The notes below the pieces were generated by a model that saw only the letters and a list, made by a program, of their open reading frames with translations, was not told the DNA's origin and ran no database searches. This document shows positions 1-64,000 of a stretch of DNA of 64,000 bases, one piece after another. The first letter of the stretch is position 1, and every line of letters starts with the position of its first letter. This DNA is from Halobacterium sp. CBA1132 (GTDB lineage: Archaea; Halobacteriota; Halobacteria; Halobacteriales; Halobacteriaceae), in assembly GCF_001485535.1 (NCBI RefSeq), contig NZ_BCMZ01000001.1:248001-312000 (forward strand), written 5' to 3'. Position numbers and translations under genes: made by a program.

Positions 1-1307
1 TCGCTTTCGTCCTTTGCGCCGCTGTCGTCGCTTTCGTCGCTGTCGTCCGCCGCCGCGATCGCGTCCGACTCCCTGTCGGGCCCGCTCGGTTTCCGCTCGG
101 TCGAGTCAGGTTCGCTGTCGGCCAGCGAGTCCGTCGCGCGACTCCGGTGTTCGGCGCTTTCGACAGCGACGTCGGCCGCCGCGTTCGACGACCCTTCCTC
201 GCGTGTCGTCTGTGGCGCTCCACGCTCGTCACCGTCCTCGCTCTCTGGGGAAATCGTCGCGTCCCCGGGCTTCGACGCGCCCCGCGGTGCCTGCGAGCGC
301 ACGATACCGGCGTCCAGTAGCGCGTCCCGGACCGCGTCCTCGACCGCCGCCTGCACGCCGTCCTCGTCCTCGAAGCGCACCTCCATCTTCCGCGGGTGGA
401 CGTTCGCGTCCACGCCCTCCGTCTCCACGAACAGCACCGTGAACGGGTAGCGGTCAGCCGCTAGCTGGCCGCCGTAGGCGTCGAGGACCGCCTCGCGGAG
501 CACTCCGTCCCGCACGGACCGGCCGTTCACGTACGTCGCGAGGTACTCGCGCGTCGAGCGCGTCGTCTCCGGGTCCGAGACGTAGCCGTGAACGCGCTCG
601 ACTGGGCCCTCGGGTGTCGCGTCCACTGGGACGAGCGATTGGGCGACCTCGCGGCCGTACACCGACAGCGCCGCGTCCCGCACGTCCCCGGTGCCGGTCG
701 TCGCGAACACCTCGCGGCCGTCGTGCGTTAGCGACACCGCCACGTCGGAGTTCGCCAGCGCGTACCGCGTCACCGCGCGGTTGACGTGCGCGAACTCCGT
801 CGCCGGGCGCTTGAGGTACTTCCGCCGCGCCGGCGTCTCCGCGAACAACTCCGCGACCTCGACGGTCGTTCCGGCCGGCCGACCGGCGGGCCGCAGGTCG
901 CCCACGTCGCCGTGGTCGACCGTGAGTGTCGCGCCCGAGTCGCCCGCGTCCTTCGCGCGCGTCGTCACCGTCATCCGCGAGACGGAGCCGACCGTGTACA
1001 GCGCCTCTCCGCGGAACCCGAGCGTCGCCACCGCGTCCAGTTCGCTGGCGTCGCTGAGCTTGCTCGTCGTGTGCTGGCGAACCGCCGCCCGCAAGTCCTC
1101 GCGGGTCATCCCGTGGCCGTCGTCCGCGACGACGATTCGGTCGCGGCCGCCGCCCTCGACGGTCACGTCGATGCTCGCGGCGCCCGCGTCGAGGCTGTTC
1201 TCCACGAGCTCCTTGACCACGCTCGCGGGCCGCTCGACGACCTCGCCCGCCGCAATCTGGGCCACGGTCGCGTCGTCCAGCTCCCGGATGCGGTCGCCGT
1301 CAGTCAT
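1..1307 (-). CDS. mutL: DNA mismatch repair protein MutL (C-terminus beyond window edge)
   Basis: MutL is the GHKL-ATPase that links MutS mismatch recognition to downstream repair. The ATG at 1307 opens the reading frame with MTDGDRIRELDD. The N-terminal ATPase motifs follow: IAAGEVVERP with the catalytic Glu and the Asn of ELVENSLDAGA, then DDGHGM, and then TLGFRGEAL. A transducer-type domain runs to about residue 330 (YVNGRSVRD, VDANVHPRKMEVRF). After it comes a long acidic, Ser-rich linker (DDSDESDDS type), and the C-terminal dimerisation domain lies outside the window, so about 435 residues are visible. It starts 40 bp downstream of the mutS paralog on the same strand, which suggests a mutS-mutL operon. 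The identification is firm; only the presence of the endonuclease motif cannot be checked. Confidence 0.95.
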   Translation of the reverse strand, partial: MTDGDRIRELDDATVAQIAAGEVVERPASVVKELVENSLDAGAASIDVTVEGGGRDRIVVADDGHGMTREDLRAAVRQHTTSKLSDASELDAVATLGFRGEALYTVGSVSRMTVTTRAKDAGDSGATLTVDHGDVGDLRPAGRPAGTTVEVAELFAETPARRKYLKRPATEFAHVNRAVTRYALANSDVAVSLTHDGREVFATTGTGDVRDAALSVYGREVAQSLVPVDATPEGPVERVHGYVSDPETTRSTREYLATYVNGRSVRDGVLREAVLDAYGGQLAADRYPFTVLFVETEGVDANVHPRKMEVRFEDEDGVQAAVEDAVRDALLDAGIVRSQAPRGASKPGDATISPESEDGDERGAPQTTREEGSSNAAADVAVESAEHRSRATDSLADSEPDSTERKPSGPDRESDAIAAADDSDESDDSGAKDES

Positions 1308-1347
1308 ACTCGCCGGCAGGCGGCCCGCGCGTATCAATCCCGCGCTG

Positions 1348-3975
1348 CTACTCGTCCAGTCGCTCCTGCCACTCCTGCACGCGCGAGAGCAGTTCGACGG
1401 GCGGCGTCTCGTTCACGTCCACGTCCCGGAGGTCGTCCAGTACTTCGCGCGCTTCCGGGTCGAGTGCGTCCGCGTCGCCGCCATCCGCCGCGCTCTCGCT
1501 CTCCACAGAACCATCGCCCGCCGTGAACTCGCCGGAATCGACGTCGAACACCGCCTGCACGGGTTCGCTCGCAGAACCCCGTGCTTCGACGGCTTTCTCC
1601 TCGCGAAGGCGGTCCAGTACCTCTCGCGAGCGGTCCACGACGGGAGCCGGAACCCCGGCCAAATCCGCGACGTGAACGCCGTACGAACGGTCGGTCGCGC
1701 CGTCGCGCACCGTCCGCAGGAACGTCACGTCACCGTCGCGTTCCTCCGCGGCGACGTGGACGTTCGCGACATCTGCGAGGTGGTCCGCGAGCGCGGTCAA
1801 CTCGTGGTAGTGGGTCGCGAACAACGTCTTCGCGCGGACCTCGTTGTGCAGGTACTCGGTGGCCGCCCACGCGATAGAGATGCCGTCGTAGGTCGCGGTG
1901 CCCCGGCCCACTTCGTCCAGAATGACGAGCGAGCGCTCGGTCGCGGCGTGGAGGATGCGGCTCAACTCCTGCATCTCCACCATGAACGTCGAGCGCCCCT
2001 GCGCGAGTTCGTCCAGTGCGCCCACTCTGGTGTAGATGCCGTCCACGAGCCCGACGCGAGCGCTGTCCGCGGGCACGAAGCTTCCGACCTGCGCGAGCAG
2101 GACAATCAGCGCGACCTGCCGCATGTACGTCGACTTCCCGCTCATGTTCGGGCCCGTGACCACGAGGAACCGCCGGCCGTCGCCGAACGCCGCGTCGTTC
2201 GGGACGAACTCCGTGGTCTGCTCGACGACCGGGTGGCGCCCGCCCTCGATTTCGAGGTCGTCGCCGTCCACGAGGTCGGGGCGAACCCAGCGGTTCGCGG
2301 CGGCGTGCTCGGCGAGGCCCGCGAGCGCGTCCAGTTCCGCGAGCGCGCGGCCCACGCGCTGCAGGGCGCCCGCTCGCTCCCCGACCCACGAGCGCAGGTC
2401 GTCGAACAGCGCGTATTCGAGGTCGCCGCGCTCCTCTTCCACGCGCAGAATCCGGCGCTCGCGGTCTTCGAGTTCCTCGGTGGTGTACCGCGTGGAGTTC
2501 TTCAGCGACTTCATTTCGCGGTACTCGTCGGGGACGGCGTCGGTCTCGGAGTTCCCGACTTGGATGTAGTAGCCGTCGGTCTTGTTCCGGTCGACCTGCA
2601 GATGCGTGATTCCCAGTCGCTCCTTCTCGCGGGAAGAGAGGCCGTCCAGCCACTCCTCGTGCTCGCGCGCTTCCGCCAGCAGGTCGTCGAGTTCGTCGTC
2701 GTACCCCTCCCGCAGCAGGCCGCCCTCGCGGAGCGTCTTCGGCGGGTCGTCGGCGAGCGCCGCGTCCAGTTCGGCGCGCACGCCCGCCGCGGTCTCGCGG
2801 TCCACGCCGTCCAGTACCTCCGTCACGGGCGATTCCGCGAGGTCCGGGTCGGAGTCGAGCGCGTCGGCTGCCTCCGGGAGCGCGGCCAGCGTCTCCCGGA
2901 TTCGCAGCAGGTCGGTGGCGTCCGCGCGGCCGCCCGCCGCCCTGCTCGCCAGCCGTTCGAGGTCGTAGACGTCACTCAGTACGTCCCGGAGCGCGTCCCG
3001 AGCGAGCGGTGCATCGGCCAGCGCGCCCACCGCCGCCTGTCGGCGTTCCAACTCGGCGCGGTCCCGTAGCGGGCGCGTCAGCCACGCCTGCAGCCGCCGG
3101 CCGCCCGCCGCCGAGACCGTGTGGTCGAGCGTCGCGAACAGCGTTCCCTCATTTTCGCCGCCCATCGTCGCCGTCAGTTCGAGGTTGCGCTGGGTCGTCG
3201 CGTCCAGTTCGACGTGGTCGTCCGCACGATAGGGCTGGAGGCGCGTCAGCGACGCCAACACGCCCGCGTCCGTCGCCGCCACGTAGTCGATTGCCGCGCC
3301 CGCCGCCCGCGCCGCCGGACTGTCGCTGTCGACGCCGAGACTGTCCAGCGCGCCGTCCCCGAACTGCTCGCGGACGCTGTGGGCGGCCTTCCCGGGCGCG
3401 AACGCCGACGCCTCGTGCAGCGTCAGCGTCGCGTCAGCGCGCTCGCGGAGTCGCCCGAGGAAGTCGTCGTCGCTGCGGAGGTCGGGACCGGGGAGGACCT
3501 CCTCGGGGTCGAACCGGTGGAGTTCCGTCAGCACGTCCGTCTCCGTGTCCGCGTCCGCGACGTGGAACTGGCCCGTCGTCACGTCCACGAACGCCAGCCC
3601 CCACGCGTCGTCCCGGACGACCGCTGCGAGGTAGCGGGCGTCCGCGCCGGTCACGTCCACGAACGTCCCCGGCGTGGCGACCCGCGAAATTTCGCGCTCG
3701 ATGTCGTCGACGCCGTCCTCGATTTGGTCCGCAATGGCGACCCGGTAGCCGCGCTCGACGAGCGTCGCGACGTACGGCGTCAGGTCGTCGACGGGCACGC
3801 CCGCCATCGGGTACGACGAGCCGTGCGCGGACTTCTCGGAGACCTGCAGGTCGAGGACGTCCGCGACCGTGCGCGCGTCCTCCGCGAAGAACTCGTAGAA
3901 GTCACCCACCTGCATCGCCAGCAGGTCGGCGTCGGTCCCCGACTTCAGGTCGAGGAACTCATCGACTATCCCCAT
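1348..3975 (-). CDS. mutS: DNA mismatch repair protein MutS (MutS1 paralog next to mutL)
   Basis: This is a mismatch-binding ATPase of 875 aa, full length for MutS1. Domain I carries the mismatch-wedge triplet FYE at residues 26-28 (GDFYEFF). The connector, lever and clamp domains follow. The C-terminal ABC-type ATPase has Walker [10 protein letters not shown] near residue 607, Walker [12 protein letters not shown], and the H-loop THYHEL. An acidic Ser-rich insert separates the ATPase from a short helical tail (PPVELLSRVQEWQ) like the MutS tetramer tail. The start MGIVDEFLDL at 3975 is chosen because a longer in-frame start at 4101 would overlap the upstream gene by 45 bp and adds Arg-rich, non-haloarchaeal sequence. 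A second MutS1 lies at 10.6-13.2 kb. This copy is paired with mutL and is the likely MutS1b. Confidence 0.95.
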   Translation of the reverse strand: MGIVDEFLDLKSGTDADLLAMQVGDFYEFFAEDARTVADVLDLQVSEKSAHGSSYPMAGVPVDDLTPYVATLVERGYRVAIADQIEDGVDDIEREISRVATPGTFVDVTGADARYLAAVVRDDAWGLAFVDVTTGQFHVADADTETDVLTELHRFDPEEVLPGPDLRSDDDFLGRLRERADATLTLHEASAFAPGKAAHSVREQFGDGALDSLGVDSDSPAARAAGAAIDYVAATDAGVLASLTRLQPYRADDHVELDATTQRNLELTATMGGENEGTLFATLDHTVSAAGGRRLQAWLTRPLRDRAELERRQAAVGALADAPLARDALRDVLSDVYDLERLASRAAGGRADATDLLRIRETLAALPEAADALDSDPDLAESPVTEVLDGVDRETAAGVRAELDAALADDPPKTLREGGLLREGYDDELDDLLAEAREHEEWLDGLSSREKERLGITHLQVDRNKTDGYYIQVGNSETDAVPDEYREMKSLKNSTRYTTEELEDRERRILRVEEERGDLEYALFDDLRSWVGERAGALQRVGRALAELDALAGLAEHAAANRWVRPDLVDGDDLEIEGGRHPVVEQTTEFVPNDAAFGDGRRFLVVTGPNMSGKSTYMRQVALIVLLAQVGSFVPADSARVGLVDGIYTRVGALDELAQGRSTFMVEMQELSRILHAATERSLVILDEVGRGTATYDGISIAWAATEYLHNEVRAKTLFATHYHELTALADHLADVANVHVAAEERDGDVTFLRTVRDGATDRSYGVHVADLAGVPAPVVDRSREVLDRLREEKAVEARGSASEPVQAVFDVDSGEFTAGDGSVESESAADGGDADALDPEAREVLDDLRDVDVNETPPVELLSRVQEWQERLDE

Positions 3976-4055
3976 GACTTGCTCCTCGCTCGCATCGTCG
4001 GAACCTCGCCGCGCGACGCCAAGAACCCTCCGGACGTCGCTCGCTCTCCGCCACG

Positions 4056-5078
4056 CTACTCGTCCCAGAATCGCTCGCGCCCGGTCTCGTAGGCGCCCCA
4101 CAGCGGGTCCGACTCGGGTTCCGGCAGCGGGTCACCGTCGGCAGTGACGCGCTCGCCGCCCGCTTCCTCGACTACGCCGACCTCCGCGGCCGGAATATCC
4201 TCGTCGTCGAGCGCCGCCAGCACCGCGTCCACGCTGTCCGGGTCGACCGTCGCAACGACTGTGCCCTCGCTGGAAGTCGCCCACGGGTCGATGCCGAAGT
4301 AGTCGCAGACCTCTCGCACTCCCGCGAGGACGGGCACGCGCTCGCGCTCGACGGCCAGCGAGACGCCGCTGGCGGCCGCGAGTTCGTGGAACGCGTTCGC
4401 GAGGCCGCGCTCGGTCGCGTCGTGCATCGCCGTCACCTCTCCCGCAGCGGACGCCGTGAGCGCGTCCCGAACCGGACTGATGTCGTCGAAGCGCTCGCGG
4501 GCGGCGTCGGCGGCGTCCCCGCCGATGGGGAGGTCGTCCCCGAACAGCACGCCGAGCACGCCCGTCGACTCGATTGCCGGCCCCTTCGTGACGACGAGTC
4601 GGTCGCCCGGTCGCGCTCCCGTCGGCACCACGATGTCCGCGGGGTCGCCGATTGCGAGTGCTGTCGCGCCGCCGACCGTTGGGAACGCACACCCCTCGTA
4701 GGTACCCGTGTGGCCGGTCGTCAGGCTCGCGCCCAGTTTCTCGGCCTCTCGGTCGAAGACCTCCCAGATGGCGTCGAACGTCTCCGTGCTCGTGTCCGGC
4801 GGGAGGTTGAAGTCCACCGCGAGGTGCGCGGGCGGGAGGCCCGAGAGCGCGGCGTCGCTGACGCAGATGTGGAACGCGAACCACGCCGCCCGCTCCAGCC
4901 CGAGGTCCCGGAGCACGAACACGGGGTCGGACGCCATCGCCACCACGCGCTCGCCGACGTCCACGACGCCGAAGTCCGCGCCGTAGGTCGGCCCGAGGCG
5001 GACGTCCGCGCGCTCGGCGCCCGTCCGCCCCGCGACGTGCTCCTCGAAGAACCGCCTGCTCGCCTTCCCGGAGTCCAT
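4056..5078 (-). CDS. AIR synthase-related (PurM/ThiL/HypE fold) protein
   Basis: The protein is about 340 aa with the two-domain PurM-like architecture: an N-terminal half with GDDL/ADF-type acidic patches (YGADFGVVDVGERVVAMASDPVF, then HLAVDFNLPPD) and a C-terminal half with the ATP-binding Gly-rich loop (MHDATERGL, and a DPWATSSEGTVVATV stretch typical of AIR synthase-related C domains). Members phosphorylate or activate small substrates with ATP; the substrate here cannot be told from sequence. The start at 5078 (MDSGKASRRFFEEHV) matches the family better than the in-frame start 19 codons upstream. It is on the same strand as mutS and 81 bp upstream of it, and may be cotranscribed. It is not selD, purM or thiL by any clear motif. 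Confidence 0.8.
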   Translation of the reverse strand: MDSGKASRRFFEEHVAGRTGAERADVRLGPTYGADFGVVDVGERVVAMASDPVFVLRDLGLERAAWFAFHICVSDAALSGLPPAHLAVDFNLPPDTSTETFDAIWEVFDREAEKLGASLTTGHTGTYEGCAFPTVGGATALAIGDPADIVVPTGARPGDRLVVTKGPAIESTGVLGVLFGDDLPIGGDAADAARERFDDISPVRDALTASAAGEVTAMHDATERGLANAFHELAAASGVSLAVERERVPVLAGVREVCDYFGIDPWATSSEGTVVATVDPDSVDAVLAALDDEDIPAAEVGVVEEAGGERVTADGDPLPEPESDPLWGAYETGRERFWDE

Positions 5079-5195
5079 ACGCGGCGTTGACTCGCCCGCC
5101 ACAAGTACCCCCGCGATTTTGCCGCCGCTCGGCACCCCCTGCCGAAAGTCAAAGCCCTTTACGTCGGGGCGACTTACGTGCGGTCAAGGAAGACC

Positions 5196-5918
5196 ATGCA
5201 GGGACAGAACCAGCAGCAGGCCTACGACCGCGGTATCACGATTTTCTCGCCGGACGGCCGCCTCTACCAGGTGGAGTACGCGCGGGAAGCCGTCAAGCGA
5301 GGCACCGCCAGCATCGGCGTCCGTACCGAGGACGGCGTCGTCCTCGTCGTGGACAAGCGCACGCGCTCGCCGCTGCTCGAAGGCTCCAGCGTCGAGAAAC
5401 TCCACAAGGTCGACGACCACGTCGGCGCCGCCAGCGCCGGCCACGTCGCCGACGCGCGCAAACTCGTCGACCACGCGCGCCAGCAGTCCCAAGTCGAGCG
5501 CGTTCGCTACGACGAACCCATCGGCGTCCGCACGCTCACGAAGGAAGTCACCGACCACATCCAGCAGTACACGCAGGTCGGTGGCGCGCGCCCGTTCGGC
5601 GTCGCGCTCCTCGTCGCCGGCGTCTCCGACGGCGAACCCCGTCTCTTCGAGACGGACCCGTCGGGCACCTCCAACGAGTGGAAGGCCGTTGCCATCGGTT
5701 CGGACCGCTCGACGATTCAGGAGTTCCTCGAAGACGAGTACGAGACCGACCTCTCCCTCGACGAGGGCGTCGACCTCGCGCTCCGCGCGCTCAGCAAGGG
5801 CCGCGACGACGAACTCTCCGCGGAGGGCGTCGGCGTCGCCACCGTGGACGCCGACTCCGAGCTGTTCCGCGAACTCCAGACCGAGGAGACCGCCGAGTAC
5901 CTCGACGACCTCGAGTAA
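5196..5918 (+). CDS. psmA: Proteasome subunit alpha
   Basis: This is a 240-aa subunit of the archaeal 20S proteasome outer rings, which gate substrate entry. The N-terminus shows the alpha signature YDRGITIFSPDGRLYQVEYA (residues 10-29) and then VKRGTASIGVR. It lacks the N-terminal catalytic Thr of beta subunits. The ATG at 5196 (MQGQNQQQ) is preferred to the in-frame ATG six codons upstream because family members start with this short Gln-rich segment. A TATA-like CCTTTACG lies about 40 bp before it. It is divergent from the AIR synthase-like gene. The C-terminus is acidic and short (EYLDDLE). Confidence 0.97.
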   Translation: MQGQNQQQAYDRGITIFSPDGRLYQVEYAREAVKRGTASIGVRTEDGVVLVVDKRTRSPLLEGSSVEKLHKVDDHVGAASAGHVADARKLVDHARQQSQVERVRYDEPIGVRTLTKEVTDHIQQYTQVGGARPFGVALLVAGVSDGEPRLFETDPSGTSNEWKAVAIGSDRSTIQEFLEDEYETDLSLDEGVDLALRALSKGRDDELSAEGVGVATVDADSELFRELQTEETAEYLDDLE

Positions 5919-5985
5919 CTCGGAAGCGCCGGCGGAACGCGCCCCACCAGCAGTCCTTTTCCGCACTCGTCCCCTTCATTTCTGC

Positions 5986-6426
5986 ATGAGCACACCGTCG
6001 CAGCGGAACGCACAGAAACCGATTCGCGTCGCCGACGGCGACGAACTAGACGACGTTCTCGCCGCCCACGACCGCGTGCTCGTGGACTTCTACACGAAGG
6101 GCTGCTCGCTCTGTCAGGCGATCGAGCCCGTACTCGGGAACGTTGCCCGAGAGTTCAACTCTCAGGCAGGCAGTCAGACGCAGTCTGACGACGTAGCGCG
6201 CGCGACGGGCATCACGGTGGCGATGGTCAACCCCGGTAACGACATCTCGCTGGTCGACGAGTGGTCGATTACGAGCGCGCCGACGCTCGTCCTCGTGGAG
6301 AGCGAGGCGTCGGAGGCGCCTCAGGGAGACGGCGAAGCCGTCGACTACGAAGAAATCGCGCGGCTCGCTGACGGCTTCAAGGGCGGCGACGACATCGAGG
6401 CGTTCCTCGACGAACACCTCGACTGA
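5986..6426 (+). CDS. Thioredoxin-like protein with palindrome-encoded inserts
   Basis: This 146-aa thioredoxin-fold protein has the active site CSLC (residues 41-44, in FYTKGCSLC) instead of CGPC, and the cis-proline in SAPTLVL. It should act as a thiol-disulfide oxidoreductase in the cytoplasm, but partner proteins are unknown. The gene is unusual at the DNA level. Perfect inverted repeats lie at 6149-6163 (arms GAGAGTT/AACTCTC), 6173-6189 (GTCAGAC/GTCTGAC, loop GCA), 6304-6322 and 6328-6342 (GACGGC/GCCGTC, loop GAA). The first two encode an in-frame insert (FNSQAGSQTQSDD) that ordinary thioredoxins lack between helix 2 and strand 3. The 3' end is duplicated immediately downstream. Confidence 0.85.
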   Translation: MSTPSQRNAQKPIRVADGDELDDVLAAHDRVLVDFYTKGCSLCQAIEPVLGNVAREFNSQAGSQTQSDDVARATGITVAMVNPGNDISLVDEWSITSAPTLVLVESEASEAPQGDGEAVDYEEIARLADGFKGGDDIEAFLDEHLD

Positions 6427-6562
6427 GTTAGTCGCGCGGCTCGCTGACGGCTTCAAGGGCGGCGACGTTCGGAAGACGACGAAGTCGTCTTCCGCAGCCC
6501 ATCAGAACGCGAAGCGTTCTGAGGACGACATCGAGGCGTTCCTGGACGCGAACCTCGACTAG
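6356..6562 (+). repeat. Duplicated 3' end of thioredoxin gene interrupted by a double-hairpin element
   Basis: Bases 6356-6390 recur without change at 6432-6466. The remainder of the gene end (6391-6426) recurs at 6527-6562 with a few changes. Between the two halves of the second copy is a 60-bp segment (6467-6526) made of two perfect hairpins: arms GGAAGACGAC/GTCGTCTTCC with loop GAA (6471-6493), and arms TCAGAACGC/GCGTTCTGA with loop GAA (6502-6522). The 60 bp is 20 codons, has no stop in the thioredoxin frame, and the second copy still ends in a stop (TAG, 6560-6562). This looks like a remnant of a tandem gene copy carrying a small palindromic insertion element. Confidence 0.85.
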
Positions 6563-7278
6563 TCGTCGGCCGCCGCGCCGTCGGGGGTGTCGCGCTCGTC
6601 GACGTCCGGGAGGTGTGGGTCGCGGTTCGGGTTCCGACCGAACGCCGGTAGTCCGTCGGGCAACTGTTCTTTCAGCACGCGACGCAGCCGATTCAGGCTG
6701 GTCTGGTCGAGGCCGTAGCGCTCGTAGAGGTCGGTGAACGCTGGCTCGTCGGTGATGTCGTGGCTGCGGTACCGCTCGTAGAGGTCGCTCATGCGCTCCT
6801 GCGAGAGGTCGCCGGCGTCGAGGCTGTCGAGGCCGAGGTACTGCCGGCGGTCGACGTCGACGACGTGGCGGATGACCACGAGTGCGACCTTCTCGATGGC
6901 GCGCTGGCTGCCGAACTCCGTGAGGTCGATCTCGCTCATCACGCCGAGCGCGACGTCGCGCTGCCACGGCGTCACGTCCACCGCGTTGCACAGCGCCTGC
7001 GTCGTGCGCAGTCGGTCGAGGTAGTGCGTGCGGCGGCTGTGACCCTCGGTCGCGGTGTGGCGCTCCTCGTGGAGCCGTCGGATGCTCTCCGAGAGGTCCG
7101 CGTCCGGCGACTCCGCGCGCCCGATGACGGTCGCGCTCGGGGAGACGACGCCCCACTTGCGGACCGTCGTGTCCCGCTGGGCTTCCGCCCGCGAGAGCGC
7201 GCCCGAGCCCGGTCGGTGTTCGACGCGGCGCTCGTCCCGGGTCTCCCAGCGAATCCGGTCGCCGCCGTCAGCGCTCAT
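6559..7278 (-). CDS. rpoeps: DNA-directed RNA polymerase subunit epsilon-type protein
   Basis: The 239-aa protein matches the haloarchaeal family annotated as RNA polymerase subunit epsilon: a conserved opening QRDTTVRKWGVVSPSATVIGR (about residues 34-54), then a helical region (QALCNAVDVTPWQRDVALGVM, IEKVALVVIRHVVD) that resembles the cyclin-like repeats of TFB. A role in transcription is established only by family naming. The start ATG at 7278 is supported by a TTTAAAC box about 25-30 bp upstream. The C-terminal 40 residues are polar and acidic and end inside the palindromic repeat zone behind the thioredoxin gene, convergent with it. A 50-bp repeat (7349-7398) lies farther upstream. Confidence 0.75.
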   Translation of the reverse strand: MSADGGDRIRWETRDERRVEHRPGSGALSRAEAQRDTTVRKWGVVSPSATVIGRAESPDADLSESIRRLHEERHTATEGHSRRTHYLDRLRTTQALCNAVDVTPWQRDVALGVMSEIDLTEFGSQRAIEKVALVVIRHVVDVDRRQYLGLDSLDAGDLSQERMSDLYERYRSHDITDEPAFTDLYERYGLDQTSLNRLRRVLKEQLPDGLPAFGRNPNRDPHLPDVDERDTPDGAAADD

Positions 7279-7348
7279 TAGCGGTACCTGTGGCCTCGCG
7301 TCGTTTAAACTCTCGGCTGGCGGCGCTACCGCTGGGGAACGTAGTCCG

Positions 7349-7398
7349 CTGAGAAGTCCTTCGTATCTACCCCTTGTCGCCAGAACTACTTAAAGAGA
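7349..7398 (-). repeat. 50-bp promoter-like repeat, copy R1
   Basis: This is the first of three local copies. It is 48/50 identical to the copy at 8164-8213 and about 42/50 to the one at 8281-8330. Read on the minus strand it starts with a TATA-like CTTTAAGTA, continues through TTCTGGCGACAA, and ends in a 10-bp palindrome GAAG-N2-CTTC followed by TCAG. It lies between the end of the DsbA-like gene and the promoter of the epsilon-like gene. Base changes between copies fall at codon positions 1 and 2 of the only shared frame, so conservation is of DNA or RNA rather than of protein. Confidence 0.85.
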
Positions 7399-7414
7399 CT
7401 CGCGCGCCCTCGGT

Positions 7415-7435
7415 GCGCGGTCGGCCGGACCGCGC
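7415..7435. terminator. Stem-loop abutting the DsbA-like stop codon
   Basis: A perfect 8-bp stem (GCGCGGTC/GACCGCGC, loop GGCCG) touches the stop codon of the DsbA-like gene at 7436-7438. It could act as a 3'-end stabilising or terminating structure. There is no T-tract after it in the direction of transcription, so terminator function is an inference. Confidence 0.4.
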
Positions 7436-8062
7436 TTACTCCCCTTCGACGAGCCGGCGGAGCTGGGACGGCGGGACGGCGCCGCGCGCGCCGTAGCCGT
7501 CGTACGCGAACGTCGGAACGCCCGTGACGCCGTGTTCTTGGGCTTCCCGGAACTTCGCGCGGAGTTCGTCGTGGTACTGCTCGCTCTCCACGACCTCCCG
7601 AATCTCCTCGGGGTCGAGGCCGACGTCCTCGGCGATGTCCGCGAGCACGTCGACGTCGCCGATGTCGCGGCCCTCCTCCCAGAGCGCCTCGAAGATGGCG
7701 ACGTCGAAGTCCAGCCACTGCTCGGGGTGCTCGTCGCTGACGTACAGCGACGCGGCCTGCGCGTCCAGCGAGTCGACCTCGCGGGAGAAGTCCATCTGCA
7801 TGTCGTCGGCGCCGTACTCGTCGCGGAGGCGCTCGACGTTCTCGCGCGCCTTCTCGAAGTACTCGTCGTCCTTGCCGTCGTCGACGTCGTGGTCGATTTC
7901 GCCGTCCGGCCCGCGCTTCTGCGCGCGCAGGTCGAAGGGCTGCCAGTCGATGTCGAGTTCCTCCTCGCGCTCTGCCTGGTACTCCGACAGCGACTGCCGC
8001 CCGAGGTAGCAGAACGGGCAGACGTAGTCGGAGTACACGGTGATTTTGTCGGCGTCGCTCAT
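7436..8062 (-). CDS. DsbA family (FrnE-like) thiol-disulfide oxidoreductase
   Basis: This 208-aa thioredoxin-fold protein of the FrnE/2-hydroxychromene isomerase-like DsbA branch has the CxxC motif at the start of the fold (YSDYVCPFCYLG, Cys near residues 14 and 17), a large helical insert, and the cis-proline motif GVTGVPTFAYDGY near the end. There is no signal peptide, so it acts in the cytoplasm. The start ATG at 8062 (MSDADKITVYSD) places the first strand correctly; an in-frame start at 8221 would read through a 50-bp repeat. It probably has its own promoter or uses the repeat copy at 8164-8213. Confidence 0.88.
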   Translation of the reverse strand: MSDADKITVYSDYVCPFCYLGRQSLSEYQAEREEELDIDWQPFDLRAQKRGPDGEIDHDVDDGKDDEYFEKARENVERLRDEYGADDMQMDFSREVDSLDAQAASLYVSDEHPEQWLDFDVAIFEALWEEGRDIGDVDVLADIAEDVGLDPEEIREVVESEQYHDELRAKFREAQEHGVTGVPTFAYDGYGARGAVPPSQLRRLVEGE

Positions 8063-8163
8063 CACTACTCGATAGGACGCGCACGCCGAAAAGGTCCCTG
8101 CTGGCGGGGGTTCCCGCTGGAGCCACGACGACCGACGAGCCACCGGCTCTGCAGTCGGTGTCT

Positions 8164-8213
8164 CTGAGAAGTCCTTCGTATCTATCCCTTGTCGCCAGAA
8201 CCACTTAAAGAGA
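8164..8213 (-). repeat. 50-bp promoter-like repeat, copy R2
   Basis: This second copy of the element lies 100 bp upstream of the DsbA-like gene and is oriented toward it. It keeps the TATA-like CTTTAAGTG and the GAAG-N2-CTTC palindrome. The 100 bp between it and the gene contain a GC hairpin (arms GCGGG/CCCGC, loop AACC) followed by a short T-run (ACCTTTTC), so a short separate transcript is possible. Confidence 0.85.
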
Positions 8214-8280
8214 GTCGGCATCAGCCACGCCGACGACCGCTCACGGGAACGACGGCACCGTAGCTACGTGGCGTAGCACG

Positions 8281-8330
8281 CTGAGAAGCTCTTCGTATCT
8301 ATCCGTTGTCGCCAGAGATACTTAAAGCGA
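8281..8330 (-). repeat. 50-bp promoter-like repeat, copy R3
   Basis: This is the third and most diverged copy. It differs from R2 at about 7 of 50 positions, including the two central bases of the GAAG-N2-CTTC palindrome, while the palindrome arms are kept. The 67 bp between it and R2 contain a hairpin (arms GCTACG/CGTAGC, loop CCA). Nothing else in the window carries this element. Confidence 0.8.
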
Positions 8331-8531
8331 GAGCGGGTCGTCGGCGCGCACTCCGCGGAGAAGATGTTCGGCGAAACGCCTTCTGCCGTCCGCCGGCACC
8401 GTCCACGTGCGAGGCTGGTGTCCCCTCGTGGCGGGTCCGCCGCGACGGCCAGCCCGCAGTGGTCTGACGCAACCGATGGCGAGTGCTCCACGCTCGCTGC
8501 TGGCCGGGACCGCCGGCCAGGTGGTTTTTCG

Positions 8532-9083
8532 ATGCGTCCAGCCCAAGCACCCAAGTCGTCGCCGTCGGTAGCGCTTCTCGTGCCCGAACGCGCAGCGTTC
8601 CCCGGCCGCTTCCAGCCGTTCCACGTCGGCCACTACCGGACGGTCCGCCGGCTCCGCCGCGAGTACGACCTCGTCGTCGCCATCGGCAGCCCGCAGAAAG
8701 CCCGGACGCCGCGCAATCCGCTCACCGCCGCCGAACGCGAGCACGTGATTCGCGAGTGCTTCCCGGACCTCGACCTCGTGCGCGTCCGCGACGAGGACCG
8801 CGGCGAAGCCGGCTATCCCGACTGGGGCCAGCGCCTCGTCGCGCGCACGAACGCCGACGTCGTCATCACGGGCAACGAGACGGTCGCCGACATCGTCCGC
8901 GAGTACACCGACGCGCGCGTCGAAGCCCAGCGCATGCACGAGCCCGACCGCTACTCCGGCACCGAAATCCGCCGCCGCATCCGCGAGGGCGAGCCGTGGC
9001 GCGACCTCGTACCGGACTGCTGCGAGGACCGCGTCGCCACGTACGCGCCCGTGGTCGCCGAGGCCGGCGAGAACGCCGAGTAG
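8532..9083 (+). CDS. Nicotinamide-nucleotide adenylyltransferase-like protein
   Basis: The protein is about 183 aa and belongs to the cytidylyltransferase-like nucleotidyltransferase fold. It has the HxGH-type motif in PGRFQPFHVGHYRTV (about residues 25-39), an adenosine-binding stretch VVITGNETVADIV, and SGTEIRRRI near the C-terminus in place of the usual ISSTxxR loop. The family joins NMN and ATP to make NAD. It is the first of three plus-strand genes, followed after 38 bp by nadE, which supports a role in NAD synthesis. The start is uncertain: ATG 8532 gives a polar extension, and a GTG at 8580 would start directly before the first strand. Confidence 0.8.
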   Translation: MRPAQAPKSSPSVALLVPERAAFPGRFQPFHVGHYRTVRRLRREYDLVVAIGSPQKARTPRNPLTAAEREHVIRECFPDLDLVRVRDEDRGEAGYPDWGQRLVARTNADVVITGNETVADIVREYTDARVEAQRMHEPDRYSGTEIRRRIREGEPWRDLVPDCCEDRVATYAPVVAEAGENAE

Positions 9084-9121
9084 CCACGTGCTTTTTGCCG
9101 GTGGCGGCCGCGCGTTCGCTC

Positions 9122-9898
9122 GTGACCGACTTCGACCTCGACCTCGCGACCGCCGCCGACGAGATTCGGTCGTTCCTCGCGAGCTACCTCGACGCCACGC
9201 CCGCGGACGGCTACGTCGTCGGCGTCAGCGGCGGGCTCGACTCCGTGCTCGCCACGCACCTCCTCGCGGACGCCGTCGGCCCCGAGCGCGTCACCGGCCT
9301 CCTGCTGCCCGCGGACCCCAGCGACCCCGAGAACGTCGAGGACGCCCGGGCGGTCTGCGAGCGCCTCGGCGTCGCCTACCGCGAGACCGACATCCAGCCC
9401 ATCGTCGACGACGTTACCGCTGCCCGCGAGGACCTCGCGAAGACTACTGTGGGGAACGTTCAGGCGCGGGTCCGGATGGTCCTGCTCTACCAGGCCGCCA
9501 ACGACGACGACGCGCTCGTCGTCGGCCCGAACAACCGGTCGGAACTCCTCCTGGGCTACTTCACGAAGTACGGCGACGGCGCCGCCGATGTCGCGCCGCT
9601 CGCGGACGTCTACAAGACCGAGACCTACGACCTCGCTCGGGAGATCGGCGTCAGCGAGGACATCGTCGGGAAGACGCCCACGGCGGAACTCTGGGAGGGA
9701 CAGACTGACCCCGGCGAACTCGGCGAACCCTACGAGGTCATCGACCCGATTCTGCACGCGTACGTCGACGAGGACCGCACCGTCGAGGAGACTGTCGAGG
9801 CCACCGGCGAGGACCGCGAGACGGTCGCAGAGTTCGTCGAGCGCTACGAGTCCTCCACGCACAAGCGCGAGCGCCCGCCCTCACCGGGCATCCGGTAG
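9122..9898 (+). CDS. nadE: NH(3)-dependent NAD(+) synthetase
   Basis: This enzyme adenylates deamido-NAD and amidates it to NAD. The 258-aa protein carries the PP-loop SGGLDS (residues about 38-43) and the conserved GPNNRSELLLGYFTKYGDGAADVAPLADVYKT region, written here only by its landmarks: NNRSE, GYFTKYGD and LADVYK. The C-terminus ends HKRERPPSPG, as in archaeal NadE. There is no glutaminase domain, so ammonia is the donor. The GTG at 9122 is supported by the TATA-like CTTTTTGCC 25-30 bp upstream, which fits a leaderless message. Confidence 0.95.
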   Translation: MTDFDLDLATAADEIRSFLASYLDATPADGYVVGVSGGLDSVLATHLLADAVGPERVTGLLLPADPSDPENVEDARAVCERLGVAYRETDIQPIVDDVTAAREDLAKTTVGNVQARVRMVLLYQAANDDDALVVGPNNRSELLLGYFTKYGDGAADVAPLADVYKTETYDLAREIGVSEDIVGKTPTAELWEGQTDPGELGEPYEVIDPILHAYVDEDRTVEETVEATGEDRETVAEFVERYESSTHKRERPPSPGIR

Positions 9899-9952
9899 CC
9901 CGCCGGCCGCCGCATCCGCGTGCTTTTTCCCGTCCACCGCGTACCTGCTACC

Positions 9953-10654
9953 GTGACCCGCGCGCTCTCGACCCCCGACGCCGACCGCGCCGCCGCCTTC
10001 GCCGCGGACGCCCGCAGCGACGACCTCGCGGTCTCGCTCGTCGGCGAGTGCGCGACCGAATTCGAGGGGCGCGCCGAGCGCAGCCTCCCCGCGGGCGTCC
10101 GGAGCGTCCTCTGGAAGCCCGACGACACCGTGCTCGTCCACGGCGCGACCGGCCGCGACCCCGACGCGTGGGCGACCGGCGGCAGCGTCGCCGTCGAAGC
10201 GAATCAGGGAACGCTCGAACTCCGCTGTGGCGACGGCGACGCCGCGGACGCGCTCACCGTCCGGTTCGATTCCGTCCACCACGCCGCGGCGTTCGACCCC
10301 GCGGACGCCGACGCCGAGGTCTCCGGTACCGAGTCCGACCTCAAGGAGCGCGTGCTCTCGGACCCCGACCTCGTCGAACCCGGCTTCCGGCCGCGCAGCA
10401 CGGAGCGCGAGACGCCCGCCGGCCCCGTGGACGTCTACGGCCGCGGCCGCGACGGCGCCGTGGTCGTCGTCGAACTCAAGGCCCGCCGCGCCGGGCCGTC
10501 GGCGGCGTCGCAACTGGAGCGGTACGTGAACGCGCTCCGCCGCGACCTCCACGCCGACGCCGACGTGCGCGGCGTGCTCGTCGCCCCGGAAATCACCGAG
10601 AAGACCCGCCGCCTGCTCGCGGAGAACGGGCTCTCCTTCTCCCCAGTCGAGTAG
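9953..10654 (+). CDS. nucS: Endonuclease NucS (EndoMS)
   Basis: NucS/EndoMS cuts mismatched or branched DNA and provides a MutS-independent mismatch response in archaea and actinobacteria. The 233-aa protein has an N-terminal dimerisation and DNA-binding half and a RecB-like C-terminal nuclease domain with PVD (Asp160) and VELKARR (Glu174, Lys176), followed by the QLERYVNAL helix. The start GTG at 9953 has the TATA-like GCTTTTTCCC about 30 bp upstream. It is convergent with the second mutS, and the two stop codons abut at 10654/10655 with no spacer. That places the two mismatch systems side by side. Confidence 0.92.
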   Translation: MTRALSTPDADRAAAFAADARSDDLAVSLVGECATEFEGRAERSLPAGVRSVLWKPDDTVLVHGATGRDPDAWATGGSVAVEANQGTLELRCGDGDAADALTVRFDSVHHAAAFDPADADAEVSGTESDLKERVLSDPDLVEPGFRPRSTERETPAGPVDVYGRGRDGAVVVVELKARRAGPSAASQLERYVNALRRDLHADADVRGVLVAPEITEKTRRLLAENGLSFSPVE

Positions 10655-13243
10655 TCAGTCGAGGTCGCGTTTCAAGTCGTTCAGGACGTTCAACGCCTCC
10701 AGCGGCGTCAGTTCCGCGAGATTCACGTCCCGGAGTTCGGCTTCCACGTCCGACTCGTCGGTGTCACCGTCGCTGTCTTCGGCGGGTTCGCCGGCGCCTA
10801 CTTCTGCCTCTCGGCTCTCGTCGGTGTCGGGTGCGTCGAGGTGTTCGCGAGCGCGCTCGACGACCGCTTCGGGGACGCCCGCGGTCTGCGCGACCTCGAT
10901 GCCGTAGGAGGCCGTCGCGGCACCCTCACGGACCTCGTGCTGGAAGGTCACCCCGTCCTCGCTGCGGGTCGCGCCGAAGTGGAGGTTCACGGCGGCGTCG
11001 AGGCAGTCGGCGTCCGCCGTGAGTTCGTGGTGATGGGTCGCGAACAGCGTCGTCGCGCCGAGTTCGTCGTGGACGTACTCGGTGACGGCGCGCGCAATCG
11101 CGAGGCCGTCGGTCGTCGACGTACCCCGTCCCACTTCGTCGAGCAGCACCAGCGAGTCCTCGGTCGCGGCGCGCAGAATCGAGGCGAGTTCGGTCATCTC
11201 CACCATGAACGTCGAGCGCCCGCCCGCGATGTCGTCGCTCGCGCCGACCCGCGTGAAGATGCGGTCGACGACGCGCAGGTCAGCGCTCGCCGCGGGGACG
11301 AAGCTCCCGGCCTGCGCGAGCAGGGTGATGAGTGCGACCTGCCGCATGTACGTCGACTTCCCGCTCATATTCGGGCCGGTGATAACCGCGACGCGGCGTT
11401 CGGGCGTGAGCGCGGTGTCGTTCGGCACGAACCCCGCTTCGGTGCGCTCAACGACAGGATGGCGCCCGCCCTCGATTTCGAGGTCGTCGCCGCCCATCTC
11501 GGGGCGTGCGTAGTCGTGACTCGCCGCCACCGTCGCGAACGACGCCAACGCGTCCACGGCTGCCACTGCTGCCGCCGTCGCCTGCACGCGCTCGGCCTCC
11601 TCCGCGACCCGGCTGCGGACCTCGCGGAACAGTTCGTATTCGAGGTCTTGGGAGCGCTGCTCGGCGCGCACGATGTCGTCCTCGCGCTCCTTGAGTTCGG
11701 GCGTGACGAAGCGCTCGGAGTTCTTCAGCGTCTGCCGGCGCTGGTAGTTCTCCGGGACGGCGTCGAGGTTCGGGTTCGTCACCTCGATGTAGTAGCCGTG
11801 GACCGCGTTGTGGCCGACTTTGAGCGAGTCGACGCCCGTGCGCTCGCGCTCCTGCTCCTCCAAGTCGTCTATCCACTGCTTGCCCGAGCGCTCGGTCTCC
11901 CGGAGGTCGTCCAGCGTCTCGTCGTAGCCGTCCCGGATGACGCCGCCCTCCGTGAGTTCTTGGGGCGGGTCCGGGACGATGGCCCGCGAGAGCAGGTCCC
12001 GAATCTCCGGGAGGTCGTCGAGGCTCGCGCGCAACTCGCGAAGTTTCTCGCTGTCGGCGTCCGCGAGCAGCCCGCGAATCTCGGGCACCACGTCGAGGGT
12101 GTTCTTCAGCGCGCGCAGGTCGCGGGCGTTCGCCCGCCCCCGCGAGACTCGGGAAATCAGGCGCTCGACGTCGTAGACGTCCCGCAGGTGCTCGTGGAGT
12201 TCCTCCCGCGTCAGGGGGTCCGCGAGCAGTTCCCCGACCGCCTCGTGGCGCGCCGCGATGTCGTCGGCGTCGGTCAGCGGCCGGCGCAGCCAGTCGGTGA
12301 GCGTCCGCCGGCCGAGCGCGCACGCCGTCTCGTCGAGCACGTCCACGAGCGCGGTGCCCTCCGCGCCGTGGACGCTGCGCTGCTCGAACACTTCCAAACT
12401 CCGCAACGCTACGGCGTCCATCTGGAGGTACTCGCGGGGGTCGTACCGCGTCAAGTGATTGAGGTAGTCCAGCCGGTCGCCGTCTTCCCCGCCCCGCGTG
12501 TACTCGGCGTAGTCGAGGAGCGCGCCGCAGGCCGCGACCTCGGCGTCGCCCGCGAGCGCGTCCACGCTCCCGAAGTACGCTTCGACCGTCTCGCGGGCAC
12601 GCTCGTCGTCGAACGCCGCGTCGTCGTACTCCGCGACGAACGTCCCGTCGTCGAAGCGCTCCGCGGCTACGCCCGGCCCGGTCACCAGTTCCGCTGGCGC
12701 GAACCGCCCGAGTTCGTCCCGCACGCGCGCCGCGTTCGGGAGGCTCGTCGCGTAGAAGTCACCCGTCGAGACGTCCAGCAGCGCGAGGCCGAAGCCGCCA
12801 CTTTCTGCGGCTGCGACCGTCGCCACGAAGTTGTTGTCGTCGCCCGCCAGCAGTTCGTCCTCGGTCAGCGTTCCCGGTGTCACAACGCGCGTCACCGCGC
12901 GCTCGACGACCCCGGACACCTCGTCGGGGTCCTCGACTTGGTCCGCGACGGCGACCCGGTAGCCCGCGTCCAGCAGGTCGTCGATGTACGGCTCCGCGTT
13001 GTCGATTGGCACCCCCGCCATCGGGTACTCGCCCGTGGAGTCCTCGCGGGCAGTCAGCGTAATCTCGCAGATGCGGGCGGCCGCCTCCGCAGCGTCGCAG
13101 AAGAGTTCGTAGAAGTCCCCGACTTGGAAGAGCACGAGCGCGTCCTCGTAGCGCCGCGTGAGCTCGAAGTACTGGCTCATCATCGGCGTCAGGTCGCCCT
13201 CGCTTTCGGCCATCTTCTCGGGTGGCCCGAGCGCCGCGTCCAT
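10655..13243 (-). CDS. mutS: DNA mismatch repair protein MutS (second MutS1 paralog)
   Basis: This full-length MutS1 is 862 aa. Its mismatch-wedge FYE is at residues 44-46 (GDFYELF), the connector has [14 protein letters not shown], and the ATPase has Walker [10 protein letters not shown] near residue 623, Walker [14 protein letters not shown] and H-loop THHHEL. An acidic linker precedes a C-terminal helix ([17 protein letters not shown]), the MutS tail. The start [10 protein letters not shown] at 13243 fits archaeal MutS1a. It resembles bacterial MutS more closely in the wedge than the mutL-linked copy (ELF here, EFF there). The two paralogs may form a division of labour or a heteromer; sequence alone does not decide this. 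Confidence 0.95.
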
Positions 13244-13300
13244 GCGCGAAGGCAACGGGGTGGCGGCTGTTATGCTCGTCGGTCAGCGCCCCTTACCGCG

Positions 13301-13732
13301 TCAGAGCAGTCCGGCGAGCACGAGGAGGGCGACGCTCACGACGGCCGCCGCGCCGAACCACGGCGTCGCGTCGTCGGCGGCCGACTGCACGTCGTGGCCG
13401 GCGGTGAGGCGACTCGTCGCGACGTGTGAGAGGCCCGCGAGCACCAGCCAGAGGCTCGTCATCCCCACGACGAGGTGGCCGCGCGAGGAGCGAGCGAGCG
13501 CCTCGAACGTGTAGAGGTTGCCGGCGAGGTGGCCGCCGGTCAACAGCATCGCGACGACGCTGGCGACGCTGAGTTTCGTGAAGCGGTCGGCGATCCACTC
13601 GACGGGCGCGGCGTCGAGCACGCCGCGACGGGCGGCGGGCACGACGAACAGCGCAACGGCGAGCGTACTCCCGGTCCACGCCGACCCGAAGACGACGTGG
13701 GCGACGCGGGCGGCGGTGATGTCGAAGCTCAT
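13301..13732 (-). CDS. Four-TM CopD-like membrane protein
   Basis: The protein is about 143 aa with four predicted membrane helices: residues about 6-30, 52-72, 86-106 and 124-142. Conserved features include HVVFGSAWTGSTLAVALFV at the N-terminus and LTGGHLAGNLYTF in helix 2, a pattern seen in CopD/DUF420-like membrane proteins that may bind a metal or haem through His. The function is not known. A GTG and an ATG are adjacent at the start; the ATG at 13732 is taken. It lies between the second mutS and the MutS2-like gene and is divergent from the latter. Confidence 0.7.
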   Translation of the reverse strand: MSFDITAARVAHVVFGSAWTGSTLAVALFVVPAARRGVLDAAPVEWIADRFTKLSVASVVAMLLTGGHLAGNLYTFEALARSSRGHLVVGMTSLWLVLAGLSHVATSRLTAGHDVQSAADDATPWFGAAAVVSVALLVLAGLL

Positions 13733-13838
13733 CACGCCGAGATTCGGCGACTGGACGGAAATAACGCGCCGGTCTCCGCGAGCGCTCGCCGCCCGAGTCC
13801 GCGTAACGCTTTACCCCCGTGGTCGCCCACTCGCAGGT

Positions 13839-15578
13839 ATGCGATTAGAGGAGTACTGGGGGGTCGGCCCGAAGACCGCCGACAAACTGGAGACCGAACT
13901 CGGCGTCCCCGACGCTATTGACGCCATCGAGTCCGCGAACGTCCGCGCGCTCGTGGACGCCGGCATCTCGCGGGGTCGCGCCACGCGCATCCTGCGCCGC
14001 GCGAACGGCGGGGAGGGGATGGACGCGCTCGCGACCGACGACGCTCGCGCCGTCTACAAGGAACTGGTCGCGCTCGCCGCCGACTACGCCGTCACGCCCG
14101 GGGCAGCGGACCGAATCCGCGTGCGCACGCCGCTGACCGACCGCGACGCGATGCGCGAGCGCCTCGACGACGTGGAGGCCGCCCGCGAGACGTGGGCGCG
14201 CCTCGGCGGCGAGACAAAGCAAGCCGTCCTCGACACGTTCGACGCCCACGACGACGCCGGCGACACGCAGCGCGCGGCAGTCGACACCGCGCTCGGTCTG
14301 CAGGACGCCCTCGACGGCGACGGTGGCGCGTTCGCCGCAGTCACGACGCTCGACCGCGACGCGCTCGAGGACGCCGCCGAGGCGCTGCGCCACCTCACTG
14401 GCGACGGGGTCGCCGCGGGCGCGGACGCGAAGCTCGACCGGCTCCGGGAGCGCGCCGGCGACCTCGAACGCCTCGAACGCGACACCTTCGACGTGCTCGA
14501 AGACGTGCGCTCGCAGGGCGTCGAGGGCACCGACGAGTTCCGCGAGGCGTTCGTCCAGTACGTCGCCAGCGAGGCCGGCGTCGAACCCCGTCGCGTGCGG
14601 AACGCGATGGCTGCGGACGCCGCCGACGCCGCGGATTTCGTGAGTACGACGCTCCGAACGCTCGCCGACGACGTGCGTGAGGACGCCGACGACCGCGAGG
14701 ACGAGGTCGCCGCGGAGCTCCGCGGAGCCATCTCGAACGCGCGCGAGGAGGTCGACGCCGCAGTAGCTGCTGTCAGCGACCTCGCGGTCGACGTCTCGCT
14801 GGCGCGGTTCGCGGAGGCCCACGACCTCACCCGTCCCGAGTTCGTGGAGGAAGACGCTATCGCCGTCGAGAACGCCCGGAACCTCTCGCTGGCCGCCGAC
14901 GGGGACGTCCAGCCAGTGACGTACGCCGTCGGCGACCACAGTCTCGCCGACCCGCCGACGGGCGACCGCGTGACCGTGCTCACGGGCGCGAACTCCGGCG
15001 GGAAGACGACGCTGCTGGAGACGCTCTGCCAGGTCGCCGTGCTCGCCGCGATGGGGCTGCCGGTGCCCGCCGACCGCGCGGAACTCGGCGCCGTCGACGC
15101 CATCGTCTTCCACCGCCGACACGCGTCGTTCAACGCCGGCGTGCTGGAAGCGACGCTGAACTCCGTCGTGCCGCCGCTCACTGAGGGCGACCGCACGCTC
15201 ATGCTCGTCGACGAGTTCGAAGCCATCACCGAACCCGGCAGCGCCGCCGACCTCCTCCACGGCCTCGTCACGCTCACCGTCGACGAGCAGGCGCTGGGCG
15301 TGTTCGTCACGCACCTCGCTGACGACCTCGAACCGCTGCCCGATGTCGCGCGCACCGACGGCATCTTCGCGGAGGGACTGAGTCAGGATCTCGACTTGCT
15401 CGTGGACTACCAGCCCCGCTTCGGCACCGTCGGGAAGTCCACGCCGGAGTTCATCGTCTCCCGGCTCGTCGCCGACGCCGGCGACCGCGCCGAACGCGCC
15501 GGCTACGAGACGCTCGCGCGCGCCGTCGGCGAGGAAGCCGTCCAGCGCACGCTCGCGGACGCCGAGTGGACGGAGTAG
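13839..15578 (+). CDS. MutS2-like ATPase with N-terminal HhH domain
   Basis: The 579-aa protein begins with a helix-hairpin-helix region (VGPKTADKLETELGVP, then GISRGRATRILRRANGGEG, residues 7-55). A long coiled-coil/lever segment and a MutS-family ATPase follow, with Walker A GANSGGKTT near residue 384, FNAGVLEATLNSV in the N-2 region, Walker B MLVDEFEAI and H-loop FVTHL. It has no mismatch-recognition domain and no C-terminal Smr nuclease, so it is the archaeal MutS5/MutS2-like type thought to act on recombination intermediates or branched DNA. The ATG at 13839 has CGCTTTACC about 27 bp upstream. It is the third MutS homolog within 14 kb. Confidence 0.88.
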   Translation: MRLEEYWGVGPKTADKLETELGVPDAIDAIESANVRALVDAGISRGRATRILRRANGGEGMDALATDDARAVYKELVALAADYAVTPGAADRIRVRTPLTDRDAMRERLDDVEAARETWARLGGETKQAVLDTFDAHDDAGDTQRAAVDTALGLQDALDGDGGAFAAVTTLDRDALEDAAEALRHLTGDGVAAGADAKLDRLRERAGDLERLERDTFDVLEDVRSQGVEGTDEFREAFVQYVASEAGVEPRRVRNAMAADAADAADFVSTTLRTLADDVREDADDREDEVAAELRGAISNAREEVDAAVAAVSDLAVDVSLARFAEAHDLTRPEFVEEDAIAVENARNLSLAADGDVQPVTYAVGDHSLADPPTGDRVTVLTGANSGGKTTLLETLCQVAVLAAMGLPVPADRAELGAVDAIVFHRRHASFNAGVLEATLNSVVPPLTEGDRTLMLVDEFEAITEPGSAADLLHGLVTLTVDEQALGVFVTHLADDLEPLPDVARTDGIFAEGLSQDLDLLVDYQPRFGTVGKSTPEFIVSRLVADAGDRAERAGYETLARAVGEEAVQRTLADAEWTE

Positions 15579-16238
15579 CTACACGCGACCGGCGAGCGGG
15601 CCGACGCTCCCGTACTTGGCCTGCCAGTACCAGATGAGCGGGACGCCCACAGCAGTCGGCCACAGCCACGCGACCACCGAGGGGACCGACTGGAGGTTCA
15701 CGACGGACACCGCGGTGACGGTGGCGATGTACGCGCCCACCATCCGCGAGAGGTGATTCACCAGCCACGCGCGGTCCGCGCCCGCCGCGAACGCCCGCAG
15801 GTCCGCGACGCCGAGCGCCAGCCCGATTGCCCCGAACACCGCCATCACGACGCCGAACGTGTCGCCGCTCGTGAGCACGACCAACCCCCACGCGCCGAGC
15901 GCGAGGCACGCCCCCGCGACGGTGACTGCGGCGCCCCAGTCCGCGGTGGTCGGCTCGTCGTCCGGCCGCTTTCGAGCGAGGGCGCGGTAGCCCGAGAACG
16001 CGAAGTAGCCGCTGAACACGGCGACCAGCAGGAGGAACGTCCGGAAAAAGGACTGCTCGAACGCGAACAGCGGCACGACTGTCGCGACGACGACGGCCAT
16101 CGCGCCGACGTAGCCGCGTCCAGCGCGCCGGTGGCGTCGCCCGCCCTTCTCGGTCGCGAGTGCCACGCCACCCGCGACCAGCGCGAGCACGCCCGCTCCG
16201 ATGTGGGTCCAGAGGACTGCTGTCTCGACAGATGTCAC
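15579..16238 (-). CDS. Seven-TM DUF2306-like membrane protein
   Basis: The protein is about 219 aa with seven predicted helices, starting TAVLWTHIGAGVLALVAGGV and ending VAWLWPTAVGVPLIWYW. A His in the first helix (WTHIG) and one in ARAW-LVNHLSRM before helix 6 may be functional. Members of this type are uncharacterised integral membrane proteins. The GTG at 16238 is chosen because a TATA-like CAGTTATGT lies about 30 bp upstream and the first helix then starts near residue 8. It shares a short divergent promoter region with the cupin gene and ends directly after the MutS2-like gene, convergent with it. Confidence 0.7.
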   Translation of the reverse strand: MTSVETAVLWTHIGAGVLALVAGGVALATEKGGRRHRRAGRGYVGAMAVVVATVVPLFAFEQSFFRTFLLLVAVFSGYFAFSGYRALARKRPDDEPTTADWGAAVTVAGACLALGAWGLVVLTSGDTFGVVMAVFGAIGLALGVADLRAFAAGADRAWLVNHLSRMVGAYIATVTAVSVVNLQSVPSVVAWLWPTAVGVPLIWYWQAKYGSVGPLAGRV

Positions 16239-16326
16239 GTCTGCACCATGTCGGGCGACACACATAACTGCTCGGCGCAGCGCCGCCTGCCGTACTTCTT
16301 TGTTCGGCTCGCCCGTCGGTGGCGTC

Positions 16327-16800
16327 ATGCCCGTCGTGAACGAACGCGACCTCGACTGGACCGAGACCGACGAGGGCGACGCGCGCTTCCGCCGCAAGCG
16401 CCTCAGCCGCGCCGCCGACGGCGAGGAACTCGGCTGTAGTCTCTACGAACTCCCCGCCGGCGAGAAGTCGTGGCCGTACCACTACCACACCGGCAACGAG
16501 GAGGCGCTGTACGTACTCGCCGGTGAGGGCGTCCTGCTCTGCGAGGACGGCGACCGCGCGCTCGAACCCGGCGACTACGCCGCGTTCCCCGCCGGCGAGT
16601 CGGGCGGACACCGGGTCGTCAACGACACCGACGGCCCGCTACGCTACCTCGCCGTCTCCACGATGCGCGACCCGGACATCACCGTCTACCCCGAATCCGG
16701 GAAAATCGGCGTGTACGCCGGGTCGCCACCGGGCGGGTCGGGCGAGCGCGACGTCCACGGCTACTACGACCGCGACGCCACCGTCGACTACTGGGCGTAG
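16327..16800 (+). CDS. Cupin domain protein
   Basis: This 157-aa single-domain cupin has metal-binding motif 1, HYHTGNEEALYVLAGEGVL (His, His and Glu ligands near residues 57-63), and motif 2, EPGDYAAFPAGESGGHRV with its His near residue 99. The two beta-barrel motifs have normal spacing. The C-terminal part (DITVYPESGKIGVY, then a Gly-rich HGYYDRD) is shared with a group of small-molecule-binding cupins. The substrate is unknown. The start at 16327 (MPVVNERDLDW) gives the expected length. Confidence 0.82.
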   Translation: MPVVNERDLDWTETDEGDARFRRKRLSRAADGEELGCSLYELPAGEKSWPYHYHTGNEEALYVLAGEGVLLCEDGDRALEPGDYAAFPAGESGGHRVVNDTDGPLRYLAVSTMRDPDITVYPESGKIGVYAGSPPGGSGERDVHGYYDRDATVDYWA

Positions 16801-16840
16801 CGACCCTACACCTTAGTGGCTGGTCGCCGTCGCTGGTTCC

Positions 16841-17359
16841 ATGCCACTGGACCTCTCTGTCGTCCCGTCGCTGGTCGCTGTCGTCGTCCTGCTGGCGGCG
16901 TCGGCGTTCTTCTCCAGCACCGAGATTGCGCTGTTCTCGCTGACCCCCGAGCGCCTCGACGCGCTCGCCGCCGACGACGAGCGCGGCCCCGAACTGAAGC
17001 GCCTCCGCGACGACCCACACCGGCTGCTGGTGACGATTCTCGTCGGGAACAACGTCGTCAACATCGCTATCTCCTCCATCCTCACAGTGCTGCTAGTCAC
17101 CTACCTGCCGCCGGAACTCGCAGTCGTCGGGACGACGCTCGTCGCCACGTCGCTCGTGCTCGTCTGCGGGGAGATTCTCCCGAAGTCGTGGGGGCTGGCG
17201 AACGCCGAATCGTGGGCGCTGACCAGCGCGCGCCCCCTCAAGTACGTCGCGCTCGCGCTGTGGCCGCTGGTCGCGTTCTTCGACGTGCTTACGCGCCGCC
17301 TCGCCGGCGCGACCGGCGGCAGCCCCGACATCGAACAGGAACTGCTCGAGGAGGACTGA
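16841..17359 (+). CDS. CNNM (DUF21) transmembrane domain protein without CBS domains
   Basis: The 172-aa protein consists only of the CNNM/DUF21 membrane module: an N-terminal helix with AASAFFSSTEIALFSLTPERLD, a connecting helical hairpin with LVTILVGNNVVNIAISS, and further helices with GEILPKSW. Full-length relatives are Mg2+ or cation transporters that carry CBS and CorC_HlyC domains after this module; here the frame ends at IEQELLEED, so the regulatory part is missing. It may be a stand-alone half-transporter. It is convergent with the eL15 gene. Confidence 0.8.
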   Translation: MPLDLSVVPSLVAVVVLLAASAFFSSTEIALFSLTPERLDALAADDERGPELKRLRDDPHRLLVTILVGNNVVNIAISSILTVLLVTYLPPELAVVGTTLVATSLVLVCGEILPKSWGLANAESWALTSARPLKYVALALWPLVAFFDVLTRRLAGATGGSPDIEQELLEED

Positions 17360-17404
17360 CGGCGCTACCGCTGAGCGGCGAGAAAGAACGGAAAAGGTGG
17401 GGCG

Positions 17405-17995
17405 TTACGACTTCCGGCGCTTGCCGGCGTTCGTGCTCGGGCGCAGGTGCTCGGTGCCCTTGCCGCGGTTCTGGAGGCCGCGAGCGCGCTGCCCGGCGCT
17501 GGTCTTCCCGTGGAAGACGCGACCCTGCTGGCTGTCGTCGCAGATCCAGTTCAGGTCGTCGTCGTTCTCGATTGCGCCGTGCTCGGGGTCCAGGAGAATC
17601 GCTTCGAACCACTTCTGGGAGCCGTCCTCGCCGACCCAGTAGGAGTTCAGCACGCGGAGGTTGACGTACTTCTTCGACGCACGCTCCTCGGCGATGCTCT
17701 GGAGGTTCTTCGCGCGACCGATGCGGTTGACGCCCTGCCGCTTCGTGCGGCGCCCAGCCTTGAACCGGGACTTCCGGGCGGTGCCCTTCCGGACGCTGAC
17801 CCGCGCCACGACGACGCCCTGCTTGGCCTTGTAGCCGAGTTCGCGGGCCTTGTCGAGGCGGGTCGGGTGGTCGACGCGGACGATGGCGCCCTGCTTGCGC
17901 CAGTCCTGCTTGCGCTGCCACTGGAGCTCGGCGAGCTTCCCGTCGTCGGGGTCCCGCCAGGCTTCCTTGATGTGGGAGTAGAAGCTTCGTGTCAT
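17405..17995 (-). CDS. rpl15e: Large ribosomal subunit protein eL15
   Basis: The 196-aa protein is a full-length eL15 and begins MTRSFYSHIKEAWRDPDDGK. It is rich in Lys and Arg and contains conserved segments such as RLDKARELGYKAKQG, RRTKRQGVNRI and VLNSYWVGEDG, ending in GTEHLRPSTNAGKRRKS. It is part of the 50S subunit. The first in-frame start ten codons upstream is not used in the family. The 160-bp region before it on the minus strand contains three hairpins and a TATA-like box. Confidence 0.97.
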   Translation of the reverse strand: MTRSFYSHIKEAWRDPDDGKLAELQWQRKQDWRKQGAIVRVDHPTRLDKARELGYKAKQGVVVARVSVRKGTARKSRFKAGRRTKRQGVNRIGRAKNLQSIAEERASKKYVNLRVLNSYWVGEDGSQKWFEAILLDPEHGAIENDDDLNWICDDSQQGRVFHGKTSAGQRARGLQNRGKGTEHLRPSTNAGKRRKS

Positions 17996-18030
17996 TGTGT
18001 TGTCCGCGGGCGTTGCGTGGTTCAACCGGC

Positions 18031-18107
18031 GAGACGCGTGGCGTCTCGGTGGTCACATCCCGTCCTGACATCCGTCAGGAGCCCGCTGGAGCCCGCTCGC
18101 CAGCGAG
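18031..18107 (-). promoter_or_regulatory. Three-hairpin leader region upstream of eL15
   Basis: Between the upstream gene and eL15 are three perfect inverted repeats: arms GAGACGC/GCGTCTC with loop GTG (18031-18047), TCCTGAC/GTCAGGA with loop ATCC (18063-18080), and CTCGC/GCGAG with loop CA (18096-18107). A TATA-like GTTCTTAACC on the minus strand lies at about 18132-18141, so the hairpins would fall in a leader of about 110 nt. This could be a control region for eL15 or simply a terminator of the preceding gene followed by a leader. Confidence 0.45.
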
Positions 18108-18157
18108 TTACCCGAGTTTCGTCGTGGCGGGGGTTAAGAACTTCGAATCCGCGCCGG

Positions 18158-19141
18158 TCACTCGACGCCGAACGTCAGCTCCGCGCGCTCGAAGCGCAGG
18201 CCGGGGCCGTCCGGCCGTTCGACGAGCGTCGCGCCGTCGAAGTCCTCGGGCACGGAGAACACGACGAGCATGCTCCCCGACTCGCCGGGCGCCGCCGTCA
18301 CCGCCGACATCTGCGCGCGGAACTGCTGGCTGGCGTTTTCGAAGCGCTGGTGGCCGTAGTTCGTGCCGTTGACCGACAGCGCGAAGTTTTGGTTCCGCAC
18401 GACCAGTTGGGAGTCGCCCGCGGTCACGTTCAACTGGACGACGACGAACGTCTCGCCGTCGTTCGGCCGGTACGTGTTGTTCGCGGTCTCTAACTCGTCC
18501 TGCACGCGGGCGTCCCACTTCGCGGTCGCCGTGGTGTTCTCGTCGGCGGCCATCGAGAACGCCGTAATCGCGGGACCAGCGTCGCCACCGCCACCGCCGC
18601 CGACGAACGGCACGAACCCGAGCAGCGTCGGCCCCGCGAACACGGCCGCGACCACGACCACGACCGCGACCACGATGGGGACGACGGGGATGCCGCTCGG
18701 CACGCCGCCCGGAAGCGGGATACTCGGAACACTGTCGAGCAGCGACCCGCCGTCGCCGTCGCCGTCGGTGAACTCCTCGACGAGGTCCTCGGCGTTCTCG
18801 TCACGGACCGACGACGCCAGTTCGTTCGGGTCGAGGAGGTGGACGTCGCCCGCTTCCGCCGCGCTCCGCGCGCCTGTGGTGAATCGGCCGCGGGTCGCCA
18901 TCACGCGCACGTCTACGCCCTTCTTGTCGCAGAACGCCGCGAAGTCCTCGACTTCCGAGGCGCCGATTTCCGTGTCCTCGTCGGGCCGAACGCCGATGAG
19001 CCCGCGCTTGCCGTTGTCCTTGTCGCCGCCGACGAGGTACGTGCCGTCGTCGTTCTCCGTCACGGACGTCGACCAGCCCTTCTCCGTCCAGAACGCCGCG
19101 AGGAAGTTCGGAAACGCCGACGCCGGCATCTCCTCGAACAT
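18158..19141 (-). CDS. Membrane-anchored protein with Mrr-like nuclease fold and C-terminal Ig-like domain
   Basis: The 327-aa protein has three parts. Residues 1-105 resemble Mrr/restriction-endonuclease-like folds (FWTEKGWSTSVTENDDGTYLVGG, CDKKGVDVRVMATRGRFTTGA, GDVHLLDPNEL). One central membrane helix follows (about residues 146-170, VVPIVVAVVVVVAAVFAG). Residues about 185-327 form a beta-rich domain of the DUF4352 type (TFVVVQLNVTAG, LVVFSVPEDFDGATLVERP). The usual catalytic E-x-K of Mrr nucleases is replaced (RGLIGVRP), so the nuclease fold is probably not catalytic. The orientation predicted is N-terminal part inside and beta domain outside. Function unknown. Confidence 0.65.
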   Translation of the reverse strand: MFEEMPASAFPNFLAAFWTEKGWSTSVTENDDGTYLVGGDKDNGKRGLIGVRPDEDTEIGASEVEDFAAFCDKKGVDVRVMATRGRFTTGARSAAEAGDVHLLDPNELASSVRDENAEDLVEEFTDGDGDGGSLLDSVPSIPLPGGVPSGIPVVPIVVAVVVVVAAVFAGPTLLGFVPFVGGGGGGDAGPAITAFSMAADENTTATAKWDARVQDELETANNTYRPNDGETFVVVQLNVTAGDSQLVVRNQNFALSVNGTNYGHQRFENASQQFRAQMSAVTAAPGESGSMLVVFSVPEDFDGATLVERPDGPGLRFERAELTFGVE

Positions 19142-19220
19142 CACGCACCCCTCCCGGTCGGACGCGTACTCTGTCCCGTCATGCAGTCCCCAGGTCTACC
19201 CATATCACCATGGCGCCCCC

Positions 19221-20933
19221 TCATAAACGGTCGGGTCCGCGGCGCGCCGCCAACAACAGCGCGGCAGCGACCGCGACGAGCGTGGTTACGGGCGACAGCG
19301 GCACGAACCCGCCCGACCCGCCGCCGTTGTTTGCGACTGGCGCCAGCGGCTCCTCGTCGTTCACGTGCAGCGTCACTGTCGTCGACGTGGGCTGTGCTGT
19401 TGTCTGCGTGGTGTTCGTCGTGGTCGTGTTCGGTTCCGTCACCGTCGATTCGACGAGCGCCGTCCCAGAAACCGGCGAACCAGCTGTCTCGTAGACTGGG
19501 TCGTCGGCGTCCAACTGCCCGTTCTCGTTCGCGTCCACGATTGCGGTCGCGGTCACGTTCGTCGGGCCGGTAAGCGACGTGTTCAATTGGACGTCGACGC
19601 TGCCGTTGGTCATCTGCGGGAGCGAGCCGGTGGTGCCGACCGTCTCGTTGTTCGCGGTCAACCGCAGGAACCCGCCCCGGGAGAGCGTCAGGCGCTCGAC
19701 GGTCACCGTGCCGTTGTCGACGACCTGGGCGGGGAACAAAAGCGACGCCTTCGCCGCGGTCAGCCGGACTGTCGTCCGGGTTTCGCTCTCGTAGTTCTGC
19801 ACCCACAGCGGGAATTGTGCCGGCCGCTCGGCGTTCGAGAAGTCCAGCGTCGTTCCGAACGCCCCGCTCTGACCGACCTGTACGTTGTCCTGCCAGATGC
19901 GCGGCGGCTCCCCGTCCTCGTGGAGCGCGCGCACGTTCAGCGTCGTCCCCGGGAGGAGATTCGTCTCCCCCGAAATCGCCATCTGGTCGCCGTTCCACGG
20001 CGCGAGCGTGTACCCGGGGTCGGCACTGATTCGAACGGACGGCTCGACGAGCGTCACGCGCTCCGTGAGCAGCGTCTGGCTCTCAGAGAAGAGCGGATTC
20101 CGGGTCTCGTTGACCGACAGCTCGAACTCGTAGGTGTGGTTCGAGCCGCTCCCGAGTTCGATGCCGCTCGTGTCCCAGAGCACGGCCAGCCGACCGTCAC
20201 CACTGCCTCCGAAGCTCGCGGACGCGCGCAAGTCCTCTACCGTGTACGTCTCCGCTCGCGTGTTCGGCTCGGGGTCGAGTTCCTCGACGCGCACTTCGAA
20301 CCCCTCGCCCGCCAGCGCGCCGAGGGTCGCGTCCCCGCCGAACGGGGCGCCGATGCCGCTGTCGTTCTCCTCGAACACGAACGCCGCGTAGTCGCCCACC
20401 ACGACGTTGTCGTTGCCGCGGCCGATTTCGGCGTGCGTCTGGACGGCGCCGAGCGCGTTCCCGCCGCCGTCGCCCTCGAAGTAGTCGCCGCGGAGCGCGC
20501 CGGTCTCTCCCGTCACCTCGCCGTTCGGGAGCACCGTCAACGTCCCGTACGCTTCGACCTGCCCGTCGATGGTCACCTTGAGGTCGTACTCGCCCGGCTG
20601 GATGGCCTCGTCCAGCGGCGGCCCCTTCAGGTCCGGCGCTCCGCCGGAGATGAACTCGCCTGCCGTCTCGCCGTCGGAGCGGTACGTGTCGAACTCGATT
20701 GTACTCGTCCCGCCGCCGCCGAAGCCGACGAGCACTTCGAAGCCGCCGCCGGAGATGGTGAGGTTCGCGGGGCTGGAGTGGCTGACACTGATGCTGACTG
20801 TCTCCCCCCGAGTCACGGTGTAGTCCCCGACGGAAGCCGACTCCTGCTGGGCCGCGACCGGAGCGACGCCTGCGAGGGCGGCGGCGACCAACACGAGCGC
20901 GGCGACGACGGGGACGAAGCGGGTGCGTTCCAT
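19221..20933 (-). CDS. Exported surface protein with C-terminal sorting-type anchor
   Basis: The 570-aa protein has a Sec-type signal peptide (MERTRFVPVVAALVLVAAAL, cut near AQQ), several beta-sandwich segments of the haloarchaeal BGTF/surface-glycoprotein kind, many N-glycosylation sequons (NETR, NTSL, NVT), a Thr-rich stretch (TTTTNTTQTTAQPTSTT) typical of O-glycosylation, and a C-terminus GGFVPLSPVTTLVAVAAALLLAARR. This tail has the layout of PGF-CTERM archaeosortase signals but with GGF instead of PGF. The TATA box TTTATA lies about 40 bp upstream of the ATG at 20933. It is probably a cell-surface adhesin or S-layer-associated protein. Confidence 0.75.
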   Translation of the reverse strand: MERTRFVPVVAALVLVAAALAGVAPVAAQQESASVGDYTVTRGETVSISVSHSSPANLTISGGGFEVLVGFGGGGTSTIEFDTYRSDGETAGEFISGGAPDLKGPPLDEAIQPGEYDLKVTIDGQVEAYGTLTVLPNGEVTGETGALRGDYFEGDGGGNALGAVQTHAEIGRGNDNVVVGDYAAFVFEENDSGIGAPFGGDATLGALAGEGFEVRVEELDPEPNTRAETYTVEDLRASASFGGSGDGRLAVLWDTSGIELGSGSNHTYEFELSVNETRNPLFSESQTLLTERVTLVEPSVRISADPGYTLAPWNGDQMAISGETNLLPGTTLNVRALHEDGEPPRIWQDNVQVGQSGAFGTTLDFSNAERPAQFPLWVQNYESETRTTVRLTAAKASLLFPAQVVDNGTVTVERLTLSRGGFLRLTANNETVGTTGSLPQMTNGSVDVQLNTSLTGPTNVTATAIVDANENGQLDADDPVYETAGSPVSGTALVESTVTEPNTTTTNTTQTTAQPTSTTVTLHVNDEEPLAPVANNGGGSGGFVPLSPVTTLVAVAAALLLAARRGPDRL

Positions 20934-21150
20934 AGCCGATTGCAGTTCGCCTTTCCCTTCCGCGCGGCCGTATAAATACAGTAGGGTGTCGCGTTAGCGA
21001 CTGGACACGTTCTCGGCCATTCGTCTACGCACTTGCACCGCGAAACGACGGATTCTATATCGCAATATGTGATTTATTAGTGGGCCAGTGGAGAGTACAG
21101 CCGCTGACGGACGAGTGCAGGCAACGGAGAATCTGTGCGCGAGCGACGCG
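20934..21150. other. Non-coding gap with surface-protein promoter
   Basis: The gap lies between the surface protein start and the Rio2 stop. The only clear signal is the minus-strand TATA box (TATTTATACGG, about 20970-20980). Farther along is an AT-rich stretch with CGCAATATGTGATTTATTAG but no convincing gene on either strand. Confidence 0.5.
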
Positions 21151-22059
21151 CTACTCGGAGAAATCGGTGACGGAGCCGAACGTGCCGTCCGCGACGGCGT
21201 CTGCGACCCCTCGCTCGTCGATTTCGGGGACGTCACTCGGGTACTTCTGCCGGAAGTAGCCGACGATGTTCCCGATGTCGCGGTCCAACAGCTCGCGCGC
21301 GTTCTCGTGGTCGCTCGGGGTGGCCTGCGGCCAGTCGAACAGCGTCACGCCGTCCTCGCTGACGAAGACGTTGTACTCGCTGATGTCCGCGTGGACGTAG
21401 CCCGCCTCATAGGCGGTCGCCATCTCCCGGAGCACCAGGTCGAGGACGCCGCTCGCCTGCTCGGGTTCCAGTTCCGCGCGCGAGAGCTCCACGCCGTCGA
21501 TGCGCTCCATCACGATGGCGTGGCGGTTCTGGTCGACCGGCCGCGGGACGTTCACGTCCGGGTACAGCGTCTCTAAGGCGTCGTACTCACGCTCGGCGGC
21601 CTTCCGCGCGGTGTACTGCCACGACGTGTGCTCCTTGTCGCTGGTGTAGTCGCGGCCGCGGTGGACCTCCCGGAACTGGGTGTACCCCTCGCGGTGGAAC
21701 TTCAGCGCCATCGGGCGGAACGACTGCACCTCGTAGACGTCGCTCTCCTTGCCGACGCCGAGCGGCGACCCGAATCCCTCGACGGTGTCGCGCTCGGCGA
21801 ACGCGTGCAGCGCGAGCGCGTCGTAGCCCGCGAACGTGAGTTGGACGCCCTCGTACTGGATGGTCTTCCGTTCGAGGAACTCCAGGTCGAGCATCCTGTC
21901 GAGCCGGTAGTCGACTTCCTCCTGTGTCAACCGGGAGAACTCCGGGAGCTTCTCGCGGCTGACCCACTCGGAGAACCGCATTCCGTGTTCGACCCCGGAG
22001 AGCAGGTGGAAGTCCTCCGGGTCGAGGTCCGCCATCTCGGCGGCGACGTTCCGAACCAT
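21151..22059 (-). CDS. rio2: RIO-type serine/threonine kinase Rio2
   Basis: The 302-aa protein has the Rio2 layout: an N-terminal winged-helix domain (residues 1-90, EFSRLTQEEVDYRLDRMLDLEF), then the RIO kinase domain with the P-loop GVGKESDVY (101-109), the catalytic Lys in MALKFHREG (120), the catalytic loop HADISEYN with Asp225, and the metal-binding LFDWPQ. Rio2 acts in maturation of the small ribosomal subunit. The gene stands alone between the surface protein and the lipoate ligase. Confidence 0.95.
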   Translation of the reverse strand: MVRNVAAEMADLDPEDFHLLSGVEHGMRFSEWVSREKLPEFSRLTQEEVDYRLDRMLDLEFLERKTIQYEGVQLTFAGYDALALHAFAERDTVEGFGSPLGVGKESDVYEVQSFRPMALKFHREGYTQFREVHRGRDYTSDKEHTSWQYTARKAAEREYDALETLYPDVNVPRPVDQNRHAIVMERIDGVELSRAELEPEQASGVLDLVLREMATAYEAGYVHADISEYNVFVSEDGVTLFDWPQATPSDHENARELLDRDIGNIVGYFRQKYPSDVPEIDERGVADAVADGTFGSVTDFSE

Positions 22060-22063
22060 TCAC

Positions 22064-22409
22064 GCGAATCTAGCGGACCGGCGGGTAAAAGCTACGCGGC
22101 GCGCGGCGACGCCGTGAAATCCGCGCTGCAGGAGCAATCGACGTGGTAGCGTGGGCGGCCCCGCCTGAATTTTGATAGAAATCAGCGATTCGGCGGCGCT
22201 GTGGCTGTCTCTGGCCGATATTCCCTGTTCTACGAAAATGTGACCGTACACCCGATAAATCTCATGCCACGATATAGAAATCGCATGTTGCGGTCGTTCG
22301 CGCCTCCAGTCCGGCCACGGATTGCCGCGCCGCTCGGCGCGCTCGATGGACGCAGCCGAGCGGAACCGCAGACGCACGGCTTTTTGCCGGTGGCCGCGAA
22401 CCGCGTGGT
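22064..22409. other. Non-coding gap of about 350 bp
   Basis: This is the divergent region between rio2 and the lipoate ligase gene. It contains AT-rich patches (GATAGAAATCAGCG, GATATAGAAATCGC) and, near the lplA start, the promoter-like GCTTTTTGCCGGTGGC, which is nearly the same as the one before nadE. No small gene is convincing. Confidence 0.45.
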
Positions 22410-23210
22410 ATGACGCTGGCCGACCGCGAGTGGCGCCTGATTCTCGAGGAAGCCCGCGACGGGCCGATGCAGATGGCACTAGAGGAGGTCGCTGCGGAGA
22501 CTGCCGCAAACGGCGGCCCGCGAACGGTCCGCGCGTACCAGTGGTCGCCATCGACGCTCTCGATGGGGTACCGGCAGGACGCCGCGTCCGTCGACTGGGA
22601 GTTCGCCGAGCGCGAGGGCGTCGCAGTGACGCGCCGGCAGACCGGCGGCGGCGGCATCTACCACGACGAGCACGCCGACATCTCCTACAGCATCGTCGCG
22701 CCCGCCGACGAACTCCCCGGCGACCTGATGGACTGCTACGAGGTGCTCTGCGAGCCGATTCTGTCGGCGTTCCACGCGATGGGCGTCGACGCCGACTTCG
22801 TCCCCGAGAAACATCCCGCGATTCACGAGCCCGCGTGCTACCTGCGCGCGCTCCACCCAGCCCACGACATCGCGGTCGACGGCCGGAAAATCAGCGGGAA
22901 CGCCCAGTACCGCACCCGCGACGCGGTCATCCAGCACGGGTCGCTGTCCTACGACCACGCGACCGACAACCACCTCGGCGTGTTCGCGGACCCCGGAATC
23001 GACGACCAGCGGTTCCGCGAGCGCGTCACGAGCATCCGCGAGGAATCCGGAATCAGTCGAGGAGATGCAGTTTCCGCGCTGGAGGACGCGCTCGCGGAGT
23101 GGTGTGACGCGTCCGTCGGCGAGTGGACCGACGACGAACTCGCAGCTGCCCGCGAACTCGCCGACGAGAAGTACGCGACTGATGACTGGACCCGGGAGCG
23201 GACTGCTTAG
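22410..23210 (+). CDS. lplA: Lipoate-protein ligase A family protein
   Basis: The 266-aa BPL/LPL-fold protein has GPMQMALEEVAAE near the start, the ligand-binding loop RRQTGGGGIYHD (about residues 76-87) and the catalytic region DGRKISGNAQYRTRDAVIQHGSL (Lys near residue 157). It attaches lipoate or octanoate to E2 or glycine-cleavage H proteins; whether it is a ligase or an octanoyltransferase cannot be decided. Its stop overlaps that of the convergent peroxiredoxin gene by 3 bp. Confidence 0.87.
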   Translation: MTLADREWRLILEEARDGPMQMALEEVAAETAANGGPRTVRAYQWSPSTLSMGYRQDAASVDWEFAEREGVAVTRRQTGGGGIYHDEHADISYSIVAPADELPGDLMDCYEVLCEPILSAFHAMGVDADFVPEKHPAIHEPACYLRALHPAHDIAVDGRKISGNAQYRTRDAVIQHGSLSYDHATDNHLGVFADPGIDDQRFRERVTSIREESGISRGDAVSALEDALAEWCDASVGEWTDDELAAARELADEKYATDDWTRERTA

Positions 23211-23740
23211 CTGAACCCGAACGTCTCCGTCTCGCTGCCGACGTGTTCCTCGACGGCTTCCCGAATCTCGGCCAGCGGCGGCTGGTCGCGCGTCGGGTCG
23301 AGTGGGTGTTCGCCGACCCAGCGGTACTGCACGATGCCGTCCGTGTCCACGAGGAAGACGGAGCGCTTCGAGCGCGGGAACAGTTTCATCGCGCGGTACG
23401 TGACGCCGAACGCGTCCGAGATGTCGAGGTCGGTGTCGGCGTACAGCGGGAAGTCGATGTCGAGGTAGCCGATGAACTGCCGGTGGGTCGCCACGCGGGA
23501 CTTGCTTGCGCCGACGACGCGCACGTCCTCCGTGGACGTGAACCAGCCGTAGTCGCGGAACGAACACCACTCGGTCACGCAGTCCGGGCTGAAGTCGTTC
23601 GTGTAGAAGACGACCAGCACGGGCCGGTCGGCGTACAACTCCGCTAGGGGCGTGTCCTCGACGCTGTCGTCCGGATGGACTAGCGGCGCCGTCACGTCTG
23701 GAACCTGGTCGCCGACGTCGAGTGCTTCCCCCGAAGCCAT
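23207..23740 (-). CDS. Peroxiredoxin / redoxin-domain protein
   Basis: The 177-aa thioredoxin-fold protein of the AhpC/TSA-Bcp type has the peroxidatic-site region [17 protein letters not shown], with two Cys five residues apart as in atypical 2-Cys or Bcp-like enzymes. [11 protein letters not shown] and [17 protein letters not shown] are family landmarks. It should reduce hydroperoxides in the cytoplasm. The start ATG at 23740 ([17 protein letters not shown]) matches redoxin N-termini; a longer in-frame start would run through the endonuclease IV gene. Confidence 0.88.
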
Positions 23741-23819
23741 ACCGTCACGAGCGCGCTCGGCGGGCAAAGGTGTTGCGACGGTTCGAAGCCTCTTTGCCCC
23801 CCGCGGCGAACGACAGCGT

Positions 23820-24656
23820 ATGCGAGTAGGTGCACACGTCTCTATCGCGGGCGGCGTCGACAACGCCGTCGAGAACGAACTGGCCGTCGGCGGGAACTGC
23901 GGGCAGATTTTCACGCACTCGCCGCAGGTCTGGCAGGACCCGAACGTCGGCGACGACGAAGCCGCGGCGTTCCGCGAGGGAACGGACGAGCATCTGGACG
24001 GCCCGTGGGTCATCCACTCGTCGTATCTGGTGAACCTCTGCACGCCCAAAGCCGACCTCCGCGAGAAGTCCGTCGACAGCATGCAGAAGGAGGTCGACGC
24101 CGCGGACAAACTCGGCATCGAGTACGTCAACGTCCACCTCGGCGCGCACACCGGCGCGGGCGTCCAGCAGGGCCTCGACAACGCCGTCAGCGCGCTCGAC
24201 GAACTCGACATTCCCGAGGATGTCACCGTGCTCGTGGAGAGCGACGCGGGCTCGGGCACGAAGCTCGGCGGGGACTTCGAGCACCTCGCGCACGTCCTCG
24301 ACGAGTCGAGCCACGACCTCGGCGTCTGCGTCGACACCGCGCACGCGTTCGCCGCGGGCTACGATCTCTCGACGCCCGAGGCCGTCGCAGAGGCGCTCGC
24401 AGAGTTCGACGACGTCGTCGGCTTCGAGCACCTCCACTGCGTCCACCTCAACGACTCGAAACACGACTGCGGCACGAACAAGGACGAACACGCCCACATC
24501 GGCGAAGGACTCATCGGCGAGGACGGCATGGACGCGTTCGTCAATCACGACGCTATCACGGACGTGCCGCTCGTGCTGGAGACGCCCCACGAGGACGGCC
24601 GCGGCTTCGAGTGGAACATCCAGAAGGTGCGGGAACTGCGTGGCCGAGCGGAGTGA
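23820..24656 (+). CDS. nfo: Endonuclease IV (AP endonuclease)
   Basis: The 278-aa TIM-barrel enzyme cuts DNA 5' of abasic sites. It starts [16 protein letters not shown] and carries the zinc-ligand motifs [48 protein letters not shown] and HIGEGLIG. The length is normal. The start at 23820 is chosen because the motif GAHVSIAGG begins there. The stop codon lies in the loop of a hairpin whose arms continue downstream (24639-24663). Confidence 0.95.
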
Positions 24657-24745
24657 GGCCACGTTCACGCGAACGGTGAGTGAGACGAACCGCGAGCTGC
24701 GAGAGTCGTAGACTCTCGGGAGCCGTGAACCGCGAGTGAGGGGAC
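24639..24745. repeat. Palindrome cluster at the endonuclease IV 3' end
   Basis: A first hairpin has arms CGTGGCC/GGCCACG and an 11-nt loop GAGCGGAGTGA that contains the nfo stop codon (24639-24663). A second has arms CGAGAGTC/GACTCTCG and loop GTA (24700-24718). The sequence GAACCGCGAG occurs twice around the second hairpin. The 11-nt loop is nearly the same as the loops of hairpins downstream of the aminopeptidase gene at 26.7-27.1 kb. Confidence 0.8.
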
Positions 24746-24793
24746 AGCGCTCGGACCCCGCCGCTTTTGCCGACCCCGGTTTTCAGTGGAGGT

Positions 24794-25588
24794 GTGCGCC
24801 GATTCAGCGCCGACTACCTCGAGGAGACGCGCCGCGGGATGTGGGCCGAGCGCGACGCGCTGGACGCGCTCCGACTGAGCAGCCGCGAGCGCATTCTCGA
24901 CGTGGGCTGTGGCACGGGCGAACTCACCGCCGTGTTCCGCGAGGAGTCCAGCGCCGAGGTGCTCGCGCTCGACGCCGACCCGGACCTGCTCGGGCACGTC
25001 GACGCCGACGAGCGCCTCCGCGGCGACGCGACGCGGCTGCCGTTCCGCGACGGCGTCTGCGACCTCGTGGCGTGTCAGGCGCTGCTCATCAACCTCCCAG
25101 ACCCCGTGGCCGCCGTGCGGGAGTTCTCGCGGGTGTCTTCGGACCTCGTGGCGGCGGTCGAACCGAACAACGCCGCCGTCACCGTCGAGTCGACGGTAGC
25201 GAGCGAACCGCCGCTCGCGGCGCGCGCCCGTGAAGCGTACCTCGAGGGCGTGGACACGGACGTCTCGCTGGGCGCAGACGCCGCGGACTGCTTCGAAGCC
25301 GCCGGACTCGTCGACGTCTCGACGACGCAGTACGACCACGTGCAGGACGTCCAGCCGCCGTACGACGAGGGCGCACTGGAAGCTGCCGCCCGGAAGGCGA
25401 CCGGCGAACGGCTCGCCGACCAGCAGCCGACGCTCGCGGCAGGCGGGCTCTCCTCGGACGCCTACGACGCGCTGCGCGCGGAGTGGCGCGAGATGGGCCG
25501 CGAAGTCGTCGCGCAGATGCGCGAGAACGACTACGAGCGCGTCGAGACCGTTCCGTTCTACGTCACGGTCGGTCGCGTTCCCGAGTAA
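24794..25588 (+). CDS. SAM-dependent methyltransferase (class I)
   Basis: The protein is about 264 aa with a Rossmann methyltransferase core: motif I ILDVGCGTGELTAVF, then the acidic ribose-binding residue in VLALDADPDLLG, motif II DATRLPFRDGVCDLVACQ and motif III LINLPDPVAAVREF. The C-terminal part has an YDHVQDVQPPYDE segment found in haloarchaeal members. The substrate is unknown. The GTG at 24794 (VRRFSADYLEETRRGMW) is taken because CTTTTGCC lies 27-32 bp upstream. Confidence 0.85.
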   Translation: MRRFSADYLEETRRGMWAERDALDALRLSSRERILDVGCGTGELTAVFREESSAEVLALDADPDLLGHVDADERLRGDATRLPFRDGVCDLVACQALLINLPDPVAAVREFSRVSSDLVAAVEPNNAAVTVESTVASEPPLAARAREAYLEGVDTDVSLGADAADCFEAAGLVDVSTTQYDHVQDVQPPYDEGALEAAARKATGERLADQQPTLAAGGLSSDAYDALRAEWREMGREVVAQMRENDYERVETVPFYVTVGRVPE

Positions 25589-25656
25589 CCGCCCACGAAC
25601 TGCGGTGGTTTTCCGCTTCTCCGGAGTTTATTCGTGGCGCCGCCGACTCACTCGGT

Positions 25657-26748
25657 ATGGACGACAGAGTCCGCCGCCACGCCGAAGTCCTCGTCGAGGA
25701 CTGCACCGAGATTCAGCCCGGAGACATGGTGCAGGTGCGCGCGTCGAGGGAGGCAGAAGCCCTCGTCGTCGCGCTGTACGAGAAACTCGGAGAAATCGGC
25801 GCGCGACCCTCGCTGCACTGGGGGCTGGCGCGCGCCAGTCGCGCGTACAACCGCGCGATGGACGCCGACGACTACGAGACGAAAGCGCACGAACTCGCCG
25901 CGATGGAGGAGACTGACGCCGTCTTCCTGATTGGCGGCGGCGGGAACGCCTTCGAAACCAGCGACGTTCCTCCCGAGAAGTCACAGGCCGCGAGCCGCGC
26001 ACACGGCCCGATTCTCGAAGAACGGCTCGGCACGCGCTGGGTCATCACCCAGCATCCGACGCCCGCCGACGCACAGAAGGCCGAGATGAGCACGGCGGCC
26101 TACGAGAACTTCGTCTACGAGGCCGTCAACAAGGACTGGGACGCACAGCGCGAGTTCCAGTCTCAACTCGTCGAGATTCTCGACCCCGCCGACGAGGTCC
26201 GCGTCGTCTCCGGGGACACCACTGATGTCACGATGAGCGTCGCGGGGATGGACGCGGCCAACGACTGGGGCACGAAGAACATGCCCGCTGGCGAGGTGTT
26301 CACGTGCCCGGTGCCGGACAGCGTCGAGGGCGAAGTTCTCTTCGACAAGCCGCTCATCCGGCAGGGCAAGGAAATCACGGACGCGTGGCTGCAGTTCGAG
26401 GACGGCGAGGTCGTGGACTTCGCTGCGGGGCAGAACGAAGCCGCGCTCGAAGGCATTCTCGAAACGGACGAGGGGTCGCGTCGCCTCGGCGAACTCGGCA
26501 TCGGGATGAACCGCGACATCGACCGGTTCACGTACAACATGCTGTTCGACGAGAAGATGGGCGACACCGTCCACATGGCCGTCGGCGGCGCAATCGCGGA
26601 GTGCGTGCCCGAGGACCAGACGTTCAACGAGTCCGCTACCCACGTCGACATGATCGTGGACATGAGCGAGGACTCGTTCATCGAAATCGACGGCGAAATC
26701 GTGCAGCGCGACGGGACGTTCAGATTCGAGGACGGGTTCGAGGCGTAG
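25657..26748 (+). CDS. Aminopeptidase, M29-type (AmpS/T-like)
   Basis: The 363-aa protein starts MDDRVRRHAEVLVEDCTEIQPGD and belongs to the metallo-aminopeptidase M29 (thermophilic) family. The metal-site landmarks are NMPAGEVFTCPVPDSVEGE with the first Glu, ELGIGMN, TVHMAVGGAIAECVPED with its His, and THVDMIVDM with the last Asp. It removes N-terminal residues from peptides in the cytoplasm. A TTTATTCG box 27 bp before the ATG indicates a leaderless transcript. The last codons and stop are part of a 98-bp tandem repeat. Confidence 0.92.
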   Translation: MDDRVRRHAEVLVEDCTEIQPGDMVQVRASREAEALVVALYEKLGEIGARPSLHWGLARASRAYNRAMDADDYETKAHELAAMEETDAVFLIGGGGNAFETSDVPPEKSQAASRAHGPILEERLGTRWVITQHPTPADAQKAEMSTAAYENFVYEAVNKDWDAQREFQSQLVEILDPADEVRVVSGDTTDVTMSVAGMDAANDWGTKNMPAGEVFTCPVPDSVEGEVLFDKPLIRQGKEITDAWLQFEDGEVVDFAAGQNEAALEGILETDEGSRRLGELGIGMNRDIDRFTYNMLFDEKMGDTVHMAVGGAIAECVPEDQTFNESATHVDMIVDMSEDSFIEIDGEIVQRDGTFRFEDGFEA

Positions 26749-26938
26749 CGGCCTTTTTAGCGTAGATTTTTGCGGTGCGAACGGAGTGAGCGCCGCAAAA
26801 AGGTACGACTGGGACGTTCAGATTCGAGGACGGGTTCGAAGCGTAGCGGCCTTTTTAGCGTAGATTTTTGCGGTGCGAACGGAGTGAGCGCCGCAAAAAG
26901 GTACGACTGGGACGTTCAGATTCGAGGACGGGTTCGAA
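26713..26938 (+). repeat. 98-bp tandem repeat made of the aminopeptidase 3' end plus a hairpin
   Basis: There are two full copies (26713-26810 and 26811-26908) with a single mismatch and a 30-bp third partial copy (26909-26938). Each copy holds the final codons of the aminopeptidase (GTFRFEDGFEA and stop) followed by a hairpin with arms TTTTTGCGGTGC/GCGCCGCAAAAA and loop GAACGGAGTGA (26767-26801 and 26865-26899). The arms end in T and A runs, so each hairpin could also terminate transcription in either direction. Confidence 0.92.
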
Positions 26939-27130
26939 GGATAGCGCGGTTCGGAGCGAGCACAGCGAGCGAGAACCGCGGAAATAGCGAGCGGGGAGGA
27001 ACGACCCGCGAGCCTGCAGTAGCGTAGCTCGGAGCGAGCGCGGTTCGGAACGAACGGAGTGAGTGAGAACCACGGGCAGCCGAACGGCGAACGAAGTGAG
27101 CCGTGAGGACGGCTTCGAGGACCAGTAATC
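26939..27130. repeat. Palindrome-rich continuation ending in another copy of the gene's last codons
   Basis: After the tandem repeat come further inverted repeats: CGCGGTTC/GAACCGCG (26945-26980), GGTTC/GAACC (27042-27071) and ACGGC/GCCGT with loop GAACGAAGTGA (27084-27104). They are followed by GAGGACGGCTTCGAGGAC and a stop, a diverged echo of the aminopeptidase end. From 27131 to 27260 no gene or repeat is clear. Confidence 0.7.
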
Positions 27131-27260
27131 GCCGAATGCAGTTTCGCTTTGCGTCTGGGGCTAGCAGGCGGCGCCGCGTTCCGACCGGGACTGCCGCGCT
27201 CCCGCCTCCCCCGGCCGGCGAGTCGTCAGGTCACAGGGCGGATGGTTCCGGCTTCTCACT

Positions 27261-27908
27261 TCAAACTACGTCGCCGCGGACGGTCGCACCGTCGGCCTGC
27301 TCGCGGCGGGTTTTCACCGCGTCGGCAGCGATTTCGGCTTCGTCCTCGTCGGCGCCGAGCATCTCCAGTGCGCCCGCCAGCGGCGGGAATGCGAGTTCGC
27401 CATCGCGGAGCTTCTGGAAGGCGTCGTCGCTGCGCTGGCCGTCGACCCACAGGCAGACGCCGCGCGGGTCGAGGACGTTCTCGTAGGTCTCGGTCGCGAG
27501 CGCGCCTTCGAGGCGCTGGGTGACGTTGTCCTCGAAGCCCGCGTTACAGACTTCGAGGTGAATCGGCTCGTCGTCGTCGAGGAGGTGGGCAGCGAGACAG
27601 CGCTCGGGCGCGACGTGGCCGTTGTCGTTCGCGCGCAGGTACTCGGGGTGGTCGTCCGCCCACGACGCGCGCACGGTCTTCCCGACGCCCTTCACGCCGT
27701 ACTCGCGCTCGAACTCCGCGGCGCGGTCGGCGTCGTCGCCGCGCATGAGGATGTCCTTCGTGAGGTAGACGTCCAGTCGCTCGACGGGGTCGAGGCCGAG
27801 CGCGACGTCGCCGTACACCCAGATTTCGCGGACGGGCACCGGCATCTCCTCGTTCTCGACGGCGTCCACGAGGGCTTCGACCCGTTCGACGGCGGCGTCT
27901 CGGTCCAT
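27261..27908 (-). CDS. Conserved haloarchaeal protein (DUF7095-like)
   Basis: The 215-aa soluble, acidic protein has IWVYGDVALGLDPVERLDVYLTKDILM near the start and VCNAGFEDNVTQRLEGALA and VLDPRGVCLWVDGQRS later. This pattern is common and conserved in haloarchaea, but no function is known. The YGD-VALG layout near the N-terminus recalls nucleotidyltransferase-like domains, which is only a suggestion. The ATG at 27908 gives the full conserved N-terminus. Confidence 0.75.
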   Translation of the reverse strand: MDRDAAVERVEALVDAVENEEMPVPVREIWVYGDVALGLDPVERLDVYLTKDILMRGDDADRAAEFEREYGVKGVGKTVRASWADDHPEYLRANDNGHVAPERCLAAHLLDDDEPIHLEVCNAGFEDNVTQRLEGALATETYENVLDPRGVCLWVDGQRSDDAFQKLRDGELAFPPLAGALEMLGADEDEAEIAADAVKTRREQADGATVRGDVV

Positions 27909-28030
27909 CGCTTCTCCGTAGCCCGCGAACGCCGAAAACCGTTCCGCACGCCGCCAATCGAAAGACCGACACGCTCGGAGGCCTTAGTAGTGGTAATCTC
28001 GCGCCGGCCGTCGGGCCGGCGACTCACACC

Positions 28031-29419
28031 ATGCCAGCCACGCAGATCAAAGACCCAGTCCACGGCTACGTCGAACTCGAACAGCCGCTCGTCGACCACG
28101 TGCTCGACCACCGCGCGTTCCAGCGCCTCCGCCACGTCCGACAGCTCTCCGCGACCTATCTCGTCTACCCGGGCGCGAACCACACGCGCTTCGAGCACTC
28201 GCTCGGCGTCTACCACCTCGCGCGCACCGTCTTCGAGAGCCTCCGAGAGCAGTCGTACTTCTACCGGGACGCCACCACCGCGGAGCTCGACGAAATCCAG
28301 CGCACGCTCGAATGCGCGGCACTCCTGCACGACGTCGGCCATCCGCCGTTCAGCCATCTCGGCGAGCGCTTCATCGACACCGCCGACCTCCGCGAGCGCC
28401 TCGCCGACCGCGGGCTCCACGCTGCCTTCGAGGACGCCGGCGTCGGGGATGCGCCCATCCGGGAGGCGTCCGCCCACGAACTCTTGGGCTGTCTCATCGT
28501 CCTCGACGACTTCGCCGACGGCCTCCACGAGATGGGCGTCGACCCCCACGACGTCTGCGCGCACATCCTCGGGTACAGCCTCGAGTACGAGCGCGGCGGC
28601 CGCTGGCAGCACGGCGTCGCCGCCCAGATTCTGCACTCGCCCATCGACGTCGACCGCCTCGACTACATCACGCGGGACAACCAGATGACGGGCGCGGACG
28701 TGCTCAGCTTCGACACCGACCGCATGGTCGGCTCCTACACCGCCCATCCCGAGGAGGGACTCGCGCTCTCGGACAAGGCCCTCTCGACCATCGGCAACTA
28801 CCTCGAAGGCCGCATCGCCGTCTACATGTGGGTAACCCAGCACCACAAGTCCGTCTACGCCCACGTGCTCCTCAGCGAACTCCTCGACGAACTCGCCGCG
28901 CTCGCGGACGAACCACCAGTCACCGCCGACAGCGTTCTCGACGACGAAATCGACGACAACACGCTCATGGAGCGGTTGCGCGTCGCCGCCGACGAACATC
29001 CTGATTCCACGCTCGCAGCGCTCTACGACCGCTTCCGCGCGCGCCGCTTCCCGGAGACGTGCTGGAAGCACCGCATCGCGTACGCCGACCGCGTGGACGC
29101 GGACCTCGACGCGTTCAGCGACTGGCTCGTCGCCCACGCCGACCGGCTCGAAGCCGACCTCGCCGCCGAACTCGGCGTCCCCGACCACGAGGTCTGGGTC
29201 GAGCAGTCCTACGTCCCCGAGTACGAGCCACAGGACCTCGAAGACATCCCCATCGCGTACGGCGGCACCACGCGCTCGGTCGGCGACTGGGGGCTCTACG
29301 GCGAGCGCGCGTTCGACCGCCCCATCCCGTTCGTCTACGTCCCCCACGGCGTCGAGAAGGAGGCCACCGGAACACTCGTCGATTGGTTCCACGCCGAGCA
29401 GTACGACCCCGCGGTCTGA
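28031..29419 (+). CDS. HD domain phosphohydrolase (dNTPase/SAMHD1-like)
   Basis: The 462-aa protein starts MPATQIKDPVHGYVELE, the typical opening of the YdhJ/SAMHD1-like HD family. It shows QRLRHVRQLS, TRFEHSLGVYHLA (first His), the HD motif in ALLHDVGHPPFSHLGE and a later Asp in HSPIDVDRLDYITRD. Relatives hydrolyse dNTPs or other nucleotides. The C-terminal 150 residues are specific to haloarchaeal members. There is no evidence for a phage-defence partner beside it. Confidence 0.9.
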   Translation: MPATQIKDPVHGYVELEQPLVDHVLDHRAFQRLRHVRQLSATYLVYPGANHTRFEHSLGVYHLARTVFESLREQSYFYRDATTAELDEIQRTLECAALLHDVGHPPFSHLGERFIDTADLRERLADRGLHAAFEDAGVGDAPIREASAHELLGCLIVLDDFADGLHEMGVDPHDVCAHILGYSLEYERGGRWQHGVAAQILHSPIDVDRLDYITRDNQMTGADVLSFDTDRMVGSYTAHPEEGLALSDKALSTIGNYLEGRIAVYMWVTQHHKSVYAHVLLSELLDELAALADEPPVTADSVLDDEIDDNTLMERLRVAADEHPDSTLAALYDRFRARRFPETCWKHRIAYADRVDADLDAFSDWLVAHADRLEADLAAELGVPDHEVWVEQSYVPEYEPQDLEDIPIAYGGTTRSVGDWGLYGERAFDRPIPFVYVPHGVEKEATGTLVDWFHAEQYDPAV

Positions 29420-29929
29420 CGCTGTTCTCGCCTGCAGCCGTCACACGCCCGAGCCGCCTACGTCTCCTGAACCGTCGAAATTCGACTGGCGACAACGCTC
29501 GCGCGTTCTCGCAGACGAATTTGTGTCTGCGATTTCGCCACAACCTCGGAGGATGGATTGTTGTGTGCCTTTATTTCTCTGTCTCAACTTCCGGAATAGC
29601 TGTGAGGTAGCTACTGCAAGTCTTTTCCAAGAAGTCAGCACGAAAGCGGACCACTACGAAAGACTCTACCTTGATGATAGACTTCGCCCGAAGCACTGGA
29701 TATTTCACAAACCCCATATATCATATGAAAATATACGCCCACAACACTACCGGACGAGTTTCCACTAGTAGGCTCAGTAAAAGTAGAACGTGAGCGCAAC
29801 GTCGATTTCGTCGTACCACACGACCGGACGTTTCGCGCGGCCCCTTGCTCGAAGCGTACGACATTAAGGTGAGTTTCCGGCAGGAGTGTCTCCGTTTACA
29901 GTCTGACGCCCCGACAGCAGTGCCCCACG
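29420..29929. other. Intergenic region of 510 bp, AT-richer, holding repeat copy A
   Basis: The first part has a hairpin (GCAGAC/GTCTGC) near 29510. The middle and last parts are AT-richer than the rest of the window (for example CCATATATCATATGAAAA at about 29715). The 53-bp repeat copy A is at 29738-29790. A possible 71-codon frame starting near 29553 lacks a promoter and familiar features, so no gene is called. Confidence 0.5.
29738..29790 (-). repeat. 53-bp element with ACTAGTAGG, copy A
   Basis: It matches 47 of 53 positions of copy B at 37119-37171, in the same orientation. Both contain ACTAGTAGG (here 29765-29773) and AAAGTAGAAC. On the minus strand it is followed by an AT-rich TATA-like stretch, as copy B is followed by the hydrolase promoter. 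No gene start lies behind copy A. Confidence 0.8.
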
Positions 29930-30961
29930 TTATGGCCAAGACCGGCCGACCGGCCACTGTGAATAGAGGAAATCCGCGACCCGCCGAATCGGGCGCGTAA
30001 CGGTTCTACAATTCGGATGACCGGTCGTTTCGGGCGTATCCGTGGACATCTCGCCGGCAGACTCGGGAACCGGGCTCACGTTGTAGAATACCGCTTCTGG
30101 ATCGCGTTCTCGTCGCCAAGACCACCAAGTCTGTGCAACGAGCCGGAGATAGTCTGTCGTGTCGAGACTCGGTGGCGACGACAGCACGTCGAAGCCCCGC
30201 TCGCGGATGAGTCGGTGGTACTCCGCGTAGAGCACCGCGGAGAGGAGGACGGGGAACTGGCAGTCCTCCGGGAGCAGACTGATGCCCGCGACGCCCTCCC
30301 GGTAGCGCTCTTCAGTCCGTCGGAGCTCCGTTCGCATGGCGGCCGAAAACCCTTCTGAGGACCGAAGTTCCACGATGTCGTCCTCGGAGACGCCGTGCCG
30401 AGCGAGTGTCGTCCGCGGGAGGTAGATGCGTCCGTATTCCGTGATATCCTCGCGGACATCGCGCAGGAAGTTTGTCAGCTGAAACGCCTCGCCGAGCGCT
30501 CTTGCGTGGGGCCTGGCGGCCGCTTTCGCGTCGGGGTCCATCACGTCGAGCATCATATAGGCTACCGCGACAGCCGAGCCCCTGAGATAGTCTTCGAGGT
30601 CCGCGTACGTGTCGTATCCCACCGGTTCCACGTCCGATTCCATTGCCTCGACAAACACCTCGATTTCGCGGTCGGGGATGTCGTTTCGCCGACGCATCTC
30701 GTCGAACGCCGACAGCACCGGCTCGTCCGTCGCCTGCTCCCCCAGAGCCGCCTCGCGGAGGCGTTCGAGTTCCGTCCGTTGGTCCGCTATCGGCCCCGGG
30801 TTGGGGTCGTCGACGATATCGTCGGCTATCCGGAAGAACGCGTAGAGGACGTAGGTTGGATGACGTACGCGCTCTGGGAGGAATCGGGTCGCGACGTGGA
30901 AGGTCCGACCGGTGTGTTGCTGTATCGCTTTGCTCTCTGCGAGTTGCTCGGTTGTTACCAT
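29930..30961 (-). CDS. crtB: Phytoene/squalene synthase family protein (CrtB)
   Basis: The 343-aa all-helical prenyltransferase condenses two geranylgeranyl diphosphates to phytoene, the first step of carotenoid (bacterioruberin/retinal) synthesis. The two Asp-rich Mg2+ motifs are DDIVDD at residues 47-52 and DVRED at 168-172 (NFLRDVREDITEYGR). A squalene synthase role is less likely given the haloarchaeal context. It is downstream of the Bat-type regulator, with a Bat-like site and a TATA-like box between them. Confidence 0.9.
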   Translation of the reverse strand: MVTTEQLAESKAIQQHTGRTFHVATRFLPERVRHPTYVLYAFFRIADDIVDDPNPGPIADQRTELERLREAALGEQATDEPVLSAFDEMRRRNDIPDREIEVFVEAMESDVEPVGYDTYADLEDYLRGSAVAVAYMMLDVMDPDAKAAARPHARALGEAFQLTNFLRDVREDITEYGRIYLPRTTLARHGVSEDDIVELRSSEGFSAAMRTELRRTEERYREGVAGISLLPEDCQFPVLLSAVLYAEYHRLIRERGFDVLSSPPSLDTTDYLRLVAQTWWSWRRERDPEAVFYNVSPVPESAGEMSTDTPETTGHPNCRTVTRPIRRVADFLYSQWPVGRSWP

Positions 30962-31078
30962 CTATGGAGAGACGAAAGATGTCGGTGGGGATACCCCGAT
31001 TACGGGGCAACCCCCTACAGTTCTATGACGGTTCGGCCACGGTATGATTTAGTGCTCCGAGAGTCATGGGAGTCATAC

Positions 31079-31092
31079 CCTACTAGTCAGGT
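31079..31092 (-). promoter_or_regulatory. Candidate Bat upstream activating site for crtB
   Basis: On the minus strand the bases read ACCTGACTAGTAGG. From memory, the activating sequence published for the bop regulon of Halobacterium has the form ACC-N2-ACTAG-TT-N-G, and this site fits at all but one or two positions. A TATA-like CTAAATCAT lies about 27 bp further toward crtB. The same ACTAGTAGG core occurs in both 53-bp repeat copies. Confidence 0.55.
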
Positions 31093-31100
31093 GCCCCGCT

Positions 31101-32675
31101 TCAGCGCGCGAAGAACTCCCCGATAAGTTTCCGCTCCGCCGCGCGGAGATGTTGGTGAAAGGTCGAGCGAGAGATATCCATCGAGGCGGCCAGTTCTTCC
31201 CCGGTGGTGGTACGGTTCGACTCGTAGTATCCACTCAGGTACGCCCGCTGAAGCGCCGTTAGCTGTCGGTCGGTCAGGTTGTTCTCCACGTCCTCGATAA
31301 ACTCCCGTCTCGTCGTCGGTGGGCGCTCACGCTCGCGATACGCCGTCAGTTCCGTGTCCGCGTACGTCCCGGTGAGCCACTCCGAAACGGTCCGGGAATC
31401 CGCGTCCGCGGAGACCTCGACACCGAGGTGGGCCGTTCCGGACTCAGCCGTGATGGATTGGGTTTTCGCTCCCCGTTCGGCGAGCTCGGAGATAATCGAG
31501 CCCTCGTTGATTCGGAACTCGAAAAGCCCGGCGTCGGCACCGCTCACGAGCGTTACGTCTTCAACATCGGGGTGGTCGACCGCGCAGTCCGAGAGCATCG
31601 AGAGGGACGCATCCGTCGAAAAAAACATCGAGAACGAGCCCCCGGACCGATACACCGACCCGCGGTATTCGAGTCGACAGTCACACTGCGCGGACAGGTC
31701 CACGAAAAAGAGGTCGCGGTCGCGAATCTCGAATTCGAGTTCGACGATGTTGTCGGCCGTGAGGGTTCGTCGGCTCTGAGCGGCGTTAATCGCCGTCCCG
31801 ATTGTCCGACCCAGCGTCTCGACGACAATCAGCTCGTGTTCGTCGAACGTATCCGGGTCGTCGGCGTAGACGGACAGAACACCATAGACCGTGTCGCCGT
31901 AGGCAATCGGGACTGCGGCCATCGAACGGGCGTCCGGAACCCGGTCGGCGCATGCGGTCCTTTCGATGTCGGTCGTCAACTGGAGCGACCGGGTGGCGAA
32001 CGCTTCGGCTGTGGGGTCCTCGGCATCAAGATTGATGGATACGCCCTCAACGGAACCGGCTCCAGCCCATGACGTCGGATCGATAGTCCCCGCGACCGTA
32101 TCCGGTTCTCCGAACCAGGCGAACACGTACGGATCGGTATCGACGATTCGCTCCGCTACCTCGCGCTCGTTTTCCTCCCGAGACGTTGCCCGCATCAGCG
32201 TCTCGGTGACGTCCTGCATCAGTCCGTTGACTCGGCTCACGAGACGTTCGAGGTTCTCCTTGCGCTGTTGCGTCTCGAGTTCCGCTTCGCGACGTGCGGT
32301 GACATCGGCCTGAAACCCCGCGAAGTGGGTCACATCGCCCGCCTTGTCTCTGATTGGGGCGACCGTGACTTCGTTCCAGAACCGCTCCCCGTCAGCGCGG
32401 TAGTTCACGAGTTCGACGGTGACGGACTCCTCGTCCTTGATGGCTTCGCGTAGCCGTGTAACCGCTTCCGGGTCCGTATCCTTGCCCTGTAAGAACCGGC
32501 AGTTCCGCCCGAGAACCTCGTTGCGCGAGTACCCCGTCAGGCGCTCGAAGGCGTCGTTGACGTAAACGAGTGGGTTGTCCTCGCGGTCGACGTCGGAGAT
32601 AGTGATGCCAATCGGCGCCTCGTCCATCACCCGCTCTTTGAGTTCGAAGTCCACGTCGAACTCCGGTGTGGTCAT
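31101..32675 (-). CDS. bat: Bat-type HTH-10 regulator with LOV-signature PAS domain
   Basis: The 524-aa protein is built as PAS (about residues 12-125), coiled linker (130-165), GAF (about 185-310), a Bat-specific domain, and a C-terminal HTH-10 (about 465-520, LTDRQLTALQRAYLSGYYE). The PAS domain contains GRNCRFLQ (56-63) with the photoactive Cys59, plus Asn91 and Asn101 (NYRADGERFWNEV) and Gln122 (HFAGFQADVT), which are the flavin-binding residues of LOV domains. Bat activates bop, brp and crtB1 in Halobacterium salinarum. ATG 32675 has TAATAAATA 23-31 bp upstream (leaderless). No bop gene is in the window. Confidence 0.88.
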   Translation of the reverse strand: MTTPEFDVDFELKERVMDEAPIGITISDVDREDNPLVYVNDAFERLTGYSRNEVLGRNCRFLQGKDTDPEAVTRLREAIKDEESVTVELVNYRADGERFWNEVTVAPIRDKAGDVTHFAGFQADVTARREAELETQQRKENLERLVSRVNGLMQDVTETLMRATSREENEREVAERIVDTDPYVFAWFGEPDTVAGTIDPTSWAGAGSVEGVSINLDAEDPTAEAFATRSLQLTTDIERTACADRVPDARSMAAVPIAYGDTVYGVLSVYADDPDTFDEHELIVVETLGRTIGTAINAAQSRRTLTADNIVELEFEIRDRDLFFVDLSAQCDCRLEYRGSVYRSGGSFSMFFSTDASLSMLSDCAVDHPDVEDVTLVSGADAGLFEFRINEGSIISELAERGAKTQSITAESGTAHLGVEVSADADSRTVSEWLTGTYADTELTAYRERERPPTTRREFIEDVENNLTDRQLTALQRAYLSGYYESNRTTTGEELAASMDISRSTFHQHLRAAERKLIGEFFAR

Positions 32676-32697
32676 GGTCGGCGTTACCAAAGCGGGG

Positions 32698-32706
32698 TAA
32701 TAAATA
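32698..32706 (-). promoter_or_regulatory. TATA box of the Bat-type regulator gene
   Basis: The minus strand reads TATTTATTA, centred 27 bp before the ATG at 32675. This fits a leaderless promoter of its own within the 88-bp gap after the MMPL gene. Confidence 0.6.
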
Positions 32707-32763
32707 CTCGTGTGAGCCGACTGGGCCCCGTGATTGTCGACTGAGTTGACGTGTTCGCCGCCG

Positions 32764-35295
32764 CTAATTCACAGTTCCCGCCTCCGCACTGGAGTCGTCT
32801 GTCACCCGCGTCCACACGACCAAGAGGCTCGGGAGCACGAGGACACTGGAGAGGAAGGCGAAGCCGATGGCCAGGCTCGTGATGAAGCCGAAGCGCTGGA
32901 GCGAGGGCACGAGCGCGAGCATCAGCACGCTGAAGCCCGCGATTGTCGTGGCGGCGCTCGCGAGGAGCGCGCCGCCCGTCCCCTGAACCGTCCGGCGGAG
33001 CGCCGGAACAGGCTCGCCGTTCTCGGCCCGTTCCTCGACGAACCGCTCCCCGATATGGATGGCGTAGTCGACGCCGATCCCGATGCCGATAGAAGCGATG
33101 ATGGCTGTCTCCGTAGTGAAGGAGAGCCCCGCGAGATACATCGCCCCGAACAGCCACGCCTGTGCGAGCAACACGGGGAACAACACGACGGCGCCGAGTG
33201 TAAGCGAACGGTAGCGCACCCAGAACGTGAGCGTCAGGAACGCGAGGATGACGCAGAAGGTGATGAGGAAGCCGTCGACAAGGGTCGTCAACAGCGAGCG
33301 CTGGATGATTTCCTCGATGATCGGCCCGCCGGTCGCGGTCACCGTGAGGGCGCTCCCGCCGGCCATCGACGACGCGACGGTACGCATTTCCGTCGTGATG
33401 GCCCCGGTGTCCGCGGTGCCCGAGAGGCCGACGGTGACTCGGAGCGCACGGTACTTCCCACCCTGTCGGTGAATCGTGGCGGCCGCCTCCCCCGGCGCGG
33501 CCGCGTAGACCGCATCGTAGACGCCCGCGAGGTTCCGGTCGGGAACGCCGTCGCCATCGGTGTCGGCGTCCTCGACGACAGCCGCGACGGTTTCGTTACG
33601 CTGTGCGACCGCCCGAACGGTTTCGACGGGACCTGTCACCTGGAGGCTGTCGTCCGCAAGCACCACCGCGGAGGAGGTGTTTCTGAGGTCGGCTCGGGCG
33701 TCGACGAATCGGTCGAGGGTCCCGCCGTCAGTTACCGTACCGGTGACGAGGAACTCGGCGTGAGACTGGCCGCGGGCCTGCGCGAACGCGCCGTTGAGGT
33801 ACTCTGCGTTCGCCCGCAGTTGGTAGTCACTGGGCTGGAACGGGCCCGGGAGCGAGTCCATCCAGTCCGGCGAGTCGCGCGGGAGGAAATCCGTCTGGTC
33901 GATGGACGTATCGATGTCCGTCGCGGCGACGCCGCCGCCGGCGGCCAGCAGGACGGCGACCAACACGATTGCGGTCGGCGCCCGGTCGGCGATATCGGCG
34001 CCGACGCCGAGGACGCGACCGAGGCGGTCGCCGCGGCCGAACGGAGTCGCGCGACCGGGCCAGCCAATGCGTGTGCGGAGTTCGTCGATTTCGACCTTCA
34101 GCGCCGGGAGAAGCAGGCCAAAGACGAGGAACGCCGCGACGATACCCACCGCGCTGACGACACCGAAGTCCTGAATCGAGGTAATCGGGCTGACGGCGTT
34201 CGAGAGGAATCCAACCGCGGTGGTGAACGTCGCCGCGCCGATGGCCGCAACGACCCCCGCGAGACCGCGGCGCATTGCGACGCGGGGCGGGATATCGGGG
34301 TCGTCGGCTTGGGCCTCGCGATAGCGCATCACGACGTGGAGCGCGTAGTCGATACTGAGCCCGATGAGCAGGAACGGAACGGCGATGAGAATCTGGGTGA
34401 GGCCGATATCCGCCCAGCCCATGAACCCGACCATCCACGTCAACACGAGTCCGACACCGACCAGCCCGAGTATCACGTCGACAAGATCGCGGTAGGCGAT
34501 TCCCAGAACGACCACCACGAGGAGGAACGCGACCGGTGAGATGATGGCGAAGCTCTCGCCAGTGGCCTGACCGCTCTCCTCGCTGACGATGCCGGCGCCG
34601 AAGACGAAGCTTTCCCCCGGGAGACCGTCAGCGGCGATGTCCTGAAGGGCGAGTTGCGCGTCAACCACGTTCGTCGGCAGGTCGTCACCCGTCTGCTCGC
34701 TCGTATCCTGAAAGACCAACAGGACGCGGCCCGACGCGGTGGTGCTCTCGGCTTCGTACGACGTGGGGAGGAGAGCGTACGGGTCCGTCGAACCGCGTGT
34801 CTCTCGGTCCGGGTCGAGGACGCGGGCGACCGTCTCCGCCACCTCCTCCTCCGACATGGACTCCAGTTGCGCGATTTGTTCGGCGAGCGTCGGCGGCGGG
34901 CCCCTCCCGCCCTCGGCATAGACGGCGGCAGTGGCGATGATATTCGAGAGGCCGACCATCGACTGGCCGTCCGCAAGCGTTGCGTTTATCGATTCGTTCG
35001 CGCGGGCGGCCTGTTGGAAGCGCAAGCCGGCCAGGAGCGACTCCTTCGAGAGGGCGTTCTCGTCACGGACGATAACTTGGACCGTCGTCGTGTTCTCGCC
35101 CTCCGTCGTGAAGTTCTCCTGGATGTAGTCGGCGGCGTCGGCCTCGGGCGAGTCCGTGCTGAAGCTGGCGATGGAGAGCCCGAAATCGGCGCCGCCCGCG
35201 GCGCTCCCCACGAGGACTGTCGACAACAGGAGCGCGACGATGACCAGCCGACTGTGGTCAACAACCGCCGCGGCGTAGCGCTCGACGAGTTTCAT
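32764..35295 (-). CDS. MMPL/RND-superfamily transporter
   Basis: The 843-aa protein has 12 predicted membrane helices in two six-helix halves, each preceded by a large extracytoplasmic loop after helix 1 or 7 (helix 1 near residues 17-36). The RND/MMPL core motifs are present: GLSIDYALHVVMRYREA in the first half and GIGVDYAIHIGERFVEE in the second, with the Asp in helix 4/10 used for proton coupling. Such proteins export lipids, hydrophobic compounds or carotenoid-like molecules; the substrate is unknown. It is divergent from a TrmB regulator, with a shared palindromic operator, and may read through to bat and crtB. Confidence 0.88.
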   Translation of the reverse strand: MKLVERYAAAVVDHSRLVIVALLLSTVLVGSAAGGADFGLSIASFSTDSPEADAADYIQENFTTEGENTTTVQVIVRDENALSKESLLAGLRFQQAARANESINATLADGQSMVGLSNIIATAAVYAEGGRGPPPTLAEQIAQLESMSEEEVAETVARVLDPDRETRGSTDPYALLPTSYEAESTTASGRVLLVFQDTSEQTGDDLPTNVVDAQLALQDIAADGLPGESFVFGAGIVSEESGQATGESFAIISPVAFLLVVVVLGIAYRDLVDVILGLVGVGLVLTWMVGFMGWADIGLTQILIAVPFLLIGLSIDYALHVVMRYREAQADDPDIPPRVAMRRGLAGVVAAIGAATFTTAVGFLSNAVSPITSIQDFGVVSAVGIVAAFLVFGLLLPALKVEIDELRTRIGWPGRATPFGRGDRLGRVLGVGADIADRAPTAIVLVAVLLAAGGGVAATDIDTSIDQTDFLPRDSPDWMDSLPGPFQPSDYQLRANAEYLNGAFAQARGQSHAEFLVTGTVTDGGTLDRFVDARADLRNTSSAVVLADDSLQVTGPVETVRAVAQRNETVAAVVEDADTDGDGVPDRNLAGVYDAVYAAAPGEAAATIHRQGGKYRALRVTVGLSGTADTGAITTEMRTVASSMAGGSALTVTATGGPIIEEIIQRSLLTTLVDGFLITFCVILAFLTLTFWVRYRSLTLGAVVLFPVLLAQAWLFGAMYLAGLSFTTETAIIASIGIGIGVDYAIHIGERFVEERAENGEPVPALRRTVQGTGGALLASAATTIAGFSVLMLALVPSLQRFGFITSLAIGFAFLSSVLVLPSLLVVWTRVTDDSSAEAGTVN

Positions 35296-35318
35296 ACCCT
35301 CGCTCTGCACAGCATGAG

Positions 35319-35344
35319 TATAAATGTTTGTAGGTTCCTACAAA
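35319..35344. promoter_or_regulatory. TATA box and palindromic operator between the MMPL and TrmB genes
   Basis: The minus-strand TATA box TTTATA (35319-35324) is about 27 bp before the MMPL ATG. Directly behind it is an 18-bp perfect palindrome, arms TTTGTAGG/CCTACAAA with a TT centre (35327-35344), on the far side where TFB would bind. It is a strong operator candidate for the TrmB-type regulator encoded 80 bp away. Confidence 0.75.
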
Positions 35345-35422
35345 ATATATACAGCCCACATCCACTCGACTGATAGGCCCTGATATCGAAGGGGGAGTCG
35401 ACCCGGGGACAGTCCACCCACC

Positions 35423-36202
35423 ATGAGCACACAAGACGCAGTCGCGGCGCTGACACGGCTCGGTCTCTCGAACTACGAAGCCAAGGTGTTCGTCGCCCTC
35501 CAACGACTCGGCACCGGAACTACACAGGAGATCAGCGATATTTCGGAGGTGCCGCGCTCCCAAGTGTATGGCGCCGCGGACGACCTCGCCGAACGGGGCC
35601 TCGTGGAGGTCGTCACCGCTTCCCCGAAGGAGTACCGGCCGGTGAGTCTCGAGGCCGCCCGCCAGCAGTTGACCGACCGAATCGAGCGCGAGCGCGACCG
35701 AGCGTTCGAGAACCTCGAATCCCTCCGGGCCACGTCCCCGGACAGCGGGGGCAATCGTGCCGTCGCGACCGTCCGCGGGAGTCGGGCTATCGACGACCGC
35801 ATTGCGGAGCTCATCGCGACGGCGTCGTCGGAGGTTGTCTTCGTCGCGCCGGAGCCGGCATCGCTCACTGACGACATCGAAGCGGCGCTCCGGGAACGCG
35901 GGGCCGCCGGCGTCGCGGCAACGGTCGTCACGGCCGTCGAGTCCGAGCGCGAGCGCTTCGCCGACAGTCCGGTCGTCGTGATGGTAATGGGCGAGGACAA
36001 CCCCGCTGATTTCGCCGGGCGGGCGTTGATGGTCGACGAAGGGACGGTGTTGCTCTCGGTTGCGACCGACGACGCCGTCGGCGAGGAGGCCATGTGGACC
36101 GCCGAGAGCAGTATCGGCCGGATTCTCGCGGAGTTCATGGTGTCCGGTATCGACTCCGGCATGAACCGCGACGGTGGGCCATCCCCTCCGGATTCCAGTT
36201 AA
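35423..36202 (+). CDS. TrmB family transcriptional regulator
   Basis: The 259-aa protein starts with a winged-helix TrmB domain (ALTRLGLSNYEAKVFVALQRLGTGTTQEISDIS, PRSQVYGAADDLAERGLVEV), then a coiled-coil dimer helix (residues about 72-100) and a C-terminal domain with SSEVVFVAPEP and a phospholipase-D-like fold used by TrmB for ligand binding. It likely represses or activates the divergent MMPL gene and itself through the palindrome at 35327-35344. Its end overlaps the convergent hydrolase by 4 bp. Confidence 0.88.
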   Translation: MSTQDAVAALTRLGLSNYEAKVFVALQRLGTGTTQEISDISEVPRSQVYGAADDLAERGLVEVVTASPKEYRPVSLEAARQQLTDRIERERDRAFENLESLRATSPDSGGNRAVATVRGSRAIDDRIAELIATASSEVVFVAPEPASLTDDIEAALRERGAAGVAATVVTAVESERERFADSPVVVMVMGEDNPADFAGRALMVDEGTVLLSVATDDAVGEEAMWTAESSIGRILAEFMVSGIDSGMNRDGGPSPPDSS

Positions 36203-37032
36203 ACCGTCGCGAGGAACGCCCGGAGTTCCTCGGTTGCTCGCTCCCGCTCGTCCCAGAGGACGCAGTGACCGGCGCCGTCGATATGTACGATCTCTCCGTC
36301 GGGAAGGAGCGAGGCGGTCTCCCGTTCCCGCTCGCGCTCCGCCTCGTCTGCGTCGGCTTTCAGAATCAGCGTCGGCGCTTCGATATCGCCGTACGTCTCG
36401 GTGGGGTCGACGAACTCGGCCGCGGACACCCGGGCGAGTTCGGGACGCAGTCGGCGCCTGGCTTCGGCCACTCGGCGCGCGAGGTCGGGCTGTCCGCGCT
36501 CGGCGAGCTCCCGAAACATCGTGTCGGCTTCGAGGAGTTCCTCGACGCTCTGGGCTTGCCACTCCGCGATTTGCTCCTCGATGTTCCACCCGGGCCCCTC
36601 GTCTTCTTCTCCATCGTCGTCCCTGTCATGCATCCAGACGGGATCCTCAAGCACGACGGCACGGGGCCGCTCCGGTCGGCGGGCCGCGGCCTCCGCGACC
36701 GTGTCGGCGCCCATCGAGTGACCGAACAGGATGGGGATTTCGAGCGCGAGCGCGTCGAGCAACCCGTGCAGGTCCGCCGCGCGCTGGGGCGCACCGTACG
36801 CCCCGTCGGGCGCGTCGGAACGGCCGTGCCCGCGAGCGTCGTACAGCACGACGTCGAAGTCGTCCGCGAGTTCGCGGGCGAGGTCCAGCCGACAGTAGCC
36901 GTCGTCGGTGAAGCCGTGGGAGACGACGAACGGCGGGCCCGACCCACCACTGCGGCAGTAGTGTAATTCGATGCCGTTCGCCTCGACGAACCCCCGCTCC
37001 CACTCCTCCGGTGCTTTGGTACGTTGACTCAT
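36199..37032 (-). CDS. Alpha/beta hydrolase
   Basis: The 277-aa protein has the alpha/beta-hydrolase landmarks: oxyanion region VVSHGFTDDG, YDARGHGRSDAPDG, nucleophile elbow GHSMGAD (Ser near residue 111), the catalytic Asp in LILKADADE and the His in IDGAGHCVLWDE. A cap insertion rich in acid residues (HDRDDDGEEDEGPG) is seen. It could be an esterase, haloperoxidase-like or epoxide hydrolase-type enzyme; substrate not known. The ATG at 37032 has a TATA-like GCTATATAC near 37082-37090, and the 53-bp repeat copy B lies upstream of it. Confidence 0.85.
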   Translation of the reverse strand: MSQRTKAPEEWERGFVEANGIELHYCRSGGSGPPFVVSHGFTDDGYCRLDLARELADDFDVVLYDARGHGRSDAPDGAYGAPQRAADLHGLLDALALEIPILFGHSMGADTVAEAAARRPERPRAVVLEDPVWMHDRDDDGEEDEGPGWNIEEQIAEWQAQSVEELLEADTMFRELAERGQPDLARRVAEARRRLRPELARVSAAEFVDPTETYGDIEAPTLILKADADEAERERERETASLLPDGEIVHIDGAGHCVLWDERERATEELRAFLATV

Positions 37033-37118
37033 CTGGCTGAGTCCCTCGACCGGGGTGGAAAAATCATTCGGCGGTTCGGCCGTATATAGCCCACGTCTCG
37101 CTTGTACGTGGGAATGTA

Positions 37119-37171
37119 GCCCGCAACACGACCGGAGGAGTTTCTACTAGTAGGTTCAGTGAAAGTAGAAC
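37119..37171 (-). repeat. 53-bp element with ACTAGTAGG, copy B
   Basis: This is the partner of copy A, in the same orientation and upstream of the alpha/beta hydrolase promoter (30 bp before its TATA-like box). The two copies bracket a 7.4-kb block from crtB to the hydrolase. Copies differ at six positions, none in ACTAGTAGG or AGTAGAAC. Confidence 0.8.
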
Positions 37172-37269
37172 AGGGCTCGGCGGCGAGTGTGTCGCTCGTC
37201 TTCGAGCGCGTCATGTATCCGCGGTTCATCCTGGCGAAGCAGAGGACGGGTTCACAATAGATACATCGC

Positions 37270-37614
37270 TTAGACCCACGCGTCGAGTTCTTCCCGTCCG
37301 CCGAAACGCTCGGAATCGCCATAAGCGTCAACCATCGAAAGCAGACCGGACGCGACCTGATAGGCGGGCATCGTGTCGTCGTAGAGCAACACGACGCCCG
37401 CGTGCTCATCGGCGTCCAACCCGCCGAAGTCCTTCACGTCGCTCGTCACGATAATCAGATTCTGCTCCCGAGCGTACGGAAGTACATCCTGTTCGTCCTT
37501 CGCGCCCTGCCACAGCGCATCTCGAACGTGCTCGGTGTCGACGCCTTCCTTTTCGAGATAGTTTGCCGTCTTCGGATCGATGTTCTCGTCCAACAGAAAG
37601 CGCCACGCCGCCAT
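37270..37614 (-). CDS. DUF5615 family PIN-like toxin
   Basis: The 114-aa PIN-like protein starts MAAWRFLLDENIDPKTANYLEKEG and contains DVLPYAREQNLIIVTSDVKDFGGL, the usual DUF5615 landmarks, with Asp residues at the N-terminus (LLDEN) and in TSDVKDF for metal binding. It is predicted to be an RNase toxin. It starts 1 bp after the stop of the DUF433 gene, so the two are translated as a unit. A longer start at 37638 overlaps the antitoxin and is less likely. Confidence 0.82.
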   Translation of the reverse strand: MAAWRFLLDENIDPKTANYLEKEGVDTEHVRDALWQGAKDEQDVLPYAREQNLIIVTSDVKDFGGLDADEHAGVVLLYDDTMPAYQVASGLLSMVDAYGDSERFGGREELDAWV

Positions 37615-37615
37615 T

Positions 37616-37909
37616 TCAGGCTGTGTCGGGGTCCACACCCTCGGGGCGGTCTATCGTCTCCCGGAAGTCAGCCATCGCGTCCTCCCGGGTGTGCTCTACG
37701 TCACGCATCTCCCGGGGGTGGTCGTGGTAGTAGGCGAGCGCGTGGTACACGTCCGCCACGTCGAGGTCGTAGCGGTCGGCGACCGTCTCGGGGTCAATGT
37801 CGCGCTCCTCGACGAGGGCGTACACCTGCCGGACGCTGACCCGCCGGTCCCGAACGTGGGGTTCGTCCATGAGGTCTTCGGAGATGCGGCGGGTGTCGCC
37901 CTCGGACAT
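37616..37909 (-). CDS. DUF433 antitoxin-like protein
   Basis: The 97-aa protein has the DUF433 helix-turn-helix-like fold (VRDRRVSVRQVYALVEERDIDPETVADRYDLDVADVYHALAYY, landmarks VSVRQVYALV and VYHALAYY). DUF433 proteins pair with DUF5615 PIN-like toxins in many genomes. A TATA-like CTTTTACAG about 25 bp before the ATG indicates a leaderless promoter. It is likely an antitoxin and autorepressor. Confidence 0.82.
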   Translation of the reverse strand: MSEGDTRRISEDLMDEPHVRDRRVSVRQVYALVEERDIDPETVADRYDLDVADVYHALAYYHDHPREMRDVEHTREDAMADFRETIDRPEGVDPDTA

Positions 37910-38088
37910 ACGTGTTCGTTGCGTCCGAATCTGTAAAAGCGTGCCGCCGCTTTCGCACGGCGCAGGCTACGAGTGGAAACCTATGACTACTGTTATCGAC
38001 ACCACCTGTATCTAACGATTGGCTATCCGATTCTGTTAGTGACTGACGTTCAACAGGCTCACTTTGCCGGCATTCGACTCGGTACGTA

Positions 38089-39705
38089 ATGGCTGCTTCA
38101 TCCGAGCCGGCATCTGACCGATCACGGCGGATGACCAACTCGTTCCGCGTCGGAATTCAGATGTCTCGGATGCTGTATTCCGAGGAGCCAGTCAGTACCA
38201 TTATTGGGGACGTTCCCATTACGACCAATACCCTCGAAGATTCCTATCCAGAGTGGCACCCTGCGCCATATCCGTTTGAAGCAATGCTCCGGTTATTTCT
38301 CTACCGCGAGCTCACTGGCAACAGCTACGACGATATCTCAGAATCGTCTGAACTCGCTGCTGAGATCGGTCTCGATAGCATGCCGGACCCGTCCGTACTC
38401 TCTCGGACTTGGCGCGACCGATTTGATGAGGCTGTCCGTGAGTTCGTCGAGACCGCAGCACACTATGCAGTCAAAGAAAACCACGACCGAGGCTACGACG
38501 ACCCAGAAATCAGACCTAAAGAAGACATCATACAGGAAGAAGAATCGGAGCAGAACGAGACTGACGACGAGAAACACGAGGAGTTCACCGACGAACAGAT
38601 TTTCCGAACAACACGGTTAGCTCGCGAGCATGGGTTCGGGGCATTCGACTCGGGGCGCGCTCAGAACTCGTCCTACGATGATACGCAGTTCTTTGAACTC
38701 CAGACCTACATGGGGATGGTCGGGTGTGGAACGGCACAGGGCGCTGCTCGCTTCCAGCTCCAGCGTGGAGTCGAGTACGGCCCCCACGGCGACACCCATC
38801 TACGCACCGTCAAGCAATTCGATAGAGATGCCCTCATCGAAGGTTTTGACAGGGCAACAGAGCGATTGCTCTCCCAAATCGAATCAGAGGCGACGTTTCG
38901 ACGGCCCGTGACAGTTGCTATTGACATCACGACGATTCCCTACCACGGGGATGTAGAGGGAATGCCGATGGTGAGCGGGACGAAAGAAAAACATGAGCGA
39001 GCATTCAAATTCGCGACACTGTCGATTGTGGGTCGCAATGTCCCAATCATATTGGCTATCGAGCCTGTTCGGGAAAGTTCGAGTTGGGATGAGAATCCAT
39101 CAAACAAGGTTCACCGAGTCGTTCGTCGATTAATCCAGCGAGCCCAGGAGCATGTACCAATCGAGATGGTCCTCTGCGACCGCGAGTTCGATTCGATACA
39201 GACGTTTCAGACACTCTCGAACCTCGGAGTAGAGTATCTGATTCCGAAGCGGATTTCGAACCAGGAACGTGATGCGATCGATCAGATGGAGGAAGACGGG
39301 GTAAATGTCGCAGTTCAGCCGGGAACAATGCATACTGATAGTGGGTCTCATTCGATGCGGTTCCTGTACGTTCCATCGAATAGCGGTGACGGGACAGCAG
39401 TCTTCGCGACGAATCGAGTCGTGAAGCCAGCTGAGACAGAGATATTTTGTGATCGGTATCGTCAGCGATGGCAGATCGAGAATGAGTACAAGAGCATCAA
39501 GAACGATTTTCTGGCGAAGACGTCCTCAAGGGACTACCGTGTCCGATTGTTCTACTTCGTGTTCGCAGCGTTGCTCTACAATATTTGGCGGATAACGGAT
39601 GTTCTGTTGAAGGCTGGTGTGGATGGGGAGATGGAGTACGCACCAGAGATTCCGGCGGGGATGGTCGTGGAGATGGTGAGTGCTGCGTTAGTTCCCGTCG
39701 ATTAG
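38089..39705 (+). CDS. DDE transposase with YREK signature (IS4-type)
   Basis: The 538-aa protein shows an RNase H-like DDE core: first Asp in VAIDITTIPYHGD, second Asp in LCDREFDSIQTF and the Glu in YRQRWQIENEYKSIK, which matches the Y-x2-R-x3-E-x6-K signature of IS4-type transposases. The N-terminal part has YPEWHPAPYPFEAMLRLFLYREL. Codon use and GC content are lower than the neighbours, consistent with transfer. It looks intact. Terminal inverted repeats and target duplications could not be identified, so the boundaries of an IS element are not defined. Confidence 0.88.
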   Translation: MAASSEPASDRSRRMTNSFRVGIQMSRMLYSEEPVSTIIGDVPITTNTLEDSYPEWHPAPYPFEAMLRLFLYRELTGNSYDDISESSELAAEIGLDSMPDPSVLSRTWRDRFDEAVREFVETAAHYAVKENHDRGYDDPEIRPKEDIIQEEESEQNETDDEKHEEFTDEQIFRTTRLAREHGFGAFDSGRAQNSSYDDTQFFELQTYMGMVGCGTAQGAARFQLQRGVEYGPHGDTHLRTVKQFDRDALIEGFDRATERLLSQIESEATFRRPVTVAIDITTIPYHGDVEGMPMVSGTKEKHERAFKFATLSIVGRNVPIILAIEPVRESSSWDENPSNKVHRVVRRLIQRAQEHVPIEMVLCDREFDSIQTFQTLSNLGVEYLIPKRISNQERDAIDQMEEDGVNVAVQPGTMHTDSGSHSMRFLYVPSNSGDGTAVFATNRVVKPAETEIFCDRYRQRWQIENEYKSIKNDFLAKTSSRDYRVRLFYFVFAALLYNIWRITDVLLKAGVDGEMEYAPEIPAGMVVEMVSAALVPVD

Positions 39706-40001
39706 CGTGTAGAGATTGCACACTGGGCCCGCAAATCAGGAGTGGTAACACTACCAGAATGAGGGGAAATGACGGGACTTTCTGTCGGTCAAGTGTGATT
39801 TCGAGACTCGAATAGTAGACCGCTCGATTTTGCCCCCCTAAGCGAGGCTAAATTCCTCACAATACGACGGGAAATAAGGCATCCTCCGAAAGTGCGGATT
39901 TCGCCGGGGTCGCCTATTTACTATCTCGACATGCAGTTTATCACCGGTCGTCGTTCGGCGAGACGTAACGGTGAAACGCCGGCGCTGCCAACGTCTCCGT
40001 A
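39706..40001. other. Non-coding gap after the transposase
   Basis: The first 150 bp share the lower GC of the transposase gene and probably belong to the insertion. The rest carries possible ncsA promoter elements (CCTATTTACT near 39912 and CAGTTTATC near 39932). No gene is seen. Confidence 0.4.
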
Positions 40002-40964
40002 ATGGATTGCACCAAGTGCGACCGCGAGGCCGTGATGCACGCGGCGTACTCCGGCGCGCACCTCTGCGACCGCCACCTCTTCGAGAGCGTCGAACGCCGG
40101 GTGCGGCGCCGCATCCGCGATGACGACATGCTCCCCGACGACGCCACGCCCGAGAACCCCGAGACGTGGGTCATCGGGCTCTCCGGCGGGAAGGACAGCG
40201 TCGTCCTCACGGACATTCTCGAAGAGACGTTCGCCGAGGACCCCCGCGTGGAGTTGGTTGCGCTCACCATCCACGAGGGCATCGAGGGCTACCGCGACGA
40301 GAGCCTCGCCGCCTGCGAGGAGATCACGACCGACCGTGACATCCGCCACGAAGTCGTCGCGTACGCCGACGAGTTCGACCTGGAGATGGACGACGTCGCT
40401 GAGGACGACCCGCTGGACATGGCACCCTGCGCGTACTGCGGGGTGTTCCGCCGGGACATCCTCGCGCGGTACGCCGAAGAGCACGGCGCGGACAAACTCC
40501 TCACCGGGCACAACCTCGACGACGAGGCGGAGACCGCGCTCATGAACATCTTCGAGGGGAACGTCGAACAGGTCGCCAAGCACTTCGACGCCAGCCTCGG
40601 GCCGTTCGACGAACGCACACCCAAGGAGGACATGATTCCGCGCGCGAAGCCGCTGCGGGACGTCCCCGAGAAGGAGGTCGCGCTGTACGCCCAACTACGG
40701 GACCTGCCAGTCCACATGGCGGAGTGTCCGCACGCCAGCGAAGCGTTCCGCGGCGAGATTCAGGACCTCCTGTTGAAGTTAGAGGAGAATCATCCGGGGA
40801 CGCGCCACTCCATCATGGCCGGCTACGAGGAATTGGCGGGACTGGCCGCCGATCAGTACAGCGACGAAGACGCTGATGTCGGGGAATGCGAGGAGTGCGG
40901 GGCGCCGACGACGCGCGACCGCTGTCGGAAGTGCGCGCTCGTCGAAGCCGTCGACGCGGTCTGA
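40002..40964 (+). CDS. ncsA: tRNA 2-thiolation protein NcsA-like (TtuA/Ncs6 family)
   Basis: The 320-aa adenylating thiolase acts on wobble uridine 34 (or related sites) of tRNA with a ubiquitin-like sulfur carrier. It has an N-terminal zinc site (CTKCDREAVMHA...LCDRHL), the PP-loop LSGGKDSVV (near residue 60-68), a CAYCG motif for iron-sulfur binding, LTGHNLDDEAET, and a C-terminal zinc ribbon (CEECGAPTTRDRCRKC). All expected parts are there. It is convergent with ftsZ2. Confidence 0.92.
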   Translation: MDCTKCDREAVMHAAYSGAHLCDRHLFESVERRVRRRIRDDDMLPDDATPENPETWVIGLSGGKDSVVLTDILEETFAEDPRVELVALTIHEGIEGYRDESLAACEEITTDRDIRHEVVAYADEFDLEMDDVAEDDPLDMAPCAYCGVFRRDILARYAEEHGADKLLTGHNLDDEAETALMNIFEGNVEQVAKHFDASLGPFDERTPKEDMIPRAKPLRDVPEKEVALYAQLRDLPVHMAECPHASEAFRGEIQDLLLKLEENHPGTRHSIMAGYEELAGLAADQYSDEDADVGECEECGAPTTRDRCRKCALVEAVDAV

Positions 40965-41017
40965 GGGCGTGCGACACCTGTTGCTTCCCGGTCGCTGACC
41001 GCGAAAAAACTGGGCGG

Positions 41018-42208
41018 TTACCGGATGACGTCGAGGCCGTTGTTCTGCTCGACCTCTTCTTTGCCGCCGTCGGAGTGCGCGCCGAACTCGTTGCTCGTGC
41101 CGCTGTCGTCGACAGCGCGCTGCTTGGAGTCCGTGGACTCGACGTCCTGCAGTTCCTGACGGGACTTGTCCGCCTGCTTCTGTGTGCTCGGCCCGAGCAC
41201 CTGCGCGGACTGCACGCCGGTCATGATGGCCATGACACGGACTTTGCCCTTGTAATTCTCCTGAATGCGGGCGCCCCAGATGACGTTCGCGCTCGCGTCC
41301 AGCCGCTCGGTGATGTTGTCCGCGATGCCTTCGGCCTCTTTCAGCGTGAGGTCGGGGCCACCCGTGATGTGGACGAGGCCACCGCTCGCGCCGCGGTAGT
41401 CGACGTCCAGTAGCGGGTGGTTCATCGCGTCCTTGACCACTTCGTTGGTCTTGTTCTTGTCCTGGGTCTCGCCGACGAGCATCACCGCAACGCCGCCCTG
41501 ATTCATGATGGCGGTCATGTCGGCGTAGTCGAGGTTGATGAGGCTGGGCTGGGTAATCGTCTCCGAGATGCCCTTGACGGTCTCCGCGATGATCTGGTCC
41601 ATCACGGAGAACGCCTTCCCGATCGGGAGGTTCGGGACGTAGTCGAGCAGCCGGTTGTTGTCGAGGACGATGATGGAGTCTGCCTCCTCACGGAGCTTCT
41701 CCAGTCCTTCCTCGGCCTTGACGGTGCGGGCGCGCTCGACGTTGAACGGCGTCGACACCATGCCGACGACGATTGCGCCCTGTTCTTTAGCGATCTTGGA
41801 GACGACGGGCGCGGCGCCTGTGCCGGTGCCGCCGCCCATGCCGGCGGTCACGAACACGAGGTCCGCGTCACCGAGTACTTCCTTGATCGTGCCCTGCGCC
41901 ATCTCGGTGGCGCGCTCGCCCATCGAGGGGTCGCCACCGGCGCCGAGGCCGTTCGTCAGGGACTTCCCGACGAGAATCTTCGTGTCGGCCTCGATCATCT
42001 TCAGGTGCTGTTTGTCCGTGTTGATGGCCACGGTGTCGGCGCCTTCGACGCCGATGTTGTACAGGCGATTGACGGTGTTGTTGCCCGCGCCGCCCGCGCC
42101 CACGATGACGATGCGCGGGTCGCCGAACTCGTCGCCGTCGCTGTCGGCGTCCATCTCGCGCTGTTCGGCTTCGGCGTTGTCGAGGGCGTCCTGAACGATG
42201 TCCTGCAT
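41018..42208 (-). CDS. ftsZ2: Cell division protein FtsZ2
   Basis: The 396-aa tubulin-fold GTPase has [14 protein letters not shown], the T4 loop [14 protein letters not shown], and the T7 loop NLDYADM. The acidic N-terminal extension and the C-terminal tail ending NNGLDVIR are typical of haloarchaeal FtsZ2, which drives ring constriction with FtsZ1. It starts 2 bp after the stop of cdrS, so the pair is cotranscribed. The tail between residues 345 and 396 is polar and disordered. Confidence 0.95.
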
Positions 42209-42210
42209 CG

Positions 42211-42378
42211 TTACACCTTCGCCCAGCTGTTCGTGCTGGTCTGTTCAGTTTGTTCGTCTATCATCTCACGGACCGCGGACCGAATCGCCTCGCTGCGATT
42301 CGGGAACTTGCCTCGTTCGACCATCTGTTCGACCTCGTCGATCTGCTGTTTCGGAATGCGGAGTGTCACACGCTCCAT
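42211..42378 (-). CDS. cdrS: Ribbon-helix-helix regulator CdrS
   Basis: This 55-aa protein is short and is read from the ATG at 42378: it starts [20 protein letters not shown] and ends TNSWAKV. It is a single ribbon-helix-helix DNA-binding domain. CdrS is known in Halobacterium and Haloferax as a regulator of cell division genes and is cotranscribed with ftsZ2, exactly as here. Upstream there are four GTAAGAC half-sites, suggesting autoregulation by CdrS or CdrL. Confidence 0.92.
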
Positions 42379-42397
42379 ATTTGGTATCCCCGTTGTG

Positions 42398-42556
42398 GTA
42401 AGACGGCCTTCAGCCGCGAGTGTGTCTTACAGAATCGTTTTGCAGGTCATAATCCCGCGCTGTCGTGCGATTCTGTGTAAGACAACCGTCTTACGTACAA
42501 CTACCCACAGCGTCTCAACGTATATAATTAACGGCGGATGTAAACAAGTGTCTTAC
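42398..42556. promoter_or_regulatory. Clustered GTAAGAC operators and TATA box before cdrS-ftsZ2
   Basis: The half-site GTAAGAC or its complement GTCTTAC occurs at 42398-42404, 42424-42430, 42477-42483, 42488-42494 and 42550-42556. The third and fourth form a palindrome with a 4-bp centre, and the first and second one with a 19-bp centre. The second and third are also flanked by AGAATCG and CGATTCT, which makes a larger inverted repeat. A minus-strand TATA box (TAATTATATA, 42521-42530) would start transcription near the tight palindrome, giving a leader of about 120 nt. Confidence 0.8.
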
Positions 42557-43068
42557 CGGTCGAGCGCGTCCGCCGACGCCGTCCGCCGCCCGCAGTGCGG
42601 ACAGAACGACCAGTCCGCTCGCACTTCGTCGCCGCACTCGCAGAACACGCGGCGAGTCGCCTTCTCCCCGCAGTTCGGACAGAACACGTGGTCGTCTGAC
42701 AGCGACTCGCCGCACTGCGCACAGCTCTGCTCGCTGCCGCGGTCGGCCGCACGACCACGGTCCTCCGCCCCTCTCCGCTCACGCTGCGGCGTGCGCTGGT
42801 CGCCGCGTCGTGGCTCCGCGCGCAGCCCCTCGGCGGCGTCGACCGTAATTCGGACGTTTACGTCGCGCTCGCGCCCTCGCGGGCCGAGTCGCCGCTCGAC
42901 GAGTTCGTCGACGCGCTCTGCGACGACGTCGTCGATGCTGTCGTCCACATCGGACTCGCCGTCGAGGTACGCCCGCAGCGCCGCGCGCATGACCTCGCTC
43001 TTCGACTCGTCGAGGTCGTCGACGGTCTCGACGAGGTCGTCGTCCGCGCGGAAGGTTATCTTCGACAT
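42553..43068 (-). CDS. cdrL: CdrL: ribbon-helix-helix protein with C-terminal zinc ribbons
   Basis: The 171-aa protein starts MSKITFRADDDLVETVDDLDESKSEVMRAALRAYL, a ribbon-helix-helix domain. After an acidic/Arg-rich linker it has zinc-ribbon motifs CAQCGESLSDDHVFCPNCG and CECGDEVRADWSFCPHCG. CdrL is the partner of CdrS and regulates the cdrS-ftsZ2 operon in related species. Its stop codon lies inside a GTCTTAC half-site. The start at 43068 is chosen to match the RHH opening. Confidence 0.9.
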   Translation of the reverse strand: MSKITFRADDDLVETVDDLDESKSEVMRAALRAYLDGESDVDDSIDDVVAERVDELVERRLGPRGRERDVNVRITVDAAEGLRAEPRRGDQRTPQRERRGAEDRGRAADRGSEQSCAQCGESLSDDHVFCPNCGEKATRRVFCECGDEVRADWSFCPHCGRRTASADALDR

Positions 43069-43188
43069 GCCCGTTCGACAACCACTACCACCTCCGGGGA
43101 CTTCAAGCCATCCCACGCGTCTGACGCCCGTCGTCCGTTTCCGAATGGTAACCCTTAAATCCGAACCACGGCGTACGAAAGAGTGTAT

Positions 43189-43262
43189 CCGCCCTTAGCT
43201 CAGACTGGTAGAGCAGTCGACTGTAGATCGACTTGCCCCCCGTTCAAATCGGGGAGGGCGGA
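43189..43262 (+). tRNA. tRNA-Tyr (GTA)
   Basis: The 74-nt gene has a 7-bp acceptor (CCGCCCT/AGGGCGG, discriminator A), D-arm with GCTCAGA...GGTAGAGC, anticodon stem TCGA... with loop CTGTAGA (anticodon GTA) and T-arm CCCCCGTTCAAATCGGGG. CCA is not encoded. A TATA-like CCTTAAAT lies about 35 bp upstream. Confidence 0.95.
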
Positions 43263-43354
43263 CTTTCTTCGAACATCCGACCGAGCCGATTTGAGCAGGT
43301 CAGTCGCAGTCCCGGACCGGCGTGAAGCGCCGCACGCCCGGAACGTCTGACCGA

Positions 43355-43377
43355 GTTCAAATCGGGGAGGGCGGACT
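43355..43377 (+). repeat. Displaced copy of the tRNA-Tyr 3' end (attachment-site-like)
   Basis: The 23 bp from the T-loop to just past the discriminator base of tRNA-Tyr (43242-43264) recur here without change. Nothing before the T-loop is repeated. That is the arrangement left when an integrative element uses a tRNA 3' end as its attachment site, but only about 90 bp lie between the copies, so any element is gone or was lost. Confidence 0.8.
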
Positions 43378-43460
43378 GGTTTTCGAGTTGATTCGTGGCC
43401 GACAGCGCACAGTGTCGTCTTCGCTCGGCTACCGTCGGCAGAACTCGTTCACTCGCCTCG

Positions 43461-43655
43461 CTAGCCGCTCGCGTTCGCCGTCGCGTTGCGGGCGCGGAGG
43501 CCCGTGTGGATGACCGGCGTCGTGAGGAAGACGGCCGCGACACCGAGGAGGGAGGGAACGAGGATGTCTCCGACGGGTGCGAGGAGGGCTGTCAGGGCGA
43601 ACGTGGCGACGAAGACGGCCCAGCCGCCACAGATGACACACGCTTCGTGTCGCAT
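43461..43655 (-). CDS. Small two-helix membrane protein
   Basis: The 64-aa protein starts MRHEACVICGGWAVFVATFALTAL and has two hydrophobic helices (about 10-28 and 33-48) with two Cys (CVIC) at the N-terminus. A TATA-like ATACTTATG about 27 bp before the ATG supports expression as a leaderless message. Function unknown. Confidence 0.6.
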   Translation of the reverse strand: MRHEACVICGGWAVFVATFALTALLAPVGDILVPSLLGVAAVFLTTPVIHTGLRARNATANASG

Positions 43656-43840
43656 ACCGCACTCACTTCACAGAAAACACATAAGTATCGAGTCGTGTTC
43701 TCACGCGCTGCAGTTCCGCTCGCGGACAGGGGCGGGGAACTCCACGTCCCGTACGCCGGCAGTGAATTCGTCCACGAACACATCGGAATTTTCGGTCGCT
43801 GTCCCGAAAATATTTCCCGAGCGACGCGGAAACACCGGAC

Positions 43841-44311
43841 GTGACACACTTAGTCGCGGACGATTCCCGGGGGTCGCTCGCGGCGGTGCTGCCGGACGAC
43901 GTGGTGACCGTCGACGCCGCGGCAGTCCGCGACGCCGTCGCTCGCGACGGGGCGGACGTCGTCGTCGTGGACACGGTCTCGGTCGCGGACCCTGCTGCCG
44001 TCGTCGATGCGATTCGCTCGGCAACTGACGCGGCCGTCGTCGCCGTCGGGACGACGGGACTCGACGCCGATGTCGAGTGTGCGTCGGTCAGCGAGGCGTC
44101 CGTTCGCGCCGCCGTCGAGCGCGCCCGCCACATCGCCGCCTACCGCGATTCGGTGTCGGCGCTCTACGAGGCGTGCCGTGAGCGCGCGCTCGGTCGACCC
44201 GACGAAGCAGTCCGCGAGCGCCGCCGGAACGCCGACGAGCAGTTCGACTCGCTGCCCGACGACCGCGCCGCGTTTGCGGCCGCGCTCCGCTCGGAGGGCG
44301 AGGATGGTTGA
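43841..44311 (+). CDS. Haloarchaeal conserved protein upstream of a MinD-like ATPase
   Basis: The protein is 156 aa, acidic, with an alternating beta/alpha N-terminal half (VVTVDAAAVRDAV, ADVVVVDTVSVADPAAVVDAI, AAVVAVGTTGLDA) that looks like a degenerate receiver or Rossmann-like fold, and a helical C-terminal half (YRDSVSALYEACRERALG). No phospho-acceptor pattern is convincing. The GTG at 43841 has AATATTTC 27 bp upstream. It overlaps the next gene by 8 bp, so it works with the MinD-like ATPase. Function unknown. Confidence 0.7.
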   Translation: MTHLVADDSRGSLAAVLPDDVVTVDAAAVRDAVARDGADVVVVDTVSVADPAAVVDAIRSATDAAVVAVGTTGLDADVECASVSEASVRAAVERARHIAAYRDSVSALYEACRERALGRPDEAVRERRRNADEQFDSLPDDRAAFAAALRSEGEDG

Positions 44312-45077
44312 GGCGTTCGCCGTCGCGTCCGGGAAGGGCGGCACCGGGAAGACGACGAGCACGCTCGCGCTCGGGATGGCGCTCGCCGAAGAGTACGACG
44401 TGACGGTCGTCGACGCCGACACCGGGATGGCGAACCTGCTGTTCCACGCGGGGCTTGCGGACGTGGACGTGACGCTGCACGACCTCCTGCTCGCGGACAG
44501 CGACGCCACGGTCGAGGACGCCGTCTACGAGCGCTACGGGATGCGCGTCGTCCCCTGCGGCACGGGACTGGGCGCCTTCCGCGAGGCGGACCCGACGCGC
44601 CTCCGCGACGTCGTCGCGGACCTCGCCGCGGACACGGACGTTCTCCTGTTGGACTCGCCGGCGACGCTCGCCAGCAGGAGCGCTGTCCTCCCCGTGGTAC
44701 TGGCCGACCGCGCGGTGCTCGTCGTCCAGCCGACGATTCCCGCTATCTCGGACGCGCTCAAAGTGCAGGAGTACGCGACGTCGTACGGCACGGGCGTCGC
44801 CGGCACGCTCTACAACAAGGTCCGGGACCCCGAAGCCGTCGAGCGCGTCGCAGCGAAGTCAGGGAAGTACTTCGAGGGCGAGTCTCTCGGCACCGTCCCC
44901 GAGGACGACGCGGTCCGTGCGGCGCGCCGTGCCGGCGAACCGCTGCTCGCGCACGCGCCGGACAGCGACGCCGCGGCCGCGTACCGACGCGCTGCCGCCG
45001 AAATCGACGTTCGGGACGCCGACGCCGAGTCGGTCGCCGACCGGTTCCGGAGCGCGGTCGTCCCCGAGCAACCATGA
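44304..45077 (+). CDS. MinD/ParA-type P-loop ATPase
   Basis: The 257-aa protein has the deviant Walker A SGKGGTGKTTST (residues 9-20) with the signature Lys, switch I DADTGMANLLFHAGL and switch II LLLDSPATLASRS. It lacks a clear C-terminal amphipathic membrane helix of bacterial MinD. Haloarchaeal homologs include MinD4-like proteins that position cell-surface machinery. Here it sits in a three-gene operon with overlaps on both sides and 1 kb from a type IV pilus operon, a possible functional link. Confidence 0.88.
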   Translation: MVEAFAVASGKGGTGKTTSTLALGMALAEEYDVTVVDADTGMANLLFHAGLADVDVTLHDLLLADSDATVEDAVYERYGMRVVPCGTGLGAFREADPTRLRDVVADLAADTDVLLLDSPATLASRSAVLPVVLADRAVLVVQPTIPAISDALKVQEYATSYGTGVAGTLYNKVRDPEAVERVAAKSGKYFEGESLGTVPEDDAVRAARRAGEPLLAHAPDSDAAAAYRRAAAEIDVRDADAESVADRFRSAVVPEQP

Positions 45078-45598
45078 CGGAACTGACGTTCGCTCGCGTC
45101 GTCGACGACGCCGCGGCCGCGCTGTCGCTGGCGCTGGACCGCGAACTCACCGGCCACGCGGTGTTCACGCCACAGGAAGCACTGCTGCTCGATGGGGACG
45201 GCGAGGGCGTCGTCGCGTTTACCGACGGCGTTCCGACGCACGTCCACCACACCGCGACCGGTTCCGGCGGGTCGGCAGCGCTCGCGGACCTCGCGACGAC
45301 CGGCCCGCTGCGCGTGGAGTGCTACGTCGGCGACGACGGAGACGCCCCCCGAACGGACGAGTACGCGGTCGCACCCGGAACGCCCGCCGAACGACTCGCT
45401 GGCGACGACACGCTCGCACAGCGAACGCGGGACGCCGCCCGTGAGTCGGGTATCGCGGAGGCCGAAGACGCGGGCGACCTCGACGCTGTGGAGGCGTTCC
45501 TCGCGGACGAGCAGAAGGTCGAGGCGATTCGCGACCGCGCTCGCGAGGAGGCCCGCGAGCGCGCTGAGGAGTGGGGATTCGACGACCTCGACGCCTGA
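45074..45598 (+). CDS. Haloarchaeal conserved protein downstream of the MinD-like ATPase
   Basis: The 174-aa acidic protein has an N-terminal beta-rich segment (DRELTGHAVFTPQEALLLDGDGEGVVAFTDGVPTHVHH, landmarks TPQEALLLDGDGEG) and a helical, charged C-terminus (VEAIRDRAREEARERAEEWGF). The first ATG overlaps the stop of the ATPase gene by 4 bp. No known family function. It converges on the pilus operon. Confidence 0.7.
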   Translation: MTELTFARVVDDAAAALSLALDRELTGHAVFTPQEALLLDGDGEGVVAFTDGVPTHVHHTATGSGGSAALADLATTGPLRVECYVGDDGDAPRTDEYAVAPGTPAERLAGDDTLAQRTRDAARESGIAEAEDAGDLDAVEAFLADEQKVEAIRDRAREEARERAEEWGFDDLDA

Positions 45599-46096
45599 TT
45601 ACTGCGGTCGGACGACGTGCCCCAACCGCGTGGTTTCCTCGGGCGTCGTGACGCGAACTTCGAACGCGACAGCGACGACTACCGTCTCGTCGGCGCGCTC
45701 CTGTACCACGACGCCGCCGTGGACTTCGCACGCGCCGAACGACCCGCGCTGGCCGTCCGGGCAGTCGACTTGCCGCGCAAGTGCTCCATCGTAAGTCACG
45801 TTTACGACGACACCGTCGCCGAGTCGCGACCGTTCGACCGCACGGAGGCGCGGCGCGAGCGCTGCTTCGACTCGTTCGACTGCGCGCTCCCTGTCGCTCC
45901 ACGTGGCCCCCGTCGCCGTTTCCGCCGCGTCGTCAGCGATGCGGTCCAGCACTCGGGTGACGCGTTCGCCGTGGTCCTCGTCGGCGTCGGCGACCGCCGG
46001 CGCGTACCCGAACTGGAGGTAGGCTGCCGCGACCGGGACGAGCGCGAGCGCGGCGACCGCTGCCGCCACGAGCACGAGTTGGCCGCGCTCGCTCAC
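45599..46096 (-). CDS. Small membrane-anchored protein, pilus operon gene 7 (DUF7261-like)
   Basis: The protein is about 165 aa. It begins with a hydrophobic helix (VSERGQLVLVAAAVAALALVPVAAAYLQF) and then a soluble extracytoplasmic domain with a Cys pair (DCPDGQRGSFGACEV). The N-terminal ERGQLVL-like motif before the helix resembles haloarchaeal class III (prepilin) signals. The GTG at 46096 overlaps the stop of the preceding gene by 4 bp. It is probably a minor pilin-like protein. Confidence 0.65.
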   Translation of the reverse strand: MSERGQLVLVAAAVAALALVPVAAAYLQFGYAPAVADADEDHGERVTRVLDRIADDAAETATGATWSDRERAVERVEAALAPRLRAVERSRLGDGVVVNVTYDGALARQVDCPDGQRGSFGACEVHGGVVVQERADETVVVAVAFEVRVTTPEETTRLGHVVRPQ

Positions 46097-46515
46097 GCGT
46101 ACCACACCCACACTGTCACCGGGCCGCTCTCAGTCGGGACGCGAGCGACGCCGACCGTCGCGCTCGACGGCCGGACGTGTCCGACGGCGCCGTGGGGCGT
46201 CCGCACCCGGAACAGCAGATTGTCCGTGAGGATGCGGTCGACGCGCCGTTCGAGCGCGGCGCGCTCCCGCGCGAACGCCGCCTCCGACGCCGCGACCTCC
46301 GCGAGCCGCGTCGCGTCGCCGTGCTGGGGCGGTTCGTTCGCCAGCACGGTCGCCGCGTCCTGCGCGTACGCGTCGAGTTGCGCCTGCTCGCCGACGCCGC
46401 CCGCGGGCGTCCCGAACGCGAACGCGCTCGCGACGGCGACGACGAACAGCACGCCGACGCCCGCCTCGACGACGGACAGCGAGAGTTGGGCGCGCTCGCG
46501 TTCCGCCTCACGCAT
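46093..46515 (-). CDS. Small membrane-anchored protein, pilus operon gene 6
   Basis: The 140-aa protein has a charged N-terminus (MREAERERAQLSLS) followed by the helix VVEAGVGVLFVVAVASAFAFG and an extracytoplasmic domain ending TVWVWYA. It resembles the DUF7262/DUF7288-type proteins coded beside pilB/pilC in haloarchaea. It overlaps the preceding gene by 8 bp and the next by 4 bp. It is likely a pilin-like component. Confidence 0.65.
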   Translation of the reverse strand: MREAERERAQLSLSVVEAGVGVLFVVAVASAFAFGTPAGGVGEQAQLDAYAQDAATVLANEPPQHGDATRLAEVAASEAAFARERAALERRVDRILTDNLLFRVRTPHGAVGHVRPSSATVGVARVPTESGPVTVWVWYA

Positions 46516-47170
46516 CGACGGTCACCCCGAGGACGGCTTTCGTGGTCGTCTCGACGCGGTATGCGACGGTGACACTTCCCGGCGGGAGTTCTCCGTCGGC
46601 GGCGAACGCCAGCGTCACCGTGTCGTACCGCGAGAGCGTGACGTCGTACGCGCCGTCCAAGCCAGCGTCGTCGTGGAGGACGACGCGGTCGTTCGCGCGA
46701 ACGGTCGTTACGTTCGCTGCGCCGGTGTCGAAGGTCAGGGTGGCGTCGCCGGTCCGTCGCGGCAGCGTGACTGCCGCCTCGTCGTCGAGTACCGGCGACA
46801 GTTCGCGCCGACTCGCGTCCGCGACGAGGACGACGCGACGCATCGTCGCGCCGCCCGCCGGCGTGCCCCGCTCGACGAGCGTCTCACCGTCGAGCGTGAC
46901 CCGAACGCCCGCGCCCTCCGGTAGTCCATCGTCGAGAGTCGCGCTCGCGTTTTCGACGGCGGCCTGCGAGAGTACGTTCGCGCGCAGCGTCAGCGGCCCG
47001 TCCGCGGCGACGAGGTGGTCGGCGGTGCTGGCGGCGAGTCGAGTGTCCACCGGCTGGGTGTTCGCGCCCGCGAACGCGCTCCCCGCGAGACCGACGACCG
47101 CGGCGACGCTCGCGACGACGAGGAGGAGCGCTATCGCGACCGCCGGAAGGTTCGCTTGCGCGCGGGTCAC
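46508..47170 (-). CDS. Small membrane-anchored protein, pilus operon gene 5 (DUF7263-like)
   Basis: The 220-aa protein starts MTRAQANLPAVAIALLLVVASVAAVVGLAG, one N-terminal helix, followed by a beta-rich domain (VVLVADASRRELSP, VTLPRRTGDATLTF). The short charged start plus helix is pilin-like. It overlaps both neighbours by a few bases. Confidence 0.65.
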   Translation of the reverse strand: MTRAQANLPAVAIALLLVVASVAAVVGLAGSAFAGANTQPVDTRLAASTADHLVAADGPLTLRANVLSQAAVENASATLDDGLPEGAGVRVTLDGETLVERGTPAGGATMRRVVLVADASRRELSPVLDDEAAVTLPRRTGDATLTFDTGAANVTTVRANDRVVLHDDAGLDGAYDVTLSRYDTVTLAFAADGELPPGSVTVAYRVETTTKAVLGVTVDA

Positions 47171-47640
47171 GCTGTCGCCTCCGCGAGTTCGACGACGAGG
47201 CCGCCGTCGGGGTGTGCTCGCACGCGAACGAGCGCGTCGCTGTCGGTCCAGTTCCCGCGAACGTCTCGCACGCGGCCCGGGAGCACGAGCGCCGTCTCGC
47301 CGCCCACGTCGGCGTGCCCGTGGACGAGCGCGAGGCGAGTGCCGTTCGCGGTGATGCGGTAGCCGCGGTCGCGAATCGTCGCGGGGAGGCTGATGCGGCG
47401 CTCCGCGACGACTTCGTCCGCGGCGGCTCTCGGGTCCGTGTTCGGGACGGCGGCTTCGACGTTCGCGGCCGCGTGCTGGAGCGTGCGCTCGCCCACCTCG
47501 TCGGCCGCCGCAGTGCGCGCGTTCGGGACGACGCCGCCGTACAGCGTCGTCGTCAGGAGCGCGACGAACAGCACGACGATGCCGGCTTCCAGCGCCTTTC
47601 CGACCGCGGGCGCGGCAGCGCGGCTCCTCGCTCGGCTCAC
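47167..47640 (-). CDS. Small membrane-anchored protein, pilus operon gene 4 (DUF7266-like)
   Basis: The 157-aa protein has a helix at residues about 15-37 (ALEAGIVVLFVALLTTTLYGG) and an extracytoplasmic domain with ATIRDRGYRITANGTRLALV. It overlaps both neighbours by 4 bp. It is one of five pilin-like proteins in this operon. Confidence 0.65.
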   Translation of the reverse strand: MSRARSRAAAPAVGKALEAGIVVLFVALLTTTLYGGVVPNARTAAADEVGERTLQHAAANVEAAVPNTDPRAAADEVVAERRISLPATIRDRGYRITANGTRLALVHGHADVGGETALVLPGRVRDVRGNWTDSDALVRVRAHPDGGLVVELAEATA

Positions 47641-48347
47641 GTTACGGACACCTCCGTCTCGTGGACCACCACGTAGGCGGTCCGCGAACTCGGGAAGTCG
47701 GCTATCACGCTCGGCGTGCCGTCGCCGTCGACGTCGCGCTGGCTGACGGTGGCGTTCCAGCGCTCGAACTGCGAGCGCAACGCCGCCGTGTGGGTCGTCT
47801 CGACGGCAACCCGGTAGCCGCCGCGGCCGAGATTCTGTCGCTCGTGGGTGACGTTCGACCGCAGCGTGTACGTCACACCGCCGCTGGCCGCCCGCATCAC
47901 GTCGCCGCGCAGGGCGGGCACGCTCACGACGAGCACGTCCGGGTCCACAGTCACGGACACGGGCGAGCGCGTCCGCGACCAGCCATCGCCGTGCGCGAGT
48001 ACGGCTCCAGCGAGGTAGGTCGCACCGCGATTGTCCGCGGTGAACCGGAGCGCGTTCGCGTCGACGGTCGCGACGACGCCGCCGCTGTCGAGGACGCGCA
48101 CCTCGCGGTCCAGCGTTTCCAGCGTCCCGCTCGTGAACGAGACGCTGCCGCGTCGAACGCCCGTGGTTTCGACCGGCTGGAGTGCGTCGTCGAGTTCGTC
48201 CGCCACGCGCTGGGCGTCGCTGGCGGCGGCGTGCTGGTCGACGACGGTGCCGACGCTCGCAGTCACGAGGCCGAGCGCGACGACGGTTACGCCCAGCAGG
48301 ATGGCGACGCCGACGACGTTCGACTGACCGCGCTCGTTCGCGCTCAC
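47637..48347 (-). CDS. Pilin-like protein, pilus operon gene 3 (DUF7289-like)
   Basis: The 236-aa protein starts VSANERGQSNVVGVAILLGVTVVALGLVTAS, a good match to archaeal type IV pilin N-termini: short polar leader, then a helix after a RGQS-type cleavage context. A beta-rich head follows. The GTG at 48347 overlaps the stop of the pilC-like gene by 4 bp. It is the best candidate for a major subunit of the operon. Confidence 0.7.
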   Translation of the reverse strand: MSANERGQSNVVGVAILLGVTVVALGLVTASVGTVVDQHAAASDAQRVADELDDALQPVETTGVRRGSVSFTSGTLETLDREVRVLDSGGVVATVDANALRFTADNRGATYLAGAVLAHGDGWSRTRSPVSVTVDPDVLVVSVPALRGDVMRAASGGVTYTLRSNVTHERQNLGRGGYRVAVETTHTAALRSQFERWNATVSQRDVDGDGTPSVIADFPSSRTAYVVVHETEVSVT

Positions 48348-50200
48348 AGCAGCCCCACCCCCGCGAAGACGACGTACGCGAAGGTGACGAGCAGCCCCGA
48401 GTGCAACAGCGCGTCGTAGCGGCCGCGGCTCGCGGCGCCCGCGAACCACCCGCAGGACAGCATCGTCGCCTGCGTCACGAGGTAGAACCGGTAGCGGTCG
48501 CGTTCGAGGTTCACCGCGTCCGGGTCGATGGCGAGGCCGCCCGCGCTAGCGGCGTTCGACACCGACGACAACTGCGCGAAACTGTCCAGCACGGAGAGAT
48601 TGACGGCGACCGTGATACCGACCACGAGAATAGCGGTCGTCCAGCCGACCGCGACGTAGACGAGTAGCCGCGAGCGCAGCGCGCGCTTCTCGTGGTAGAG
48701 CCGTCCGACTTCGGCTTGCAGCGCTTCGAAGGCGGCGTCGGCGTCGCTGCCGGCGTCGAGCGCGCCGGAGACGAGGCCGACGGTCTGGGCGGCGAGCTGG
48801 GTGTCGACGCGCTCGATGAAGCGGTCGAGTGCGGCCGCGCGAACGTCCTCGCCGCGCGTGGTGACGCCGAGGTTGAACGCGAGGTCGCGGACGTCTGGGT
48901 TCAGGGGGCCGGCGTCGACGTCGTCGGCGACGCGTTCGACGGCCTCGCCGAACGGTCGCCCGAGGCTGACGTGCCCGGAGACAGCGTGGACGAAGTCCTG
49001 TATCTCGCGGTCTTTCGCGTCGTCGATACGCGCGCGACGCACGGCGACGAGTCCCACCGGAACGGCGAATGCGACGTACGACAGCAGGACGACGTTCGCA
49101 GGTTGGACACCCACTTTCCAGAGGCCGCCGGCGACCGCGAGCGCAGGGAGTGCGAACGCGAGAGCGGCGTCCGCGGGGTTCCGCGTGGCGTTCGCGAGTA
49201 CGCCGAGGCCCGCCGAGCGGTCGTGGTCACTCCACGCGAACCCGCGCGGGCGCATCTCGACGACGAGATACGCCGCCAGCGCGCCGACCGCGAGCACGAA
49301 CGCGGCGCTCCCGAACACGAGCAGTTCGCGGACGGTCGCGGCGCCCAGCGGCGTCGCCACGGTGCGGCCGAGGCCGGGCGCGAGCACGCTCAGGACGGTG
49401 GCGACGATGACCAGCAGCGCGGGCAACACGAGCAACACGATGAACAGCTCCGCGACGAGTTCGAGGAAGCCGGCGGCGCGCTCGCGGGTGCGCTCGCGGC
49501 GGTTCGCGAGCATCCGCGACTCCAGTTCGAGGTACTGCGCCACCGCATCCGGGCCCTGCGCGGCGTGCTCGCGGAGCTTCAAGAGGAACGGCGCGAGCAG
49601 TTCCCTACTGGGGGTGTCGCGGGCGACCACGCGCAGGCCGCGGTCGACGCTGCCCGTGAGGTCGGCGGTGTTGAGCACGTCTTGGAACGCCGCCGCGGTC
49701 TCGCCGTAGGCGGCGGGGCGGTCGGCGACCCGGGAGAGCAGTTCGCGCTCGTCGGTGGTGCCGGAGGCGAGCACGGAGAGGTAGCGGACCGCGCCCGGCA
49801 GTGACCCGCCGATGTCCGAGCGGCGCGTCCGTGCCTGCCAGCCGAGGTAGCGGCCGCCGAGTTCGACGGCGAGCCGTTTCGCCGCGAGGCCCGCCGGCAG
49901 GCCGGCGACGAGCGCGGCCGTAATCGGCGGCGCCAGCGGGGAGGCCGCGGCAACCGGCCCGAGAACGTTTGGTGGCACGAATAGCGCGGCTGCTGCAGCC
50001 GCGAGCGCGCCGCCAGCCGCGAACGCCAGCCACGACGCGCCGTAGACGCGGGCGAGGAACACGTCGAAGCTCACGGACAGCCGGCTCGCGCGGTAGCGCT
50101 TCCGGTCGGCGTCGTGGCGGCCGCTGTCGGCGTGGCGCGCGAACAGCGCGTACAGCGCGCGGTCGAGGACGCCCAGCGACCCGCCCGCTGTCACCGTCAC
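48344..50200 (-). CDS. pilC: Archaeal type IV pilus assembly protein PilC (TadC/T2SSF)
   Basis: The 618-aa polytopic protein contains two T2SSF domains separated and flanked by helices: the first (about residues 130-240, GAVRYLSVLASGTTDE, LNTADLTGSVDRGLRVVARDTPS), and the second (about residues 398-500, FVHAVSGHVSLGRPFGEAVERVADD). It forms the membrane platform for pilin assembly. The GTG at 50200 overlaps the pilB stop by 4 bp. Confidence 0.9.
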   Translation of the reverse strand: MTVTAGGSLGVLDRALYALFARHADSGRHDADRKRYRASRLSVSFDVFLARVYGASWLAFAAGGALAAAAAALFVPPNVLGPVAAASPLAPPITAALVAGLPAGLAAKRLAVELGGRYLGWQARTRRSDIGGSLPGAVRYLSVLASGTTDERELLSRVADRPAAYGETAAAFQDVLNTADLTGSVDRGLRVVARDTPSRELLAPFLLKLREHAAQGPDAVAQYLELESRMLANRRERTRERAAGFLELVAELFIVLLVLPALLVIVATVLSVLAPGLGRTVATPLGAATVRELLVFGSAAFVLAVGALAAYLVVEMRPRGFAWSDHDRSAGLGVLANATRNPADAALAFALPALAVAGGLWKVGVQPANVVLLSYVAFAVPVGLVAVRRARIDDAKDREIQDFVHAVSGHVSLGRPFGEAVERVADDVDAGPLNPDVRDLAFNLGVTTRGEDVRAAALDRFIERVDTQLAAQTVGLVSGALDAGSDADAAFEALQAEVGRLYHEKRALRSRLLVYVAVGWTTAILVVGITVAVNLSVLDSFAQLSSVSNAASAGGLAIDPDAVNLERDRYRFYLVTQATMLSCGWFAGAASRGRYDALLHSGLLVTFAYVVFAGVGLL

Positions 50201-52338
50201 TCGCCGGCCCTCCGCTGGAGGCGTTCGACGGTCGCCGTCTCGTCGGTCCGGAGGTCCGAGAGCAGGCCGAACAGGTCGTCGAACGCCGCGACGCCCTCGC
50301 GGTCGAGATACTGGACGTACCGGCGCTTCTGCGCGAACTCCGCGTGGACGTCCTCGACGGGGCGGTCCGTGTGCGCGGCGAGGCGGTCGAAGAACCCCAC
50401 GTCGGCGGCGCCGTCGAAATCGAAGCCGCCGTCCGGAGTGCGTTCGAGTATCCGACGGTAGTGGACTTCGCTGCCGTCTTTCTCGACGGTCTCGGTATCC
50501 CCGCCCGTTTCGTTGACGAGTTCGACGATTTCGCCGACGTAGCGTTCACCGTCGACGTGCCGCGGGAACACCACGAGGTCGACTTCGCGCAGGAGGTACG
50601 CGGGCACGCCCTGCTCGATGGCGCGGTTGACGAGCGTCTCGATGTCCTCGGCGTGCGTAGTGCCGATGACGCCGTGGCCCGTATTCAGGACGTTCGCGAA
50701 GCTCTCGAAGCTCTCCTCGGTGTTGATCTCCGCGATGACCTCCACGTCAGGGTTCAGGTAGTTCGTTTCAGTCATCAGGTCCGCCATGGAGACGCGCTTG
50801 AACTCGCGCTCGTGCTCGCGGGTCGTCAGGGAGACGCCGGTCTCGTGCGGGAGTCGGACTTCGCGGCTGCCCTCGTCGATGCTGATGGGGCGGTCGTCGA
50901 AGGGGACGAATGGCATGTGGGCGTTCATCAGCGTGGTCTTCCCGACGCCCGTCGGGCCGGAGAAGAGGACGACGCCGTGGTGCTCGTAGACCATCCAGAG
51001 GAGCGCGACGACATCCACGGAGACGGTGCCCTGTTGGAGCAAATCCACGGGCGTCAGCGGCTCCGCCGCCTGTTTCCGGATGGAGACGTGCGGGCCGCCC
51101 TCGCTGATGACGGGGAGCGCGACGGCGCACCGAATCGTGACGTCGCCGTCGACTTCCGCGGGTTCGAGGTTCACCTTCGCGGAGGGATTGGAGGCGTTCA
51201 ACTCCACGCCGTCGCGCGCCGCGAGCTGGGTGACGAGGTTGACGAAGCGCTGCTCGTCGTCCAGCGAGAGGTTCGTCGGGAGGCGGGCGGCGGTCGCGCC
51301 GAGGCGGCCCCGCGGCACGACTTTCACGCGCTCGCCGACGGCGTTGGCTTCGACGTCTTCGAGGCGGTCGTCGCGGATGGGGACCGTGAGTTCGCCGTCC
51401 CCGACGAAGTCCCGGAGCACGTAGTACGTCAGGTCGTCGAGGCGGTCGTCGCTGAAGCGGCGGCCGACCGGCGGCACCGCGAGGCCGTACTCGGCGAGCG
51501 CGGAGCGCACGCGGTGACGGGTAGCGTCCAGCCACGCTCGCGTGTTGCGGACGGTGAGTCGGCGCGTGAGGAACGTGCGGGCGCGGTCGGCGACGAACGC
51601 CGCGCGGCCGTCCTCGTCGTCGAGTCGGCCTTCGACGTTGGCCTCCCAGATGCGTGACTTGCACTCCGCGATGAGTTCGTCGTCGCCGGGGAGGCGGTCG
51701 GGTTCGCGGACGGCGTACTTGGTGTCGAAGGCGTCGCGGCCGAGCACGCGCTCGCGGTAGACGACGACCGGCACGTCGAAATCGCGGAACGGGACGGTGT
51801 AGCGTGCGAGGCGCTCAGAGAGGAAGCGGTCGAGGTGCGGTGGGTCCGCGGCCAAGTCCGTGACTGCGGGCGCGTACTCGTTGGTGTGGACGACCAGCGA
51901 GTCGGCCGCGGCGTCCGCGACTTCCACGCCGTCGTCGAGCGCGAGCGGCGTGAGGTCGCCGAGACCACGGAGGTCGCAGAGCGCGTGGAACTCGACGCGC
52001 CGTCGGGCGGCCCGCGAGCAGTCGGTGAGGCGCGCGAGCACGCGGCGGTGTTTCTCTCCGAGGCCGGCAGCGACGCGCTCCCGGGTTCCTTCGCGAGTTC
52101 GCGGCCGGGAGAGTTGTGCGTCCGCGAAGTAGTCGGTCACGTGGTCGAGTGCGGTCTCGTCGCTGGCGCCCAGCGGCGGCGCGCGGACGTCGTAGGTGAA
52201 CTCGCCGTCGCGCTCGGAGACTGTGACGACGACACCCGGGTGGACTTCGTACTGGCTGCGAACGTTGGGCGCGTACCACGCGTCCGGGTCGTCCGGCGGC
52301 ACCGGCGACGGGACTGCGTGGTCGGCGTGTACGGACAT
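50197..52338 (-). CDS. pilB: Type II/IV secretion ATPase (PilB-like)
   Basis: The 713-aa ATPase powers pilus assembly. It has an N-terminal haloarchaeal domain and the C-terminal ATPase with Walker A FSGPTGVGKTTLMNAHM (near residue 480), an Asp box with SIDEGSREVRLPHE, Walker B EVIAEINTEES and His box GTTHAEDIE. The Walker B region reads INTEES where most PilB/GspE proteins have IRDxE. The ATG at 52338 has AAATTTAAT about 26 bp upstream, so it leads the seven-gene operon. Confidence 0.92.
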   Translation of the reverse strand: MSVHADHAVPSPVPPDDPDAWYAPNVRSQYEVHPGVVVTVSERDGEFTYDVRAPPLGASDETALDHVTDYFADAQLSRPRTREGTRERVAAGLGEKHRRVLARLTDCSRAARRRVEFHALCDLRGLGDLTPLALDDGVEVADAAADSLVVHTNEYAPAVTDLAADPPHLDRFLSERLARYTVPFRDFDVPVVVYRERVLGRDAFDTKYAVREPDRLPGDDELIAECKSRIWEANVEGRLDDEDGRAAFVADRARTFLTRRLTVRNTRAWLDATRHRVRSALAEYGLAVPPVGRRFSDDRLDDLTYYVLRDFVGDGELTVPIRDDRLEDVEANAVGERVKVVPRGRLGATAARLPTNLSLDDEQRFVNLVTQLAARDGVELNASNPSAKVNLEPAEVDGDVTIRCAVALPVISEGGPHVSIRKQAAEPLTPVDLLQQGTVSVDVVALLWMVYEHHGVVLFSGPTGVGKTTLMNAHMPFVPFDDRPISIDEGSREVRLPHETGVSLTTREHEREFKRVSMADLMTETNYLNPDVEVIAEINTEESFESFANVLNTGHGVIGTTHAEDIETLVNRAIEQGVPAYLLREVDLVVFPRHVDGERYVGEIVELVNETGGDTETVEKDGSEVHYRRILERTPDGGFDFDGAADVGFFDRLAAHTDRPVEDVHAEFAQKRRYVQYLDREGVAAFDDLFGLLSDLRTDETATVERLQRRAGE

Positions 52339-52341
52339 CAC

Positions 52342-52449
52342 GAGGAACTCGCTCCTAATTAAATTTAAAGTTTAACCAATCGAAGCAAAACGCGTGTGTC
52401 GAGTGAACTGTTCGCAAGAGCTTTACTGTGGAGTTCATAAACGCCGCCA
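52342..52449. promoter_or_regulatory. Divergent promoter region between the pilus and DUF4129 operons
   Basis: The AT-rich stretch AAATTTAAAG at about 52358-52370 serves as the minus-strand TATA for pilB. On the plus strand GCTTTACTG (about 52418-52426) lies 25-30 bp before the GTG at 52450. Nothing else is seen. Confidence 0.5.
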
Positions 52450-53391
52450 GTGGACCGCAACCGACGCGCCCTCCTCGTCGCCCTCCTCTGCGTACTCGCG
52501 GTGTCGCTGGCGGCCGCGACGCTCGCGAACCCCCAGCAGCCCGCCGGCGGCACCGGCGGCGGCGACTCCGGAACCGACCCGAGCGGGACCGCCGACCGGT
52601 CCGGCGACGGCGGCGACGGGTCTGTCCCATTCGTGTTCGGAGACGAGGGGCAGTTCTCACTCCTCCAACTGCCCTGTGTCTCCCTGCTCGCGACGCCGAC
52701 TGTCGGGTTCGCAATCGTCGGCTTCGCGCTCGTTGTCGGCCTCGTTGCGTACTGGCGCGACGGGCTCGTGCCCGCGTTCGCCGTCGCGCTCGCCGTGCTG
52801 GCGGTGTTGATTCCGGCGTGGCTGTTGCTGACTGACTGTTCCACCGAGACTTCCGGTGGTGGTGGTTTCGCCCCCGGCGTCTCGTTCGGACGGCCGCCCG
52901 GCGGACAGGCCAGTAGCGGCGCCGGCAGCGAATTGCTGTTCTCGCCGCCGACCGTGCTGCTCGGCCTGCTCGCCGTCGCCGTGCTGTTCGGGATCGTCGC
53001 GTTCCGCGCGACCGGTGACGACGAACCCGACGAGCGCGACCCCGTGCCGGAGCCGGCGCCGGAGACCGATGACGACGCGCTCGGCGCAATCGGCACCGTC
53101 GCCGGGGAGGCCGCCGACCGCATCGCGGAGAACGCCGATGTCGAGAACGAGACGTACCGCGCGTGGCGCGAGATGACCGAGTACCTCGACGTCGCCAACC
53201 CCGAGGCGAGCACGCCCGCGGAGTTCGCGGCCGCCGCCCGCGACGCAGGCATGGACCGCGAGCACGTCGACGAACTCACCGACCTCTTCCGCGCGGTCCG
53301 GTACGGCGGCGCCGAGGCCACCGACGACCGCGAGCAGCGCGCCGTCGACGCCCTCCGCGCTATCGAGTCTTCTTACGGGGGTGAGCGGTAG
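52450..53391 (+). CDS. Membrane protein with DUF4129-like C-terminal domain
   Basis: The 313-aa protein has an N-terminal helix or signal (NRRALLVALLCVLAVSLAAATLA), a Gly/Asp-rich linker, three more helices between residues 75 and 190, and a cytoplasmic domain with ENETYRAWREMTEYLDVANPEASTPAEFAAAARDAG, the DUF4129 motif (landmarks YRAWREM and TPAEF). DUF4129 occurs with transglutaminase-like, DUF58 and MoxR proteins in a chaperone-type locus. The GTG at 52450 leads the operon. Confidence 0.8.
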   Translation: MDRNRRALLVALLCVLAVSLAAATLANPQQPAGGTGGGDSGTDPSGTADRSGDGGDGSVPFVFGDEGQFSLLQLPCVSLLATPTVGFAIVGFALVVGLVAYWRDGLVPAFAVALAVLAVLIPAWLLLTDCSTETSGGGGFAPGVSFGRPPGGQASSGAGSELLFSPPTVLLGLLAVAVLFGIVAFRATGDDEPDERDPVPEPAPETDDDALGAIGTVAGEAADRIAENADVENETYRAWREMTEYLDVANPEASTPAEFAAAARDAGMDREHVDELTDLFRAVRYGGAEATDDREQRAVDALRAIESSYGGER

Positions 53392-53963
53392 TGCTTCGCC
53401 GCGTGCTGCTCGTCCTCGGCGTCGCGTTCGCCGCGTTCGGCGTCGCCGTCGCCGCTGTCCCCTCGATTGCGACGGCGCTCCGGCTACCCGACGTGCCGCG
53501 GGTCGCCTTTGCGCTCCTCGCCGTCGTGTTCGCGCTGGCGACCCACGCTGCGCGAAAGCGAGCTAACTTCCGGGACCCCGACGACGCAGCGGTGCGTACG
53601 GCCGGACTGGAGGACCGCTACGAGCCGCCGCGGCCCGGCGCGGACATCGACGCGGAACTCGCCGCCGGGCCGAGCGGCTCCTCGCGGGCGGACGGCCGCC
53701 TCCGGGAGCGCCTGCGCGTGCTCGCGGTGCGGGTGCTGTCCGACGCCGAGGGCTGGTCCGAGGACGAGGCCCGCCGCCGCCTCGACGACGGTACGTGGAC
53801 CGACGACGAGACCGCCGCGGCATTGTTCGCCGAGCAGGTGAACCCCTCCACGATGGACCTCGTGATGTCGTTCACAGGTATCGAGTCCGCCCAGCAGCGC
53901 GAAGTCCGGCACGCGCTCGCCGAACTGGAGCGCCGCGCCGGCGTCGACACGGGGGGTGACTGA
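53391..53963 (+). CDS. DUF7269-like membrane protein
   Basis: The 190-aa protein has two N-terminal helices (LRRVLLVLGVAFAAFGVAVAAV and VAFALLAVVFALATHA) and a soluble helical domain with LRVLAVRVLSDAEGWSEDEARRRLDDGTWTDDETAAALF (landmarks GWSEDEARRRL and GTWTDD). It overlaps the previous stop by 1 bp. It is common in haloarchaeal DUF58 operons; function unknown. Confidence 0.72.
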   Translation: MLRRVLLVLGVAFAAFGVAVAAVPSIATALRLPDVPRVAFALLAVVFALATHAARKRANFRDPDDAAVRTAGLEDRYEPPRPGADIDAELAAGPSGSSRADGRLRERLRVLAVRVLSDAEGWSEDEARRRLDDGTWTDDETAAALFAEQVNPSTMDLVMSFTGIESAQQREVRHALAELERRAGVDTGGD

Positions 53964-55326
53964 CGTGGGCGCGACGGCCACGACAGCGACGGAGACGTCG
54001 CCCGATGCCGACGGCTCTCCGAGCGACGATTCGGGCGAGGGCGTCGGGACGACGCTGACGGACGTGACCACGCGCGAGACGAACCGCTGGCGCGGCGTCA
54101 CCGCGCTCTCCCTGCTCGCGGCCGCGGCCGGCACCGCGTCGTCATCGCCGGCCGCGCTCCTGTTGGCGGTTCTCGGCGTCGCGTACGCCGCCTACGGCGC
54201 GCTGTTCGCGTCGCCGTCGCCGACGCTGACCGTCGAACGCACCGTCCACGCCGACGACCCCGAACCCGGCGACGAGGTCGACGTGACGCTGACGGTCACC
54301 AACGACGGCGCGTTCCTTCCCGACCTCCGCCTCGCCGACGACGTACCGGCGGGCGTCGAAGTCGTCGACGGGTCGCCGCGACTCGCAACCGCGCTCCGGT
54401 CGGGGAAGTCCGCGACGCTTCGATACACCGTCGAGATGTACCGCGGTGAGCACGACTTCGACGCGGTGTCCATCCGCGCGCGAGACCTCAGCGGCGCCCG
54501 AGAGACCGAAGCCACGGTTCCCACGTCGTCGCGGGTCGCGTCGGTTCCGGACCTCCCCGAGTTGGCGTCGTTCCCGCTTCGCAGTCAGACCGTCCAGCGC
54601 GTCGGCCGCGTCCCGACCTCGCAGGGCGGGTCGGGCGTGGAGTTCCACGCGACCCGCGAGTACCGGCGCGGCGACCCGCTCTCCCGGGTGGACTGGAATC
54701 GGCTCGCGCGCACCGGTGAACTCTCGACCGTCCAGTACCGCGAGGAGCGCGCCGCCACCGTCGTCGTAGTCGTCGACGCCCGCGACGTCGCGCACGTCGC
54801 GGACGACACCGGCGAGGACGCCGTCGAGTACGGCGTCGAAGCCGCCGGCGGGGTCGCGTCCGCGCTGCTCGACGCCGGTGACCGCGTCGGCGTCGCCGCG
54901 TTCGGCCCGCACTGGGAGTGGCTCGCGCCCGGGTCGGGCCGCGACCACCGCGCCCGCCTCCGGGACGCGCTCGCCCGCCGCCGCGGGTTCGCCGCGCTCG
55001 CCCCCGAGCGGCGGTTCCTCGGCGCGCTCGTGTTCCGTCGCCTCCAGAAGCACCTGCCGGCGGACGCGCAGGTGGTGTTCTGTTCGCCGCTGGCCGACGA
55101 CAACGCCGTCGAGTACGTCCGCCGCCTCGAAGCCGGCGGCAACCCAGCGACCGTCGTGTCGCCGGACGTCACGGGCGCGGCGACGCTCGGCCAGCAGGTC
55201 GCGCGCGTCGAGCGCGCCACCCGGATTCGGTCGCTGCGGCGCGCGGGCGTCCGCGTCGTCGACTGGCCGGCCGAGCAGTCACTCGCCCTCGCAGTCGCCA
55301 CCGCCGCCCGGGGGTGGTCGCAGTGA
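53956..55326 (+). CDS. DUF58 domain protein
   Basis: The 456-aa protein has two helices (about residues 46-80), a DUF11-like beta domain (DEVDVTLTVTNDGAFLPDLRLADDVP, landmarks LTVTNDG), and a C-terminal DUF58/vWA-like domain with EYRRGDPLSRVDWNRLARTGEL and VVVVDARDVAHVADD. DUF58 proteins work with MoxR AAA+ ATPases. The start may be the GTG at 53956 or at 53965; both overlap or abut the previous stop. Confidence 0.85.
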   Translation: MTDVGATATTATETSPDADGSPSDDSGEGVGTTLTDVTTRETNRWRGVTALSLLAAAAGTASSSPAALLLAVLGVAYAAYGALFASPSPTLTVERTVHADDPEPGDEVDVTLTVTNDGAFLPDLRLADDVPAGVEVVDGSPRLATALRSGKSATLRYTVEMYRGEHDFDAVSIRARDLSGARETEATVPTSSRVASVPDLPELASFPLRSQTVQRVGRVPTSQGGSGVEFHATREYRRGDPLSRVDWNRLARTGELSTVQYREERAATVVVVVDARDVAHVADDTGEDAVEYGVEAAGGVASALLDAGDRVGVAAFGPHWEWLAPGSGRDHRARLRDALARRRGFAALAPERRFLGALVFRRLQKHLPADAQVVFCSPLADDNAVEYVRRLEAGGNPATVVSPDVTGAATLGQQVARVERATRIRSLRRAGVRVVDWPAEQSLALAVATAARGWSQ

Positions 55327-55820
55327 GCGACTTCGACGCCCGACCGCCCGCGCTCGCAGTCGTTCCCGCGACCGTCGCCGCCGCGCTCGCCGTTCTCGCC
55401 GTCGCAGCGGGTTCGACGGTCGGCCTCGTGCTCGCCGGGCCGGGCGGCGCCGCGGTCGTCTACGGCGCCCGGGACGCCTCGCGGAACCTCGTCACGCTCG
55501 GCGGCACGCTCGCGTTCGTCGGCGTCGCCGTCGGCGCCGCGACCGGCCTCCCGTCAGCGCTCACGCTCATCGGTGGTGTCGCCGCACTCGTCGCCTACGA
55601 CACCGGCGAGCACGCCGTCACACTCGGCGCCGACGTGGGCTCCGAGGCACCGGTCTCCCAGTCCGTCGCCGTCCACACCGCCGGGAGCGTCGCCGTCGGG
55701 TCGGTAGTCGCGGCTGTCGGGTTCGGTATCTACCAGTTCGGCCCGACGAGTCTCCCCGTGACTGGGTTAGTGGCGCTGCTGTTCGCGTCCGTCTTTCTCG
55801 CTTACGCGCTCGGCGACTGA
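55323..55820 (+). CDS. DUF7519-like membrane protein
   Basis: The 165-aa protein has about five hydrophobic helices (ALAVVPATVAAALAVLAVAAG through LVALLFASVFLAYALGD). The GTG at 55323 overlaps the DUF58 stop by 4 bp, and its 3' end overlaps the convergent MoxR gene by 19 bp. It is probably a membrane partner of the DUF58/MoxR system. Confidence 0.7.
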   Translation: MSDFDARPPALAVVPATVAAALAVLAVAAGSTVGLVLAGPGGAAVVYGARDASRNLVTLGGTLAFVGVAVGAATGLPSALTLIGGVAALVAYDTGEHAVTLGADVGSEAPVSQSVAVHTAGSVAVGSVVAAVGFGIYQFGPTSLPVTGLVALLFASVFLAYALGD

Positions 55821-56770
55821 CTCTCGACGGTCGGCACCGACACCGAGTCGAGCACGTCGTCGACGATTTCTCGCTTGCTCCTGTTCTCGACGGCAGCGTC
55901 GGGCGTCAACACGAGTCGGTGCGCGAGCACGTTCGGCGCGAGTCGCTTCACATCGTCGGGAACGACGTACTCGCGGCCGTGAACGACCGCCCGCGCTCGC
56001 GCCGTCTCGAAGAGCCGCTGAGTACCCCGGGGGCTGACGCCGACTTCGACGCGGCGGTCCTCGCGGGTCTCCCGCGCCACCGCGACGACGTACTGGAGGA
56101 GGTCGTCGTCGACGCGCACGTCCTCGGCGACAGCGCGCACCGCCTGCACGCGCTCGGCGTCCAGCACCGACTCGACGCTCGGACTGCGCGACGACCGGCC
56201 GGCGCGCCGCCGCAGCAGCTCCAGTTCGCCGCTCTCGTCGGGGTAGCCGATGCCCGCCTTCGCGACGAAGCGGTCCATCTGCGCCTCCGGCAGCGGGAAC
56301 GTGCCCTCCTGCTCGACGGGGTTCTGGGTCGCAATGACGAAGAACGGCTCGGGCAGTTCCATCGTCTCCCCGCCGATGGTCGCCTGCCCCTCCTCCATCG
56401 CTTCGAGGAGCGCGGCCTGGGTCTTCGGGGGCGCGCGATTGATTTCGTCCGCCAGCAGGACGTTCGTGAACACGGGACCGGGCTGGAACTCGAACTCCCG
56501 GCTCTGCTCGTTGAACACGTGCGTCCCCAGCACGTCCGCCGGCAGCAGGTCGGGCGTGAACTGCACGCGACTGAACCCGAGGCCCAGCGCGGTCGCGACG
56601 CTGCGCGCGGTCAGCGTCTTCCCGGTGCCCGGAACGTCTTCGAGGAGGACGTGGCCGTCGGCGAGGAAGCCGACGAGGACCGTTTCGAGGAACTCGCGGT
56701 CAGTGACGACCGCTCGCTCGACTTCGCTCAGGACGGCGTCGCACTCGTCACTCGCAGCAGTGACGTCCAT
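55802..56770 (-). CDS. MoxR family AAA+ ATPase
   Basis: The 322-aa ATPase has Walker A EDVPGTGKTL, Walker B VLLADEINRAPPKTQAALLEAMEE, sensor 1 FFVIATQNPVEQEGTFPLPEAQMDRF and sensor 2 SPRGTQRL. It is a chaperone-like ATPase that works with vWA/DUF58 proteins. Its gene converges with the DUF58 operon rather than leading it, an unusual arrangement compared with many bacteria. Confidence 0.93.
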   Translation of the reverse strand: MDVTAASDECDAVLSEVERAVVTDREFLETVLVGFLADGHVLLEDVPGTGKTLTARSVATALGLGFSRVQFTPDLLPADVLGTHVFNEQSREFEFQPGPVFTNVLLADEINRAPPKTQAALLEAMEEGQATIGGETMELPEPFFVIATQNPVEQEGTFPLPEAQMDRFVAKAGIGYPDESGELELLRRRAGRSSRSPSVESVLDAERVQAVRAVAEDVRVDDDLLQYVVAVARETREDRRVEVGVSPRGTQRLFETARARAVVHGREYVVPDDVKRLAPNVLAHRLVLTPDAAVENRSKREIVDDVLDSVSVPTVESQSPSA

Positions 56771-56860
56771 AGGCGTTCGTGCGACGCGCCAAGTTTAGTG
56801 GTATCGGTCACCACGCCCAATCGAAATCCCTAAAACCGACGACGGCATTCCTCGAAACGA

Positions 56861-56945
56861 GCCGAGGTAGCCTAGCCTGGCCAAGGCGGTTGCTTCGAGA
56901 GCAACTGTCCTCACGGACTCGAGCGTTCAAATCGCTCCCTCGGCG
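56861..56945 (+). tRNA. tRNA-Ser (CGA)
   Basis: The 85-nt gene has acceptor GCCGAGG/CCTCGGC with discriminator G, anticodon stem GTTGC/GCAAC with loop TTCGAGA (anticodon CGA), the long variable arm of class II tRNAs (GTCC/GGAC), and T-arm GAGCG TTCAAAT CGCTC. CCA is not encoded. A TATA-like CCTAAAACC lies about 30 bp upstream. Confidence 0.95.
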
Positions 56946-57049
56946 CTTCTCTGACTTCACACAGGTCAGCGACGCCGTTCTCCGATTCGAGTGACAGCCG
57001 CTGCGTGCAGGCCACAAATATTTCACACGGTCGAGGCGAAGAATTAGCT

Positions 57050-57457
57050 ATGGCGACCGGCGAGCGAGGATTGGACTCGTGGCTATCAGCGACCGTCGAT
57101 ATGCTCCTCGCCGTGTTCGGGTTTGCTCTCGTCTGGTATCCGATGGTCTCGCTCGGCAACGCGGCTCTGGGGTTCCCAGTTTCACCCTCAACGGGAAATC
57201 TGGTTGCCGGTGTGCTAACGCTCGGTGGTTCGTACCCTGTCGTTGCGGGTGATTGGTCGCTTAGGCAGCTGGGTGAGTATATATCCGTCCTCGTGATCTC
57301 TGGAATCGGGTGGGGACTCGTCGGAATGATAGTTATCCTTGCGCTGGGGGTGTCGTTCTCTGGTAGCAGTCACGCTCTACAAGCGGCAGTTTGGGCTCCC
57401 GCCTACCTAACCGCGTATCTCGTTGTCTACCGAACCAAGTGGTCGGTTTTTAGCTGA
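57050..57457 (+). CDS. Hypothetical four-TM membrane protein
   Basis: The 135-aa protein has about four hydrophobic helices (TVDMLLAVFGFALVWYPMVSL, GNLVAGVLTLGGSYPVVAG, YISVLVISGIGWGLVGMIVILALG, AAVWAPAYLTAYLVVY). It has lower GC codon use than its surroundings. A TATA-like ACAAATATTTC is 27-36 bp upstream of the ATG. No family recognised. Confidence 0.65.
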   Translation: MATGERGLDSWLSATVDMLLAVFGFALVWYPMVSLGNAALGFPVSPSTGNLVAGVLTLGGSYPVVAGDWSLRQLGEYISVLVISGIGWGLVGMIVILALGVSFSGSSHALQAAVWAPAYLTAYLVVYRTKWSVFS

Positions 57458-57513
57458 CATCGATTCCAGCAGCCAAGCCAGCAGCGAGCAGTATGCACAC
57501 TGATTCAGCCCGT

Positions 57514-57717
57514 TCAGTTGTTCTGGTTGTCCGTGTTAACGTACGCACTGAGCGGGTTCCACCACCACTGCCATTTTACGACGAATAGGAGGCCGCCCAG
57601 AATCACCCCGTTCCAGACCCATATGAATTCGCCAGTGACGAACCCGTACACCGGGAGCACAGCGCCAAGAAACACGAGGACAAGCAGTCCATTCGGCAGA
57701 AACTGACTGGAGGGCAT
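57514..57717 (-). CDS. Hypothetical two-TM membrane protein
   Basis: The 67-aa protein starts MPSSQFLPNGLLVLVFLGAVLPVYG and has a second helix with WVWNGVILGGLLFVVKWQWW. The Trp-rich end and low GC are unlike the neighbours. The ATG at 57717 has GATATTCTTTTCC about 26 bp upstream; an in-frame ATG at 57765 is possible. Function unknown. Confidence 0.55.
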   Translation of the reverse strand: MPSSQFLPNGLLVLVFLGAVLPVYGFVTGEFIWVWNGVILGGLLFVVKWQWWWNPLSAYVNTDNQNN

Positions 57718-57909
57718 AAGCGAACATTCCGGGGCGCTTTGGAAAAGAATATCGCTGGTTGACATCTGCACAGCTCGAACGTAGCCGCTGGTTCACCGAC
57801 TACGCCGAATACCGGACCCGAATTTTCGACTATTCGTACTGGACGCACGGCGCGTCGAATGCTCCATCGTGCGGTTACTTTGTCCGCCGAAAAATCAGTG
57901 AGTGCTGCG
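57718..57909. other. AT-richer non-coding gap
   Basis: No gene is supported here. Together with the two preceding orphan membrane genes it forms a lower-GC patch between tRNA-Ser and the isopropylmalate synthase gene. No copy of the tRNA-Ser 3' end was found in it. Confidence 0.4.
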
Positions 57910-59466
57910 TCAGTCCGCGGTCGCGGGCGTCTCCTCGTCCTCGCGGGGGAGCAGGCGGTCGAGGGCGTCGACGACGGCGCTGACGCTGGCGGAGGTGATG
58001 TCGCTGTCGCTGGCGTCGACGGTGACCGTGCGGTCGCCCCGGGAGACGGTGACGTGGACGGTGACGACGGCGTCAGTACCACCGGTGATGGCGTCGACGT
58101 GGTACTCTTCGAGGTGGAAGGTCACGTCGCCGAGGGCGTCGCGGACGGCGGCGATGGCGGCGTCGACGGGGCCGCTGCCGGTGCCGGCGGCGCTGTGCTC
58201 CTCGTCGTCCACGCGCAGGCGGACGGACGCGGTCGGGGTGCCGCCGCCGCTGGCGGCCGTGAGGTCCAAGACTTCGACGCGGCGGTCGCGGTCGCCGCCC
58301 TGGACGTCTTCGGCGACGGCGAGCAGGTCGGCGTCGGTGACGCGCTTACCGCGCTCACCGAGTTCGTTTACGCGCTCGACGACAGCGGCGAGTTCGTCGT
58401 CGGAGACTTCGACGTCGTGTTCGGCGAGGGCGGCGCGGACGCCCGCGCGGCCGGCGTGCTTCCCGAGGACGAGGCGGCGCTCGCGGCCGACCGCCTCCGG
58501 GGAGTACGGCTCGTACATGCGGTCGTCCTTGAGCGTGCCGTCGGTGTGGATGCCGGACTCGTGGGCGAACGCGTTCTCGCCGGAGACGGCCTTGTTCGGC
58601 GGCAGCGGGACGCCCGTGGCGTCCGCGACGGTGGCCGCGAGGTCGTAGAGGCGCTCGGTGTCCAGCGGTTCGATGCCGTAGCAGTGCCAGAGCGCGACCG
58701 CGACCTCTTCGAGCGCGACGTTCCCGGCGCGCTCGCCGACGCCGTTGACCGTGGCGTGGACGAGATTGGCGCCCGCGGAGACGCCCGCGAGCGCGTTCGT
58801 CACTGCGAGCCCGAGGTCGTCGTGGGTGTGGACGCTCACGGGGCCGTACTCGGCGACGGCGTCCACGAGTTCGTAGACGCGCTCGGGGCTGGCGTGGCCG
58901 ACGGTGTCCGCGACGCAGAACCGGTCGGCGCCCGCGTTCGCGCTCGCTTCTGCGAGGTCCGCGAGGAACTCCTCGTCGGCGCGAGAGCCGTCCTCGCCGA
59001 TGACTTCCACCCAGAGGCCGTGGTCGGTCGCGTACTCCACGAGGTCGCGGGTGGTGTCGAGGACATCCTCGCGGGTGGTCCCAACTTTCTCTTCGACGTG
59101 GCGGTCGCTGGCGGGCACGACGAGGTTCACGCCGTCGACGTCGCAGTCGAGCGCGAGGTCGATGTCGCGCTGGATGCCGCGACAGAAGCTCGTGACCGTC
59201 GCGTCCAGGTCGAGGCCGGTGACGCGGCGAATCGTCTCGCGCTCGCCGGCGCTCGTGCACGCGCTGCCGGCTTCGACGACGGAGACGCCGGTGTCGTCGA
59301 GTTTGCGCGCGATGGTCGCCTTCTGGTCGGCGGACAACGAGATGCCGGGGGCTTGTTCGCCGTCGCGCAGCGTGGTGTCGAGGAACTGTACGTCGGGTGC
59401 GCCGCCGTCGAGAGCGGCAGGGAAACTAGTGCCGGAGAATTTCTCGGCCAGCCGCCGTGAGGCGAC
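57910..59466 (-). CDS. 2-isopropylmalate / citramalate synthase (LeuA/CimA type), start codon unresolved
   Basis: This HMGL-like TIM-barrel enzyme joins acetyl-CoA to a 2-oxoacid. The open frame begins after a TAA at 59467-59469 and encodes the essential DTTLRDGEQAPG motif, then GSACTSAGERETIRR, the metal-ligand VHTHDDLGLAVTN, NGVGERAGN, HESGIHTDG and a C-terminal LeuA dimer/allosteric domain (STG-type GTGSGPVDAAIAAV, YHVDAITGGTDA). No ATG, GTG or TTG precedes the motif in frame; a TTG at 59337 would delete it. The only ATG nearby (59500) opens a 24-codon frame (MSDHTGTEDRVSRL...) that stops at 59426 in another frame. A CTG (59451), a +1 frameshift or a sequence error are possible. LeuA or CimA cannot be separated here. 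Confidence 0.85.
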   Translation of the reverse strand, partial: VASRRLAEKFSGTSFPAALDGGAPDVQFLDTTLRDGEQAPGISLSADQKATIARKLDDTGVSVVEAGSACTSAGERETIRRVTGLDLDATVTSFCRGIQRDIDLALDCDVDGVNLVVPASDRHVEEKVGTTREDVLDTTRDLVEYATDHGLWVEVIGEDGSRADEEFLADLAEASANAGADRFCVADTVGHASPERVYELVDAVAEYGPVSVHTHDDLGLAVTNALAGVSAGANLVHATVNGVGERAGNVALEEVAVALWHCYGIEPLDTERLYDLAATVADATGVPLPPNKAVSGENAFAHESGIHTDGTLKDDRMYEPYSPEAVGRERRLVLGKHAGRAGVRAALAEHDVEVSDDELAAVVERVNELGERGKRVTDADLLAVAEDVQGGDRDRRVEVLDLTAASGGGTPTASVRLRVDDEEHSAAGTGSGPVDAAIAAVRDALGDVTFHLEEYHVDAITGGTDAVVTVHVTVSRGDRTVTVDASDSDITSASVSAVVDALDRLLPREDEETPATAD

Positions 59467-59500
59467 TTACTCTATCCTCCGTGCCGGTGTGGTCCGACAT
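59426..59500 (-). other. Short frame overlapping the synthase 5' end
   Basis: From the ATG at 59500 the bases encode 24 residues (MSDHTGTEDRVSRLTAAGRE and four more) and a TAG at 59426-59428. The composition is haloarchaeal. A single +1 shift near its end would join it to the synthase, giving a normal N-terminus. It may be the true start of the enzyme, a leader peptide, or chance. Confidence 0.5.
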
Positions 59501-59520
59501 GGTGTGTATGTCGTAGCGTG

Positions 59521-59566
59521 CCACACACGTTTGAAGGTGTGGGGTCTGACAGATGTTGCCTGTCAG
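59521..59566. promoter_or_regulatory. Two inverted repeats between DUF192 and the synthase gene
   Basis: CTGACAG and CTGTCAG with a 7-nt loop (59546-59566) overlap the DUF192 stop codon. CCACAC and GTGTGG with a 10-nt loop are at 59521-59542. They could be a terminator, an operator, or a leader structure for the synthase mRNA. No T-run follows. Confidence 0.45.
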
Positions 59567-59910
59567 TCGTCGAGCCACACTCGGTCGCCGACCGACACGC
59601 CGTCGGCGGCGCCCGCGGGGAGTTCGACGAGCGTGTCGCAGCGCGCTTCGCCGCGTCCGGTCCACGAGGGCATGCGTTCGACGCGCTGGACTTCCTCGGC
59701 TTCTATCCAGATGGCGTCGATGGCGAACGGCACGAACAGCATGTGGATGTCGCGGCTGGCGGCGCCGTCGAAGTCGAAGACGAGCGCGTAGTCGTCGGGA
59801 ACCGACCACCGGAACATCAGCCCGCGGGTCTGCGCGAACAGCGAGTCCGCGACGTCGACGTCGGTCGCGAGCGTTCGCGTGTCCCCGTCGCGTTCGTGGC
59901 GAAGGTGCAC
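59563..59910 (-). CDS. DUF192 family protein
   Basis: The 115-aa protein has the DUF192 pattern: SLFAQTRGLMFRWSVPDDYALVFDFDG, then HMLFVPFAIDAIWIEAEEVQRVERM and a C-terminal ELPAGAADGVSVGDRV. DUF192 domains are small beta-barrels of unknown role. Unlike many relatives it has no signal peptide. The GTG at 59910 is the start. Confidence 0.85.
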   Translation of the reverse strand: MHLRHERDGDTRTLATDVDVADSLFAQTRGLMFRWSVPDDYALVFDFDGAASRDIHMLFVPFAIDAIWIEAEEVQRVERMPSWTGRGEARCDTLVELPAGAADGVSVGDRVWLDD

Positions 59911-59969
59911 ACTCCGAGTCGGCGGCGGGCAGCGAAAAGCGTTACCCCGTCCGGTCGCTACGCCGGGGC

Positions 59970-60485
59970 GTGAAGAAGACGCCGACCGGGACCGCAGTCG
60001 GGGTCGACGACCCCTACGACCACGCCGGCGTCTGCGACTACGCGACCGACGACGGGAAGTGCCGGTACGCCTTCGAGCACGGCCAACACGACCCCGAGTT
60101 CGCCGCCGAGCGCCGCGCCGACGACTTCCGGTGCCCGGTCGCGGACGGCGACTGGAAGTGGGCGGACTGCCCCCACTACCGGTGCCGGCAGCGCGACCGC
60201 GAGTGCGCGCGCTGCGGGCTCGAAGAGCGCCGGCAGGCCCACGACGACGAGCGCCCGCTCCTCGAAGAACACCACCTCGCGTACGACGACGAGGAGGACG
60301 TCGGCCACGAGATTACGGTGTTCCTCTGCCGGTGGTGTCACGCGAAAGTCCACGACTCGTGGGCGCGTATCGACGACGACGCCAGCCCCGACCCCGAGGC
60401 TATCGCGGCCGCGGAGGGCCGGCGCAGCGAAGAGCAGTCCGAACTCTCCTTCGACACCGCGGCGGACCGCTTCGAGGACGAGTGA
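59970..60485 (+). CDS. HNH-type zinc protein (DUF7097-like)
   Basis: The 171-aa protein has many Cys and His: a first cluster (CDYATDDGKCRYAFEHG, FRCPVADG, DCPHYRCRQRDRECARCGLEE) and then EEHHLAYDDEEDVGHEITVFLCRWCHAKVHDSW, an HNH nuclease-like core with HH and C-x2-CH-x3-H. HNH proteins cut DNA in many systems; here no partner is evident, and it could be a structural zinc protein. The GTG at 59970 starts the frame. Confidence 0.75.
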   Translation: MKKTPTGTAVGVDDPYDHAGVCDYATDDGKCRYAFEHGQHDPEFAAERRADDFRCPVADGDWKWADCPHYRCRQRDRECARCGLEERRQAHDDERPLLEEHHLAYDDEEDVGHEITVFLCRWCHAKVHDSWARIDDDASPDPEAIAAAEGRRSEEQSELSFDTAADRFEDE

Positions 60486-60532
60486 GTCGATTCGACCCCG
60501 ACGGCTAACTGTCCTCGGGCCGAACGTGTCGT

Positions 60533-60970
60533 ATGAACGAGACGCCGTTCCACCTCGGGCACGTCCACCTCAAAGTCCGGGACCTCGACCGCGCGGTCGC
60601 GTTCTACGAGGGCGTCTTCGCCCTCGAAATTACGGAGACTGAGGGGCGATTCGCGTTCCTCTCGTGGGGCGACCACCACCACGATGTCGCGCTCCAAGCG
60701 GTCGGCGCGGACGCCCCGGATGCGGGCCGCGGCGTCGGCCTCTACCACGCCGCAATCGAAGTCGACACAGAGAGCGCCCTCGGGGACGTCTACGACGAAC
60801 TCTGCGAGCGCGGCGTTCCCTCGACGCCCGTCGACCACGGCATCAGCAAGGCGCTGTACTTCTCGGACCCCGCCGGCAACGGCCTCGAAGCGTACGTCGA
60901 CGCGCGCGCCGAGCGCGACCTGTCGTCGTGGGAGGGCGAGAACAAGCGCTTCGACCCGGCATCGCTGTAG
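60533..60970 (+). CDS. VOC family (glyoxalase/dioxygenase-like) protein
   Basis: The 145-aa protein has two beta-alpha-beta-beta-beta modules: FHLGHVHLKVRDLDRAVAFYEGVFAL with its metal His, then GLYHAAIEVDTESALGDVYDELCERG and ALYFSDPAGNGLEAYVD with the final Glu. Members are metal-dependent lyases, isomerases or dioxygenases; the substrate is unknown. Confidence 0.88.
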   Translation: MNETPFHLGHVHLKVRDLDRAVAFYEGVFALEITETEGRFAFLSWGDHHHDVALQAVGADAPDAGRGVGLYHAAIEVDTESALGDVYDELCERGVPSTPVDHGISKALYFSDPAGNGLEAYVDARAERDLSSWEGENKRFDPASL

Positions 60971-61016
60971 CTCCGAACGAGTGGGTTTTTAGTCGCGAAT
61001 CCTGTACTCGGGCCTA

Positions 61017-61568
61017 ATGACACGTATCCTCGTCGTCGACAACCACGGTCAGTTCACCCACCTGGAGCACCGACTGCTCCGGGACATGGACGGGGTGGAG
61101 ACCGAGACCGTCGACAACACGACGCCGCCGGCGGACATCGACGCCGACGGCCTCGTGCTCTCCGGCGGCCCCGACATGGACGATGTCGGGAACTGCTCGG
61201 CGTACCTCGACCTCGACGTTCCGGTCCTCGGCATCTGTCTCGGCATGCAGTTCATCGCCGAGGAGTTCGACGGCCGCGTCGAATCCGGTGACTACGGCGG
61301 CTACGCGGACGTCGACGTCGAGATTCTCGACGAGGACGACCCCCTCGTCGGGTCGCTGGCTCCCGAGACTCGGGTGTGGGCGAGCCACGCCGACGAGGTC
61401 GTCGAGGTCCCCGATGGGTTCACGCGCACCGCCTCCAGCGACATCTGCGACGTCGAAGCCATCTCGGACACCGACCGCGACCTCTACGGCGTCCAGTGGC
61501 ACCCCGAGGTCGCGCACACCGAAGAGGGCGAGGCCGTCTTCGAGAACTTCGTGCGCGTCTGCGAGTAG
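61017..61568 (+). CDS. guaAA: GMP synthase subunit A (glutamine amidotransferase)
   Basis: The 183-aa class I glutamine amidotransferase supplies ammonia to the separate synthetase subunit for XMP to GMP. It has the nucleophile elbow GICLGMQF (Cys near residue 75) and the His-Glu pair GVQWHPEVAHTEEG. Stand-alone subunits like this are typical of archaea; the PP-loop subunit is not in the window. The DUF2070 gene follows after 4 bp. Confidence 0.94.
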   Translation: MTRILVVDNHGQFTHLEHRLLRDMDGVETETVDNTTPPADIDADGLVLSGGPDMDDVGNCSAYLDLDVPVLGICLGMQFIAEEFDGRVESGDYGGYADVDVEILDEDDPLVGSLAPETRVWASHADEVVEVPDGFTRTASSDICDVEAISDTDRDLYGVQWHPEVAHTEEGEAVFENFVRVCE

Positions 61569-61572
61569 GCCG

Positions 61573-63438
61573 ATGACGGAGACTCAAGGCGAACTGGCGA
61601 GCCTCTCGAAGTACATCTTCCGCGCGCCGCGGTGGTACACGACCGTCGCGCTGTCGCTGGTCATCGCGGCGCTGGCGGGTATCGCGTCCTTCGACAGCCA
61701 GTACGTACTCGAAGACGCCTGGCAGGGCGTGTTCTTCATCGGCGTGCCGACAGTCGTCGCGAGCCTCGGCACCACACCGGTCGACCGCTACTTCGACGGC
61801 CAACTCACGTACAGTCGGTCGTCGCTGCTCGCGTTCGCCTGCGAGGTCGTCGTCGTCGTCGTGCTCGTCGCCGCCGGCGTCGTCGCCGCGGTCACCGGGA
61901 GATTCGGGCAGAACTTCGTCTTCGACGCCCTCATCGCCGCGCTCGGACTCGTGTTCGCGATTCGGTTCCTCGTCGTGCTCGCGGTCTCCCGGGACTCCCC
62001 GCTGGTCGCCGCGATTCCCGCCAGCATCCAGACGGCGACCGCCGGTCTGCTGTTGTTCGTCTACAGCGGCACGATGAACTACCTCACGACCGGTGGCCGC
62101 CTCCTGAACGCGTTCCTCTCCCGGCCCGCGGAAGCGCCGCCGGAAATCCAGTACGCGTTCGCGCCCCGCGACTTCGTGCTGTTGGTGTCGCTGGTCGTGC
62201 TGTACGGCGTCGCCGCCTACGGCCTCGTCCTCGCTATCGACCGCCCGTGGCAGCGCAGCCTCGGCGTCAGCGTTCTCGATTTCGTCAGCGGATTTATCGG
62301 CCACATCGCGGAGGGCACCCGCGAACTGGAGGACTTCTTCGAACAGATTGGCGAGGAAGCAGTCGTCCCCGTGACGGTGCTGGCGTTCCGGAACGTCGAC
62401 GACGGCGAGGAGAAAGCGCGCTTCGTGCTGCCGATGATTCACCCCGGGCCGATGGGGGAAATCGGCGGTGGGAACCTCCCGCAACGGGTCGCCGAATCCG
62501 CCAGCGGGCTGGCGTTCCCGCCCCACGCGACCGCCGGCCACGACTTCAACCTCGTCACGGAGCGCGAAGTCGACACGCTCATCGACGCCGCCGAGAGCGC
62601 CCACGACGCCATCGACTACTGCGACAGCGCGACCCCCGCGGTCCGCGTGCAGGAGGGCGAAGCCAAACTCCTCGGGCAGGCGTTCGGCGACGACGCGCTG
62701 CTCGTCTCCACGTTCTCCCCCGAGTTCGCCGACGACGTCGAGTTCGCCGTCGGACTGTCCGCGACCGCGGAAGCCCGCGTCGAGGGCATGGACGACGTCC
62801 TGCTGGCGGACGCGCACAACTGCAACAACGGCCTCGGCGGCGACGACCTCGGGCACGTCTACCCCGGGAGCAAGCGCTCGTTCGACATGATTCAGGCGGC
62901 CGGCGACGCCGCCACCGCGCTCCGTGACGCCGACGAGGGCCCCCTCGAACTCGGCGTCGCGTGGGACCGCACGCCGTGGCGACCCGCGGACGGTATCGGC
63001 CCGCTCGGCATTCGCGTCGCCGTCCTCGATACGGGCGGTGACCGCACCGCGTACGTGCTCGTCGACGGGAACAACATGGAACCCGGACTCCGCGAGACCA
63101 TCGTCGACGCCCTCGACGGCATCGACCACGCGGAAGTCCTGACCACCGACACCCACATCGTCAACACCGTCGAGTCCACGAATCAGGTCGGCGCGGCCAT
63201 CGACTGGGACGAACTCGTCGACCTCGTTACCGACCTCACCGAAGCCGCAGTCGCGGACCTCGAACCTGTCGAGGCGGGCATGGCCAGCGAGCGCGCGGAA
63301 GTCACCGTGTTCGGCAACGACCGCACGGAGACGCTCGCCAGCCACGCCAACGCCGTTATCGCGATGGGCGGCGCAATCGCGGGTCTCGCGGTGCTGGCGA
63401 CGGTTGCTATCAGCATCCTCATCTTCTTCCTGACGTAG
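61573..63438 (+). CDS. DUF2070 family membrane protein
   Basis: The 621-aa protein has about seven N-terminal helices (first AALAGIASF region, later VLLVSLVVLYGVAAYGLVLA), then a long soluble domain (about residues 250-590) with FVLPMIHPGPMGEIGGGNLP, PHATAGHDFNLV and VLLADAHNCNNG, which have the layout of a metal-binding hydrolase site, and one C-terminal helix (IAGLAVLATVAISILIFFLT). The family is archaeal and uncharacterised. It starts 4 bp after guaAA and is likely cotranscribed. Confidence 0.88.
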   Translation: MTETQGELASLSKYIFRAPRWYTTVALSLVIAALAGIASFDSQYVLEDAWQGVFFIGVPTVVASLGTTPVDRYFDGQLTYSRSSLLAFACEVVVVVVLVAAGVVAAVTGRFGQNFVFDALIAALGLVFAIRFLVVLAVSRDSPLVAAIPASIQTATAGLLLFVYSGTMNYLTTGGRLLNAFLSRPAEAPPEIQYAFAPRDFVLLVSLVVLYGVAAYGLVLAIDRPWQRSLGVSVLDFVSGFIGHIAEGTRELEDFFEQIGEEAVVPVTVLAFRNVDDGEEKARFVLPMIHPGPMGEIGGGNLPQRVAESASGLAFPPHATAGHDFNLVTEREVDTLIDAAESAHDAIDYCDSATPAVRVQEGEAKLLGQAFGDDALLVSTFSPEFADDVEFAVGLSATAEARVEGMDDVLLADAHNCNNGLGGDDLGHVYPGSKRSFDMIQAAGDAATALRDADEGPLELGVAWDRTPWRPADGIGPLGIRVAVLDTGGDRTAYVLVDGNNMEPGLRETIVDALDGIDHAEVLTTDTHIVNTVESTNQVGAAIDWDELVDLVTDLTEAAVADLEPVEAGMASERAEVTVFGNDRTETLASHANAVIAMGGAIAGLAVLATVAISILIFFLT

Positions 63439-63494
63439 CCGCGCGGCCGCGGCGCTGTCGCTGTCTGTCTTCGTGAACGGAACGAGAAGAACCG

Positions 63495-63749
63495 TTACTC
63501 GTCCGCGAACAGGTCGTCGACGGCGCCGCGCGCTGCGAGCGCAGCGTCCTCCGCGACCTGCTCGACGTCGTCGTCGGCGTCCGGCGCGTGGACGTAGACG
63601 TCGACGTCGAGAACGCCGTCTTCGAACGTGACGGTGACGTCGAAGTCCTCGACGTCACCCGTCGCGAGCCGCGAGAACACGAGACCTTCGGCGGCCTCGG
63701 CCGCGGCCTCCACGACTTCCTCGTCGGTCGGCTCGTCGGTCGTACCCAT
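63495..63749 (-). CDS. DUF3194 family protein
   Basis: The 84-aa acidic protein has an alpha-beta-beta-alpha layout (EEVVEAAAEAAEGLVFSRL, DFDVTVTFEDGVLDVDVYVHAPD). Archaeal DUF3194 genes sit next to prefoldin beta, as here (3 bp gap). A role in the prefoldin/translation cluster is inferred from position only. Confidence 0.85.
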   Translation of the reverse strand: MGTTDEPTDEEVVEAAAEAAEGLVFSRLATGDVEDFDVTVTFEDGVLDVDVYVHAPDADDDVEQVAEDAALAARGAVDDLFADE

Positions 63750-63752
63750 CAG

Positions 63753-64000
63753 TTACGCGCTCGGGCCGCCCATCGGACCGCCGCCGCCGGCACCGCCGAG
63801 CATCTCCTGAAGCTCCTCCTGAAGCTCCTCGAACTGCTCTTGAACGCGTTCCTCCTGCTTCGAGAGGGTGTCGACGCGCACTTCGAGGTTCTCGACCTTC
63901 TCGTCGAGGTCGTCTGCGGCGTCGTCGTAGTCGGTCTGCACGAGAAGTTCGCCGACCTCTCGGTACATCGTCGCGTCCTCGTCGATGTCGTCGAGGGCGT
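63753..64000 (-). CDS. pfdB: Prefoldin subunit beta (N-terminus beyond window edge)
   Basis: The visible C-terminal 82 residues include [23 protein letters not shown] (turn region of the beta hairpin) and the long C-terminal coiled coil ([33 protein letters not shown], landmarks [13 protein letters not shown]), ending in a Gly-rich tail. Prefoldin hands unfolded proteins to the thermosome. The start lies outside the window. Confidence 0.92.

Follow-up and report, generated by a model that had tools for sequence, protein, structure and literature searches.

The short hairpins clustered in and behind a thioredoxin gene of the window (the whole 64-kb stretch of Halobacterium DNA that was analyzed) are very probably copies of 45- to 60-bp mobile elements that carry no transposase, target GAC, putatively move as single-stranded DNA, and are kept in genes through a hydrophilic reading frame. 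Mobility as such, a conclusion drawn by sequence comparison, can be held with high confidence; the single-strand step is tentative.

Insertions in and behind the thioredoxin gene

The features discussed below are assigned to two families, A and B. R1 is a covariance model of family A, whose type is the 60-bp block, and R2 is the model of family B, built from the 45-bp block and from the 51-bp block, which is a divergent member.

5986..6426, + strand: trx, thioredoxin-fold host of two in-frame insertions (146 aa; Pfam PF00085, E=1e-9)
6148..6198, + strand: insertion 1, 51 bp, divergent family B (hairpins GAGAGT-TCA-ACTCTC and GTCAGAC-GCA-GTCTGAC; in-frame peptide ..REFNSQAGSQTQSDDVA..)
6301..6345, + strand: insertion 2, 45 bp, family-B double hairpin (R2, 68 bits; in-frame peptide SEASEAPQGDGEAVD)
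6356..6431, + strand: copy 1 of a tandem 76-bp unit, the final trx codons and stop (direct repeats D4/D5; one unit only in relatives)
6432..6560, + strand: copy 2 of the trx 3' end, interrupted by insertion 3 (past the stop codon, in another frame)
6467..6526, + strand: insertion 3, 60 bp, family-A double hairpin (R1, 83.9 bits; GAC^GTTCGGAAGACGAC-GAA-GTCGTCTTCCGCAGCCCATCAGAACGC-GAA-GCGTTCTGAGGAC^G)

The trx gene comprises 438 bp in the window and ∼345 bp in the same-genus orthologues, and nucleotide alignment with these orthologues attributes the excess to the two insertions of 51 and 45 bp. The hairpins at 6149-6189, which the earlier note had taken to encode an insert in the thioredoxin, indeed lie in frame within a stretch that is missing in all 11 same-genus orthologues aligned. 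Insertion 1, with ends that are uncertain by a few bases, matches R2 at 36 bits, but its sequence belonged to the R2 training set; its fit to family B is weak, and its left flank has no GAC. Insertion 2, with boundaries uncertain by 3 bases, is missing in 10 of the 11 orthologues and is found only in genome G011 (locus L033), where both GAA-loop hairpins of its counterpart are intact, in contrast to the decayed copy of the window. PDB matches to the window trx did not span its inserts, and a structure prediction made without an alignment (pLDDT of 37) was left out of the evidence.

Perfect hairpins with 3-nt loops are located at 6149-6163, 6173-6189, 6328-6342, 6470-6494 (11-bp arms), and 6502-6522 (9-bp arms). 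The hairpin at 6027-6043 is also perfect, is aligned without gaps in the relatives, and looks like ordinary coding sequence. With 6 hairpins (arms of at least 6 bp, 3-nt loop), the 577-bp stretch is the densest spot of the window; the chance expectation is ∼49 per 64 kb, or ∼0.4 per 577 bp. The cluster of six inverted repeats reported earlier is real, although not every member is perfect: the segment 6304-6321 contains the perfect palindrome GAGGCGCCTC, yet one pair is non-Watson-Crick when the segment is folded as a hairpin, and its counterpart in L033 is intact with a GAA loop.

Behind the gene, positions 6356-6391 are identical (100%) to 6432-6467, and 6388-6424 match 6524-6560 at 89%. The respective offsets of 76 and 136 mean that copy 2 is interrupted by a 60-bp block, which consists of 20 open codons read in the frame of copy 2, just as the earlier note had described for its GAA-loop hairpins. 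Copy 1 thus represents the empty site for insertion 3, whose boundary is ambiguous across the 4-nt GACG common to the target and the element end. None of the same-genus trx orthologues has this block. Judging from its sequence context, copy 2 is probably untranslated and unexpressed, because it is located past the TGA of trx, in a different frame, and without an evident start.

Two haloarchaeal families of double hairpins

The distribution of both families was surveyed by model searches combined with fetched loci. With R1, family A was detected in 241 of 292 haloarchaeal genomes, including ∼13 copies in the genome that contains the window (E≤1e-5). In a 247-genome sample of the phylum, all 39 carriers were haloarchaea, with none among the ∼200 other members. 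The exact family-A pattern was compared to the genomes of 84,980 species, and all 80 loci among the matches listed were haloarchaeal. Family B is present in 20 of 39 relatives (R2, E≤1e-3). The family-B element of insertion 2 is also found in frame within dapD and lpdA, and in G011 four near-identical family-B copies reside each in a different, unrelated gene.

In both families, base pairing is conserved much better than the bases themselves. Among 117 distinct family-A copies, 98.8% of the stem cells are paired, with 384 two-sided versus 11 one-sided changes (shuffles, 0 of 500), in an alignment that was fitted to R1 and is therefore biased toward structure; when the first eight copies were aligned independently of the model, 14 two-sided and no one-sided changes were counted. 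The family-B stems are likewise 98.8% paired, with 74 two-sided and 4 one-sided changes. Only 24 of the 2,070 family-A stem cells contain G-U pairs, 11 of these 24 at a single position, which suggests a DNA rather than an RNA hairpin. The initial proposal of a single family of insertion elements needs correction, as there are at least two, A (the 60-bp block) and B (the 45-bp block and, as a divergent member, the 51-bp block). Neither can GAA or GCA loops serve as a hallmark: the loops, like the stems, vary among copies, and the conserved parts are the linkers (GCAGCCCATCAGAA in family A and CAGGCAG in family B, conserved class-wide) and the ends that adjoin GAC.

Clean empty sites were found in several genes. 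At the site of the family-B element, orthologues of dapD and lpdA lack exactly 45 bp; in tnpB from a single genome, the 60-bp family-A element is present in two copies and missing in the third; and the inserts in LpdA, TrpB, and LeuRS are unmatched in alignments with PDB homologues. Together with the trx sites, these provide the dispersed family with empty sites in relatives that had been named in advance as support for insertion elements. Neither of the two outcomes named against them, conservation of the same bases in distant thioredoxins or a lack of hairpin pairs elsewhere in the genome, was observed. The junctions read GAC^[GTTC...GAGGAC]^G in family A and GAC^[RGMGAG...GTCGAC]^GRCG in family B. 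Both families adjoin GAC on insertion and terminate in GAC, with an ambiguity of 2 to 5 nt; given that the tnpB flank is GGC, GRC is the safer wording for the family-A target. The target and the element end have just these 2 to 5 nt in common, and no longer target duplication is apparent.

Additional double hairpins were noted in these genomes. A sister family with the linker TTCGCACACCAGAA and the end TTCTGGGGACG, often near tnpA or tnpB, is represented in L064, L066, L067, L073, L090 (2906-2966), L092 (112-172), and L224 (3040-3100). A third double hairpin, GTGGTTCGAAAGGCGC..TTTCGTCATCACGAAAGACGG..CTTTCGAACGA, has three copies in the window's own genome (G000; L068, L069, and L071). In L171, the C-terminal region of tnpB (near 1500-1760 in the tnpB sense) contains a double-hairpin insert, TTGTCGAGG-GAA-CCCCGACAGGCTGTCAGAC-GTT-GTCTGACAAC, that adjoins a family-A copy. 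An IS1341-type tnpB lineage found in many genera has a fixed family-A element in antisense orientation within its C-terminal coding region (L087-L103), possibly overlapping the region of the guide-RNA scaffold.

Reading frame and encoded peptides

A codon-usage caller applied to the element flanks classified 22 of the family-A copies within genes as in frame, all of them sense and in one frame, and 3 as frameshifted. For family B, again in one orientation and frame, the numbers were ∼27 and 1. Here, three weak antisense hits that overlapped sites already counted were excluded, and two dapD copies, for which the caller had been misled by a short 5' flank, were scored as in frame. Some of the copies counted are orthologous, as with CobN in four genomes, so that not all of them are independent. 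The frame in use is hydrophilic, and the other open frames are mostly Arg rich or hydrophobic. The recurring peptides are (D)VRKxx..HQNxxxSED in family A and (G/S/R)EAS(K/E)TP(Q/R)ADGEAVD in family B.

Genes with in-frame elements include those for LeuRS, TrpB, LpdA, MenB, a CopA-like ATPase, and CobN. The earlier suggestion that such elements enter coding sequences without breaking them describes the majority of copies inside genes. It does not extend to the frame-breaking copies in L054, L086, L108, and L197, nor to family A outside Halobacterium, where most copies in an exact-pattern sample across the class scored as intergenic or noncoding. Coding insertion thus appears to be a minority habit of family A, although the caller, having this window as its training set, misses part of the coding flanks in other genera. 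The in-frame state is best read as what survives selection, with the inserts assumed to occupy surface loops.

Several individual copies deserve mention. The 62-bp family-A copy in L054 (G000:C1:2468371-2468432:-) lies out of frame, with a stop, in an acyl-CoA thioesterase-like gene. TrpB carries family-A inserts in two haloarchaeal families within one codon of the same place (L088 in G180 and L096 in G273), reflecting either a hot spot or gene transfer. The family-B copies L115 and L135 of G009 have an identical 1-bp deletion, which breaks the lpdA frame there and could be due to the spread of a deleted copy, to conversion, or to an assembly error. In CobN, four Halobacterium genomes have a family-B insert at one and the same position, and a similar insert occurs in another family (L125, L126, L130, L158, and L137); these inserts would be useful to date decay. 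The 19-residue insertion in the Halobacterium CysRS (PMC3940603) was considered as a further element and rejected: CysRS of similar length was found in 23 of the 24 relatives searched, only that of G032 being shorter, and the extra stretch has no likeness to A or B in the aligned subset.

Mode of movement and relation to known systems

In the proposed mechanism, an element made of two 3-nt-loop DNA hairpins and a conserved linker would be placed beside GAC with no longer target duplication. It would move in trans as single-stranded, hairpin-folded DNA, with cutting and joining at GAC similar to that by HUH/Y1 (IS200/IS605-like) enzymes. In acidic haloarchaeal proteins, GAC followed by G would provide a phased codon context, and entry through this junction would give an open frame that encodes a hydrophilic linker of 15 to 20 residues. 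With such a frame, insertions in tolerant loops would survive and those in other frames or of other lengths would be purged; the inserted copy would then decay like ordinary coding sequence. Single-stranded movement next to GAC is suggested by the DNA-level hairpin conservation, GAC at the target and the element end, the lack of a longer target duplication, and the association with IS605-type elements. Of 114 copies, 33 lie within 300 bp of TnpA/TnpB homology versus 7.9% of bases, an enrichment that is partly inherited, as it includes tnpB lineages with one ancestral insertion. In L232, an element is apparently inserted inside an IS605 left palindrome.

No partner enzyme was identified for families A and B. 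The Y1 transposase (PF01797) is present in 11 of 20 relatives and missing in the carriers G003, G005, G027, and G028. It was rejected as the sole partner, given that its presence does not correlate with copy number and that R1 and R2 hits occur at few tnpA loci. Viral carriage was rejected as well, with no exact matches in IMG/VR.

The elements could represent terminal-only PATEs, i.e., core-less IS605-type transposons with two subterminal palindromes moved by a Y1 transposase. This would explain the two-hairpin anatomy and the IS605 enrichment, and 52-bp terminal-only forms without target duplication are described for Haloquadratum in the parts consulted of PMC3119063. However, the three IS605 copies of this genome have ends (..TTTAGCTGAA / GGGTAGTTCAC) unlike those of A or B, a mismatch on which a terminal-only IS605 origin was rejected here; a full-length element with A-type ends was not found in this genome, and several carriers have no Y1 transposase, which makes this an unlikely source. 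A short relative of the Haloquadratum SMRs, nonautonomous repeats that favor IS605-type palindromes, is similarly improbable. Such repeats would share the absence of a long target duplication, the equally elusive mobilizer, and the enrichment at IS605-type elements (including the insertion in L232), but are set apart by their description: a length of 80 to 110 bp, conspicuous inverted repeats at the ends, and copies that are commonly >95% identical, as opposed to 45 to 60 bp and variable stems.

Two explanations without mobile DNA have very little to recommend them. If the hairpins were regulatory RNA structures or terminators of local origin or duplication, their stability and the many intergenic family-A copies would be expected. 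This is contradicted by the clean empty sites in coding sequence; the elements read in frame within core genes, the scarcity of G-U pairs, and an Rfam search with no match at gathering thresholds also speak against it, and it is highly improbable. Surface loops do differ in length, and template switching can turn quasi-palindromes into perfect ones, so that ordinary loop variation in trx through slippage or palindrome-templated errors might be envisaged. However, near-identical dispersed copies in unrelated genes and linkers conserved class-wide leave it hardly any likelihood. Mobile GAC-targeted hairpins remain the preferred reading.

Small hairpins that are thought to move as single-stranded DNA are familiar from the REP/BIME elements and their RAYT (Y1) transposases; REPs are mainly extragenic and have a GTAG-type foot. 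The nearest haloarchaeal entities are the PATEs and SMRs of Haloquadratum, as far as the consulted portion of PMC3119063 describes them. PATEs, palindrome-associated transposable elements, resemble A and B in being noncoding and in having hairpins near both ends, and they include very short terminal-only forms; their lack of target duplication compares with the 2 to 5 nt shared by target and element end in A and B. However, their palindromes match IS605 ends, in contrast to A and B ends when compared with the three IS605 copies tested from their own genome, and in-frame coding insertion is absent from their description there. SMRs, small mobile repeats of 80 to 110 bp, are likewise nonautonomous, without transposase, associated with IS605, and of unknown mobilizer, and they have no target duplication; their ends form prominent inverted repeats and their copies are >95% identical, whereas the 45- to 60-bp A and B elements vary widely in their stems.

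The nearest analogue, by comparison of features, is provided by the bacterial Rickettsia palindromic elements (RPEs) of ∼150 bp (PMC10969869, citing Ogata et al. 2000, 2002). According to the sections consulted, these too are palindromic, multicopy, divided into several families, inserted in frame into unrelated protein genes, and translated into a recurring peptide. RPEs are viewed there as selfish DNA that gives rise to protein segments, as A and B would be; they differ in their size and their Rickettsiales hosts, compared to 45 to 60 bp, two 3-nt-loop hairpins, GAC association, and a haloarchaeal distribution. Translated mobile DNA in essential enzymes has so far been documented mainly in Rickettsia, and it appears here across an archaeal class and in two families, so that one can directly test how new protein segments, and some halophile-specific loops, have originated. 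The open-access full texts searched contain no description of archaeal in-frame palindromic insertions, and an earlier one may exist. It is conceivable, if somewhat short of an even chance, that haloarchaea possess a class-wide system of 45- to 60-nt hairpins, moved as single-stranded DNA to GAC, in which target and ends set the frame and seed 15- to 20-residue segments in core enzymes: an archaeal counterpart of the RPEs with a built-in frame-keeping rule.
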